In this document: piece by piece, positions 1 through 48,153 of the stretch
How positions within the stretch are numbered: position 1 is the first letter of the stretch
Layout: the number at the start of each line of letters is the position of its first letter
Source: Flavobacteriales bacterium
GTDB taxonomy: Bacteria; Bacteroidota; Bacteroidia; CAIKAF01
Direction: 5' to 3'
Assembly: GCA_022402535.1 (NCBI GenBank)
Contig: JAKRSD010000030.1
Location: forward strand, 59,283-107,435
Length of the DNA stretch: 48,153 nt
The notes under the pieces: model-generated
Databases searched by the model: none
The model's input: only the letters and a program-made list of their open reading frames with translations
What the model was told of the DNA's origin: nothing
Program-made: the position numbers and the translations under genes

Positions 1-370
1 TCACTACCGTAAACGGTTGTGATTCAACCGTGACTCTCGCTCTTACAGTAAACCCCGTATATAACAACGGGGCCGTACAGAATGAAGAAATCTGCGACGG
101 GGAATCTTTCACCTTCGGGGGTACCGCTTACACCGTTTCGGGAAGCTATCCTTACACGTTCACTACCGTAAACGGTTGTGATTCCACGGTGACTCTGAAC
201 CTGACCGTAAACCCCGTGTACAGCGGAGGCGTGCAGGCAGAGTCTATCTGCGACGGGGAGTCTTTCACCTTCGGGGGAACGGCTTACACCGTTTCGGGTA
301 ACTATCCGTTCACGTTCACTACCGTAAACGGTTGTGATTCAACCGTGACTCTCGCTCTTACAGTAAACCC
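1..370 (+). repeat. Tandem 156-159 bp coding repeats
   Basis: The same stretch (starting tcactaccgtaaac) recurs at 1, 160 and 316, giving units of 159 and 156 bp that are almost identical at nucleotide level. They encode 53- and 52-residue repeats with one Cys pair each. The units are clearly more GC-rich than the Ig-like region that begins near 370, where codon choice changes abruptly. The array continues to the left of the window. Confidence 0.93.
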
Positions 371-2648
371 GATTCCTTCAACCCCATTGATGGGAAGCGG
401 TGATTTTGAAGTTTGTGAAGAAAACGACATCAATTTATCAGCTACTTCAACTCCAGGATCATCATACTTGTGGACTGGACCTAACGGATTTACATCCAAT
501 ATTCAAAACCCCGTTATTCCAAATGCCACCTTACTGAATGAAGGCAATTACCAGGTATATACGGTTCTAAATCAGTGTACTTCTGCAGTATCATCAGTTT
601 ATGTGACAATTAACGAACTCCCTGATTTTACTGTGATACCAGGAAATCAAACAGTTTGTGAAAACGGAACAACAACATTAACGGCTCCAACTATCAGTAA
701 TGCAAGCTATTTATGGTCAGGTCCAAACAACTTCACTTCTACTGAACAAAATCCAACATTGAACAATGTTAACACTTCAATGGCGGGTTCTTATAGTACA
801 CAAGTGAGCATTAACGGATGTGGCTCTTTAGCTAATATCATCCAACTTAGTGTTACGCCTACACCTTCTGCTCCTTCAGTGAATTCAAACTCTCCGGTTT
901 GTGAGCATGGTGAACTTACTTTAAGTGCAAACGGAGTGGCAAATGCAACGTATAACTGGACAGGACCTAATGGATTTTCAGCAAATACTGCGACAGCTTC
1001 TGTAAATCCTGTAACAATTTCTGATGCAGGGCAATACAATGTTTATTATGTAACAGCAGGGTGTACCTCTTCTACCGCAACCCTTAATGTTGCTGTTACA
1101 CCTGCACCTTTAGCAAACTTTGCAATTACCCCACAAGTCTGTTATGGTGCTGATGGATTTGCATTGTATAGCGGAGCGGCAGTTCCTGGAGCAACCTTCT
1201 CGTGGTCAGCAACAAATAATGGTACCATTTCTGGCAACGGATCCGGTCCCATTACCTTCAACTGGCCTCAATCAGGAGCTCAAAGTGTAACCCTAGTTGT
1301 TACTCATAATGGATGTCCTTCACTTCCATTTACTCAAAACCTTGATGTATTGGAAAACATTACACCCAATGCAGGACCCGATCAAATCATCTGTTCAGGA
1401 GGTACTGCCATTTTAGGTTCTGAGACTCAGCCAAACGCAACGTTTACTTGGTTAACACCCAACGGAGTGGCCAATGAACTTTCCGGCTATACAACGGGAA
1501 GCTGGGAAAACACAAGCGGTCAACCCATAACTTTAACGTTAACTCTTCAAGCAGAGTCTCAAGGCTGCATAGCAACAGATATGGTAGATATCACAATTGT
1601 GCCAATACCTGTAGCCCAAATAAATGCACCTGCTCCTCAGTGTCTGTTTGGTAATAGCTTCGATTTCACAGCCGGAGGTTCATTTACCAATCAAGCAACA
1701 TTTAACTGGACATTTACGAACTCCGTTCAAATGTCATCACAAACGCAAAATCCATCGGGAATTCAATTTGTAAGTGCGGGTAATCAAACTGTAACCTTGG
1801 TTATTACACAACAAGGATGTCAATCTGAACCTGTAAGTTCTGAGGTGTTTATTAACCAAGGACCAATTGCAAACTTTGCGTTCACACCAGGAACCGGTTG
1901 TGCACCACTGGAGGTTCAGTTTACTGACATGACTCAGTCTGCAGTAGGAATTTCGGGTTATACCTGGCAGTTTGGAACAGGAGCTGTATCGTTTGAGAAT
2001 TCACCGGTTTATACTTATACACAAGCCGGAATTTACACGGTTACTTTAAATGTAATTGATTCATTAGGCTGTGCCGGTGAAATAGTAATGAACAACATTA
2101 TTAGAGTTTATGATGGACCAGTTGCCGGATTTTCGGTATCTCCAAAAATAATGTATATCGATGATCCTGTAACTTTCGTACAGGATGGATCTGTAGGAAA
2201 TGTAACTTCATGGAACTACACTGTTTCAAATGGAGCTCAGTTCTACACTCCAGACTTTACCATGAATTTTACAGACACTGGTATCTATTTAATCACACAG
2301 ACTGTTGTTAGTGATTTAGGATGCACTGATATGGCACAAATAGAAGTCATTGTAAAACCAATTCCACAAATTTTTATTCCGAATGCGTTTACACCAAATC
2401 AATATGGCGACGATTTAAACAACGTTTTCAGACCATACGGATTAAACATCAAAAATTTCAGAATGTATATCTATAATCGTTGGGGTGAATTGCTATTCAG
2501 CACCATGGATATGGATGAAGGATGGGATGGACAGGTTAGAAATTCTAATGTTGAAGCAAAACAAGATGTTTATGTTTATCGGTTAGAATATGATGACCGA
2601 TTTGGAAATCCTCAGCAAAAAATCGGAAATGTGACTCTGTTGAGATAG
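3..2648 (+). CDS. Giant secreted T9SS type B repeat protein, 5' end missing
   Basis: The reading frame is open from the first complete codon at base 3, so the gene starts outside the window; the GTG at 30 lies inside a repeat and is not a start. The visible 882 codons contain, in order: two and a half near-identical units of about 52 residues (key residues ICDGESFTFGG and TTVNGCDSTVTL), several Ig-like units with the signature YLWSGPN, PKD-like segments (a WxFG core around residue 640), and a C-terminal gliding-motility-associated domain (IPNAFTPN, then YNRWGE and W(D/N)G) ending in VTLLR. That last domain is the family-level signal for type IX secretion and surface attachment or release (type B). 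The protein is probably a cell-surface adhesin; ligand unknown. Its C-terminal half is clearly paralogous to the next gene. A strong terminator follows the stop. Confidence 0.93.
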   Translation, partial: TTVNGCDSTVTLALTVNPVYNNGAVQNEEICDGESFTFGGTAYTVSGSYPYTFTTVNGCDSTVTLNLTVNPVYSGGVQAESICDGESFTFGGTAYTVSGNYPFTFTTVNGCDSTVTLALTVNPIPSTPLMGSGDFEVCEENDINLSATSTPGSSYLWTGPNGFTSNIQNPVIPNATLLNEGNYQVYTVLNQCTSAVSSVYVTINELPDFTVIPGNQTVCENGTTTLTAPTISNASYLWSGPNNFTSTEQNPTLNNVNTSMAGSYSTQVSINGCGSLANIIQLSVTPTPSAPSVNSNSPVCEHGELTLSANGVANATYNWTGPNGFSANTATASVNPVTISDAGQYNVYYVTAGCTSSTATLNVAVTPAPLANFAITPQVCYGADGFALYSGAAVPGATFSWSATNNGTISGNGSGPITFNWPQSGAQSVTLVVTHNGCPSLPFTQNLDVLENITPNAGPDQIICSGGTAILGSETQPNATFTWLTPNGVANELSGYTTGSWENTSGQPITLTLTLQAESQGCIATDMVDITIVPIPVAQINAPAPQCLFGNSFDFTAGGSFTNQATFNWTFTNSVQMSSQTQNPSGIQFVSAGNQTVTLVITQQGCQSEPVSSEVFINQGPIANFAFTPGTGCAPLEVQFTDMTQSAVGISGYTWQFGTGAVSFENSPVYTYTQAGIYTVTLNVIDSLGCAGEIVMNNIIRVYDGPVAGFSVSPKIMYIDDPVTFVQDGSVGNVTSWNYTVSNGAQFYTPDFTMNFTDTGIYLITQTVVSDLGCTDMAQIEVIVKPIPQIFIPNAFTPNQYGDDLNNVFRPYGLNIKNFRMYIYNRWGELLFSTMDMDEGWDGQVRNSNVEAKQDVYVYRLEYDDRFGNPQQKIGNVTLLR

Positions 2649-2684
2649 ATTTAATTACCCCCAAATCCTTCAAAAGGTAAAAAG

Positions 2685-2714
2685 CCCTTCCGTTCCCAAC
2701 GGAAGGGTTTTTTT
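2685..2714 (+). terminator. Rho-independent terminator
   Basis: A perfect 10-bp stem (CCCTTCCGTT / AACGGAAGGG) with a CCC loop is followed by seven T residues. It lies 36 bp after the stop of the first T9SS gene and separates it from the paralogue at 2821. Confidence 0.93.
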
Positions 2715-2820
2715 GTTTCAATTGATGAACTCATAGACGGCTGTTTATAAGTGTTTTGAAATAATTTGGAATTATGGTTTATTATTATTTAAATTCGTAA
2801 AAAATGTTAAGCTCTACACC

Positions 2821-5800
2821 ATGCATCCATCATTATACAACTCAGCAATCAAGCGACTTCTGAGTGTTTTTATAATACTTTTTTCTCTATTTTCGGATTT
2901 AAATGCCCAAATCGTTATTACCGGAGCCACACCTACTCAAATGGTTCAAAACTTAGTGGGGCCGGGCATTATCTTTTCGAATGTAACATTTACGGGAGAC
3001 CCCAATTTGGCCGCTGCCATATTTTCAAATGGGTATTCTACTAATTTAGGTTTAGGTTCTGGTGTAGTACTTACAACAGGTAGCGCCAACCTCATTCCTG
3101 TGAACAATAGCGGTTCAGAAGGCACGAATAATTCAGGCGGTGCATTACCGGAATTGAATACCATAGCCGGAGCTACTACGTATGATGGTGTTGTACTTGA
3201 GTTTGATTTTATTCCACTTGGGCCCCAAATTAACGTGAATTATATTTTCGGTTCTGAAGAATATCTTGAATTTGTGAACGGTGGGTTTAATGATGCCTTT
3301 GCCTTCTTTATCAGTGGACCCGGAATAGTTCCAGTTGGGGGTGTAAACATTGCAACCGTAGGTGGGCAACCTGTTACCATAGACAATGTAAACACAACTT
3401 CAAACAGCGGCTTTTTCGTAAATAATACAGGTAGTTCAGGCCCAAATTCTATAGAATACGATGGATTTACCACCCTTTTAACAGCTACCCGAACAGTAAT
3501 ACCCTGCTCCACGTATCATATTAAACTGATGATAGCCGATGGGGGTGATGGCATATATGATTCCGGAGTATTCATTCAAGAAAATGGGTTTTTCACACCC
3601 AATAATGTATTGCAAGTAGCGGTTCAACCTTCCTATAATTTTGGTTCGGCCATTGAAGGCTGCCAAGGCAGTCAGTTTGTATTCAACACATCTACAGCCG
3701 TTTTAGCGTATACAGATATCACCTATACAGTTGGAGGAACCGCAATAGCCGGCCAAGATTATGTTCCATTTCCTACTACCGTTACACTGGCCCCTGGTCA
3801 ATCTTCCGTTTCTTTACCTATAAATATCATTGACGATGGCGTTGCTGAAGGTCAGGAAACCATTACGATTACCGTACAAACCTCTCCTTGCAGCACGCAA
3901 ACGTTTACCATGAATATTAATGACCCCACTCCTATAAACTTATCTGCTACGGGAGCGAGTATGTGTGGGGGGGCAGGTCCGGTTACGATTTCAGCAAATG
4001 CTACGGGCGGAAACGGGCCAATTACATACAGCTGGAATAATGGTGCGGGTAATGGTTCATCGGTTTCAGTCAACCCGGCTACAACAACAACCTATACGGT
4101 AACCGCTACGGACCAATGTGGAAAAACAGCCACCACCACGGCAACAGTCACGGTTACACCGGGAGTTACCTCTACATTTACTACCGTATCGCCCATTTGT
4201 CAAGGATCAACTTCTACGATAACTTATACCGGAAATGCCGGACCCGGTGCAACCTATAATTGGAATTTTGGAGGAGGAACCGCTATTCCGGGAGGAAATA
4301 CCGCAGGACCGCATACCGTTACCTGGGCCGGTTCAGGTACACAAAATCTTTCATTGACGGTGATAGCCAACGGATGTACCTCTTCTGTATCCAATCAAAA
4401 TGTTGTGGTTAATCCTACTCCTGCTGCACTCGTTTTAGGCTCCAATGCGCCTATTTGTTCAGGCTCAACATTAAATCTTACATCCAATACCATTGCCGGA
4501 GCTACTTATGTATGGAGCGGACCCAACGGATTTACCTCAAATGCCGAAGACCCATCTATTCCCAATGCTACGTCAGCGATGAGTGGTTCCTACTCTGCCT
4601 ATGTGGTGGTTAACGGATGTACTTCTTCTACAGCATCTATAAACGTCGTCATTAACAATACTCCTGCCGCTCCCACTATCGGATCAAATTCCCCTATTTG
4701 CGACGGAGGAACATTAAATCTCACCTCCAATACAATTGCAGGTGCCACCTATGTTTGGAGCGGACCCAATAGCTTTTCATCCAATTTAGAAGATCCGTCT
4801 ATAACCAATATGACACAAAACCAGGCAGGAACATATTCTGCCTATGTGGTGGTTTCGGGTTGTACTTCTGCAGTATCAACTACTGATGTAATAATTGCAC
4901 CTCCGGTAGCTCCTAGCCTGTCATCTAATTCTCCTGTATGTGTTGGTGGAACTTTAAATCTTACTGCAACCGTTGTTCCCGGAGCTACCTATGTATGGAA
5001 TGGACCTAATGGCTTTACTGCAGGCACGGCTTCACCCTCCATTACAAACGTAAGCACTAATGCAAACGGTACCTATTCGGCATATATGGTGGTCGGTGGC
5101 TGTACAACCTCTACGGTAACTACAGATGTAATCATCAATCCATTACCGGCTGCTCCAGTTTTAAATTCGAATACCCCAATTTGTGAAGGGGTTGATTTGA
5201 ACCTCACCGCCAATACAACTGCGGGAGCCACCTATGTATGGAGCGGGCCAAATGGATTTTCATCTACCCTTGAAGACCCAACCATTACCAGTGCCACACC
5301 AAATGCAACGGGCAGCTACTCTGCTTACATTGTAGTGAATGGGTGTACATCAACTACAAGTAACACCAATGTGGTGGTGAATGCTATTCCTCAAGCCCCC
5401 ACAATCTCTTCCAATACTCCTTTGTGCGAAGGACAAACACTGAATTTATCATCAAATACCATAGCCGGCGCTACCTATGTTTGGAGTGGACCCAATGGAT
5501 TTATCTCTAATCTGGAAGACCCTTCTATACCCAATATAACCAATGCAATAGCCGGGAATTATGATGCTTACATTGTGGTAAATGGATGTACATCATCAGT
5601 ATCCAATTTAACGGTTCAAATAACCCCTCCCCCCACGGCCGATTTTGCCGTAACTCCTCAAATTTGCTTTGGGGATGACGCATTCGCATTATATAATGGT
5701 AATGCACCTCAAAATGCTACTTATACTTGGACTACCACCAATGGCGGAACGATTACCGGGAATGGACAGGGGCCGATTACTTTTAACTGGAACGTTGCAG

Positions 5801-7167
5801 GAAATCAGGATATCACGTTGGAAGTTTCCATCAACGGGTGTAATTCGGGACCAAATACCCAAACCGTTAATGTTATACAGTCCGTAATTCCCAATGCAGG
5901 CCCAGATCAATCTTTGTGTTCAGGAGAAAGTATTACTCTTGGTGAACCCGCTCAAAACGGGGTTACTTATCAGTGGCTTACGCCAAATGGCATTAATGAT
6001 CCTACTGATCCAAACTCCACAGGAACATGGACAAACAACGGTAACACCGTACAAACCTATACCCTCACATTGCAGGCCCAAAGCAACGGATGCACCGCTA
6101 CCGATGAAACCATTATCACGGTAATTCCAAATCCTTCGGCTTCGTTTATTGCTCCGCCCAACCAATGCCTTTCAGGCAATTCATTTTCGTTCACTGCCGG
6201 CGGCACATATCTTCCGCAAGCTACGTTTGATTGGTCTTTTGCCAACGCAAATCCGGCCAATTCTGCACTTCAAAATCCAACGGGTATCCAATTTACCCAA
6301 TCAGGTACTCATGATGTCAGTTTAACGGTTAACCAATTGGGGTGCACTTCTACGTTTACATCATCAATAACCGTAAGTGATGAGCCGATTGCCGGATTTT
6401 CTTATCAACCCGGACAGGGGTGTATTCCGTTAACCGTAACATTTACAGACCAAACCGTTCCTACGGCTCCTGATTATTCGTACAGTTGGAATTTTGGCGA
6501 TGGAGGAACATCCAACACGGCTTCACCTGTTCATACTTACACACAAGCCGGAGTTTTTGATGTCAGCTTAACCGTAACTAATGCCGCAGGGTGCCAATCC
6601 ACCTATACTCAAAATGGAATCATAAAAGTATACAACGCACCGGTAGCCGGTTTTTCTGCCAATCCGCAAACCGTATATATCGATCAACCCATAACAACCA
6701 TTATAGATGGATCGGTAGGAAATGTATCAAACTGGACTTATCTGGTATCGGACGGCAGTGTGTTTAACTCGCCCAATTTTACACTAAACTTTCAGCAAAC
6801 CGGAACCTACACCATCACACAAACAGTATCTGACGGTTTTGGATGTGATGATCAGGCTACCCTGATTGTTGAAGTGCTTCCCGTAAGCGAAATTTTTGTT
6901 CCCAGTGCCTTTACTCCCGGAAACAATGACAACCTGAATGAACTGTTTAAGGCCGTAGGTACAAATCTCAACGATTTCAAAATGTATATTTTCAACCGTT
7001 GGGGCGAAATTGTATTTACCTCCATGGATATCAACGAAGGCTGGAACGGAAACATCCGAAATTCAGAGGTACAGGCAAAACCCGATGTGTACGTGTGGAT
7101 GATTGAGTACTTAGATCACAAAGGTATTGCGACACAAAAACATGGAAGAATTACCGTAGTAAGGTAA
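2821..7167 (+). CDS. T9SS type B protein with choice-of-anchor L, Calx-beta, Ig-like and PKD domains
   Basis: This is a 1448-residue secreted protein. A signal peptide (residues 1-29, ending LNAQ) is followed by a choice-of-anchor L domain (about 35-260; GSGVVLTTG and IFGSEEYLEF), a Calx-beta-like domain (about 280-365; TVGGTAIAGQDY and DDGVAEGQETI), a PKD-like segment, five Ig-like repeats of about 81 residues (about 535-940; TYVWSGPNGF), further PKD domains (WNFGDGG near 1222) and a gliding-motility-associated C-terminal domain (FVPSAFTPG, FNRWGE) ending in VVR. By family knowledge the C-terminus directs export through the T9SS; the rest is typical of adhesins. Start: the ATG opens directly into the signal peptide. 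The C-terminal half parallels the preceding gene, indicating tandem duplication. It ends 11 bp from a convergent gene with no hairpin between. Confidence 0.95.
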   Translation: MHPSLYNSAIKRLLSVFIILFSLFSDLNAQIVITGATPTQMVQNLVGPGIIFSNVTFTGDPNLAAAIFSNGYSTNLGLGSGVVLTTGSANLIPVNNSGSEGTNNSGGALPELNTIAGATTYDGVVLEFDFIPLGPQINVNYIFGSEEYLEFVNGGFNDAFAFFISGPGIVPVGGVNIATVGGQPVTIDNVNTTSNSGFFVNNTGSSGPNSIEYDGFTTLLTATRTVIPCSTYHIKLMIADGGDGIYDSGVFIQENGFFTPNNVLQVAVQPSYNFGSAIEGCQGSQFVFNTSTAVLAYTDITYTVGGTAIAGQDYVPFPTTVTLAPGQSSVSLPINIIDDGVAEGQETITITVQTSPCSTQTFTMNINDPTPINLSATGASMCGGAGPVTISANATGGNGPITYSWNNGAGNGSSVSVNPATTTTYTVTATDQCGKTATTTATVTVTPGVTSTFTTVSPICQGSTSTITYTGNAGPGATYNWNFGGGTAIPGGNTAGPHTVTWAGSGTQNLSLTVIANGCTSSVSNQNVVVNPTPAALVLGSNAPICSGSTLNLTSNTIAGATYVWSGPNGFTSNAEDPSIPNATSAMSGSYSAYVVVNGCTSSTASINVVINNTPAAPTIGSNSPICDGGTLNLTSNTIAGATYVWSGPNSFSSNLEDPSITNMTQNQAGTYSAYVVVSGCTSAVSTTDVIIAPPVAPSLSSNSPVCVGGTLNLTATVVPGATYVWNGPNGFTAGTASPSITNVSTNANGTYSAYMVVGGCTTSTVTTDVIINPLPAAPVLNSNTPICEGVDLNLTANTTAGATYVWSGPNGFSSTLEDPTITSATPNATGSYSAYIVVNGCTSTTSNTNVVVNAIPQAPTISSNTPLCEGQTLNLSSNTIAGATYVWSGPNGFISNLEDPSIPNITNAIAGNYDAYIVVNGCTSSVSNLTVQITPPPTADFAVTPQICFGDDAFALYNGNAPQNATYTWTTTNGGTITGNGQGPITFNWNVAGNQDITLEVSINGCNSGPNTQTVNVIQSVIPNAGPDQSLCSGESITLGEPAQNGVTYQWLTPNGINDPTDPNSTGTWTNNGNTVQTYTLTLQAQSNGCTATDETIITVIPNPSASFIAPPNQCLSGNSFSFTAGGTYLPQATFDWSFANANPANSALQNPTGIQFTQSGTHDVSLTVNQLGCTSTFTSSITVSDEPIAGFSYQPGQGCIPLTVTFTDQTVPTAPDYSYSWNFGDGGTSNTASPVHTYTQAGVFDVSLTVTNAAGCQSTYTQNGIIKVYNAPVAGFSANPQTVYIDQPITTIIDGSVGNVSNWTYLVSDGSVFNSPNFTLNFQQTGTYTITQTVSDGFGCDDQATLIVEVLPVSEIFVPSAFTPGNNDNLNELFKAVGTNLNDFKMYIFNRWGEIVFTSMDINEGWNGNIRNSEVQAKPDVYVWMIEYLDHKGIATQKHGRITVVR
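4426..5640 (+). repeat. Five in-frame Ig-like repeats, period 240-243 bp
   Basis: The leading Cys codon of each unit falls at 4456, 4699, 4939, 5182 and 5425, giving spacings of 243, 240, 243 and 243 bp. Units share the residues LNLT(S/A)N, TYVW(S/N)GPN and a closing GCT(S/T). They are more diverged in DNA than the repeats at the start of the window, so they are older or less homogenised. Confidence 0.88.
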
Positions 7168-7178
7168 TTACCTATCGT

Positions 7179-9092
7179 TTATCTTGGCATTACCGGCAGT
7201 TCTATAAAAGAAAAATGGTCTTTATCGTGGCGGATTTCCCACTTGGCTCCATGTCCTATATTCTCAAAATGATCTTTATCGGCCCCGCTGATTGAAATCC
7301 GGATAGAATGTCCTTTTCTGAACAAATAAGAAACCGGATATAAATCAAACGACAACAATTCTGTTTTTCCCGGTTCCAATGGCGAACTGTCTTTCTTTAA
7401 ATAGGAGTGATACGGAACTCCCGGTGCATCCTGATGCGGCCTGTTTTCCGAACTTACCTTGCGGTGAATAGCCCTGAGCTGTCCTTCGGTTACGTAGTGC
7501 ACATTTCCTTGAGGATCTACATCCTGCAGGTAAACAAAAAAGGCGCCGTCAGGCATATTACTTTTCACATAAAGATGCACAACCGGATGTCCTGTAATTT
7601 CAACATCTTCTGTTAAAGGGGTTGATGAAAAATTAGGCAGTGGTTTGCTGATTTTCTGCCAATCATGATAGGCATAAGGTGTTTTAAGTTTACCCAAAAG
7701 CGAACGCCAGCGGGTAAAAACCCCTGTTCCGAAAGTGGTATCTACGGTATAGGGAGTGAAGGAATTCTGAACCATGGGAATAGACGATTCAAGCCGGCCT
7801 CCTTCCTGAAAATAAAAGGGTTTGAATGCCACCTCTGCAGGGGGCCATACATTTGAAGACTTCCATTTTTCTTCACCCAGGGTGTAATAATGCACTTTGG
7901 GTTCATGCTGGATTCCGTTATCAATCCCTTTCAGATGATAGTCAAAAAACTTAAGCAGTTCGGAAGCTTTACTGAAACCCGAAGGACCGGGATTATGTGG
8001 GCTGCAGTTCATCCATCCGCCATGTTCCCAAGGACCGAGCATCAATTTATTATTCGGATTTTCTAATGTCAGATGCCTTTTGACGGCTGCATGCTGATAG
8101 TTACCATCATAATATCCGCTCACACTGTAAACAGCCACCCCGTATTCATTAATTTTTGAAGAACGGGTATGCGGACTAAACCGGTCAGGCGAAGTTACTT
8201 TGTCTACCTGCGAAATATCATCACGGTTTGTAATGGACCTTACCCCGTCGGCTACGCTCAGATTGGCCTGATGTTGGCGAACCGCTTCTTTAACCATCTT
8301 TCGTTCTCCTTTTACGGGCTGCACACCACCAACCGCCATTTTTGCCAATGGGTCTTTTATAGGCAGTTTATTGTTATCCAACGCTGTATTGGCCGCTCCC
8401 CAGTTGGTGGTAAAATATTGCAGTTTTACCCCACCCGGAACCGATATATCATCATATACATCATACAGAGAAAACATGGGAGCTATGGCTTTTATGGCCG
8501 GATGACCCGTGGTTGCCAAAAACTCGGCGGTAGTACCCGAATAGCTGATTCCCGCGGAGCCTACCTTACCGTTACTCCAAGGCTGTTTAACCACCCAGTC
8601 CACTATTTCATATCCATCCTGCACTTCATCCTCAGTCCACGGATGTTTGCGGCTTCCCATGCTGGCACCCGAACCCCTTGCATCTACTGCAATAAGCGCA
8701 TATCCGTTCAAAATCACTTCTTTCATCATTTTGCCGCTGTTGCCCGAAAAATTGGATAAGAATGCATTGAAAGGCCAGTTAAACTGAGCTCCCCTCCAGT
8801 AGCGGGTTTGATATAAAATAGCCGGAATCTTATCTCCGGCTTTCAAATCAGCCGGAAGTACCACATTTACCGCAATTTTCACTCCGTCGCGCATGGGCAA
8901 ATACATCGAGGTGGTTTTTACCTTTTTATAGGGTTTTTGAACCGTGTATATTTTCGGGGCCCCTTCGGGACCTGCCGCATCGGTAGCTTTGTAATTTTTA
9001 GAGACTTTAGGCGGCTTCTGGGCCATTGTAAAAGTCATACACCAAAACAAAAAAGGAATAGATAAAACGGAAATTCTAAGCATTTTTTTCAT
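7179..9092 (-). CDS. CocE/NonD family (S15-type) serine hydrolase, secreted
   Basis: 637 residues from the ATG at 9092, chosen because it starts a clean signal peptide (MKKMLRISV... ending TMAQ); the 21 codons upstream show no signal-peptide logic. The protein has the alpha/beta-hydrolase fold of X-Pro dipeptidyl-peptidase, cocaine esterase and glutaryl-7-ACA acylase: nucleophile Ser183 in GISYSG, a probable acid in the YYDGN segment, a probable catalytic His in GPWEHGGW, and the C-terminal jelly-roll typical of the family (from about residue 420). Family members hydrolyse esters, amides or N-terminal dipeptides; the substrate here cannot be told. Probably periplasmic or exported. It is convergent with the large T9SS gene and divergent from the VWA lipoprotein gene. 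Confidence 0.9.
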   Translation of the reverse strand: MKKMLRISVLSIPFLFWCMTFTMAQKPPKVSKNYKATDAAGPEGAPKIYTVQKPYKKVKTTSMYLPMRDGVKIAVNVVLPADLKAGDKIPAILYQTRYWRGAQFNWPFNAFLSNFSGNSGKMMKEVILNGYALIAVDARGSGASMGSRKHPWTEDEVQDGYEIVDWVVKQPWSNGKVGSAGISYSGTTAEFLATTGHPAIKAIAPMFSLYDVYDDISVPGGVKLQYFTTNWGAANTALDNNKLPIKDPLAKMAVGGVQPVKGERKMVKEAVRQHQANLSVADGVRSITNRDDISQVDKVTSPDRFSPHTRSSKINEYGVAVYSVSGYYDGNYQHAAVKRHLTLENPNNKLMLGPWEHGGWMNCSPHNPGPSGFSKASELLKFFDYHLKGIDNGIQHEPKVHYYTLGEEKWKSSNVWPPAEVAFKPFYFQEGGRLESSIPMVQNSFTPYTVDTTFGTGVFTRWRSLLGKLKTPYAYHDWQKISKPLPNFSSTPLTEDVEITGHPVVHLYVKSNMPDGAFFVYLQDVDPQGNVHYVTEGQLRAIHRKVSSENRPHQDAPGVPYHSYLKKDSSPLEPGKTELLSFDLYPVSYLFRKGHSIRISISGADKDHFENIGHGAKWEIRHDKDHFSFIELPVMPR

Positions 9093-9193
9093 CCCCACGA
9101 AACTAAACAAACTATAGCAGTTTAGTGTTTCAGATTCATAAAATTTGCATATCATTTTAAAAATTGGCTATTTCGCAATGCTTTTGATAAAGG

Positions 9194-9225
9194 TTTTGCA
9201 AAATCCCTCCCCGGCACAACCTTTG
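9194..9225 (+). promoter_or_regulatory. Candidate Bacteroidota promoter of the VWA lipoprotein gene
   Basis: TTTTG (9194-9198) and a CAACCTTTG box (to 9225) stand at roughly the spacing of the -33 and -7 elements of Bacteroidota promoters, about 35 bp upstream of the ATG at 9261. The -7 box departs from TAnnTTTG at its first position. Confidence 0.45.
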
Positions 9226-9260
9226 ATATCTGCCAAACGGATACTTCAACAAAACGATTT

Positions 9261-10997
9261 ATGAGAAAATTTGTACTCCTGTTAATCTCAGCGTCATTAT
9301 TAGCAAGCTGCAAAACACCCAAAACCGGTCAAACCGTGTTTACTCCCCGTCCGCAGTCCTGGTTTTTAAATATGGGGGTGAACAATCCCAACCAGACCGA
9401 CCGTAAACTTCAGATTTCGCATGCTCGCATGAACGGCAACCGCATACAGCTTTTTGTGCATGTAACTGATATGAGGCATTTTTATCATTCCGGCATTCCC
9501 AACCGGAACTGGTGTAACCTCACCGTAAATAATATTCCCGTAAACGGATTTACCGTAAATGAATTCCGCGATATTCCCAAACCTCCCACCGCTTATTCAC
9601 TCATTTTGGATTACAGCGGATCTATGGGTTCGGCAAGAAATGTGATTTATAATGTATCGCAGCAATTAATACAACAAAAAAGACCTGAAGATGCCTACTC
9701 CGTAGTGCGGTATGCCTCCCGTTCCATTCTGGATGTACCTCTTACGCAGAACGTGAATATGGCCCTTATGCAATATGGGCCTTCGCCTATGGCCAATATA
9801 GGTGAATTGACTGCCACCTGGGATGGGTTATATCAGGGAATCAGCACATTAGAATTTGCTCCATATCCCGATAAGGTTGCCGTTGTTTTTACCGACGGCG
9901 GAGAAAATGCTTCGAGTATTTCGCAAGATTGGGCGTTGTGGCATGCGAAAAAAAGCGGGGTACGTGTCGTAACCATTTCTATGGGTTCGGGCGGGGCACA
10001 AAACATGATGGATTTGGCCGAAGAAACAGGAGGTATGTACACATATCTCAACAACATCCAGGAGTTTCAACAGGCTTATACTGATATGCAGAACAAAATG
10101 CAGAACTATTATCTGATTGAATTCACTACCCCTGTAATCGGCTCACAAACCGTAAACCTTAGTTTGTGCGACGGAGGAGCACTTACCGCTTCTTACCGTT
10201 TCAACAATGAACCGTTGAGACCCGAACCCATCCGCGAAGCCATAAAAAGACCCCTCCCGCCCAATGATATCGATCGCATTCCTGTGACGCAAGCCGGGAA
10301 TACCCCTGTAAGGCAGCCAGACCAACCATCGCAGCCTACGCGCAGGCCTATCAGGCAACCTGAATCGGGAAGTCAATCGGGTAATACACCCACTACCCCG
10401 AACAGAAAACCGGTGAAACTTACCCCGGAAAACAATCCTTCTCCCGTGCAGCAGGAAAACAAAGAAGTACCCCAAAGCGGAGCAACCATAGGCAGTCCTT
10501 CTACACCCAATGTAGCAGAACCGACCTCTTCGGGGGGAAAAGAAACTCCCCAAAACGGCGTTACAATCACAAATCCCAGTGTACCCAACGTATCCGGAAC
10601 TTCGGGTTCAACCGGGAAAGGAGTGCCCCAAAATAGCGGTACGCCCATAAATCAGCCCAATTCAAACCAGCCGGCGCCCAATCAGCCGGCACCAAGTCAA
10701 CCGGGTAATCAAGGTGGAAATTCGGGAAATAATGCAAATCCTTCGCAGCCGACACAATCCGGAGGAAAAAGCATTCCACAAACCGGTGGTACAACCAAAC
10801 TCAATACTCCGTCGCAAACTGCACCCGTCCAGTCGGGGGGCAAAGGAACACAACAACCAAGCGGTACGGTTACAAAACCGGTAAATACACCACAAAAAAT
10901 GCCTACACAACCCGTAGGAAATTCTCAATCACAGCCAAGAGGTTCCACCACAACTCCGAGTAAACCCCAACAAACTATTACGAAACCCGGAAGATGA
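9261..10997 (+). CDS. VWA-domain lipoprotein with disordered Pro/Gln/Asn-rich tail
   Basis: 578 residues. Residues 1-17 form a lipoprotein signal with lipobox LLASC (lipidated Cys17). A von Willebrand factor A domain follows at about 110-285, with a metal-binding MIDAS motif DYSGS (117-121) and a later TDGGEN; VWA domains bind protein ligands through the metal. From about residue 320 to the end the chain is low complexity, rich in Pro, Gln, Asn, Gly, Ser and Thr, with recurring (G/S)GK-x-(T/I)PQ(N/T/S)G segments, probably a flexible tether or cell-wall-proximal linker. Such proteins sit in the outer membrane or periplasm; the ligand is unknown. The gene stands alone between two promoters. Confidence 0.88.
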   Translation: MRKFVLLLISASLLASCKTPKTGQTVFTPRPQSWFLNMGVNNPNQTDRKLQISHARMNGNRIQLFVHVTDMRHFYHSGIPNRNWCNLTVNNIPVNGFTVNEFRDIPKPPTAYSLILDYSGSMGSARNVIYNVSQQLIQQKRPEDAYSVVRYASRSILDVPLTQNVNMALMQYGPSPMANIGELTATWDGLYQGISTLEFAPYPDKVAVVFTDGGENASSISQDWALWHAKKSGVRVVTISMGSGGAQNMMDLAEETGGMYTYLNNIQEFQQAYTDMQNKMQNYYLIEFTTPVIGSQTVNLSLCDGGALTASYRFNNEPLRPEPIREAIKRPLPPNDIDRIPVTQAGNTPVRQPDQPSQPTRRPIRQPESGSQSGNTPTTPNRKPVKLTPENNPSPVQQENKEVPQSGATIGSPSTPNVAEPTSSGGKETPQNGVTITNPSVPNVSGTSGSTGKGVPQNSGTPINQPNSNQPAPNQPAPSQPGNQGGNSGNNANPSQPTQSGGKSIPQTGGTTKLNTPSQTAPVQSGGKGTQQPSGTVTKPVNTPQKMPTQPVGNSQSQPRGSTTTPSKPQQTITKPGR

Positions 10998-11056
10998 TTA
11001 TGGAATAAACCCTCGGTTTCGGGCACATTTTGGTGTGAAAACCTGAATCCCTTTTA

Positions 11057-11064
11057 TACCTTTG
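11057..11064 (+). promoter_or_regulatory. -7 promoter box of lpdA (TACCTTTG)
   Basis: An exact match to the Bacteroidota -7 consensus TAnnTTTG, 25 bp before the lpdA ATG. A TTTTGG at 11028-11033 could be the -33 element, though the spacing is a few bases longer than usual. Confidence 0.7.
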
Positions 11065-11089
11065 CGCTTCCAAACTACAGCAGTATTTT

Positions 11090-12496
11090 ATGAGCAAATT
11101 TGATGTTACCGTTATCGGTTCCGGTCCCGGAGGATATATTTCAGCCATCCGCTGTGCCCAGTTGGGTATGAAGGTGGCCATTATTGAGCGTTATCCGAAC
11201 CTAGGAGGTACCTGCCTCAATGTGGGATGTATTCCTTCTAAGGCATTATTAGATTCCTCTGAACATTATCATAATGCGGTTCATAAATTTAAAACCCACG
11301 GCATCAACACGGAAGGATTGAGCGTAGATTTCACCCAGATGATTGCCCGTAAAGCCGATGTGGTGAAACAAAACGCTGACGGTATTTCATACCTGATGAA
11401 AAAAAATAAAATCACCGTGTTTAACGGACATGGTTCTTTTGTTTCCAAAAATCAGATTTTAGTGACCAAAGATGATGGCAGCACTGAAACCGTTGAAACC
11501 GATAAAACCATTATTGCCACGGGTTCCAAGCCATCCACCATTCCCGGAGTAGCCATTGATAAAACGCGTATTATTACTTCCACTGAAGCCTTAAAATTGA
11601 CCGAAATTCCTAAACACCTGCTGTTAATCGGCGGGGGAGTAATCGGCATTGAACTGGGCAGTGTGTATGCCCGTTTGGGTTCCAAAGTTTCTGTGGTGGA
11701 ATTTACTGATTCCATCATCGGTACTATGGATCGCTCATTGGGGAAAGAACTGCAGAAGATCTGTAAAAAATTAGGCTTTGATTTTTACCTAAAACATAAA
11801 GTAACCGGAGTAGAAAACACCGGAAACGGCGTAGTGCTGAAAGCTCAAAACCTGGCCAATAACGAAGAAATTTCTCTGGAAGGGGATTACTGCCTGGTTG
11901 CCGTGGGGCGCCATGCCTACACCGATAAATTAGGATTGGAAAATGTGGGCATTGCCAAGGATGAACGTGGACGCATACAGGTGGACGGACATCTGGAAAC
12001 GGGCGTGAAAGGCATATACGCCATCGGCGATGTGATAAAAGGAGCCATGCTGGCCCACAAAGCCGAAGAAGAAGGCGTTTTTGTGGCGGAAGTGATTGCC
12101 GGAGAAAAACCGCATATCAATTACCTGCTGATTCCCGGTGTGGTATATACCTGGCCCGAAGTAGCAGCCGTGGGCCATACCGAAGAAGAATTGAAAGCCG
12201 CAGGGACTCCCTACAAATCCGGACAATTTCCATTTGTGGCAAGCGGAAGAGCCCGCGCAGGAATGGATACCGACGGTTTTGTAAAAGTATTGGCACACAA
12301 AGAAACCGACGAAATTCTGGGCGTGCATATCATCGGTCCGCGTGCAGCCGACCTGATTGCCGAAGCTGTGGTAGCCATGGAATACCGTGCATCTGCCGAA
12401 GATATAGGCCGCATGAGCCATGCACACCCCACCTATGCCGAAGCGTTGAAAGATGCCTGTCTGGCAGCTTCTGAAAACAGAGCTTTAAACATGTAA
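11090..12496 (+). CDS. lpdA: Dihydrolipoyl dehydrogenase (E3)
   Basis: 468 residues, the usual length. It reoxidises dihydrolipoamide in the pyruvate and 2-oxoglutarate dehydrogenase and glycine cleavage complexes, passing electrons through FAD to NAD+. Visible: FAD-binding GSGPGG (10-15), the redox disulfide in GGTCLNVGC (Cys42 and Cys47), the NAD-binding GGGVIGIELGSV near 180, the second FAD motif AIGDV near 310, and the catalytic His-Glu pair HAHPTYAE (His446, Glu451). It is cytoplasmic. It is transcribed alone, with its own -7 box and a strong terminator, so it is not part of a dehydrogenase-complex operon here. Confidence 0.97.
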   Translation: MSKFDVTVIGSGPGGYISAIRCAQLGMKVAIIERYPNLGGTCLNVGCIPSKALLDSSEHYHNAVHKFKTHGINTEGLSVDFTQMIARKADVVKQNADGISYLMKKNKITVFNGHGSFVSKNQILVTKDDGSTETVETDKTIIATGSKPSTIPGVAIDKTRIITSTEALKLTEIPKHLLLIGGGVIGIELGSVYARLGSKVSVVEFTDSIIGTMDRSLGKELQKICKKLGFDFYLKHKVTGVENTGNGVVLKAQNLANNEEISLEGDYCLVAVGRHAYTDKLGLENVGIAKDERGRIQVDGHLETGVKGIYAIGDVIKGAMLAHKAEEEGVFVAEVIAGEKPHINYLLIPGVVYTWPEVAAVGHTEEELKAAGTPYKSGQFPFVASGRARAGMDTDGFVKVLAHKETDEILGVHIIGPRAADLIAEAVVAMEYRASAEDIGRMSHAHPTYAEALKDACLAASENRALNM

Positions 12497-12516
12497 TTTA
12501 TTCATAATCATATTGT

Positions 12517-12546
12517 AAAAAACCGGTCTTTAGGCCGGTTTTTTCG
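12517..12546 (+). terminator. Rho-independent terminator of lpdA
   Basis: A stem AACCGG(T)C / GGCCGGTT with a short TTTA loop is preceded by A residues and followed by T residues (12541-12544). It lies 21 bp after the lpdA stop. Confidence 0.9.
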
Positions 12547-12575
12547 TTTAAAGGTGTTTTTTTTATCTTGTGCCC

Positions 12576-13781
12576 ATGAGATTTCTTAGCGTATTACTTG
12601 TATTTCTATTTACAACCCAAGCATTTGCGCAAACCGATGCCATTATTGCCAAAGAAAAAGAGCTTACCCAGCTCGATAAAAAAAGAGAAAATCTGTTGGC
12701 CGATCTGGAGGTACTCAAACTGAAACGCAACCTTGCCGATCTGCAACGCATCGGGCTGCCCGTGATGAAAGATTCGGGTACCACCTACTCGCACAGTGCT
12801 TTTATTTTTAACTACAATGAATCTGCCGAACAGGCAAACTGGGTGGCACATATTATCAGTCCGGAAATTACTTCGGGTATTATTACCCGTACCAACGATT
12901 TTCGGGTAGATTCCCTGGTAAAAACAGGCTCAGCGGACTTAAATGACTATTGGATGCTGGGTTACGACCGCGGACACTTGGCCCCATCAGCCGATTTTCG
13001 CTGGTCGCTGAAAGCCCTGAGCGAGTCGTATCTGTATAGCAATATGGCGCCCCAACATGCCGAACTGAACCGCGAACGCTGGGCCGAAGCGGAAGACTTA
13101 TTAAGGGCTTTTGTGGTGGACAACCAACGTCCGTTGTATGTGGTTACCGGTCCGGTTTTGGAACCCGGACTCGACAGCATAGGCCCCAACCGGGTGGCGG
13201 TTCCCAAACGGTTTTATAAAGTGGCGATAGATTATACACAAAATCCGCCGCAATCCATAGGCTTTGTAATGCCCAATATCTATTGCAAATATCCGGTGAT
13301 GTATTATGCCCTGCCCGTAGATTCGGTGGAAAACCTCACGGGAATTGACTTTTTTTCGCGCCTGCCCCAGGATGTTCAGGCGAAATCAGAGTCCACCCGG
13401 ACGGATTCCGTTTGGCTGGTAAAATCGGCCCGGGGCAATGTGGCTCCTCTTCGCAAAGATCAATTGCCCAAAGGGGCCATCAATACCCTGGATGCCAAAA
13501 ATTACGAAGGAAAAACCGCCAAAGTCTGCGGCAAAATTGTGGCTACCAAGTATTCCGAAAAATCAGGTTCTACGTTTTTGAATTTCGACCAAAAATTCCC
13601 CGACCAGTTGTTTTATATCAGTATCTGGAAAAGCGATCTGCCCAATTTTCCGTACGAACCGCACCGGGTATTATTGAATAAAAATGTTTGTGTAACCGGT
13701 AAAGTAACCTTGAACCGGGGTATTCCCACCATCAACATCAAAAACGAAAAGGCGATGGAAATTTTTGAGGAGGAAGAATAA
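12576..13781 (+). CDS. Secreted DNA/RNA non-specific endonuclease with OB-like C-terminal domain
   Basis: 401 residues from the ATG at 12576 (a GTG two codons earlier is possible). A signal peptide ends AFAQ (about residue 19), followed by a charged helical stretch (20-58, likely coiled coil) and a beta-beta-alpha-metal nuclease domain with the diagnostic DRGH motif (Asp131-His134; His134 the expected general base), then SNMAPQ, whose Asn usually binds Mg2+, and VVTGPV. These are features of the Serratia/NucA nuclease family. Residues about 300-395 (KVCGKIVATKYSE... FYISIW... VCVTGKV) read as an OB-like fold, an addition not typical of NucA. Likely role: extracellular or periplasmic nucleic-acid degradation. 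It converges with the threonine dehydrogenase gene, 13 bp apart. Confidence 0.9.
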   Translation: MRFLSVLLVFLFTTQAFAQTDAIIAKEKELTQLDKKRENLLADLEVLKLKRNLADLQRIGLPVMKDSGTTYSHSAFIFNYNESAEQANWVAHIISPEITSGIITRTNDFRVDSLVKTGSADLNDYWMLGYDRGHLAPSADFRWSLKALSESYLYSNMAPQHAELNRERWAEAEDLLRAFVVDNQRPLYVVTGPVLEPGLDSIGPNRVAVPKRFYKVAIDYTQNPPQSIGFVMPNIYCKYPVMYYALPVDSVENLTGIDFFSRLPQDVQAKSESTRTDSVWLVKSARGNVAPLRKDQLPKGAINTLDAKNYEGKTAKVCGKIVATKYSEKSGSTFLNFDQKFPDQLFYISIWKSDLPNFPYEPHRVLLNKNVCVTGKVTLNRGIPTINIKNEKAMEIFEEEE

Positions 13782-13794
13782 TTTGAACTATTCT

Positions 13795-14730
13795 TTATTT
13801 CCCTTCCGATAAATTCTTCAGCATATCCTCCGTCATGGATGCCAAGTCGTACGCAGGCTTCCATCCCCAATCTTTTCGGGCTTCCGAGTCATCAATGGAA
13901 GCGGGCCACGAATCGGCAATCGTCTGACGAAAATCGGGCTGATAACCGATCTCAAAATCGGGAATATGGCGTTTAATTGCTGCCGCTATTTCGCGGGGCG
14001 TAAAACTCAAGGCTCCCACATTGTAAGAAGTGCGTATTTTAACCTGTTCTGCCGGCGCTTCCATCAGTTCCAGTGTGGCCCGTATGGCATCGGGCATATA
14101 CATCATGGGCAATGCCGAATCTTCTTTCAGAAAAGAGGTATATCGTTTGTTTTTAAGGGCTTCGTGAAATATTTCAACGGCATAGTCGGTGGTTCCGCCG
14201 CCGGGAGGAGCCGTGTAGCTGATAAGACCCGGATAGCGCAGGCTGCGCACATCCACCCCAAATTTTTCAAAATAATAGCGGCACCACAATTCGCCCGAAT
14301 ATTTGGTGATTCCATACACCGTATTGGGGTCATTCACGGTAAATTGAGGCGTATTTACACGGGGTGTGGAAGGCCCGAACACCGCAATGCTGCTGGGCCA
14401 GTACATTTTTTTGATTTTTCCTTCGCGGGCCTGTTCCAACATAAACAGCAGGCTTTCCATGTTGAGCTGCCGGGCTTTGAGCGGGTGTTTTTCGGCCGTG
14501 GCAGAAAGCAAAGCGGCCAACAGATACACTTCATCCACATCATGCTGTTTGAGAATGTGTGCCGTGGCTTCAAAATCCATCACATCCAACACTTCAAAAG
14601 CACAGGGAGAATCACCTGCCGGGTTTAAGTCGGCAGCCACCACACGGTCGGCACCTTTTCGTTTTACCAGTTCGGCGGTCAGTTCTGTTCCAATCTGCCC
14701 TTTAGAGCCTATGATTAATATTTTCCCCAT
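13795..14730 (-). CDS. L-threonine 3-dehydrogenase, SDR (epimerase-like) type
   Basis: 311 residues. This is the short-chain-dehydrogenase form of threonine dehydrogenase known from animals and Bacteroidota, unrelated to the zinc-dependent Tdh of E. coli. It oxidises L-threonine to 2-amino-3-oxobutanoate with NAD+, the first step of threonine breakdown to glycine and acetyl-CoA. Visible: NAD-binding GSKGQIG (8-14), SSIAVFG (114-119 region), the catalytic YGITK (Tyr139, Lys143), and the family-specific segments RYPGLISY and PPGGGTTDYAVEIF (about 165-188). No 2-amino-3-ketobutyrate ligase is nearby. A TACCTTTG box stands 19 bp upstream of the start. Confidence 0.92.
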   Translation of the reverse strand: MGKILIIGSKGQIGTELTAELVKRKGADRVVAADLNPAGDSPCAFEVLDVMDFEATAHILKQHDVDEVYLLAALLSATAEKHPLKARQLNMESLLFMLEQAREGKIKKMYWPSSIAVFGPSTPRVNTPQFTVNDPNTVYGITKYSGELWCRYYFEKFGVDVRSLRYPGLISYTAPPGGGTTDYAVEIFHEALKNKRYTSFLKEDSALPMMYMPDAIRATLELMEAPAEQVKIRTSYNVGALSFTPREIAAAIKRHIPDFEIGYQPDFRQTIADSWPASIDDSEARKDWGWKPAYDLASMTEDMLKNLSEGK

Positions 14731-14749
14731 GCGTAAAAAATTTCGAGGC

Positions 14750-14757
14750 CAAAGGTA
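14750..14757 (-). promoter_or_regulatory. -7 promoter box of the threonine dehydrogenase gene
   Basis: Read on the minus strand this is TACCTTTG, an exact match to the Bacteroidota -7 consensus, 19 bp before the ATG at 14730. It lies in the 78-bp gap after the esterase gene, so the dehydrogenase can be transcribed on its own. Confidence 0.7.
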
Positions 14758-14808
14758 TAAAGAACCGATTTATATACCCGATTTATCGGCGTTTTCTGTG
14801 CTGCTCCC

Positions 14809-15783
14809 TTATGGATTTCGGATAATGCCAAACTCCACGGCGGTTTCAAAGGGCGAATGAAATCCTATGTTTTTTCCGAACAGGCCCAATTGCCCGCCTT
14901 CTTTATAATTGTTGCCCGGCTTAATGGGCAGCTGATGTCCCATGTTTTTTATTTTGTAGGTGATTACCACTGTTTCGCCTTTATCGTTTTCAAATTCACT
15001 TCTGATCAGTTCGGCATTTCCACGGTACATACTGTCGGTACGGGCAGGAAAAGGGCTTCCGTTATGCACAGCGGTCCATTGCAAAACCATCACATCCGCA
15101 TTTTTAGGATGCACCACCGGATCTTTCAGCCCATGATAAACAATCAGTTTGGGATAGGGCCCCGGAAAGGAGGGATTCTGCCCTATTACCCTGTATTTCA
15201 AGGTTTGCCGGTCGGCCAGATTCACACCCACCATAGACGCCATTGAACCCATTCCCGACCCGGAAATCCGGTATGCCCCACCCGCAAAAACGGCTCCGGC
15301 GGCAAACTGATCGGGATAGGTGGACAACATAACCGTGGTCATGGCGCCCCCTGCCGACAACCCCGTAATGAATACCCGATTTTCATCCACAGGATAATGC
15401 GACTTCATGTATTCCAACATCTGAAAAATAGAAACACACTCCCCCATTCCTTTTTGAATATCCTTCTTTTTAAACCAATTGAAACAGGCACCTGAATTGT
15501 TCTTCACCGACTGCTGCGGATACACCAGATAAAAATTATACTGTTGGGCCAGTTTATTCCATCCGGTAAGCCTTGCTGCGTCTTCTGCCGTTTGGCCGCA
15601 CCCGTGTAATACAAACACCAAGGGCCTCTTATCCACAAGGGAATCAACCATTTGGGTATGAATATACATTTTCAATTTCCCGGGGTTGGTGCCGAAATGT
15701 TTCACTTCGGACAACTGGGAAAATGATTGGGAAGTAAATAGAAGACTGAGCGTAAGCGTCAGGAAAATGGACTGTGTTTTCAT
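14809..15783 (-). CDS. Secreted PHB-depolymerase-family esterase
   Basis: 324 residues. A signal peptide (ending SFSQ, residue 23) is followed by an alpha/beta-hydrolase domain of the poly(3-hydroxybutyrate) depolymerase / feruloyl esterase family (LpqC-like). Seen directly: the oxyanion segment LHGCGQ (59-64), nucleophile Ser143 in GLSAGG, the probable catalytic Asp in YHGLKDPVVH and the probable His in NMGHQLP. It probably acts on a polyester or an acylated polysaccharide outside the cytoplasm; which one cannot be told. No substrate-binding module or T9SS C-terminal domain is attached. The ATG is only 5 bp from the T-tract of an upstream terminator on the same strand. Confidence 0.88.
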   Translation of the reverse strand: MKTQSIFLTLTLSLLFTSQSFSQLSEVKHFGTNPGKLKMYIHTQMVDSLVDKRPLVFVLHGCGQTAEDAARLTGWNKLAQQYNFYLVYPQQSVKNNSGACFNWFKKKDIQKGMGECVSIFQMLEYMKSHYPVDENRVFITGLSAGGAMTTVMLSTYPDQFAAGAVFAGGAYRISGSGMGSMASMVGVNLADRQTLKYRVIGQNPSFPGPYPKLIVYHGLKDPVVHPKNADVMVLQWTAVHNGSPFPARTDSMYRGNAELIRSEFENDKGETVVITYKIKNMGHQLPIKPGNNYKEGGQLGLFGKNIGFHSPFETAVEFGIIRNP

Positions 15784-15788
15784 GTTGC

Positions 15789-15816
15789 AAAAAAAAGCGG
15801 ACCCGATAAGATCCGC
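15789..15816 (-). terminator. Rho-independent terminator immediately before the esterase start codon
   Basis: On the minus strand a 7-bp stem (GCGGATC / GGTCCGC, one G-T pair) with a 6-base loop is followed by eight T residues at 15796-15789. It ends the small lipoprotein-like gene transcript and sits 5 bp before the esterase ATG. Confidence 0.88.
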
Positions 15817-15841
15817 TTTATGAATTCGCTATTTGTCAGAA

Positions 15842-16297
15842 TCAGAAAAACTTAACGTCTGTAAACTGACCGTTGATATTGATAATGCTCATGGCCGCAT
15901 TAGATGCAGTTACATTGAACGTTCCGGTTACCCGGCTGTCGCTCACATCGGTAACGATGATGGTTCCCGAAACACCCGCATACGTCTGTTGGGCACCCTG
16001 TGCATTAACATCGGGAGTGTACACCAGCGGATTGATTTGTCCGTTAATTACACTCATATCATAAGTACCCACGGTAAGCCCGTTGATGTTGATTACAATC
16101 TGTTTGTTCAGGCTGAGCCCGGTAATCGTCAGGCGGTTTCCGGTTTTTACACCAGTGGGAGCTATGGCTGTCCAAGCTTCTCCGTTAATGGTTGCGGTAA
16201 ACGAACCGACTCCTTTGCCGTCGTTGCAGCCAAAATAACTAACCGATGTGGTGATGATGGCTATCAGGGCCAGGTTGAGGATTTTTTTCATTTTCAT
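15842..16297 (-). CDS. Small exported lipoprotein-like protein, DUF6252-like
   Basis: 151 residues (an ATG two codons later is equally possible). The N-terminus is hydrophobic and ends FGC, a weak lipobox (Tyr at -3), followed by NDGKG. The body has the pattern FTATINGEAWTA ... LTITG ... and a closing GTFNVTA, which resembles the DUF6252 family of Bacteroidota lipoproteins; I name that family from memory of its pattern only. The chain looks all-beta. Function unknown. It has its own -7 box and terminator, so it is monocistronic. Confidence 0.8.
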   Translation of the reverse strand: MKMKKILNLALIAIITTSVSYFGCNDGKGVGSFTATINGEAWTAIAPTGVKTGNRLTITGLSLNKQIVININGLTVGTYDMSVINGQINPLVYTPDVNAQGAQQTYAGVSGTIIVTDVSDSRVTGTFNVTASNAAMSIININGQFTDVKFF

Positions 16298-16307
16298 TTA
16301 ATTTGCC

Positions 16308-16315
16308 CAAATATA
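16308..16315 (-). promoter_or_regulatory. -7 promoter box TATATTTG
   Basis: On the minus strand TATATTTG matches TAnnTTTG exactly. It ends 10 bp before the first ATG (16297) of the small lipoprotein-like gene, implying a 5' leader of only a few bases. Confidence 0.6.
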
Positions 16316-16414
16316 CATTTTATTTCAAAAAAGGGGATAGGAAGCCTATTGCTCACCGATTTGGTTATCTATCCATAATCGCTAAAGGGTGATTGTATTT
16401 AAATTTTTTTGAAA

Positions 16415-16448
16415 AGAAAAAGGTTGGAAATTTAACCAACCTTTTTCT
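16415..16448 (-). terminator. Terminator hairpin after the S74/T9SS gene
   Basis: A perfect stem of about 13 bp (AGAAAAAGGTTGG / CCAACCTTTTTCT) with an 8-base loop lies 24 bp after the stop at 16472. On the minus strand it runs into TTTTTCTTTTC. Confidence 0.85.
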
Positions 16449-16471
16449 CTAAGTTATCGTAATAAAATGCC

Positions 16472-19396
16472 TTATCGTTTCACCATGCGTTTGGTTTCCA
16501 CGGGTTTTCCGTCCACATAAAGCGTGTAGGAATATATACCCGAGGCTAATGTTTCGGCATCGGCAGCTACGCTGAACTCGCCACGGTCAAACAACAGTTG
16601 GTTTTGGATAACTTTTCCTTCGTTTGAATAAAATATAATTTCGGCTTTGGCCACCGAAACGGGCAGATATACCGGAATACGGGTCTGCACATCAAACGGA
16701 TTGGGAATATTCTGCCCCAGACGCGGAGCGTCTTCGGTGTGAAGCCTCATGGGAACCACCGCACCGGTCTGGTTTTCATATTCGGCGGAACGGATATCCG
16801 AGGCTGTACAACAGGCCTGCAATTGGCTTTGCAGTTGGTTGATGCGCTCATTCTGCTCCTGAAAACCGGCAATCAGAATGGGGATAAGTTCAGTGTAGTT
16901 TACAGTTTTTATGGTTTTTGACTCAGTATTTCCGAGCGAATCCGGATTGTACTGAAAGGTTGCATTTCTTACTAATGAAGGAAAAACCGTTTCAAGTTCT
17001 TGTGCGATAACTCCATAATGCATCTGATTATCAGTTGCCATAAAAGTAGATGCGAAATCATTATAATGATATTCATATACATTCAAACTGTTCAACCTGT
17101 TTGTTGCATTAGTAATTGAACCATTTATATCTTTTATTTCTGCATCTGAACTTGAGAAAAATGCGGTTCCATTTACATTCCCGTCAAAAAAGCCCGCCCA
17201 GGTATTATTGGGAGGAACACCTAAATATGGCATACCGGTGGAATATATTCCGTATACATCAGAAGATCCGTTGATGGCACCAACTGCAGAAAAATATCCA
17301 CCATAAACAGTAGAATTATCTGTACCACTGGCAATAGCACTTATCCCATATGCAGAACCATTTGCAAAACCGGCTCCCTGAAAACTGCCTCCTTTATTAA
17401 CATAACTGCCATCTGTGTAAGATATGGCTCTACCATCTACAGCAACATTTGTGAAAGAATTAAATGCTGAAAATTTCCCGCCAATATTGGTTACCAAAAT
17501 TCCATTTACAAAAGCTGCTTCGTCACAAACTGATTCTACTCCAATATTGCTGTATGAGCCTGTGGATTTAAAATAACCTCCAAAATTATTTCTGTTCGGA
17601 CCATCAGCTATACTTCTTAACCCAAAACCCATTCCTGAGTAATTACCGGGGGCAGAAACATCAGAATTCAAGACAGAAAAACCTGATTTGTTGATTTCGT
17701 TCGGTATGGTAAGTGCTCTATTTACTTCAAGTTTTGCCGATGGTAAACAATTTGTTCCTATACCAACCCGGTCAGAAGCTGCATCCTGTCCTGAAAATAT
17801 CAGATTAAACCCGCCTAATGGCACTTCCGTATTTTGGGTTAATGTGGCAGAAGCGGCATTTCCGCACTGGGCACCGAAGTTGGCTGTTAAAGTGGAACCA
17901 TCACGCCAATAAATTCTTCCTAAATCATTGGGGTCTCTCACCAAAATCTGCTTCAGCTCATCTTTTTGGGTAACAGTCCGTATCCGGGCATCACCGTTTA
18001 CATCCAGCGTGGCGCCTATATAGCCGGCCGAATCGGGGCCATTTGGATTGTTGACTATATTCCCGTTTTGAATGATGCTAGGACTATAATTGCCTATACC
18101 CAAAGAACCCGTATTTACGGGGCAGGTGGCGCAAGCCGGCGTAAACCTTCCGATTTCTTGCCCATTGTCTGATTTTGCATCGGGTGTTCCGGGGCTGAGT
18201 GAAAATTGGGAATTGGCAAAAATGAAACGCAGGTTATCGGGTCCTGAGCCGTTTATCAGATTGGTTTGGTTATCGCCCCAGGCGATAACGGCATCCTGAC
18301 GGTCCTGACCTTCATCTTTCATGCCCACATATATATTATCTGTGCCGAATGTGGCCAGATAACCCACATTCATCCAATCCCTTACGCCGTCTGTTGAGCC
18401 TGCCTGCCCGCTGAGGCGGCCGCCTATGTGCATGAGTGAACGGGGTTCGGTAAGCGGAAATGCGGGGTCTACAGAAACCGCCACGCGTGTGGTTCCCGTG
18501 GCTGCCGTAACCGGCACACCCGGCGCACCCACATGGGTAAGGCGCATACGCTCACGCGCCAACTGGTTCACAGTGGAGGCATTGGTACTGAATATCATGG
18601 GCGCATTTTCCTGATTGTACAGATACGTATTGCCCACATTATTTACCCCAGCCCTGAAACCATCGGCAGCGAGCATTCCCGTGCCGGTTTGGTTAGAAAG
18701 TTGAAACCAGGTGCTCACGGCATTTTCTCCGTTTATGTGCAGTTGGCTCTGCGGCTGGGCCGCATTGCTGAACCTTGGTCCCATGCCCACGTTGCCTGTA
18801 GCCGTAAGGCGCATAATTTCGCGGCCATTGGGTGCAGTACCGTCAAGGTCTGCACCGGGAACAGTATTATCTCCAAAACCTGCCGTAAAGGCAAAAAGTA
18901 GATTATCCGGTCCTAAACTACCCGTCTGTGCATTATCTCCCCAAACAAACATGGCATCTGTTCTGTCTAAGGCATTGGCTCTGGGACCCATGTACATAAT
19001 ATCATCGTTGGCGGTAATGGTAATGCCGCTTCGCATCCAGTTACGAAAACCACCCGTACCCATGATACTGCCTTCGTAACCATTGAGATGCAACAGCGAA
19101 AGCGGCCCTCCGGAAGGGTTACCCAGCACATCGTTCCAATTGTTAATGTTGCCAAGGTTTCTTCCAAGACCCAAGAAACCGCTTCTGTCCACATTGGGCT
19201 GCCCGTTTACCGAAGTAGTAATATCCCGGTTTAAATACATACGAGAAATGTCCTGGGTTCGTATCCTTAAAGGCTGCTGGTTAAATGTCCCTAAAAATGA
19301 ATTATTTAATGCAGGATTACCAGTTAATTGCCATTGCCCGAAAGAAAGATTTGATACTAAAATTAGTACTGTTAAACTTAAAATTAATTTTTTCAT
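16472..19396 (-). CDS. Secreted protein with S74 intramolecular chaperone domain and T9SS type A C-terminus
   Basis: 974 residues. A signal peptide (ending LSFGQ) is followed by a long region of repeated segments (LLHLNG / LMHIGG; NIMYMG- and NIYVGMK-like; GPDNLLFAF / GPDNLRFIF) like phage tail-fibre-type beta-helices. A peptidase S74 (intramolecular chaperone auto-processing) domain follows at about 750-860: SSDAEIK with Ser750 and Lys755, the five-residue spacing of the Ser-Lys dyad in this family, then YGVIAQELE and FPSLV. A short coiled coil (QNERINQLQSQLQ) and a T9SS type A sorting domain (about 893-974; GQNIPNPF, ASGIYSYTLYVDG) complete it. The S74 domain normally trimerises the stalk and cuts itself off. 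Here cutting would also remove the sorting domain. Operonic with the upstream T9SS gene (11 bp). Confidence 0.9.
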   Translation of the reverse strand: MKKLILSLTVLILVSNLSFGQWQLTGNPALNNSFLGTFNQQPLRIRTQDISRMYLNRDITTSVNGQPNVDRSGFLGLGRNLGNINNWNDVLGNPSGGPLSLLHLNGYEGSIMGTGGFRNWMRSGITITANDDIMYMGPRANALDRTDAMFVWGDNAQTGSLGPDNLLFAFTAGFGDNTVPGADLDGTAPNGREIMRLTATGNVGMGPRFSNAAQPQSQLHINGENAVSTWFQLSNQTGTGMLAADGFRAGVNNVGNTYLYNQENAPMIFSTNASTVNQLARERMRLTHVGAPGVPVTAATGTTRVAVSVDPAFPLTEPRSLMHIGGRLSGQAGSTDGVRDWMNVGYLATFGTDNIYVGMKDEGQDRQDAVIAWGDNQTNLINGSGPDNLRFIFANSQFSLSPGTPDAKSDNGQEIGRFTPACATCPVNTGSLGIGNYSPSIIQNGNIVNNPNGPDSAGYIGATLDVNGDARIRTVTQKDELKQILVRDPNDLGRIYWRDGSTLTANFGAQCGNAASATLTQNTEVPLGGFNLIFSGQDAASDRVGIGTNCLPSAKLEVNRALTIPNEINKSGFSVLNSDVSAPGNYSGMGFGLRSIADGPNRNNFGGYFKSTGSYSNIGVESVCDEAAFVNGILVTNIGGKFSAFNSFTNVAVDGRAISYTDGSYVNKGGSFQGAGFANGSAYGISAIASGTDNSTVYGGYFSAVGAINGSSDVYGIYSTGMPYLGVPPNNTWAGFFDGNVNGTAFFSSSDAEIKDINGSITNATNRLNSLNVYEYHYNDFASTFMATDNQMHYGVIAQELETVFPSLVRNATFQYNPDSLGNTESKTIKTVNYTELIPILIAGFQEQNERINQLQSQLQACCTASDIRSAEYENQTGAVVPMRLHTEDAPRLGQNIPNPFDVQTRIPVYLPVSVAKAEIIFYSNEGKVIQNQLLFDRGEFSVAADAETLASGIYSYTLYVDGKPVETKRMVKR

Positions 19397-19407
19397 GTCA
19401 TTTATTT

Positions 19408-20376
19408 TTAATGAAACAGGCTTACGGTGCCGCTTTTGCGGGTTCCGTTGCCTTCAATTACATAAAAATAAACTCCGTCCGTAAGGCGTGTACCGTTGTT
19501 TGTTCTGCCGTTCCAATTAAGGCCGTATCCCTTTTGGGTATATACTTCAGTCCCCCATCGGTTGTATATGAACAGGCGCAGTTCGGTTATTCCGTCCCCT
19601 TCAAACAGAAACTCATCATTCACCCCGTCTCCGTTTGGGGTGAGTACATTGGGAAGTTCGGGTATATATCCGGGGCATATTCCGCAGGAAATAAGTTCAA
19701 CCATATCCACATAGTAATAAGCTGCTATTCCAAACCCTGGCCCCCAATTACCCGCCGAATAAAAGTTCGTTTTTAAATTGGGGCGGAAGTTGCCTATGGT
19801 CAGGTATTCCTCAATTCCTGTTCCGCAGATTTCACCGGATACGATTTCCCAATTTTCTTTATCGGTATATGAGATTCCTTCCGGGGTTTCTATCTGCGGC
19901 AGGTAGAATGAAACAGTATCCGACACAAACGGACCCGTAAGGGCTTCGGACGAAAAAAGAGCACCGAGTCGGTCTATTCCATATTCGCTTGAATCACTCA
20001 AACTGACATAATAGCTCAGACAATATTTACGGCCTTTTTCAAGTTTATGATTCAATTTTACCTGCATAAGTTCCGTCACAGGATTTGCAACCTTAATTCC
20101 TCCAAAAAATCCTCCATAACCATTGCCATCCATTGCATTTTGATTCCCTGGTATATTTAATGGTATACTCATTTCAGGTATCAAGCTACATGAATTAAAG
20201 TATTCAGGGCTAGCGGGTACAGGATCATACCAATTTTTCACATCAGAAAAATTACTTTCTTGCTGCGGACACTGCCAATATTCTTCAAAGCTGTGGTTTG
20301 GCACAAGATTCTGCGCCGAAACACCCAACTTAATGAATAAGCAAATAATGGTATATATGATTGAATAACGGAACAC
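19408..20376 (-). CDS. T9SS type B secreted protein, GTG start
   Basis: 322 residues. The start is GTG: an in-frame TAA lies two codons upstream and no ATG precedes the signal peptide (residues 1-21, ending VSAQ). The N-terminal domain begins LVPNHSFEEYWQCP, followed by NWYDP and NIPGNQNA, a pattern common to Bacteroidota secreted proteins with a galactose-binding-like fold. The last 85 residues are a gliding-motility-associated C-terminal domain (LPNVLTPNGDGVNDEF, FIYNRWG, WNGR, GVYFYVIEG). It is probably surface-attached after T9SS export. It is the first gene of a pair with the S74 protein, 11 bp apart, so the two may act together at the surface. Confidence 0.9.
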   Translation of the reverse strand: MFRYSIIYTIICLFIKLGVSAQNLVPNHSFEEYWQCPQQESNFSDVKNWYDPVPASPEYFNSCSLIPEMSIPLNIPGNQNAMDGNGYGGFFGGIKVANPVTELMQVKLNHKLEKGRKYCLSYYVSLSDSSEYGIDRLGALFSSEALTGPFVSDTVSFYLPQIETPEGISYTDKENWEIVSGEICGTGIEEYLTIGNFRPNLKTNFYSAGNWGPGFGIAAYYYVDMVELISCGICPGYIPELPNVLTPNGDGVNDEFLFEGDGITELRLFIYNRWGTEVYTQKGYGLNWNGRTNNGTRLTDGVYFYVIEGNGTRKSGTVSLFH

Positions 20377-20614
20377 GCCTTACAAACGAAGTTTATTGAT
20401 TAAAATCATACCGCCCTCACTCAGGCAGCGGGCGGCATATTAACCCTGTGGCAGCATAAAAGTAAGTTACATGTTTGTATTTAATTTTTCATCAAACCTT
20501 AAAACGGTAAAAATACTATTAAACCCGTCAGATTAATAACATCCTCCGCACTTTGGGGCATCCCGCCCCGCCGTGCGAAACTATTCTGATTTTTTTATTC
20601 TCCCCGCAAAGGCA
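20377..20614 (-). promoter_or_regulatory. Upstream region of the T9SS gene pair, with GC-rich hairpins
   Basis: No gene seen. A 6-bp stem CCGCCC / GGGCGG (20411-20435) lies 35 bp before the GTG start of the T9SS gene and could lie in its 5' leader or be an operator. A second GGGGC / GCCCC hairpin occurs near 20555-20569. No clear -7 box was found for the T9SS pair. Confidence 0.35.
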
Positions 20615-20622
20615 TACCTTTG
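20615..20622 (+). promoter_or_regulatory. -7 promoter box TACCTTTG with no gene behind it
   Basis: Identical to the lpdA and typA -7 boxes, including the following GCGC. It is followed after about 6 bp by a two-hairpin segment ending in a T-tract rather than by a reading frame. Confidence 0.6.
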
Positions 20623-20627
20623 CGCCC

Positions 20628-20699
20628 GTGTTTGGAACCTAGTAATTTTAAACACCGGAGGGAGACTGTTTATCTCATAAGCGGTCTCCTTTCTTTTTT
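20628..20699 (+). ncRNA. Candidate small RNA (about 70 nt)
   Basis: Starting just after an exact -7 box, the sequence folds into a first stem GTGTTT / AAACAC (20628-20633 with 20650-20655) and a second, stronger stem GGAGACTG / CGGTCTCC (20661-20668 with 20682-20689, one G-T pair), then TTTCTTTTTT. Promoter, compact folds and terminator on one strand with no open frame support an independent short transcript. It matches no RNA family I recognise (not the tmRNA, SRP or 6S core motifs). A cis-regulatory leader is unlikely because no plus-strand gene follows for about 1.9 kb. Confidence 0.5.
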
Positions 20700-21117
20700 A
20701 TAAATAATGCTGTTACCTTTTCTGCTGAAACCGATTGGTGAAAGCACCCACCGGAGGCCAATGTATTCAGAGTATTTACCATAATTATTTCCAACACCTG
20801 CTGTAATTGCCGTTTCGTAATGCATCCCGCACTGCCCCATAAGTTTTCGGTGCCCGCTCTCACACTCACACTCACTCTGCCTAAAGAGGGGGGGGGGGGT
20901 AAATATTTGATATACATTAGGTTCCATTTTCAGTCAGTATATATGCTAATTGTGAGGGTTTCCAAATATAAAAAAAGGGAATCTAAACCTCCAAAGACCT
21001 GTTGAAAATTTAACGTATTCAGGGAGGAAAAATAGGCAATGGATCAAAAAGTATTGAATAGTTGTATTGAGTATTTAGATGTACCCTATTTGGTGGCATA
21101 ATTTTCAAATTGCCAAA
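20700..21117. other. Gene-poor stretch with a possible gene remnant on the minus strand
   Basis: No convincing gene. On the minus strand two overlapping short frames end near 20670. One carries residues such as HYETAITAGVG and YGKYSEYIGLRW, which read like a fragment of an outer-membrane beta-barrel, and both begin next to a 12-base G/C homopolymer. This may be a decayed gene end, but the frames are short and compositionally odd. Confidence 0.25.
20888..20899. repeat. G12 homopolymer beside a CACTCA microsatellite
   Basis: Twelve consecutive G residues follow CTCTCACACTCACACTCACTC (about 20857-20877). Runs this long slip easily in replication and in sequencing. Confidence 0.9.
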
Positions 21118-21345
21118 TAAGCACATCGATTCATCAGCGCATTAAGAGGCAAGGGTTCTATGGCAGGAGGCAATAGTATCATCATCACATTAAGTTAGGC
21201 AATAGTTCTAAGGCAGAAGGCAAAAGTAGAATCAGCACATCGTTTCATCCGCACATTAAATCATCAAGACATTTTCCCGTCCTTGTTCCTTTATCCTTGT
21301 TCCTTTATCCTTTATTGTTATTTATGTTTAATGCAGCCTAATATT
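21118..21345. repeat. Degenerate intergenic repeat tract (CAGCACATTAA / GGCAATAG words)
   Basis: The words GCACATCG(A/T)TTCATC, ATCAGCACAT, GCACATTAA, AGGCAATAGT and GGCAGAAGGCAA recur imperfectly, and CCTTGTTCCTTTATC occurs twice in tandem (about 21280-21309). The same words appear at 41041-41300 next to galE. No open frame or terminator was seen. Confidence 0.7.
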
Positions 21346-21353
21346 AAAAAACA

Positions 21354-22439
21354 TCAACGAAATGAATATCCTGCTTCTACGGGAAAATGGTCGGACAGTT
21401 TGAGTTCGTTGTGCGTTTTGAAATATTCTACCTGCAGCCGCCTGTCAAAAAACTGATTGTCTATCCGCACCCAAAAGGGAAAACGATTCAACGTAAATCC
21501 AAATCCTGAACCGGCTTCCTCAAACGAATTGCCAAACTTTCTGTTGAGACGCTGATAGGTATATGACTGCGGTATGGCATTGATATCGGCGCACAAAATT
21601 TGCTTATATGGACTCGAATCCAAAAATTCTTCAATTTGGTCGAGCTCTTCATTTCTGCGGTGATAGCCCTCATAAAGCTTCTTTCCGGTTGATTTGACAC
21701 CGGATACCAGATTTTGCGTCCATGAACGGGATGTATCTTTTTCCCAACGGATGCTCATGGAGCTGAGCTGAAAATTGACAATACGCACGGTATCTTCCCG
21801 GATTAAAAAATCGTGGTAAACGCCTTTATTGAGATAGTTGTCGTTATAAATCAAAGGACCGGATTTTAAGGACCGGAATCTGGAAAACGTAATCACGGCA
21901 AAAACCCCGTTATGTTCGTCTTTGTATGTGGGGTTCATGTAGAAATATTTGTATTTGCCAATCCGCAAAATGGAATCCAGCGAGCTGGTGTAATCAGATA
22001 AATCGCTGTGATAAAACTCTTGCAGACACAAAATATCCGGTGCCCCTGTCTCTCGCAACCATTCATAAAAACGGGCATTCACCAGACTATCATTTTCCTT
22101 GCTGTTCATCCGTTCCGAATTAAATGTGGCCACATTGTAACTCATGACGGTAAAATCGGGCTTATTTACATTGTCGGTCGTGCAAAAAGAAATGGTTTGG
22201 GTGAGCGGCTTAAGCCCTAAGAAAAGCACCAATACAGGCAAAACCGGGTAATAAAAGTTTTTAGCATAAAAAACGGAAGCCAAGAGAAGGAGGAAATTCA
22301 GTACCAATACGGGAAAAATCCCGAATGCAAGGAAATCGATCATCCAACTGTTGAGCTGAGGATGCACGACCAAAAACACATACAGGAAAGAGATTGCGGG
22401 AATAACGAGGAATAAAAATCCGTAGGCAAATCTTTTCAT
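21354..22439 (-). CDS. Membrane-anchored endonuclease/exonuclease/phosphatase (EEP) family protein
   Basis: 361 residues. Three N-terminal hydrophobic helices (about 5-27, 33-56, 62-80) anchor an EEP fold: VMSYNVATF (start of the fold, Asn ligand), ILCLQE (metal-binding Glu), CADINAIP (usual GDFN-x-P), RIDNQFF (usual RIDYIF) and LSDHFPV (catalytic SDH). The family includes nucleases, sphingomyelinases and inositol phosphatases, all Mg2+-dependent phosphodiester or phosphoester hydrolases. Core catalytic residues are present, though the mid-domain His strand is altered to NFQLSSM. Membrane topology would place the catalytic domain in the periplasm. Substrate unknown. It is divergent from typA. 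Confidence 0.87.
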   Translation of the reverse strand: MKRFAYGFLFLVIPAISFLYVFLVVHPQLNSWMIDFLAFGIFPVLVLNFLLLLASVFYAKNFYYPVLPVLVLFLGLKPLTQTISFCTTDNVNKPDFTVMSYNVATFNSERMNSKENDSLVNARFYEWLRETGAPDILCLQEFYHSDLSDYTSSLDSILRIGKYKYFYMNPTYKDEHNGVFAVITFSRFRSLKSGPLIYNDNYLNKGVYHDFLIREDTVRIVNFQLSSMSIRWEKDTSRSWTQNLVSGVKSTGKKLYEGYHRRNEELDQIEEFLDSSPYKQILCADINAIPQSYTYQRLNRKFGNSFEEAGSGFGFTLNRFPFWVRIDNQFFDRRLQVEYFKTHNELKLSDHFPVEAGYSFR

Positions 22440-22559
22440 GGCCGAACTTTACGCAATTTTCATTCCGGAGGACGCTGTTCGTTCCCATTACATTCTATGC
22501 TCCGTTACAAGATTGCAGATAACTTACAATGAATTAACACTCCGCGTGGAAAATAACCC

Positions 22560-22567
22560 TACCTTTG
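22560..22567 (+). promoter_or_regulatory. -7 promoter box of typA (TACCTTTG)
   Basis: Exact match to TAnnTTTG, 25 bp before the ATG and followed by GCGCCC as at 20615. No good -33 element was found. Confidence 0.65.
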
Positions 22568-22592
22568 CGCCCTTAAATTTAAAATATATCGA

Positions 22593-24392
22593 ATGTCCGA
22601 TATCAGAAACATCGCCATCATTGCCCACGTTGACCACGGAAAAACCACATTGGTTGACAAAATCATGTATCAGTGTAAACTCTTTCGCGAAAACGAAAGC
22701 CAGGGAGAACTGATTCTGGATAACAACGACCTGGAGCGTGAGCGCGGAATTACCATTCTTTCCAAAAACGTATCCGTAAACTACAACGGAACCAAAATCA
22801 ACATTATCGACACGCCGGGTCACTCCGACTTTGGTGGCGAAGTAGAGCGTGTACTCAATATGGCCGACGGCGTTTGTCTGCTGGTGGATGCCTTTGAAGG
22901 ACCCATGCCGCAAACCCGCTATGTATTGGAAAAAGCCATCAGCTTAGGCAAAAAACCTACGCTGGTTATCAATAAGGTGGACAAAGAAAACTGCCGCCCC
23001 GATGAGGTGCATGAGCAGGTGTTTGACCTGATGTTTAACCTGGGCGCCACGGAAGAACAATTAGATTTCCCTACGGTTTACGGAGCCGCCAAAAACGGTT
23101 GGATGAGCACCGACTGGAAAAATCCCAAAGAAGATTTAACGGATCTGTTGGATATGATTATCGAACACATTCCGGCTCCACCTATGAACGAGGGAACACT
23201 TCAGCTTCAGATTACTTCCATTGATTATTCTTCCTTCATAGGCCGTATTGCCATTGGCCGTGTAAACAGAGGTTCCATTAAAGCAGGTCAACCCGTAACC
23301 TTGGTGAAACGCGACGGTTCTCTGGTGAAATCCAGAGTGAAAGAACTGTACGTGTTTGAAGGATTGGGCAAAAAGAAAACAGAAGAAGTATTGTGCGGTG
23401 ATATTTGTGCCGTAGTGGGTATTGAGGGTTTTGAAATCGGGGAAACCATTGCCGATTTTGAAAATCCGGAAGGCATGTCGCCCATCTCGATTGATGAACC
23501 CACCATGAGCATGACCTTTACCATCAACAACTCTCCGTTTTTCGGTAAAGAAGGCGAATATGTAACTTCGCGTCACCTGAGAGACCGTCTGTTTAAAGAA
23601 ACCGAGAAAAACCTGGCCTTACGCGTGGAACAGGGCGACACCGCCGATTCCTTTATCGTATTTGGCCGCGGGGTTCTTCACCTTTCGGTATTGATAGAAA
23701 CCATGCGCCGCGAAGGATACGAACTTCAGGTAGGGCAGCCCCGCGTTATCATTAAAGAAATTGACGGAGTAAAATGCGAACCGGTAGAGTTCCTTACCAT
23801 TGATACACCCGAACATTGTTCCGGTAAAATCATTGAGCTGGTAACCAAACGCAAAGGCGATATGCTGGTAATGGAGCCTAAAGGTGATTTGATGCATATT
23901 GAATTTGAAATTCCTTCGCGGGGAATTATCGGTCTGCGTACGGATGTATTGAATGCCTCAGCGGGTGAAGCCATCATGGCGCACCGTTTCAAAGCGTATG
24001 AGCCTTGGAAAGGCCAAATCCCCGGAAGGCTGAACGGATCCATCATCAGCGGAGAAGGCGGACCTACCTTTGCCTATTCGATTGATAAATTACAGGATCG
24101 CGGAAGTTTCTTCATCGCAGCCGGTGATGAAGTATATGAAGGACAGATTATCGGTCAGCATACCCGCGATAACGACCTGGTGGTAAACGTTACCAAAGCC
24201 AAACAGCTTACCAATATGCGGGCTTCCGGTTCTGACGATAAAACCCGTATCGCTCCTCCCATTAAATTCTCGTTAGAAGAATCTATGGAATACATTCAGG
24301 AAGACGAGTATGTGGAAATCACGCCGAAAAGCATCCGCCTCAGAAAGATATATCTGAACGAAAGCGATCGTAAGCGATACGCAAAATCTTAA
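22593..24392 (+). CDS. typA: Translational GTPase TypA/BipA
   Basis: 599 residues, full length. It is a ribosome-associated GTPase of the EF-G family, involved in 50S assembly and stress or cold growth. Visible: G1 AHVDHGKTT (11-19), switch [20 protein letters not shown] (G4), domain II with [15 protein letters not shown], and the TypA-specific C-terminal half with [16 protein letters not shown] and the [17 protein letters not shown] segment. Cytoplasmic. A single-gene unit with its own -7 box and terminator. Confidence 0.97.
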
Positions 24393-24401
24393 TGCATAAG
24401 G

Positions 24402-24428
24402 ATAGGGACTTCGGTCCCTATTTTTTTT
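24402..24428 (+). terminator. Rho-independent terminator of typA
   Basis: A perfect 8-bp stem ATAGGGAC / GTCCCTAT closed by a TTCG tetraloop is followed by a run of eight T residues. It lies 9 bp after the typA stop. Confidence 0.95.
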
Positions 24429-24473
24429 GTTTCAAACCATACAGGCTCGAAGTTTCTCTTCTATATTTACTTC

Positions 24474-25493
24474 ATGAATCAATCGGTTTCATCATTCGGT
24501 TTCCTTCCCGACGGAAAGGAAGCCAAGTTATATACATTAGAAATTGAAGGCAAGATAAAAGCTTCATTCACCGATTTTGGAGCCCGGCTGGTCAGTCTTT
24601 GGCTTCCCGACCGCGAAGGCATCATGCGGGATATTGTGTTGGGCTATGATTCGGTATCGGGCTATATAGATGGAAAACGTTATTATGGAAGCAATCCGGG
24701 ACCTTTTGCCAACCGCATCAAAAAGGCATCTTATGTAATTGAAGGAAATCGTGTTGCCTTGGAAACCAATGAAGGCCAAAACCAACTGCATGGCGGTAAA
24801 ATCGGATTTGATATGCGGTTCTGGGATGTGGAAATGATGGAAAATTCTCTCCGTTTCAAAACCCGGATTCCCGATGGAGAAGCGGGACGACCGGGAAATC
24901 TGGATGTTGAAATCCGATACACCCTTTCCGAAAACAGTCTGCTGATAGATTACACTGCCGAAACCGACAAACCTACCCACGTAAACATTACGCATCACTC
25001 CTACTTTAACCTGAACAAAACGCAGGCATCCTCCGCGCTGAATCATGTTCTTTTTTTGGATGCGGATAAGCGGTTGGAAACCGATTCTGAAAAAATTCCC
25101 ACCGGAAATTTTCTATCTGTTTTACAAACTCCTTTTGATTTCAGTGTCCCCAAAAGCATCATCCTTGATTTTGACGCAGTTCCGGGCGGGTATGACCACT
25201 GTTATGTATTGAATCCAACTGCCGAAACCATCGCATGGCTCCACAGTCCTGAAACCGGGCTGACTATGCATATGCGCACCACGTTACCCGGTATTCAGGT
25301 TTACACGGGAAGTGCGCAATCGGGTACGATGCCCGGCAAAAACGGACAGATTTATCCCGCCCATTCTTCGATTTGTCTGGAACCGCAATTTTATCCCGAC
25401 AGTCCGAACCAGAGCCACTTCCCTTCTACCCTTTTATTGCCGGGAGAAATATATCAGCATCATATCGGGTTTTCATTTTCTATTCAGCCGTAA
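24474..25493 (+). CDS. galM: Aldose 1-epimerase (mutarotase)
   Basis: 339 residues. It interconverts alpha and beta anomers of galactose or glucose, feeding alpha-galactose to galactokinase. Visible: NPGPFANRI and LHGGKIGFD (substrate-binding Asn-Arg and His), NITHHSYFNL (catalytic His), YDHCYVL, and CLEPQFYPDSPNQ (catalytic Glu). All match the GalM family at usual length; cytoplasmic (no signal peptide). Its stop is 2 bp before the galK start, so the two are co-transcribed and probably translationally coupled. A TATATTTA lies 4 bp before the ATG and may be the -7 box of a near-leaderless message. Confidence 0.94.
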   Translation: MNQSVSSFGFLPDGKEAKLYTLEIEGKIKASFTDFGARLVSLWLPDREGIMRDIVLGYDSVSGYIDGKRYYGSNPGPFANRIKKASYVIEGNRVALETNEGQNQLHGGKIGFDMRFWDVEMMENSLRFKTRIPDGEAGRPGNLDVEIRYTLSENSLLIDYTAETDKPTHVNITHHSYFNLNKTQASSALNHVLFLDADKRLETDSEKIPTGNFLSVLQTPFDFSVPKSIILDFDAVPGGYDHCYVLNPTAETIAWLHSPETGLTMHMRTTLPGIQVYTGSAQSGTMPGKNGQIYPAHSSICLEPQFYPDSPNQSHFPSTLLLPGEIYQHHIGFSFSIQP

Positions 25494-25495
25494 CC

Positions 25496-26641
25496 ATGTC
25501 CGCAGAAAAAATACATACCGAATTTGCAAAGCGCTTTGGAATGGGCGGAACCCTTTTTCAGGCCCCGGGAAGAATCAATCTCATCGGCGAACATACCGAT
25601 TATAACCAGAGCTGGGTATTACCTGCTTCCATCAACCGGTATATATCCGCAGAAATTAAACCAAACAATACCCAAACCATTCGTGCGTATTCAATCGATT
25701 TTGATGAAGAAGTGCAACTTAATCTGCATGACTTGCCAAAGAAAAATCATTGGAGCAATTACATCTTAGGCGTAGCGGCAGAAATGCAACGGGCAGGTTA
25801 TTCCATTCCGGGGTTTGATTGTGTGATAAGCGGAGATATTCCCCAAGGGGCGGGATTATCTTCTTCGGCCGCCTTGGAAGCGGTAATTGCCGTGGGCTTA
25901 AATGATTTGCTTCAGCTTCACATTCCGCGTGAAAAACTGGCTCAGATCTGCCAATCGGCAGAACATAATTATGCCGGCGTCCCTTGCGGAATAATGGATC
26001 AGTTTGCCTCCCTGATGGGAAAAGAAAACCAAGCCATTCAACTTGATTGCCGAACATTAACCTACACATATTTCCCCATTCCCGAAGGGGCGAGATGGCT
26101 TTTGTTGCACTCCGGCGTGAAGCACAAACTTGCCGATTCGGAATACGGAAAACGCCGAAATGAATGTGAACAGGGCGTAGAAGTATTGAATGCCCAATTT
26201 CCTGAAATCAAGAGCCTGAGAGATGCAAGTCTTCAACAGCTTCATGCAGTGAAAGTAAAATTAACCGATACGGTGTTCAACCGCTGCAAATATGTGATTG
26301 AAGAAAACGAGCGGGTGGCATTATTCTGTCAAGCGTTGCAGCAAAATGATTTTGAAACCGCGGGAAAACTGCTCAATCAAACCCATGCCGGTTTATCGGA
26401 ATTGTACGAAGTAAGTTGTGAAGAATTGAATTTTCTTGTCAGGATAGCGATGGAAACCCGGCATGTGTATGGAGCTCGGCTAATGGGCGGTGGGTTCGGG
26501 GGCTGTACCCTGAATCTGCTGAAAGAGGATTTCTCCGAAAAGCAACTGCATGAAATTCAGCAACGATTTGAAAATACATTTGGATATAAACCCTTGGTCA
26601 TTGATGTAAAAACGGGTAAAGGGGCTTCCGTAAAAGATTAA
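25496..26641 (+). CDS. galK: Galactokinase
   Basis: 381 residues from the ATG at 25496; an in-frame GTG-type start 41 codons upstream would overlap galM and adds nothing family-like. It phosphorylates alpha-D-galactose to galactose 1-phosphate with ATP in the Leloir pathway. Visible GHMP-kinase motifs: GRINLIGEHTDYN (substrate), GDIPQGAGLSSSAALE (ATP loop), CGIMDQFAS (catalytic Asp) and GGGFGGCTLNL (motif 3). No galT is in the window; galE is about 13 kb away. The stop overlaps the stop of the convergent T9SS gene by 4 bp. Confidence 0.96.
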   Translation: MSAEKIHTEFAKRFGMGGTLFQAPGRINLIGEHTDYNQSWVLPASINRYISAEIKPNNTQTIRAYSIDFDEEVQLNLHDLPKKNHWSNYILGVAAEMQRAGYSIPGFDCVISGDIPQGAGLSSSAALEAVIAVGLNDLLQLHIPREKLAQICQSAEHNYAGVPCGIMDQFASLMGKENQAIQLDCRTLTYTYFPIPEGARWLLLHSGVKHKLADSEYGKRRNECEQGVEVLNAQFPEIKSLRDASLQQLHAVKVKLTDTVFNRCKYVIEENERVALFCQALQQNDFETAGKLLNQTHAGLSELYEVSCEELNFLVRIAMETRHVYGARLMGGGFGGCTLNLLKEDFSEKQLHEIQQRFENTFGYKPLVIDVKTGKGASVKD

Positions 26642-29559
26642 CGGATAAGGGTTACATGTCCCAACAGTGTTTTTTCTGTGCCGTCTATATACACGATATC
26701 CACTTTGTACACATAAACCCCCTGCGGATAAAGCGTTCCTCTTTTGTTTTTTCCGTCCCAACCCTGATAAATATTATCCGTTTCAAACACTTTTTGGCCC
26801 CAGCGGTCTACAATCAGCGCATTAAAGGTTTTCACCCCATAATCAGATACGTACCAAACGTTGTTCAACTGATCTAAATTGGCAGGCGTAAATGCATTGG
26901 GAATAAACGGACCATCATGAAACACATCTACCTGAACCACGCTGTTGGCTTCGCAGCCGTTGGCATCGGTTACCACAAGAGAATAATGTGTGGAATTAGT
27001 AGGCCAGGCCAAGGGATTGGGACAATCATTACAACTCAGATTATAAGACGGAATCCAATAAATGGAGAGATTTCCCGTACCACCGCCATATCCCGGGGAT
27101 AAAGTCAGATAATCGCCCAATTGTATCTGATGATAGGTAGAATCCGTAGTAAGAGGCGGGGGCTCAGAAATGGAAGCGGTGAAGGTGGTATCACAGCCAC
27201 GGCTGTCTACCATGATAATGGTATAATTACCGGCAGGTAAGTTTGAAAATTGGTTACTTCCGCTTGCAGAGCCATTCAGATAGTAGGTATAAGGCGGATT
27301 ACCACTTAACGGCACAATCGTAATCGTTCCCGTGGGAATACCGTTACAAAGAATATCGGAAGAGAGTACATTTCCATTGATAGAATTACCCGTTCCCACA
27401 GTAAAATTTTGTGAATAATTACAGTTGTAAGTATCGGTTACCGTAAGTGTATAATTACCGCCCGTCATACCGGTTACATCTTCTGTAGCAGGTCCGTGGC
27501 TCCAAGAATAGTTAAAAGGACCCGTGCCTCCGTTTAGGCTTACATTAATTTCTCCATCAAACACATCGGGACAGGATTCATCTGTTATCTGCGCTTGAAA
27601 TTGAGGGGAAGAACTCAACGTAGAAATCTGTACCGATGCCTGTTCAGAGCAGTTGTTATCGTCCGTAACCGTAACGGTATAGCTTCCCTGAGGCAAACCG
27701 TTTGCCGTAGCTGTATTTTGCACCGGATTTGATGTCCATGAATAGGTATATGGAGCGGTACCGCCGGCGGCAACCACTGTAGCGGAACCATTCGTTCCAC
27801 CCGGACAGTTTACATCCGTAAAATTGGTATTCAATACAATTTCCGTAGGCTCTGTAACTGTATAATCGGCCGTAACCTCACAACCGTAGGCGTCAGAAAC
27901 CACTACTGAATAATTACCTGCATTCAGATTATTGATACTTAATGCCTGAGTAACGGGTACCGTATTCCATTCTGCGGTAACAGGAGCATCTCCCGATAAT
28001 ATATTCAGCGAAATGGCTCCATCTCCTGAGTTGAAACACGATAAATTACTGATCGTTTCCGAAAATGTAATTTCCGGGGCTACCGTAACCCATATGGTAT
28101 CGGGCGCACCGCAGGGCGGTGGCGTTTCATATATTATCTGATGGGTTCCAGGTCCTGCCAAAACAGGATCGAAAGTACCGAGTTGCGTATCTGTAATACC
28201 CGTTCCCGACCAAACGCCCCCTGTTTCCGAAACCTGAAGATTTACAGCAGCTGCCCCAAAACAAAAGGTAGTGGGTTGAGTGATTACCGGCGGTACGGGA
28301 GGGATATAATCAAAGAAAACAGAATCCACAGTAGTGCATCCCAGTGAATTGGTAGCCGTAAGATAAAACCAGGTATCTACCGTGGGCGAAGGGTCAATAT
28401 TTTGAGGTAATACGGCACTTCCGCCTGTTGGGGTTGGAAAAGCATATGCGGGATTGGATGTCCATTGGTATGTGGTTGATGAAGTTAAGGTTTGCGCCAC
28501 GGTACCTGGAGGAGCCGGAACCGTATAAATAGATGCCGTTTGCGGTGTACAGGAATTATCGTTGATTGTGGAATTGATATTTCCCGAATTATAGGTTATG
28601 GTAGAAGGGCCACAACTAGACACTCCCGTAAAAGAAATCGTTGCATTTGTGAGCGCACCTACATCCGCCCCAATACAGTCATAAATCTGCACTGACCAGC
28701 CGCCCTGCGTGGCATCACATCCATAAATGGGACTCCAGTTATTGTTATTGGTATTGTAGTTCCCAGGAGTCCCCTGACCATAAATTCCAAACGTTCCTGT
28801 TAATGGGGTTGGAGCGCCACACATAGCCAACAAATTCGTATTCTGGGTAGAAAAACATAAATTGTTTACATTATCCCCACCATTGCAACAGCATCCGTTT
28901 CCCGCATTAATGGCTTCAGGGTGAGGTGCCAGCGGAATAACAGGACTTCCACAACTGGGCGGGCCAATCAAAAAGAATCCTAAATCTGAAACATAAGTAT
29001 GGGGAGCGGTAAAACATACTGTTACCTGCGTGGTAGCTGAAACCGGAAAAGGATCGGCCGGAGGATTGTAATACGTAAAATTATCCTGGGTAGTCATGGC
29101 GGCACTCAGCACAAAAGCCGAACATCCCGCTGCAACAGGATTTATGGTTACCGTATTATTTTTAAACCAAACCCAGGCTCTGTAACAGCCCACAATGTTT
29201 CCGCCGCCATCGGTAATCACCACCCGGTACCCCCCTGATGCTAACCCGGAAATGGTTGAAGTGGGCACGTTACTTTCTGTAGATAAAGGAGTCCATGAAT
29301 TGGTGGGAAGATTATAGGTAAACCAGTTAAATGTCCATCCCGGCACTCCGGAGGGTGGTGTAGCCGTAAGGGATGGATTTAAAATCTGACCCGTAGCCGT
29401 AGGCGAACAAAAAATAAAGATAGGATCATTGGTGGCACCATTGGTGTAGTTTGTGGTTTGCGTAATCGTAGCTCCCGGTGCCGTTAATTGGGCATGTATT
29501 CTGACACCAGAAAACAATCCTACTGAAAAAAGTAAAATGAGCGTGTAGAATTTTTTCAT
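26638..29559 (-). CDS. T9SS type B protein with P-domain-like region and SprB repeats
   Basis: 973 residues. A signal peptide (ending IHAQ) is followed by an N-terminal beta region, then a stretch at about 145-320 resembling the proprotein-convertase P domain (FTAPHTYVSDLGFFLIGP ... GGWSVQIYDCIGADVGAL), an Ig-like part, four SprB-type repeats (about 500-800; SC-x-G-x-G and PYTYSW / GSYTVTVTD patterns) and a gliding-motility-associated C-terminal domain (FIPNAFTPANLDQLNN, VDRWGQ, WDGKN) ending in HVTLIR. SprB repeats are known from the Flavobacterium gliding adhesin; here they suggest a surface adhesin exported by the T9SS. An unusual CCCNGG cluster lies near residue 225. No close same-strand neighbour. 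Confidence 0.92.
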   Translation of the reverse strand: MKKFYTLILLFSVGLFSGVRIHAQLTAPGATITQTTNYTNGATNDPIFIFCSPTATGQILNPSLTATPPSGVPGWTFNWFTYNLPTNSWTPLSTESNVPTSTISGLASGGYRVVITDGGGNIVGCYRAWVWFKNNTVTINPVAAGCSAFVLSAAMTTQDNFTYYNPPADPFPVSATTQVTVCFTAPHTYVSDLGFFLIGPPSCGSPVIPLAPHPEAINAGNGCCCNGGDNVNNLCFSTQNTNLLAMCGAPTPLTGTFGIYGQGTPGNYNTNNNNWSPIYGCDATQGGWSVQIYDCIGADVGALTNATISFTGVSSCGPSTITYNSGNINSTINDNSCTPQTASIYTVPAPPGTVAQTLTSSTTYQWTSNPAYAFPTPTGGSAVLPQNIDPSPTVDTWFYLTATNSLGCTTVDSVFFDYIPPVPPVITQPTTFCFGAAAVNLQVSETGGVWSGTGITDTQLGTFDPVLAGPGTHQIIYETPPPCGAPDTIWVTVAPEITFSETISNLSCFNSGDGAISLNILSGDAPVTAEWNTVPVTQALSINNLNAGNYSVVVSDAYGCEVTADYTVTEPTEIVLNTNFTDVNCPGGTNGSATVVAAGGTAPYTYSWTSNPVQNTATANGLPQGSYTVTVTDDNNCSEQASVQISTLSSSPQFQAQITDESCPDVFDGEINVSLNGGTGPFNYSWSHGPATEDVTGMTGGNYTLTVTDTYNCNYSQNFTVGTGNSINGNVLSSDILCNGIPTGTITIVPLSGNPPYTYYLNGSASGSNQFSNLPAGNYTIIMVDSRGCDTTFTASISEPPPLTTDSTYHQIQLGDYLTLSPGYGGGTGNLSIYWIPSYNLSCNDCPNPLAWPTNSTHYSLVVTDANGCEANSVVQVDVFHDGPFIPNAFTPANLDQLNNVWYVSDYGVKTFNALIVDRWGQKVFETDNIYQGWDGKNKRGTLYPQGVYVYKVDIVYIDGTEKTLLGHVTLIR

Positions 29560-29720
29560 TTCAAGTGCATGATTTTCCTTTCACAACCCCGTAAAAAGTA
29601 AACCTTTAAATAATGATACTGATTGTATTAACAGTTTAATACTGTGCGAATCTAGATATTAAACAAAAAAAAACAAACCAATTCGGAAATAAAATATAAA
29701 CTTTATTTAACAAACAAAGT
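29560..29720 (-). promoter_or_regulatory. Upstream region of the SprB-repeat gene with a palindrome
   Basis: AT-rich and without a gene. GTATTAA-CAGT-TTAATAC (29625-29642) is a 7-bp inverted repeat 66 bp before the ATG and could be an operator. No clear TAnnTTTG box was found. A run of nine A residues lies near 29667-29675. Confidence 0.3.
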
Positions 29721-29729
29721 CAATAAAAC

Positions 29730-29760
29730 ACAGAAGAGGGCTTGGTAAACCCTCTTCTGT
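29730..29760 (-). terminator. Second hairpin after the SulP gene
   Basis: A perfect 11-bp stem ACAGAAGAGGG / CCCTCTTCTGT has a 9-base loop. On the minus strand it is followed by GTTTTATT, a mediocre T-tract. It may back up the stronger terminator at 29836-29865 or end a short separate transcript. Confidence 0.55.
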
Positions 29761-29830
29761 ATAAAAACCAACACCTATGAAAAAACTATACTATCAGAAA
29801 CACAAGGATTTATAATTTGTTTAAATTTTC

Positions 29831-29865
29831 TAAAAATAAGCGGGCAACTTGCGTTACCCGCTTAT
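29831..29865 (-). terminator. Rho-independent terminator of the dab/SulP operon
   Basis: A 9-bp stem ATAAGCGGG / CCCGCTTAT is extended by AAC / GTT around a TTGC loop. On the minus strand it runs straight into TTTTTAG. It lies about 80 bp after the SulP stop. Confidence 0.88.
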
Positions 29866-29947
29866 ACCATGAAAACAAACACCTGTATAAAACCGTGTCA
29901 AGGAATAAACAGGAGCGCCCCAAAAAGGTTTACAATTGCATTATTTT

Positions 29948-31582
29948 TTAGTGATGAATGGGCGTTTTCTTTTTTCTACCTGCTAAATCATGGTTTGAAA
30001 AAGAGGAATGTTCTTGTAAGCCGGCTATAATAAACACCCCTCCTTCGCGCTCATAGTCGCTTTTATAATGCTGTAAATTTTCCATTACGGTATGGTCTAT
30101 TAAATTGGCATTGGTAAAATCAATACAAATCGATTTCCCTCTGGGCAGACTGTCGAGCGATTTTTTCAGTTTGATGTAATTACTGAAAACGGCCGAATGA
30201 AAAACATGTACCGTGAATTTATCATCGAGCGTGGTTACCGTAAACATGGGCTTAAACATGTATTTGGCCGGCAATCCATTTTTAAAGTGAAATAAAAATT
30301 TGACCACAATTCCGGCAGCGATTCCCAAAAGCAGATCGGTTGAGAGGGTTATCAAAATGGTTACTGAAAAAATTACAAATTGTTCCATTCCGATTTTATA
30401 GGTTTTAAAAAACTCTTTCGGCGAAGCCAGCCGATATCCCGTAAAAATAAGCATGGCTGCTAGGGCTGTGAGCGGAATCTGATGAATCAATAATGGGAAA
30501 AAGGCGACAAAAATGAGCAGAAACAAGCCATGAAAAACATTTGACCACCAGGTTCTGCCACCGTTATTAATGTTAGCAGAACTTCGCACAATTTCCGAAA
30601 TCATGGGTAAACCGCCTATCAAACCGGCCAATGTGTTGCCTACCCCAACACCGATTAAATCCCTGTTCATATCTGATTTTCTTTTATAGGGGTCAATAGA
30701 ATCAATGGCTTTGGAACTCAGCAAAGATTCCAGACTGCCCACTAAAGCAAACATGATGATGTATTTGAAAGAGGTAAACGTGAAAAGCGCCGAAAAATCA
30801 GGAAATGTAACCGCCGAAATTAAATTATCGGGTAGGGTAACCAAAAATTTAGGTCCGATGGAATACTCATGATTATCCAAAAACAGATACGTGTGTTCGT
30901 GCTCTAAATCAAAATATCGGCCTATCGGGATGGCAATAAGCAAAACCAATAAAGGAGCGGGAATCATTTTGATGTATTTGTTTTTAAACAGAGGAAGAAT
31001 AAACAGCACCAACAGACTGACTATTCCGATGATGGCAATTTCAGGATTCATCTGGGAAAAACTGTGTGGAATTTCAGCCATGAGGCCTATTGTTTCCTTG
31101 GCTTCGGGTTTCACACCGAAAAGCACATGTACCTGTTTTGCAATGATGATAATACCAATAGCCGCCATCATGCCGTGTACTGCCGCTGAGGGGAAAAAGT
31201 CGCTCAACACACCCGATTTTAAAATACCGAATACAATCTGAAGCAAACCGGCAATCACAATCACGGCAAGCGTGAGCTTATAACCCAACAGGGGATCCCC
31301 GTTACCAAGTTCTTCAACCGCCCCCAAGGCAATCACAATCAGGCCTGCAGCAGGCCCTTTGATGGTAAGATTTGAACCCCCGAAAAAGCTGACCAACACT
31401 CCGCCTATTATAGCGGTAAAAGTGCCCGAAACCGGAGGAAATCCGCTTGCCATTGAAATACCAAGACACAAGGGAAGCGCAATTAAAAATACTAAAAAAC
31501 CGGACACCAGATCCTGTTTCCAGTTTTCTCGAAGTCCCGCCAATCCTTTTTTGGGAATTCCTAAATTAGAGTTTGAATTCAT
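29948..31582 (-). CDS. SulP-family inorganic anion (probable bicarbonate) transporter
   Basis: 544 residues. An inner-membrane SulP/SLC26-type protein with about 12-14 hydrophobic segments up to residue 415 (first signature LVSGFLVFLIALPLCLGISMASG) and a C-terminal STAS domain (about 435-530; ICIDFTNANLIDHTVMENL). SulP proteins carry sulfate, bicarbonate (BicA) or dicarboxylates. The position directly after dabA-dabB (28 bp) favours bicarbonate, but the sequence alone does not prove it. It is the last gene of the operon and is followed by a strong terminator. Confidence 0.92.
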   Translation of the reverse strand: MNSNSNLGIPKKGLAGLRENWKQDLVSGFLVFLIALPLCLGISMASGFPPVSGTFTAIIGGVLVSFFGGSNLTIKGPAAGLIVIALGAVEELGNGDPLLGYKLTLAVIVIAGLLQIVFGILKSGVLSDFFPSAAVHGMMAAIGIIIIAKQVHVLFGVKPEAKETIGLMAEIPHSFSQMNPEIAIIGIVSLLVLFILPLFKNKYIKMIPAPLLVLLIAIPIGRYFDLEHEHTYLFLDNHEYSIGPKFLVTLPDNLISAVTFPDFSALFTFTSFKYIIMFALVGSLESLLSSKAIDSIDPYKRKSDMNRDLIGVGVGNTLAGLIGGLPMISEIVRSSANINNGGRTWWSNVFHGLFLLIFVAFFPLLIHQIPLTALAAMLIFTGYRLASPKEFFKTYKIGMEQFVIFSVTILITLSTDLLLGIAAGIVVKFLFHFKNGLPAKYMFKPMFTVTTLDDKFTVHVFHSAVFSNYIKLKKSLDSLPRGKSICIDFTNANLIDHTVMENLQHYKSDYEREGGVFIIAGLQEHSSFSNHDLAGRKKKTPIHH

Positions 31583-31610
31583 GATATAAAAATTAAATTT
31601 TTAAACTGTA

Positions 31611-33488
31611 TTAAGCTGATCGATATGGGTTTTCGTGGTTATTTTTTACATGCGGACCCAAAAATAACCGCGCATAAATTCGGATTAGAGCAATCCCGCC
31701 CACAATAAAGCTGATGGCATTAAAAAAAGCCAGAAAAAACTGATTTTCGTGGATATGACTAAATATTAAATCTTCTCCTAAAAAGGAAAAACTAACAGGA
31801 AATCCCATCAACCCAAGTACTGCTAATAAAAACACAAACGAAAGGCGTGGATATTCATACACATGACCGTAATAGCCGTTGAGTGAAAAATGGTCAGGCT
31901 CATGATTTTTGAGCATTTTAAGACTAACATACCCTAAAATCCCTGCAGGAATAATTCCGCTGAGATATATCAGACTATGAGAAAAATCAAAATGCTCATT
32001 AAAGGAAACTGCCAGTGTAATCCAAAAATGAGCCATTATTACCAAAAGCCAAGCAAGACGTGGAAGCTTCCGCTCTGAAAAAGCTTTTAGCACCATAATC
32101 ATTGCTATAAACGAAAAAACCTCGGGGATATAATTCAATATATAGGACGGGATATATTCCTGATGAAAGTGAAAATAAATACCTACCAGATAGACCGGAA
32201 TAAAGAACAAAAACACATTTTTCATATTCAAAAAATCGAGCTTGTGGCCTGCTTTTTTTAGTGGAGTAAACGCAATTTTATTCATCAGTCTATCTAAATT
32301 CCATTCTTTGAGCGAAAGCAGATATATGGAATTGCTGAGCCTTGAAGGAAAATATGCTCCCCCTTTTTGGCTATTTTCTTTGTAGTTGTAAAACTGATCT
32401 CTGATTAAATAACTTACCACAGAAGGGGATACCAAAAGTTGATAGGTGCGTAAAAATGCATTTCCTGCAAAATGAATTAATGCCAAATTTTCGAATCCTG
32501 CCGCCACTTCCATAAAAATGATTCCAATCTGCACAATGGATGAATACGCAATCTGGCTTTTTACGGTGGATTGAACGCGGGCGATAAAAAAAGCTACAAC
32601 AGCTGTTGTAAAACCAAGCAAACCGATTAAAATGCGAACTACAGGCTGATGCTCCCAAAAGGGAAACGTGCGCAGAAGCAGAAAAACCCCAAAATGCACT
32701 GAAAGGGAACCATAAAATATGGCACTGGACGGAGTGGGCCCTTCCATGGCTCTGGGCAACCACGACGAAAACGGAAGCTGCGCGGATTTAGCGGCGGCGG
32801 CAATCAAAAGCATGAAGGAAATAAACATGCCTATTTCGCTATGCGATGATATATGCTCATGTACCAAATCGTAATTATTGAGCCGGAGAAAGGTTATATT
32901 TTCATGCCACAGATGATGGCTGGCCCACATGGCAAGCAGTATACCCACATCGCCGATGCGGTAAATGGAAAATACTTTCACGGCATTACTTACAGGCAAA
33001 TAGCGGTTACGATAAAAAGCAATCAGTAAAAAAGACGAAAGCCCCAACACTTCCCAGCCAATAAACAGTGTTTCGAAATTGCCTGAAAAAATGGTAATGT
33101 TATATCCCAGATAAAAAAACAAAACCGTATTGAAAAACCGCTTGTAGCCTACCTCCCGGTGAAGATAATAACGGCTGTACGCTATTATCAGAAAGGTTAA
33201 AAATGAACCGACAAACAGATATACGGCCGTTACTTTATCGAAATAAAAATCTATGAGAAATTCATAGGATTCGGAACGATATACCACAAATTCTTTCAGG
33301 TTTAGCGTTTCAAAACCGGAAATAACCCATAGCACAAAAAAGCCGATAAAGAGAAGCAGATTCAATCCTGTGGTTATATAGGCCGTTCGTGACAACCATT
33401 TCTCACTGCCGGGTTTAATGAACAGACTGACCAAAAACCCAAATAACGGAATCAGAATAAACAACTGAATAATCCAAACGATATCCAT
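31611..33488 (-). CDS. dabB: DabB, proton-conducting NuoL-like subunit of the inorganic-carbon transporter
   Basis: 625 residues, a polytopic membrane protein of the Proton_antipo_M (NuoL/MrpA-like) family. Visible: SGNFETLFIGWEVLGLSSFLLIAFYR (antiporter core with Glu), AAAKSAQLPFSSWLPRAMEGPTPSSA (conserved Lys and the PTPSSA loop) and a His-rich HFGVFLLLRTFPF segment. In the DAB complex this subunit is thought to couple ion flow to CO2 hydration by DabA. The assignment as DabB rather than a respiratory-complex subunit rests on the dabA gene 10 bp upstream and the lack of any other nuo or mrp gene. It is longer than many DabB proteins. Confidence 0.9.
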   Translation of the reverse strand: MDIVWIIQLFILIPLFGFLVSLFIKPGSEKWLSRTAYITTGLNLLLFIGFFVLWVISGFETLNLKEFVVYRSESYEFLIDFYFDKVTAVYLFVGSFLTFLIIAYSRYYLHREVGYKRFFNTVLFFYLGYNITIFSGNFETLFIGWEVLGLSSFLLIAFYRNRYLPVSNAVKVFSIYRIGDVGILLAMWASHHLWHENITFLRLNNYDLVHEHISSHSEIGMFISFMLLIAAAAKSAQLPFSSWLPRAMEGPTPSSAIFYGSLSVHFGVFLLLRTFPFWEHQPVVRILIGLLGFTTAVVAFFIARVQSTVKSQIAYSSIVQIGIIFMEVAAGFENLALIHFAGNAFLRTYQLLVSPSVVSYLIRDQFYNYKENSQKGGAYFPSRLSNSIYLLSLKEWNLDRLMNKIAFTPLKKAGHKLDFLNMKNVFLFFIPVYLVGIYFHFHQEYIPSYILNYIPEVFSFIAMIMVLKAFSERKLPRLAWLLVIMAHFWITLAVSFNEHFDFSHSLIYLSGIIPAGILGYVSLKMLKNHEPDHFSLNGYYGHVYEYPRLSFVFLLAVLGLMGFPVSFSFLGEDLIFSHIHENQFFLAFFNAISFIVGGIALIRIYARLFLGPHVKNNHENPYRSA

Positions 33489-33498
33489 AACACCTCTA

Positions 33499-36018
33499 TC
33501 AGATTAATTGTAAAACAGGTATATTTTGAGCTGTAGATTCCATAAGCAGTTCAACATGCTGAACCGTGGGTATTTCGGATGTTACACATTCATAAGGCAT
33601 CATTTTGCCCTGCTTAAATATGTACACTTGCTGAGACACGGGATCAATTACCGATAATAGCACCCATTCGTTTTTAAACCACTCGTACGTTGCGGCGTTT
33701 CGTTGGATCACATCCAACACCACCTCCGGTTTTTGCTCCACAATCATCATCAGCCTAACGGGGTCATGCACTTCTAACATCTGCAGAGGCAGCCCGGGCC
33801 TTAAATCGCCATCCATTCCATTGGCCACTCCGATTAATCCCATCACATTATGCGGCAACTTGGTGCCGGCGCCCAATTTCTGATTATCAACCCGCGAGAA
33901 ATAGTACTCCAGATTAATGCCTCCACACACCGGTGCGGCAGCCCGCAAAATAGAAAGCAGCGCATTTCCGTCTGTATCCGTTCGATAATCGTACGAATTC
34001 AAAAAAGAGCGTCTGTCCAGAAACAAATGTCTGGTCAACTCTCGTCTGCCCACAATACAAAGTGCATTGGTGGCGTGGTTCAATTCGGGCCTTGGCTCAA
34101 ACAATGAAACAGAACGCAACTTCACTTTTTCGTGCACTTTGGCCGCCTCAGCATGAGAATCGGTTAGTATAAATCTGCGTGAACGTTCCTTGGCATTACT
34201 ATGCAAAGCCTTTTCAAATATTGCGCGATGCTTTTGAAAAAGAACCGCATGCTCAACCGTTAAGTCTTTTTCCGGGAAATAATCAATTTCATCCCGGGTG
34301 GTATCGTGTAAGGCCCCGATAAAAAAGGTGTTTTCAGGAATTACAATTCCTCTTTCGGCCAGTATTTTTCTTACTTCGCGATGATTGGCCATATAAGAGA
34401 ATACCCTTGCATTCACCGATCCGGGACGACCACTGCATGCCCCGCAATCGTAACCCGCATAGTGCGTATTATTGATGCTGCTTGCACCATGGCCCACCAC
34501 ATAAATAAGCGGTGCAAAATCTTTCAACAGACCGATACTTTTCAATAGCCCTTCCACCCTGTCGGCCATTTCGTCTGTTTTAAATCCAACCTGAAGCCCC
34601 TCTTCGCTTTCACAATTTGGGTTATACTCTATACTGAGCTTCCCCAATTTATCCATATGGGCCGAAGAACTCACCATCGCGGGGCTTTTGGAAGGCTTGA
34701 AAATATTGATGAATAACCTTACTGCCGACCAGAACCCAAATGTCTGCGAAATGATCCAGGCACCTAAAAATCCATGAGTATGTTTGGTGAAGTGGGCATC
34801 CTTTTCAAACGCTTTTTGGCTATCAGTTTCTTTTATCAGGTATTTAGGATTCAGCGGTGCCGGGCACACCTTGGTGTGAAACTTTCCATGTTCCGGCTGA
34901 AAATAAAATTCCACATTAAAAAAGCCGGGAGTTCCATACGTCCGGGCATCCGAATCGAGTTGTTCTACATAACGCCTTAGTGAACATTCTCTGTCGTCGA
35001 TACAAAAGAAAGCCTGGAATGAAGGCATTTGGTTCTCCTCAGTATCCGATTTGCTTTTTCGAGGCAGCCCCTTCAATACCTGATCAAAATACGACCATTC
35101 ATACGCCTGTTGCCAAATCTTGTATATAACATCCAATTCCTTCTCAGGAACCTCGCCCCAAATGGGCTGAATCTGTTTTTCAATAACTTGTGAAAGCGGC
35201 GCCCAGGTAGCATTAAATTTTGAATCTAACGCATCTATTTCCAGAATCAGTTCAAAAAATATAAAATCATGCAGACTTATGTCCCGTTTATCGAGCAGGC
35301 TTTTTGTATTGTGTTCTATCACGGAAACCATACCCGACCAACCCGGGTGAGAAAATTGCTGATCGAACAGATATGGCTCAAAGTATTCGGGTTTACCCAC
35401 CACAATTTCAAGCAATTTTTCGAGCGTTGTTTCTTCATCTAAAAGCAGTTTTTTAGCCCGCTCTCCTTTCAACATGCCCCAAAGACTATTCTTTTCCAAA
35501 TTTCTTAAGGAAGCCAAAAATCCGGGCGTAGTTTCCGGAAATTGCCAGATTGAAATTCCCTGATCCAGATAACTGCCCACTACCCTAAATAAAAAGGGAA
35601 AAACTGCTTTATCCAGATTAAACTTGTATTGTTCTTTCCATAGGTTTCTGAACAATCCTATGCAGGAAGAAAGTGATATATCATACTCTCCATACAGCAG
35701 CTTTTTTTTCCAAACTTCAGGGGCGTCTGTGCGTGTAATTTCAAGAATACATTTATCCAGAATCGGGTCATGAATCTGCCCGGAGTGATACAGATTTCTA
35801 TACTCCGACAAACTCAAATACACCTTATATCCGAACCATGCCGAGGCTTTTCTGAGCGCCTCATGAAATGGCAAATCCTGAAATGCGTGTAGCGTATTAT
35901 GATGAATAAAATCCTTTAAAGGAGACTGGGCAGGTAAAAAATGTGCCAGTTTATGAAGGGTTTCGGCTTTATTAAATATTGCAATTGAACTCTCCTGCGT
36001 GGAGACTTTTGTAAACAT
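33499..36018 (-). CDS. dabA: DabA, zinc-dependent inorganic-carbon transporter subunit (DUF2309/UPF0753)
   Basis: 839 residues from the ATG at 36018. A GTG 24 codons upstream would add a hydrophobic segment foreign to this cytoplasm-facing family. DabA is a carbonic-anhydrase-like protein that, with DabB, captures CO2 as bicarbonate using membrane energy. The predicted zinc and catalytic residues are all present: Cys339 and Asp341 (FFCIDDREC), His510 (VVGHGASS) and Cys525 (DCGACSGRPG), with the same C-x-D and 15-residue His-Cys spacing as characterised DabA. The N-terminal IHHNTLHAFQDLPFHEAL signature is also typical. It is followed after 10 bp by dabB and preceded by a one-TM protein gene (104 bp). 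Confidence 0.94.
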   Translation of the reverse strand: MFTKVSTQESSIAIFNKAETLHKLAHFLPAQSPLKDFIHHNTLHAFQDLPFHEALRKASAWFGYKVYLSLSEYRNLYHSGQIHDPILDKCILEITRTDAPEVWKKKLLYGEYDISLSSCIGLFRNLWKEQYKFNLDKAVFPFLFRVVGSYLDQGISIWQFPETTPGFLASLRNLEKNSLWGMLKGERAKKLLLDEETTLEKLLEIVVGKPEYFEPYLFDQQFSHPGWSGMVSVIEHNTKSLLDKRDISLHDFIFFELILEIDALDSKFNATWAPLSQVIEKQIQPIWGEVPEKELDVIYKIWQQAYEWSYFDQVLKGLPRKSKSDTEENQMPSFQAFFCIDDRECSLRRYVEQLDSDARTYGTPGFFNVEFYFQPEHGKFHTKVCPAPLNPKYLIKETDSQKAFEKDAHFTKHTHGFLGAWIISQTFGFWSAVRLFINIFKPSKSPAMVSSSAHMDKLGKLSIEYNPNCESEEGLQVGFKTDEMADRVEGLLKSIGLLKDFAPLIYVVGHGASSINNTHYAGYDCGACSGRPGSVNARVFSYMANHREVRKILAERGIVIPENTFFIGALHDTTRDEIDYFPEKDLTVEHAVLFQKHRAIFEKALHSNAKERSRRFILTDSHAEAAKVHEKVKLRSVSLFEPRPELNHATNALCIVGRRELTRHLFLDRRSFLNSYDYRTDTDGNALLSILRAAAPVCGGINLEYYFSRVDNQKLGAGTKLPHNVMGLIGVANGMDGDLRPGLPLQMLEVHDPVRLMMIVEQKPEVVLDVIQRNAATYEWFKNEWVLLSVIDPVSQQVYIFKQGKMMPYECVTSEIPTVQHVELLMESTAQNIPVLQLI

Positions 36019-36122
36019 AAATTGACGAATTGATGCATAACCTAAAATCAAAAAACACAACAGAAAGCGCACAACCCATTCAGGGTTCACTGTTCTGTAA
36101 AAAAATGTCGATTAGGTTAAAA

Positions 36123-36512
36123 TCAGATTCTGATATTGCACCACTTCAGCCAGATTTGTCCGAAGTTTACGGTAGGCACCGTAATGGATGAGGTGCTCAG
36201 TCTTTTCAGAGAAAAACCGAAAACACGCTGCAACAGGGAAGGTATATCTAACGAAAAGTCAATGGGGGATTTATCCTCTTTTCCTTCGTCTTTTGAAGTG
36301 ATTCCTGAAGGAACGGCTTCTGTAGTTGCACCCGCATTACCGGCCAAAGGAATGGAGTCGCCTGTGATAAGCTGAGCGACAGATTGTTTGTTGCTTACTT
36401 CAGCCTGATGTCGGGAATTAACCAACCCCATGGAAATCAAAGCCCCGATAAATACCACAAGGTAAAAGGAAGCGATGAGCCGCATTTTGAGATTGTTTTT
36501 TTCCTCGTTCAT
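36123..36512 (-). CDS. Unknown one-TM protein in the dab operon
   Basis: 129 residues from the ATG at 36512 (a TTG six codons earlier is less likely). A short charged N-terminus (MNEEKNNLKMR) precedes one membrane helix (about 12-31). A polar, disordered linker follows, rich in Ser, Gly, Thr and Glu (about 32-85), then a more ordered C-terminus (DFSLDIPSLLQRVFGFSLKRL, VNFGQIWLKW). By the positive-inside rule the bulk is probably periplasmic. I recognise no family. It lies between the porin gene (74 bp) and dabA (104 bp) on the same strand, so it is a candidate accessory factor of inorganic-carbon uptake. Confidence 0.72.
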   Translation of the reverse strand: MNEEKNNLKMRLIASFYLVVFIGALISMGLVNSRHQAEVSNKQSVAQLITGDSIPLAGNAGATTEAVPSGITSKDEGKEDKSPIDFSLDIPSLLQRVFGFSLKRLSTSSITVPTVNFGQIWLKWCNIRI

Positions 36513-36586
36513 TTTAAAAAACTTATGCAAAGTTAAACCACATAATTCCCATTAAAGCAAATTTTACATGTGAAATTATTCTTAAA

Positions 36587-37909
36587 TCAAATAAAAAACT
36601 GAAGTTGAATCACTCCCATATTTCGTCTTATTGCCCGTTGTGTAGTTGAGTTGAAGTAAGGTCTGTTTTCCCAACCGGCTGTCAGTTTTATGTTTTGTTG
36701 TTTGATAAACACGTTAACACCCGCCTGATACACACTGATGGGTCTTTTTATCACCCTGAAGTCCGCAATAAGAGTCGTGGCATAAGGCATAAACCTAATT
36801 TCTGTTTTAGGCAGATTGGGCAAAAGAAATCCGGCCTGCGCATATAATGAATTTCCAGTTCCTACCATCGGAATTGCATTCCCCGGGCCATGAATATGGC
36901 TTGAAGCTCCCGAATAAATATTATCTACGGCCACCTGTCTCAGATAACCGGGCCCAAAATCGGTATAGGTATACGCACCATAAAGATTCAAAGCATATTG
37001 TTTTTGGTTTCCTAAAGGCATTTCAAAAAACACATCTACCGAAGCCATGATTAACGGAGAATATGCCGTATCTCCCAATGAGGTTTTATACCACAGAGCC
37101 TTGGGTCTGTAGCGGGCTCCGGCACCCAGATTCAAGATTTTCTTTTTACCCAGATACGTGCCTGCTTTATAGGGTATTTTATCCTGTTCTTTATCGAAAA
37201 ACTGCCATTCGAGATAGGTGCCCAATTCTATGGCGGGATCTCTTGGCGAAAATTGGGCAAATTCGCTAATAGGTTGCGATGCATTAAAGCTGGCTGATTT
37301 TGTATAAGAAAACGGTTTAATAGCAGAGAGCCTGAAATTTAACCGGTTCACTGACCCTTTTACGTATACGCCCAAATTTCGCACGAACTGGTCTGTTTCG
37401 TCATTCAGTTGTTGCTGGTATATAGGGGCATCATGCCCTAAAATAGATGCTACCCCCGGCGCTGCAAAACGCGATGACGTGGCCCAAGAATGAAGTCCGG
37501 CTCCCACATATAAATGGTTTTTTACTACCATGTAGTCCATACTCAGGTCGTGCATGAAAAACGAAGGCTTACGAACCGTAACATAATTAAAGTTATTTAG
37601 CCCAAACTGCGAGTAAATAAACACTCTTTCATGCGGCTGAATCATCAACTGCATCCGGGCTCTACGAAAGCTAAAATCAAACTGATGATCTTTCGTTTCG
37701 TCAAAAATTAACGTTCCCGGATTGTTTTGATTATATCGGGCCCAAAACTGGCCTAAAACGGTCATTCGGATGTATCGGTCTCCTTTTTCATTAAGAGAAT
37801 AGGTTAACCCTTCATTCCATACATCCTTGGAAAACCCTTGGGAATAGCTTCCCAACTTACATACGATAATAAACACTCCCGTTAGGAGTAATGCTTTTTT
37901 GAAATACAT
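36587..37909 (-). CDS. Porin-like outer-membrane beta-barrel protein
   Basis: 440 residues. A signal peptide (ending GSYSQ) is followed by a protein of alternating amphipathic strands ending in an aromatic C-terminus (QLQFFI), the hallmark of an outer-membrane barrel. Segments such as RYIRMTVLGQFWARYNQNNPG and FDFSFRRARMQLMIQPHERVFIYSQFGLNNFN resemble phosphate-selective-porin (OprO/OprP-like) proteins of Bacteroidota. The solute is unknown. Its place in the dab cluster makes a role in letting bicarbonate or carbonate across the outer membrane plausible. Same strand as dabA with no terminator between. Confidence 0.85.
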   Translation of the reverse strand: MYFKKALLLTGVFIIVCKLGSYSQGFSKDVWNEGLTYSLNEKGDRYIRMTVLGQFWARYNQNNPGTLIFDETKDHQFDFSFRRARMQLMIQPHERVFIYSQFGLNNFNYVTVRKPSFFMHDLSMDYMVVKNHLYVGAGLHSWATSSRFAAPGVASILGHDAPIYQQQLNDETDQFVRNLGVYVKGSVNRLNFRLSAIKPFSYTKSASFNASQPISEFAQFSPRDPAIELGTYLEWQFFDKEQDKIPYKAGTYLGKKKILNLGAGARYRPKALWYKTSLGDTAYSPLIMASVDVFFEMPLGNQKQYALNLYGAYTYTDFGPGYLRQVAVDNIYSGASSHIHGPGNAIPMVGTGNSLYAQAGFLLPNLPKTEIRFMPYATTLIADFRVIKRPISVYQAGVNVFIKQQNIKLTAGWENRPYFNSTTQRAIRRNMGVIQLQFFI

Positions 37910-37954
37910 AATTTATTGATTTTAAAATTAAACGCTGCTGTAAAACAGGTAAAA

Positions 37955-38287
37955 TCAAATCAGTAAAACACGAAAGCGTATGTATTTAGAAAAGTAAATT
38001 TTCGGTGAGCCTACTCCCCGTTGCAGCTTTTGGGGGAGTCGAGTTTTGATGTTGCCTGCAGCTTGTTGAATTTTCGAAAAAAACAGCCTGTTTTTGGCCG
38101 CTTTTTGGCTTTCGGCACATTCAGTTTCTTCTTTAAGCAGGTAAATTGAAAGGGGAAAAGAGTCTTTTTCCAATGGAGATGGATTTGCCATTTCGCATCG
38201 GACAAGTTCTGTATGTTCTGAAACCGTATTACCGCTGTTCACTAACAGTGATGTAAATGCGGCAATAAAAAAATTAATCAGAAACAT
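37955..38287 (-). CDS. Small secreted-like protein of unknown function
   Basis: 110 residues from the ATG at 38287 (a TTG three codons earlier is also open). A hydrophobic N-terminus (MFLINFFIAAFTSLLVNSG) looks like a signal peptide or one TM helix. The rest is charged (Glu and Lys), with two Cys (about 34 and 59) and a basic end. No family recognised. It lies 45 bp upstream of the porin gene and 42 bp downstream of glyS, all on the minus strand, so it would be the first gene of the porin-dab unit. It could be a chance open frame: evidence is only length, a clean signal-like start and fit to the operon. Confidence 0.45.
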   Translation of the reverse strand: MFLINFFIAAFTSLLVNSGNTVSEHTELVRCEMANPSPLEKDSFPLSIYLLKEETECAESQKAAKNRLFFSKIQQAAGNIKTRLPQKLQRGVGSPKIYFSKYIRFRVLLI

Positions 38288-38329
38288 GTAAGTCAACCTT
38301 TTAGCGGAACGAAGTTCTGCAATTAACCA

Positions 38330-39856
38330 TTACAACAGGCTATTTAACGAACATTTATCATTTACAATATTCACCAGATCAGCCACATTTACCCTTTCCT
38401 GCGCCATGGTATCGCGGTAGCGGATGGTAACCGTATTGTCTTCCAACGATTGATGATCTACCGTAATACAATAAGGAGTACCGATGGCATCCTGACGGCG
38501 GTAACGCTTACCGATGGCATCTTTTTCGTCTTTAACGCAGTAAATATGTTTGCGCAGGGTATTGAAAATTTCATTGGCCTTTATATCCAGCCCGTCTTTG
38601 GGCATCAACGGAAGCACGGCTACCTTCACGGGCGCCAGGGGAGCGGGCAGATTCAGAACCACACGCTCCGAACCGTCTTCCAGTTTTTCTTCTTTGTACG
38701 AAGCCGAAAGCACGGCCAAAAACAAACGATCTAACCCTACTGAAGTTTCCACTACATAAGGCACATAATTCTGGTTTAATTCGGGATCAAAATATTGCAG
38801 TTTTTTACCGCTGAACTGCTCATGTTGTTTCAGGTCAAAATCGGTGCGGCTGTGTATGCCTTCCAACTCTTTGAAACCCATCGGGAATTTAAACTCAATA
38901 TCCGCCGCGGCATTGGCATAGTGGGCCAATTTTTCATGATTGTGAAAACGATAATTTTCTTCGCCCAATCCCAAGGCCGTATGCCACTTCAGGCGGGTTT
39001 CTTTCCATTTTTCGTACCACTCCATTTCGGTGCCGGGGCGTACAAAAAACTGCATTTCCATCTGCTCAAATTCGCGCATACGGAAAATAAACTGACGCGC
39101 CACAATTTCATTCCGGAACGCTTTTCCGGTCTGGGCAATTCCAAAAGGAATTTTCATACGGCCAGTTTTCTGCACATTCAGGTAATTCACAAAAATACCC
39201 TGTGCCGTTTCGGGGCGCAGGTAAATGGTGGATGAATCTTCGCTCACCGAACCCACCTGCGTGCTGAACATCAGGTTAAACTGACGCACTTCGGTCCAGT
39301 TGCGGGTTCCGCTCAGCGGACATACAATTTCGCAATCCTCAATAATCTGTTTCATTTCTGCCATATCGTTATCGTTCATGGCTTTGTTGAAACGGGTATT
39401 TACGGCATCATATTTCTGTTGATATTCCAACACCCGCGGATTGGTGCTTTTATACATGGCGGCATCAAACGAATCGCCGAAACGTTTGGCGGCTTTTTCT
39501 ACTTCTTTGTTGATTTTATCTTCAATTTTTCCCAGATAATCTTCAATCAGGTTATCGGCGCGGTAACGCTTTTTACTGTCTTTATTATCAATCATGGGAT
39601 CGTTGAATGCATCCACATGGCCCGATGCTTTCCACGTAGTGGGATGCATAAAAATAGCCGCGTCAATACCCACGATATTATCGTTCATATGCACCATACT
39701 GCGCCACCAGTATTCACGGATATTCTTTTTAAGTTCTACTCCGTTTTGGGCATAATCGTACACGGCACTCAGTCCGTCATAAATATCGCTCGATGGAAAA
39801 ATAAACCCGTATTCTTTGGCGTGGGAAATAATTTTTTTCAGTAGGTCGTCTTGCAC
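38330..39856 (-). CDS. glyS: Glycyl-tRNA synthetase, single-chain class II type
   Basis: 508 residues. It charges tRNA-Gly; this is the alpha2 form found in eukaryotes, archaea and Bacteroidota, not the alpha2beta2 form of E. coli. Visible: YGFIFPSSDIYDGLSAVYDYAQNG (motif 1 region), LRPETAQGIFVNY and GIAQTGKAFRNEI (motif 2), ETSVGLDRLFLAVL (motif 3), and a C-terminal anticodon-binding domain (KVAVLPL ... GKRYRRQDAIGTPYCITVD). The start is GTG; an in-frame stop lies three codons upstream, so no ATG alternative exists. A TACTTTTG box lies 17 bp upstream. No terminator separates it from the small gene downstream, so readthrough into the porin-dab genes is possible. Confidence 0.96.
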   Translation of the reverse strand: MQDDLLKKIISHAKEYGFIFPSSDIYDGLSAVYDYAQNGVELKKNIREYWWRSMVHMNDNIVGIDAAIFMHPTTWKASGHVDAFNDPMIDNKDSKKRYRADNLIEDYLGKIEDKINKEVEKAAKRFGDSFDAAMYKSTNPRVLEYQQKYDAVNTRFNKAMNDNDMAEMKQIIEDCEIVCPLSGTRNWTEVRQFNLMFSTQVGSVSEDSSTIYLRPETAQGIFVNYLNVQKTGRMKIPFGIAQTGKAFRNEIVARQFIFRMREFEQMEMQFFVRPGTEMEWYEKWKETRLKWHTALGLGEENYRFHNHEKLAHYANAAADIEFKFPMGFKELEGIHSRTDFDLKQHEQFSGKKLQYFDPELNQNYVPYVVETSVGLDRLFLAVLSASYKEEKLEDGSERVVLNLPAPLAPVKVAVLPLMPKDGLDIKANEIFNTLRKHIYCVKDEKDAIGKRYRRQDAIGTPYCITVDHQSLEDNTVTIRYRDTMAQERVNVADLVNIVNDKCSLNSLL

Positions 39857-39873
39857 GGCTTTTTAATTTGCTG

Positions 39874-39881
39874 CAAAAGTA
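39874..39881 (-). promoter_or_regulatory. -7 promoter box of glyS (TACTTTTG)
   Basis: Exact TAnnTTTG match on the minus strand, 17 bp before the GTG start of glyS, in the 85-bp gap after galE. Confidence 0.6.
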
Positions 39882-39941
39882 ACAGATAAACCCCAATAAG
39901 GAAGAATTTAGGAAGGCTTTTGAGAAGCCCCGTCTTTTAGG

Positions 39942-40976
39942 CTATTTACCAAGATTCTGCTGCCATTTCCAGGCAGAAGCCATCATATCGTCCAATGTGT
40001 AAGCCGGTTTCCATTGAAGCTGTTTTTCGGCTTTGGAAGAATCCGAATAAATGGCAGAAATATCCCCTGCCCTGCGCGGTCCGATGGCATAATTCAACAC
40101 CAGTTGATTCACCCGCTCAAAGGCTTTGATGGCTTCCAGTACACTCACCCCTTCTCCGCTGCCCAAATTGAAAATTTCAGGATTTACGGTTTGAACTTCC
40201 GATTGCGAAAAACGGAGCGCTTTCACATGGGCATCGGCAATATCGCATACATGCACGTAATCGCGGATGCAGGTGCCGTCGCGGGTGGGATAATCATTTC
40301 CGTGTACCGAAAATGCCGGCAAAATTCCTGCGGCACTCATGGTGATAATGGGCACCAGATTATTGGGCTTTTGCAGTTGGATTTCACCGATTAAACCCGA
40401 AGGATGTGCGCCCACGGGATTAAAATAGCGCAACAACACACAATGAATTTCGGGATGAATAACCGCAAAATCACGGATAATACGCTCTCCCGCCAATTTG
40501 GTATACCCATACGGCGATTCGGGCTCAGATAAGGGCGTATTTTCATTCACGGGAAATACACTCGTTTGCCCATATACCGTACACGAAGAAGAAAAGATGA
40601 ATGATTTGATTTGAAATTCCGCCACACATTCCAGCACATGCAGCAATCCGTCAAGGTTATTGCGATAATATTCCAGGGGTTTTTCTACACTTTCGCCTAC
40701 GGCTTTCAGGGCGGCAAAATGAATGATTCCCTGTATTTCGGGGTGTGCCTTACAGATAGTTTTCAGATGGCCCGGATGACTGATGTCGGCTTCATAATGT
40801 ACCGGGTTTTTGCCACATACGGCTTCTATACGGGCATACGTTTCTTCGGTAGAATTGGAATAATTATCCACAGAAATCACTGTTTGAACGCCTGCGTTGA
40901 ACAGCTCAATAATGGTATGTGAGCCGATATACCCCGCACCACCCGTAACCAACACACACGACAGTTCTTTATTCAT
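39942..40976 (-). CDS. galE: UDP-glucose 4-epimerase
   Basis: 344 residues. It interconverts UDP-galactose and UDP-glucose (Leloir pathway and supply of UDP-galactose for surface sugars). Visible: NAD-binding GGAGYIGSH (about 12-20), SSSCTVYG, catalytic SPYGYTK (Tyr-x3-Lys), RYFNPVGAHPSG, DYPTRDGTCIRDYVHV and NLGSGEGVSVLE, all GalE signatures at normal length. Cytoplasmic. It is separated from galM-galK by about 13 kb. A TAGCTTTG box ends 4 bp before the ATG, suggesting a near-leaderless transcript. Confidence 0.96.
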   Translation of the reverse strand: MNKELSCVLVTGGAGYIGSHTIIELFNAGVQTVISVDNYSNSTEETYARIEAVCGKNPVHYEADISHPGHLKTICKAHPEIQGIIHFAALKAVGESVEKPLEYYRNNLDGLLHVLECVAEFQIKSFIFSSSCTVYGQTSVFPVNENTPLSEPESPYGYTKLAGERIIRDFAVIHPEIHCVLLRYFNPVGAHPSGLIGEIQLQKPNNLVPIITMSAAGILPAFSVHGNDYPTRDGTCIRDYVHVCDIADAHVKALRFSQSEVQTVNPEIFNLGSGEGVSVLEAIKAFERVNQLVLNYAIGPRRAGDISAIYSDSSKAEKQLQWKPAYTLDDMMASAWKWQQNLGK

Positions 40977-40980
40977 GCTC

Positions 40981-40988
40981 CAAAGCTA
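40981..40988 (-). promoter_or_regulatory. -7 promoter box of galE (TAGCTTTG), 4 bp from the start codon
   Basis: Exact TAnnTTTG match on the minus strand. If transcription starts the usual 5-8 bp downstream, the galE message would begin at or just inside the ATG. Confidence 0.5.
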
Positions 40989-41040
40989 AACAATCTTCTT
41001 TTTGTTCAGATTAAAGGTTATCTGTTAATCGTTATTTGTT

Positions 41041-41300
41041 AATGGCAGAATGCAGTAGGCAATAGGCATTACCATTAGCACATCAGCATATTAATTAATT
41101 AGCACATTCTTTTTTTCTTGGTTCTTGGCTCTTGAATCCCATCATCCGGAGCGTAGCGGAGCATGCAACGCACGAAGCAAAGCGCAAAGCGAAGCGGCGC
41201 ACGTAGTAATAACCGATAGCGGAATAAATTGGTATTCCCATCAGCACATTGAACCATCAGCAAATTATCAAATCATCAAATTATCAAATCATCAAATTGA
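41041..41300. repeat. Degenerate intergenic repeat tract with GCGAAGC-rich core
   Basis: No gene. The left part has GGCAATAGGCAT, TTAGCACATCAGCA and TTAGCACATT words. The middle (41148-41205) is a string of GAAGC / GCAAAGC / GCGTAGCGGAGC variants. The right part repeats ATCAGCACATT, CATCAGCAAATT and a four-fold (A)TCAAAT(T/C)A(T) tract up to the adaptor gene stop. It shares vocabulary with 21118-21345. No terminator for the adaptor gene was recognised. Confidence 0.7.
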
Positions 41301-42575
41301 CTACTTCTTTGTTTCAAAAAGCGCTTCGCGCGGAACCACTTTAATTTTTGTACCCGATTTAAGGGTTTTAGAAATAGCCCCGTAGGGACCTTCCACCACA
41401 TTTTCGCCCGCTTCAATCCCCGAAACAATGGCTATATGCCGGTTATCCTGAATGCCTGTAATTACTTTACGCATTTCCACCGTATCGTTTTTTACCACAA
41501 ATACATACTCTATAAATTTTTCTTCAGTACCCGATGAACCCGTATCGGGTTTAGCCGTAACGGACTGAATAGGCACGGCAATCTGATCCTTTACCGATTC
41601 CGTAAAAATTTTCACCGTGGCCGACATACCGGGTCTGAAGGGCGATTGTCCTTTCGGTAAATCTTTTTCTAAGTGTTGATACGAAGAACGCAACATCCGG
41701 ATTTTCACTTCGAACTTAGTTACCTCATCGGAGCTGAGCTGTGAAGTGGCAGAAGATTTGGGCGAATTCGCCATTTGGGTAACTATCCCTTTAAATTTCT
41801 GGTTCGGATAAGCATCCACCTCTATGGCGGCCGTATCGCCCAATGATAGACGAACGATTTCGTTTTCATTCACTTCCACCACTACCTGCATTTCATTGAG
41901 GTTGGCAATACGCAGCAGTTCGGTGCCCGACATCTGCGAAACCCCTACTACGCGTTCGCCTTTTTCTACGGCCAGCAGCGATACCGTACCCGAAACAGGC
42001 GCATAAATTTTGGAACGGGATAAATTTTTGGAAGCCTGGCTCATGCCGGCGCGGGCATTTTCTGCCGAAAATTTCGCCGCACTCACATTTTGTTCGGCAG
42101 CCGCCAGTTCCGACTTAGCCACTTCAAAATTGGCTTTTGCCGTTTCAAATTCTGCCGTGGAAATGGCTTTTTTATCAAACAGTTGTTTCTGCCGGTTATA
42201 GTCGGCTTCGGCGCGGGTCATCTGGGCTTTTGCCTGATCTAAACGGGCTTTGGTTCCGGCCAGTCCGGCCATCGCATTGTTGTATTGGGCCGTAGCGGCT
42301 TCAAACGATGTGGCTAATATTTCGGGATTGATTTCTGCCAAAGGTTGCCCCACCGTAACCGAATCGCCTTCGGCTACATAAAGCGCCACAATTTCGCCCG
42401 ACACGTCGCTGCTTATTTTCACCTCCGTCTCGGGACGAATTTTTCCGTTGGCCGACACCGTTTCCACGATGGTTCTTTTTTCAACCGTTTCGGTGCTTAC
42501 CAGCGTAATGTCTTTTTTTCCGCAGGAACCCAAAAAGGCTGCAAAAGCCAAAACGTATAGTGTTATTTTTTTCAT
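41301..42575 (-). CDS. Periplasmic adaptor (membrane fusion) lipoprotein of an efflux system
   Basis: 424 residues. A lipoprotein signal with lipobox LGSC (Cys18) is followed by a barrel-sandwich half (about 45-85; DVSGEIVALYVAEGDSVTVGQPLAEI), a long alpha-helical hairpin of Ala, Lys and Glu repeats (about 90-185), the second sandwich half (IYAPVSGTVSLLAVEKGERV), a beta-barrel and a membrane-proximal domain (VEGPYGAISKTLKSGTKI). This is the HlyD/MacA/AcrA adaptor family, which bridges an inner-membrane pump to a TolC channel. The MacA-like layout favours an ABC-type pump. It is 18 bp downstream of the TolC gene, but no pump follows. Confidence 0.92.
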   Translation of the reverse strand: MKKITLYVLAFAAFLGSCGKKDITLVSTETVEKRTIVETVSANGKIRPETEVKISSDVSGEIVALYVAEGDSVTVGQPLAEINPEILATSFEAATAQYNNAMAGLAGTKARLDQAKAQMTRAEADYNRQKQLFDKKAISTAEFETAKANFEVAKSELAAAEQNVSAAKFSAENARAGMSQASKNLSRSKIYAPVSGTVSLLAVEKGERVVGVSQMSGTELLRIANLNEMQVVVEVNENEIVRLSLGDTAAIEVDAYPNQKFKGIVTQMANSPKSSATSQLSSDEVTKFEVKIRMLRSSYQHLEKDLPKGQSPFRPGMSATVKIFTESVKDQIAVPIQSVTAKPDTGSSGTEEKFIEYVFVVKNDTVEMRKVITGIQDNRHIAIVSGIEAGENVVEGPYGAISKTLKSGTKIKVVPREALFETKK

Positions 42576-42593
42576 TTTCTGTATGTTTTCAAA

Positions 42594-44042
42594 TTACAGG
42601 GTCAGTTCTTTGCCCATGTAAAATTCTAAAATTTTAATCCGGTAAATAAACTCATAACGCGAAAGCAGGGTTTCCAGCTCGGCGTTGTTAAGTTGGGTTT
42701 TGGCATTATTAAAATCAAGAGAATTCATAGCGCCAGCATTGTACCGTTCTGTGGCGTATTCAAACGCTTCTTTTAATGCATCCACATTTTTTTTGTTTGC
42801 CTGATAGGTAATAAATCCGGCCCGTGCATCATTGAATGCGGTCTGAATCAGATTACGCAGATTCTGCTTCTGAATATCCACATTCAGGCGGCTGTTGAGC
42901 AGCTGGATTTTGGCCCGCTTAAGCGAAGCATGGTTTGCCAGACCGTTAAATAACGGAATGCTGAGCGAAAATCCCACCTGCGTATTCTGGTTGTTTTGCA
43001 ACTGGTTAACAAACGGCGTGCGTTCCCGCTGAAAATTCACATTGATAATGGGCAACTGCGGAATGGCCACCGTGTCGCCCCCGTAGGTGGGATACACATT
43101 AGGCGGAAGCGGCGTTACCGAAACCAGCGTATCGGTTATGCGCTGCGATAGCGAAGAATAACCCGTACCATAACTGGCCGATAAAAACAATGAAGGACTG
43201 AATGCGCCTTTAGCCACCGCTACCCCTTTTTGGGCGCTGCGCATGCTCATTTCGGCGCTTTGGATTCCCGGATGCAGTGCCACGGCATCCATATATACCT
43301 GAAAGGAAGACTTGGTCAACAGTTCTTCGGCTCCTGCGGGAATTTCCATTTCGGGTTTTTGAATCTGTATATCATCCTGATTCAGGTTCAGAATCTGAAT
43401 AAGTTGCAGACCTGCCTGGCGGATGGCATTTTCGGCATTCACCTTATTGATCATTTCGCGGGTGAGCTGGGCCTCTATATTCAAAAAATCACCACGGGTG
43501 ACGGCTCCCGCTTCGTAGAGCGTACGGGTGCGATCCAACTGATTTTGGGTAAGACTCATCTGTCCTTCGGCGATGGAGAGTCTGTCCAGTGCAAACAGCA
43601 GTTGCAGGTAGGCATTGGCCAGATTAAGCGACAAGTCGTTTTCGGCCTGCTGCACGGCGAGTTTATTGGCATCTAAGGCATAGCGGGCCTGTTTTAGGCG
43701 GTTTATGTTTTGCAGACCGCCAAAGAGCAGCCAGTTCCCGTTGACACCTATATTACCGCTGGTGGTACGTTGGTTCACGAACGTCAGGTTAAACTGGTCG
43801 AGCCGCTGTCCGAACGTATACCCGCCGAACAGGCTGGCATTTACCGTGGGAGCGAAAGCCGTTTTGGTCTGAAAAAAATCAATTTCGGCCGATTCCACAT
43901 TGAGGCGGCTTTGGGCCAGGTTGAGGTTATTGTCCCGGGCATAGGTAATGCATTCCTGCAGGGTCCACACCTTGCCCCCGGTTTGGGCAAAGCCCGCCGC
44001 AACACACAAAAACAACGGCAAACCAAATAATAGACGTTTCAT
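42594..44042 (-). CDS. TolC-family outer-membrane efflux channel
   Basis: 482 residues. A signal peptide (ending GFAQ) is followed by two TolC-type halves: WTLQECITYARDNNLNLAQSRLNVESAEIDFFQTK at 25-60 and a second helical half with AVALHPGIQSAEMSMRSAQKGVAVAKGAFSPSL (about 250-285), then SIPLFNGLANHASLKRAKIQLLNS and ALKEAFEYATERYNAGAMNSLDF near the end. These are coiled-coil hairpins and strands of the trimeric outer-membrane tunnel. First gene of a two-gene unit with the adaptor (18 bp). A TTAATTTG sequence 20 bp upstream is a one-mismatch -7 box. Confidence 0.94.
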   Translation of the reverse strand: MKRLLFGLPLFLCVAAGFAQTGGKVWTLQECITYARDNNLNLAQSRLNVESAEIDFFQTKTAFAPTVNASLFGGYTFGQRLDQFNLTFVNQRTTSGNIGVNGNWLLFGGLQNINRLKQARYALDANKLAVQQAENDLSLNLANAYLQLLFALDRLSIAEGQMSLTQNQLDRTRTLYEAGAVTRGDFLNIEAQLTREMINKVNAENAIRQAGLQLIQILNLNQDDIQIQKPEMEIPAGAEELLTKSSFQVYMDAVALHPGIQSAEMSMRSAQKGVAVAKGAFSPSLFLSASYGTGYSSLSQRITDTLVSVTPLPPNVYPTYGGDTVAIPQLPIINVNFQRERTPFVNQLQNNQNTQVGFSLSIPLFNGLANHASLKRAKIQLLNSRLNVDIQKQNLRNLIQTAFNDARAGFITYQANKKNVDALKEAFEYATERYNAGAMNSLDFNNAKTQLNNAELETLLSRYEFIYRIKILEFYMGKELTL

Positions 44043-44162
44043 AAGCCTTGTAAAAACAGCGGCAAATTAACGGACTTTTACGGGTTCACGGGTATGTTTA
44101 GACGTTGCGCCCGTTTTTGGGGAAGAATGGAGGATTCGGGAAGCCTTTCGGGAATGGAGGGG

Positions 44163-44274
44163 CATGGAAGTAAGAAGAGCGGGAAGACATTTGGGCAATC
44201 GGAAGGAAACAAATATATTTGGAAGTGAAAAAGGCCGGAACCCGATGAACGGACAAATCACCAAAAAAATAAAA
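44163..44274. repeat. 112-bp direct repeat, left copy
   Basis: Runs from CATGGAAG to AAAATAAAA and matches 45706-45817 in the same orientation without gaps, 106 of 112 bases identical. Key segments: AGAGCGGGAAGACATTTGG, AGGAAACAAATATATTTGG and CCGGAACCCGATGAACGG. The two copies bracket the fic gene. On the minus strand both copies encode a similar peptide (PFIGFR-x-FSLPNIFVSF), but the frames are short and I do not call them genes. Confidence 0.95.
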
Positions 44275-44354
44275 CGCAAAAAGGGTGTGCTTTCTATCTA
44301 AAATGAACCGGACAAGTGAAAAGTAAGCGTTCTTATGCAATTAAAATTTAGGGT

Positions 44355-45446
44355 ATGACAATAAAATTAAATAAGGCATATAACAATTTACCTCTTCTTC
44401 CTCCAAAGCAATCTTGGGTTGAAACAATCTCAATCTTAAAGCAAGAAAGCAAATCTGCTGTTGCATTGGCTGAATTAAAGGGCCTTACAAACACATTGCC
44501 CAATCCGAACATTCTTATCAATGCAGTTATATTAAAAGAAGCACAAGCGAGTTCTGGAATTGAAAATGTAATCACCACTCAAGACAAACTTTACCAAGCT
44601 TTATATGCCAAGTCCGCCAAACCTGATGGAGCCACCAAAGAGGTTTTACGATACAGAGAGGCATTACTTTTGGGCACACGCCTAATCAAAGAAAGAGGCT
44701 TCCTCAATACAAACGGAATAATTGCCATACAGAACGAATTGGAAGAAAATAATGCCGGACTCAGAAAACTTCCAGGAACGGCATTAATCAACGATTTAAC
44801 TAATGAAGTGATTTATACGCCGCCGGATAATTTTGATACCATTAATCATTTGATGAAAAACTTAGAGGATTACCTGAATGAGGATAAAGACGATGTGTCT
44901 CCATTAATCAAATTAGCCATCCAGCATTATCAATTTGAAAGTATTCATCCTTTCTATGACGGTAACGGCAGAACTGGGAGGATTATCAATATTTTGTATT
45001 TGATTTACAAAGGGTTATTGAACGAACCTGTTCTTTACTTGAGTTCATATATCATTCAAAACAAAGGGGATTACTACCGATTATTACAGGAAGTTCGGAC
45101 TAAGAATAACTGGGAAGAGTGGATTCTATATATGCTCAAAGGGACAGAACAAACAGCTCAAAACACCATTGAGCAAATCAACAAAATCAACCAGTTATTC
45201 AGTGAAACTCAAAATTTGGTTCAGGAGAAATTACCAAGAATTTATTCAAAAGATTTGATAGAACAGCTTTTTATTCACCCATACACCAAGATTGAATATT
45301 TGGTCAATAATTTGGGGATTGAAAGAAAAGCAGCATCAAGATATCTAAATAGTCTTGACGAAATAGGAATTTTGAAATCACAACAAAAAGGTAAAGAGGT
45401 CATTTACATAAATACCAAACTTTATAATTTACTAAAAAAAGGATGA
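44355..45446 (+). CDS. Fic family protein (probable AMP transferase), class II-like
   Basis: 363 residues. An N-terminal Fic-N region (about 8-100) holds an inhibitory helix ASSGIEN (Ser66-x3-Glu70-Asn71, the S-x3-E-N pattern that blocks ATP binding in class II Fic). The Fic core carries HPFYDGNGRTGR (His198 to Arg209), the complete HxFx(D/E)GNGRxxR active site, with a flap strand around 140-158. A C-terminal winged-helix-like domain (about 300-355; TKIEYLVNNLGIERKAASRYLNSLDEIGIL) probably binds DNA. Fic enzymes usually transfer AMP to a protein Ser, Thr or Tyr. The gene stands alone, AT-rich, inside a pair of 112-bp direct repeats, suggesting acquisition. Confidence 0.92.
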   Translation: MTIKLNKAYNNLPLLPPKQSWVETISILKQESKSAVALAELKGLTNTLPNPNILINAVILKEAQASSGIENVITTQDKLYQALYAKSAKPDGATKEVLRYREALLLGTRLIKERGFLNTNGIIAIQNELEENNAGLRKLPGTALINDLTNEVIYTPPDNFDTINHLMKNLEDYLNEDKDDVSPLIKLAIQHYQFESIHPFYDGNGRTGRIINILYLIYKGLLNEPVLYLSSYIIQNKGDYYRLLQEVRTKNNWEEWILYMLKGTEQTAQNTIEQINKINQLFSETQNLVQEKLPRIYSKDLIEQLFIHPYTKIEYLVNNLGIERKAASRYLNSLDEIGILKSQQKGKEVIYINTKLYNLLKKG

Positions 45447-45470
45447 AAAAAACGTGTGCCTAATTGTCCC

Positions 45471-45549
45471 ATGAAAATAAAACATGTCCCAAATGTTTCA
45501 TTTTTGGGACATGAAAATAAAACGTGAGACATTTTGGTACATGAAAAAC
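45471..45549. repeat. Short tandem and palindromic repeats after fic
   Basis: ATGAAAATAAAAC occurs at 45471 and 45511, with a shortened copy ATGAAAAAC at 45541. Between the first two lies a perfect 10-bp inverted repeat ATGTCCCAAA / TTTGGGACAT (45484-45512, 9-base loop). There is no T-tract, so it is not a normal terminator. It could be an operator or a small mobile palindrome. Confidence 0.75.
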
Positions 45550-45705
45550 AACCATGCAAAATCATCAAGAACACATCATTATGTTCCTTTCCCTCATCAA
45601 AAGAACAAGAACATGTGTTTGCGATTGGTTGGGAGAAAGGAAACAAATCAGGCGATAGGGCCGCCTATTTTTATGATCCTTATTGATTGATAGTCTGGGG
45701 GGATT
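45550..45705. other. Spacer between the fic repeats and the right direct repeat
   Basis: No gene supported. GAACACATCATTATGTTC and AGAACATGTGTTTGCG words suggest weak inverted symmetry. GAAAGGAAACAAAT (about 45642) also occurs inside the right 112-bp repeat. Confidence 0.3.
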
Positions 45706-45817
45706 CATGGAAATAAAAAGAGCGGGAAGACATTTGGGCAAACGAAAGGAAACAAATATATTTGGAAGTGAAAAAGCCCGGAACCCGATGAACGGACGAA
45801 TCACCAAAAAAATAAAA
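45706..45817. repeat. 112-bp direct repeat, right copy
   Basis: Second copy of the element at 44163-44274 (6 mismatches, no gaps). It ends 70 bp before the inverted half-site that opens the defence cassette. Confidence 0.95.
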
Positions 45818-45859
45818 GGAACCTAAAGTGCGTCAATCCACCCAAAACTCGAGAGATAA

Positions 45860-45903
45860 GCGCACCTTTGGTGTGCCAATAAACAAGTTAGCAGTAAGCC
45901 TAC
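45860..45903. repeat. Left inverted half-site of the defence cassette
   Basis: A hairpin GCGCACC-TTT-GGTGTGC (45860-45876) is followed by CAATAAACAA and GTTAGCAGTAAGCCTAC (45887-45903). The core TTAGCAGTAAGCC is the reverse complement, with one mismatch, of GGCCTACTGCTAA at 47976-47988. The GCC-AA ... GTTAGC layout resembles the 3' arm of an attC-type recombination site. Confidence 0.5.
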
Positions 45904-45994
45904 GAAAACCACTCAGCAGACAGTTTTTCATCTAAATATGAAGCTCATTTACATTATTAAGACCTAAAATTAGCTTTTTATTGTTTTTTATTCC

Positions 45995-46002
45995 TACTTT
46001 TG
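45995..46002 (+). promoter_or_regulatory. -7 promoter box of the defence operon (TACTTTTG)
   Basis: Exact TAnnTTTG match, 28 bp before the ATPase ATG and inside the unit bounded by the inverted half-sites, so the pair carries its own promoter. Confidence 0.6.
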
Positions 46003-46030
46003 CAGGACAATTACAAATTGACAAGAAAAA

Positions 46031-47329
46031 ATGATAATCAACTTTAGTATACAGAACTTCGGCTCGGTTAAAGACAAACAAACATTAACCTTTGAAGCTG
46101 ACAAATCCGACCACTTGGAAAATAGTTATATCATTCACACAAATGGACTAAGATTACTAAAAATTGCTTTAATCTACGGAGCTAATGCATCAGGGAAGAC
46201 AACAATTCTTAAAGCTCTTGAATTTCTTAGGGACATAGTTTTAGAGCCTGAAACCAAAAAAACTGATGAGTTAGACTTTCAGCCATTTTTGTTTGATTCT
46301 GAAACACCTAATCAAAACTCTTTAATTAGTATTGAGTTCATAGCAAACGACACAAAATACTTTTATGAAGTTGAGTTTTTTAGAAAAGCGGTGGTTAATG
46401 AGACCCTTAACTTTTATAATCCGAATAAAGCTAACGTATATAAGCGAACAACAGATATTAACAATCAATTCACCGAAATTAAATTTGGAAGCAAAATTAA
46501 AATCGACAAAACCATTGAAAAAAATCTTGAAGCAAATACACTTTGGAACAACACGGTCTTAGGCGGATTTCTAAAGACAAACGTTGATGTAAAAGAATTA
46601 AAAGAAGCTGTTGAATGGTTTAAAAACTACTTGCGTCCTTTAATTTTCACAAAAACACAACTAGAAGGATTTGTAACATCAAAAATTGACAAGGGAGAAT
46701 TATCAAAACTTGATGTAATAAATATCCTAAAAAAAGCTGATTTTCATATTTCGGACATTGTAATCCAGGAAGAAGAAAAGGAAATTCCGGATGGCTTTAT
46801 TGAATTTGTAAAAAAACAACTAAAAGCACCAGACAATGAAGTTAAAAAGTTAGAGGAAAAAGGGAAAATAACATCTGTAAATATTGAGTTTGAGCATACA
46901 GTAAACCAAACAAAATATACACTCCCAATTGAAATGGAATCACAAGGCACAAGAAGATTCTATGGTTTTGCAGGATTGCTAGCATTATTAATTAAAAATT
47001 CAACAGCATTTCCAATTGACGAATTAGAATCATCCCTCCATCCTGACTTGTATACACATTTCATTCTTTCTTTTTTACTTAATACCGATAAATCTCAAAT
47101 AATAGCAACAACACACAACAGAGAAATTCTCGACAATAAAGATGTTTTTAGAAACGATGCTATTTGGTTTACAGATAAAAATGAAAAATGCTCTACTGAG
47201 TTGTTTTCTTTAGCTGATTTTGATAGTTCAATAGTAAGAAACACAACAAATATTTACAATGCCTATAAGAGCGGTAAATTAAAAGCGACACCAAATTTGG
47301 GCGACAACTTCATTGATTTGAGTATATGA
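46031..47329 (+). CDS. AbiLi / RloA-type AAA ATPase of an abortive-infection pair
   Basis: 432 residues. An ABC/SMC-like AAA_15 ATPase: MIINFSIQNFGSVKD start, Walker A GANASGKT (50-57), a middle helical insertion, a signature-like MESQGTRRFYGFAGLL, Walker B with catalytic Glu (FPIDELESSLHP), and an H-loop (ATTHN). This matches the larger partner of RloA-RloB and AbiL (AbiLi) systems, which sense phage infection and pair with a TOPRIM-like nuclease. Its stop overlaps the next start (ATGA), implying coupled translation. Markedly AT-rich compared with the housekeeping genes, consistent with transfer. Confidence 0.9.
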   Translation: MIINFSIQNFGSVKDKQTLTFEADKSDHLENSYIIHTNGLRLLKIALIYGANASGKTTILKALEFLRDIVLEPETKKTDELDFQPFLFDSETPNQNSLISIEFIANDTKYFYEVEFFRKAVVNETLNFYNPNKANVYKRTTDINNQFTEIKFGSKIKIDKTIEKNLEANTLWNNTVLGGFLKTNVDVKELKEAVEWFKNYLRPLIFTKTQLEGFVTSKIDKGELSKLDVINILKKADFHISDIVIQEEEKEIPDGFIEFVKKQLKAPDNEVKKLEEKGKITSVNIEFEHTVNQTKYTLPIEMESQGTRRFYGFAGLLALLIKNSTAFPIDELESSLHPDLYTHFILSFLLNTDKSQIIATTHNREILDNKDVFRNDAIWFTDKNEKCSTELFSLADFDSSIVRNTTNIYNAYKSGKLKATPNLGDNFIDLSI

Positions 47330-47970
47330 GACAGTCAAGGAAGATAAGAAATCAGGTTGTTCCTACATATTCATTTGTTGTGGATGGGGAAACTGAAATT
47401 TGGTATTTGCAAATGTTGAAACGTAATGAACGGCAATTGAAAATAAATATCGAACCAAAACTTCCTCAAAGAAAAAGCATTGACGAGCAGTATAAACTTG
47501 TAATAGACCTTTCAGAACGTGAGTATTCGAAAGTTTTTTGGATAGTTGACTTAGACACAATAGTTAAAGAGTCGAGAGAAACTCCTAAAGGCAAGAAAAC
47601 ACCTTTGCAGACTTTAATTGAGCTTAGAGGAAAACTTCAAAAAGAATATAAAAATGTTACTGTAATCATTAATAATCCTTGTTTAGAATTTTGGCTATTA
47701 CTGCATTTTGAGAAGACCTCAAAACTTTTTGACACCTGCGACAAGGCTGAAAGTCAATTGAAAAAACACTTAAAAGACTACGAGAAAACTCAGAAATATT
47801 TCACTAAACAAGACAATGATATCTACTTAAAACTTAGACCACTTCTGAAAACAGCTATATCAAACTCCTCCAATTTGGGAGAATTCGATTTGGATGAACA
47901 GACAAAAGCAATTTGTGAAATGTTTCTGCTATTTGAATCCGATGAAATAAAAAAATACTATAAAAATTGA
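47326..47970 (+). CDS. AbiLii / RloB-type TOPRIM-like partner protein
   Basis: 214 residues. RloB-family features: VDGETE (Glu22 and Glu24 in GETE, residues 21-24), WIVDLDT with Asp75 and Asp77 (the DxD of TOPRIM nucleases), and the family hallmark NPCLEFWLLLHF (117-128). The last third is lysine-rich and helical. The family is the presumed nuclease or effector of AbiL / RloA-RloB systems, activated through the ATPase encoded by the overlapping upstream gene. The target is unknown. Start chosen at the ATGA overlap. Confidence 0.9.
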   Translation: MRQSRKIRNQVVPTYSFVVDGETEIWYLQMLKRNERQLKINIEPKLPQRKSIDEQYKLVIDLSEREYSKVFWIVDLDTIVKESRETPKGKKTPLQTLIELRGKLQKEYKNVTVIINNPCLEFWLLLHFEKTSKLFDTCDKAESQLKKHLKDYEKTQKYFTKQDNDIYLKLRPLLKTAISNSSNLGEFDLDEQTKAICEMFLLFESDEIKKYYKN

Positions 47971-47975
47971 CAAAA

Positions 47976-48098
47976 GGCCTACTGCTAATAGGCGTTTGGC
48001 TCAATGGCGGGTGACGTGGTTAATTGAACATTCTACCTCGCATCAACATTTGTGGTGTATTGATAGTTTTGAGCTCCGAAATGCGCCAAGCGCCAAAA
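47976..48098. repeat. Right inverted half-site and imperfect palindrome resembling an attC site
   Basis: GGCCTACTGCTAA (47976-47988) inverts the left half-site. It runs into GGCGTTTGGC (47991-48000), which pairs with GCCAAGCGCC (48085-48094) with one mismatch, and TCAATGG / ATGC flanks extend partial pairing. A variable centre of about 85 bases lies between. The overall size and the two-arm layout are those of integron attC sites, but the terminal GTTRRRY-type core is only loosely matched (GTCAAAC). No integrase is in the window. Confidence 0.5.
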
Positions 48099-48124
48099 CG
48101 TCAAACTGTCTAAAAACCTCTTTA

Positions 48125-48153
48125 ATTTATTAACATATTGAATGTTAATAAAT
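48125..48153. repeat. AT-rich hairpin at the window edge
   Basis: TTATTAACAT and ATGTTAATAA form a perfect 10-bp inverted repeat around ATTGA, extendable by two more pairs to the end of the window. It may continue beyond. Role unknown. Confidence 0.6.

Follow-up and report, generated by a model that had tools for sequence, protein, structure and literature searches.

Positions 20615–20699 (+ strand) of the 48 153-nucleotide stretch of Flavobacteriales DNA analysed here (the window) raise the question of whether they hold the gene of a small RNA (sRNA) and, if so, what such an RNA would act on. An earlier note on the sequence had proposed a stand-alone sRNA: a promoter box followed by two hairpins and a T-tract, with no gene behind it and no recognizable RNA family.

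Box, fold and terminator

On the + strand the element consists of TACCTTTG (20615–20622), a few bases, a 10 bp hairpin, one base, a 17 bp hairpin and six T residues. Stem-loop 1 (20628–20655, +; 10 bp and an 8 nt loop) was delimited by folding and alignment, and stem-loop 2 (20657–20693, +; 17 bp) by folding, terminator prediction and alignment; with the T-tract (20694–20699, +) stem-loop 2 forms a good intrinsic terminator. Folding of 20623–20700 (+) gave two hairpins at −31 kcal mol−1 (z = −5.8), a stability equalled by none of 200 shuffles, which confirms the roughly 70 bases of structure originally described. The opposite strand (20610–20700) reached a z of only −1.0.

The −7 consensus of Bacteroidota is TAnnTTTG in the accessible text of two reports (PMC7366714; PMC9723704). 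No −33 TTTG was found 19–22 nt upstream of the box at 20615–20622; according to the accessible part of the former report, a −33 motif was likewise not found in F. johnsoniae (PMC7366714). In the window TACCTTTG occurs six times, against a mean of 1.98 in 100 shuffles, two of which reached six. Four copies are intergenic and two lie inside ORFs; three of the intergenic copies stand 19–25 nt before an ORF start and the fourth is the sRNA box. The octamer is found at 11057, 25 nt before an lpdA-like ORF, at 22560 before typA, and 19 nt ahead of an ORF that starts at 14730 (−), so that the identity of the sRNA box with those of lpdA and typA holds. Elsewhere in the genome to which the window belongs (the host) CATACCTTTGCGCCCG precedes a gene, and in a relative CATACCTTTGCTCCC precedes an ORF that we take, from its start, to be yidC-like. 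Because the same box stands before genes, it is a credible promoter. The RNA would start at about 20629, at the foot of hairpin 1, as judged from the box spacing; the predicted sRNA (20629–20699, +; about 71 nt) is further based on folding, covariation and covariance-model (CM) searches.

None of the 4227 families in Rfam 15 matched the window at gathering thresholds, and between 20300 and 21000 the sole match at E values up to 5 was UptR, outside the element; with no Rfam match to the element, a known RNA family was ruled out as its identity. The next + strand ORF of at least 150 aa begins 1970 nt downstream, which rules out a leader of a + strand gene. Both absences had been anticipated in the earlier note.

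Copies and distribution

A DNA search of the host genome returned two further copies, on contigs C5 (100% over 140 bases) and C12 (at 199 kb; 81%). A CM built from these and the window (group A) identified four more with E values of 9e-9 to 1e-6 (group B: C17, C20, C28 and C12:742), of which those on C17, C20 and C28 are identical to each other, and the next round added an eighth host copy on C29. Contig C8 stops roughly where a ninth copy would begin. In the class (395 genomes) 21 genomes had a CM match at E 0.01; of the 22 rows from other genomes, 20 were ordinary terminators by eye and two, both from G173, a genome of another family than the host, had box, stem 1 and terminator. A third CM matched four of 399 genomes in the order of G173, namely G173 (four copies), G499 (one copy) and two with a terminator only; its family (240 genomes) gave the same two true genomes, G173 and G499, and two with a terminator only. 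The host alone matched among 395 genomes of the phylum. In its own order (16 genomes) the full element was present in the host alone, with weak rows in two relatives. The genome sets of the class, order, family and phylum searches overlap. Weak or other matches in 19 other genomes of the class and in G010, G614, G487 and G729 were rejected as terminators by eye; G001 gave a weak match with the first model and was set aside.

In total, 13 copies show the full architecture; they belong to three genomes from two families (host, eight; G173, four; G499, one), and the covariance search that had been suggested for Bacteroidota found the two-stem structure conserved across them. Few true genomes emerged from the class, order, family and phylum searches. 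This makes the sRNA family a rare and patchy one, unless it diverges past the search filters. The group A sequence matched no plasmid or phage, and carriage on either was rejected; a single-protein scan for further loci found nothing.

The box is retained as TACCTTT in 12 of the 13 copies, followed by G in eight and by A in four (group B); the G499 copy has TATTTTTG. In group A only, a palindrome read from the sequence, CGCAAAGG-CATA-CCTTTGCG (20605–20624, unstranded), spans the promoter box, and it carries a paired change in the C12:199499 copy (CTCAAAGG..CCTTTGAG).

Covariation and strand

In a model alignment of eight distinct rows, 96.8% of the cells pair and 18 of the 27 base pairs have changed on both sides, including six of the ten in stem 1. 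None of 500 shuffles reached the covariation score of this alignment, which was fitted to the model; sliding the partner by 1–3 columns lowered pairing to 44–61%. With five rows aligned by MAFFT, 97.8% of the cells paired and 11 of 27 pairs were changed on both sides. Copies within a genome are kin; the G173 rows come from another family. The + strand is identified as that of the RNA by 51 G–U cells, which pair on the sRNA strand only: 96.8% of the cells are paired there, 74.1% on its complement. On these figures and the folding z of −1.0 versus −5.8 the other strand was rejected. In group B both strands fold well.

The least conserved part is the 8 nt loop of stem 1. Window and C12:199 kb, although the same in both stems, differ at six of its eight positions; C17 and C12:742 do not differ in it. 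Such variability speaks against a fixed seed and would suit either an RNA that acts purely through its structure or one whose antisense pairing is specific to each copy. A plain terminator or terminator-only repeat was rejected because stem 1 and the box are also conserved, covary and persist. The reading as an sRNA that has a promoter and a terminator of its own has good support, since these parts are kept together in 13 copies with extensive compensatory change. The element is very probably a real gene of a structured sRNA, its transcription being predicted from these features.

The divergent operon

The gene that lies head-to-head with the RNA encodes an exported protein at all 13 copies. 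The neighbours of 12 are related proteins of the type IX secretion (T9SS) kind, several of which have T9SS sorting domains when scanned; that of C29 is lipoprotein-like (346 aa, no family above cut-off). In the window the divergent gene (19408–20376, −) encodes an exported protein of 322 aa with a T9SS type B (CHU_C) sorting domain (Pfam PF13585, E 2e-22; TIGR04131). The next gene of the operon (16472–19396, −) encodes 974 aa with an endosialidase-chaperone (Peptidase_S74) domain and a weak T9SS type A tail, below cut-off. Second genes of this surface-fibre kind have Peptidase_S74 in the window and G173, and begin similarly in C5, C12 and G499.

The neighbours in the window, C5, C12:199 kb, three G173 copies and G499 (322–351 aa) could be aligned and have an N-terminal 'NLVxNxSFE' and a C-terminal TPNxDGxN in common; the five that were scanned all score as T9SS type B. 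The fourth G173 copy adjoins a 179-aa remnant. In group B, the two of four neighbours scanned whole (1330 and 1290 aa) are T9SS type A; the C17 neighbour was covered in an N-terminal part, identical or nearly so to C20, and that of C12:742 is truncated by the contig end. No susC domain was reported in the scanned neighbours, which have T9SS sorting domains instead. Matches to a T9SS type B profile number 49, 43 and 41 in the three RNA-bearing genomes, most type B genes having no sRNA. The seven best matches are the profile's own rows; next come two host genes (C27) without the RNA and one in G173 (C7) that runs to the contig end. Among relatives of the type B protein elsewhere (80 kept of 467), none of the 80 loci carries the RNA at E 0.01, and two gave weak rows (0.097 and 0.24).

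Multiplicity and linkage to a divergent gene go beyond the earlier note and qualify its proposal: the small RNA stands, on box, structure, terminator and covariation, and 'stand-alone' falls, as the copies are a paralogous set that always faces a gene for an exported protein. They very probably represent a new, patchy, paralogous sRNA family, conserved in structure and tied to T9SS surface operons, whose function we infer. The pattern points to a family of regulatory RNAs not described before.

Candidate operon promoter and leader

A motif search on the mRNA strand placed a consensus −7 box, TATATTTG (20963–20970, −), beyond the sRNA, with a −33 TTTG (20992–20995, −) at 21 nt from it; the spacer is 21 in C5 and 20 in C12:199499, and the −33 TTTG is also seen in C8 by eye. 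This is a candidate start of a long operon leader. Of the 13 copies, 11 have a mRNA-strand TAnnTTTG beyond the sRNA (group A, 3/3; group B, 4/4; G173, 4/4), at 221–268 nt in group A, 227–229 nt in group B and 18 nt in G173; the exact box is absent in the G499 and C29 copies. In group A, where the −33 TTTG lies at 20–21 nt, the chance probability of the −33/−7 pair is 0.007 in the window stretch. For the bare box outside group A it is about 0.2–0.3 per locus, and the copies of one group do not count as independent. The 160 nt adjoining the sRNA promoter contain no exact mRNA-strand TAnnTTTG in any of the seven copies (of 13) that were tested. In group A a box matching at seven of eight positions, TGCCTTTG, lies directly back-to-back with the sRNA promoter, so that a short leader without overlap is possible; it would be the main competitor to the far-side operon promoter. 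With an operon start located between the sRNA and its divergent gene, there would be no overlap of the two RNAs. If the far-side boxes are the operon promoters, the sRNA would be perfectly antisense to a leader of about 580 nt in the window, as in the DonS arrangement.

Proposed function and alternatives

We propose that 20615–20699 is the gene of a short, almost fully folded sRNA, with a sigma-A-type −7 box, a 5′ hairpin and a terminator hairpin. The gene would be carried in a duplicating module along with the divergent operon, whose products are exported T9SS surface proteins. The sRNA would most likely control this operon, and negative control is the more probable. In the mechanism placed first, the operon mRNA would begin beyond the sRNA, which would then be cis-antisense to the long leader and would lower operon expression by pairing or by colliding transcription. 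The reading as a whole, with predicted transcription, likely repression and a candidate long leader, is given a probability of roughly 0.42. The reason for favouring local repression, possibly antisense, is that three sequence groups have an opposite-strand consensus promoter on the far side of the RNA. Against antisense pairing, the RNA is nearly all double-stranded, which is unusual for a pairing RNA.

The closest arrangement is that of the DonS-type RNAs of Bacteroides, which, in the accessible text of the report, lower susC gene expression as cis-antisense RNAs (PMC7366714). They too are Bacteroidota sRNAs, several per genome, that are divergent to a gene of an outer-surface protein system and are predicted to be structured antisense RNAs. 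As far as that text goes, they differ in their neighbour (susC there, a T9SS-exported protein operon here) and in length (78–128 nt versus about 71 nt); overlap with the mRNA is putative for the present RNA, and the two-hairpin fold described here is conserved across families.

The copies could instead be trans-acting, FopS-like paralogous sRNAs that regulate the mRNAs of other surface proteins from their own promoters, perhaps together with an RRM-type RNA-binding protein encoded in the genome, the divergent placement reflecting co-duplication. We consider this unlikely. The element is multicopy with near-identical stems, each of the three genomes has two RRM_1 proteins, and FopS is a precedent in the accessible part of its report (PMC11697453). 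Compared by description, FopS appears to be the nearest paralogous regulator: like the present RNA, FopS and GibS are paralogous multicopy Bacteroidota sRNAs with a sigma-ABfr-type promoter, aimed at surface proteins. FopS, as described there, acts in trans through a 5′ seed (R1′) that pairs near the start codons of target mRNAs and is bound by RbpB, an RRM protein, whereas the 5′ end here is closed in a hairpin. No single-stranded seed is conserved, as the divergent loops on identical stems indicate, and a local role is favoured by the linkage, in both families, to the same kind of gene.

A function in which the fold matters and the RNA sequence matters little has a similarly low probability; the RNA would be a decoy titrating an RNA-binding protein, or its transcription would act on the divergent promoter through supercoiling or polymerase occupancy. 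The compact RNA has sealed ends, its structure is more conserved than its sequence, and the neighbouring leader shows no pairing or mimicry above chance. In a crude duplex test, which also reports the RNAs' own inverted repeats, pairing of 12 of the 13 sRNAs (C20, equal to C17, was omitted) with the neighbour's leader gave z values of −1.3 to +1.0 against shuffles and no preference for the cognate leader, so that direct pairing outside an overlap is not supported; for same-sense mimicry none of the 12 fell below P 0.06. The binding protein of a decoy is, however, still hypothetical, and conserved covariation of two stems would be needless if transcription alone mattered.

That there is no regulatory RNA, and that a promoter remnant and a terminator are repeated as a T9SS-gene DNA module duplicates and recombines, is improbable. 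The window and C5 copies match at every position of 20520–20699; identity is lost sharply at 20700, directly after the T-tract, and the flanks are less similar, so that duplication or conversion took the RNA along with the sequence around it. The module boundary at the C5 contig end falls within a broken S74 gene, and many CM matches elsewhere are plain terminators, as the 20 of 22 rows noted above. Against this, stem 1, which lies outside the terminator, has two-sided changes in most of its pairs, and box, stem 1 and terminator stay together across two families. A type I toxin–antitoxin pair, with the RNA as antitoxin to a small opposite-strand ORF (20927–20670) that in group A overlaps the terminator hairpin, is very improbable, as a stop breaks the ORF in the C12:199499 copy, the poly-C tract shifts the frame between copies, the group B ORF is unrelated and the small ORF is not hydrophobic (both by eye).

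Relation to other small RNAs

Rfp18 of Flavobacterium psychrophilum, judged by description, is also a structured Bacteroidota sRNA linked to secreted proteins; it differs in being needed for precise protease expression with predicted pairing through a third stem-loop, and the accessible text mentions neither paralogues nor divergent placement (PMC9723704). Within the terms used, no sRNAs tied to T9SS operons were found in the openly accessible literature. Bacteroidota export many proteins through the T9SS, and the papers found on sRNAs of this phylum deal mainly with glycan-uptake (susC) systems. A covariation-supported RNA family beside T9SS operons across two families raises the testable question of whether each surface operon has its own RNA switch, and supplies a covariance model usable for annotation.

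Variable tracts and leader features

A poly-G/C tract at 20888–20899 has a length of 12 in the window, 5 in C5, 8 in C8 and 8 in C12:199 kb. It lies inside the opposite-strand small ORF, beside hexamer repeats of variable number (about 20860–20880), and tract and hexamers may reflect slipped-strand phase variation of the leader ORF. The modules could even be a new class of mobile or duplicating Bacteroidota surface-protein cassette, in which every T9SS adhesin operon is equipped with a structured antisense RNA of its own, lying in a long leader together with the variable homopolymer and hexamer tracts, so that the cell would switch the displayed surface fibre; we think this doubtful.

At the C5 contig end (locus L072, 17870–17928) an S74-type gene breaks off into sequence of the far module edge, through rearrangement or insertion or an assembly join. 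The 9-mer AATACGTTA occurs in modules at window 21011, L072 15528 and 17875, L074 5208, L075 6988, L076 6954, L077 642, and L069 5775 and 7852; one more L070 copy lies elsewhere. These positions are of three unrelated kinds (far module edge, start-codon region and upstream of the G173 sRNA). The pattern was spotted post hoc; unrelated loci totalling 614 634 bases contain five copies. The 9-mer may be a regulator site or a recombination edge.

Upstream of the sRNA promoter, a GC-rich inverted repeat (CGCAC...GTGCG) with a T-run at 20545–20600 of the window is conserved in group A and falls within the possible leader of the operon. In L032 and L033 the leader of the group B gene has, on the mRNA strand shortly before the start codon, an attenuator-like GGCGTT...AACGCC hairpin followed by 8–9 T residues, which is lost in C17 and C20. 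A leader stretch common to G173 and G499, CCCTTTCCTGTTTTTGG, with flanking bases that pair, lies on the mRNA strand 60–110 nt before the sRNA promoter in L069 and L078 and may form a leader hairpin.
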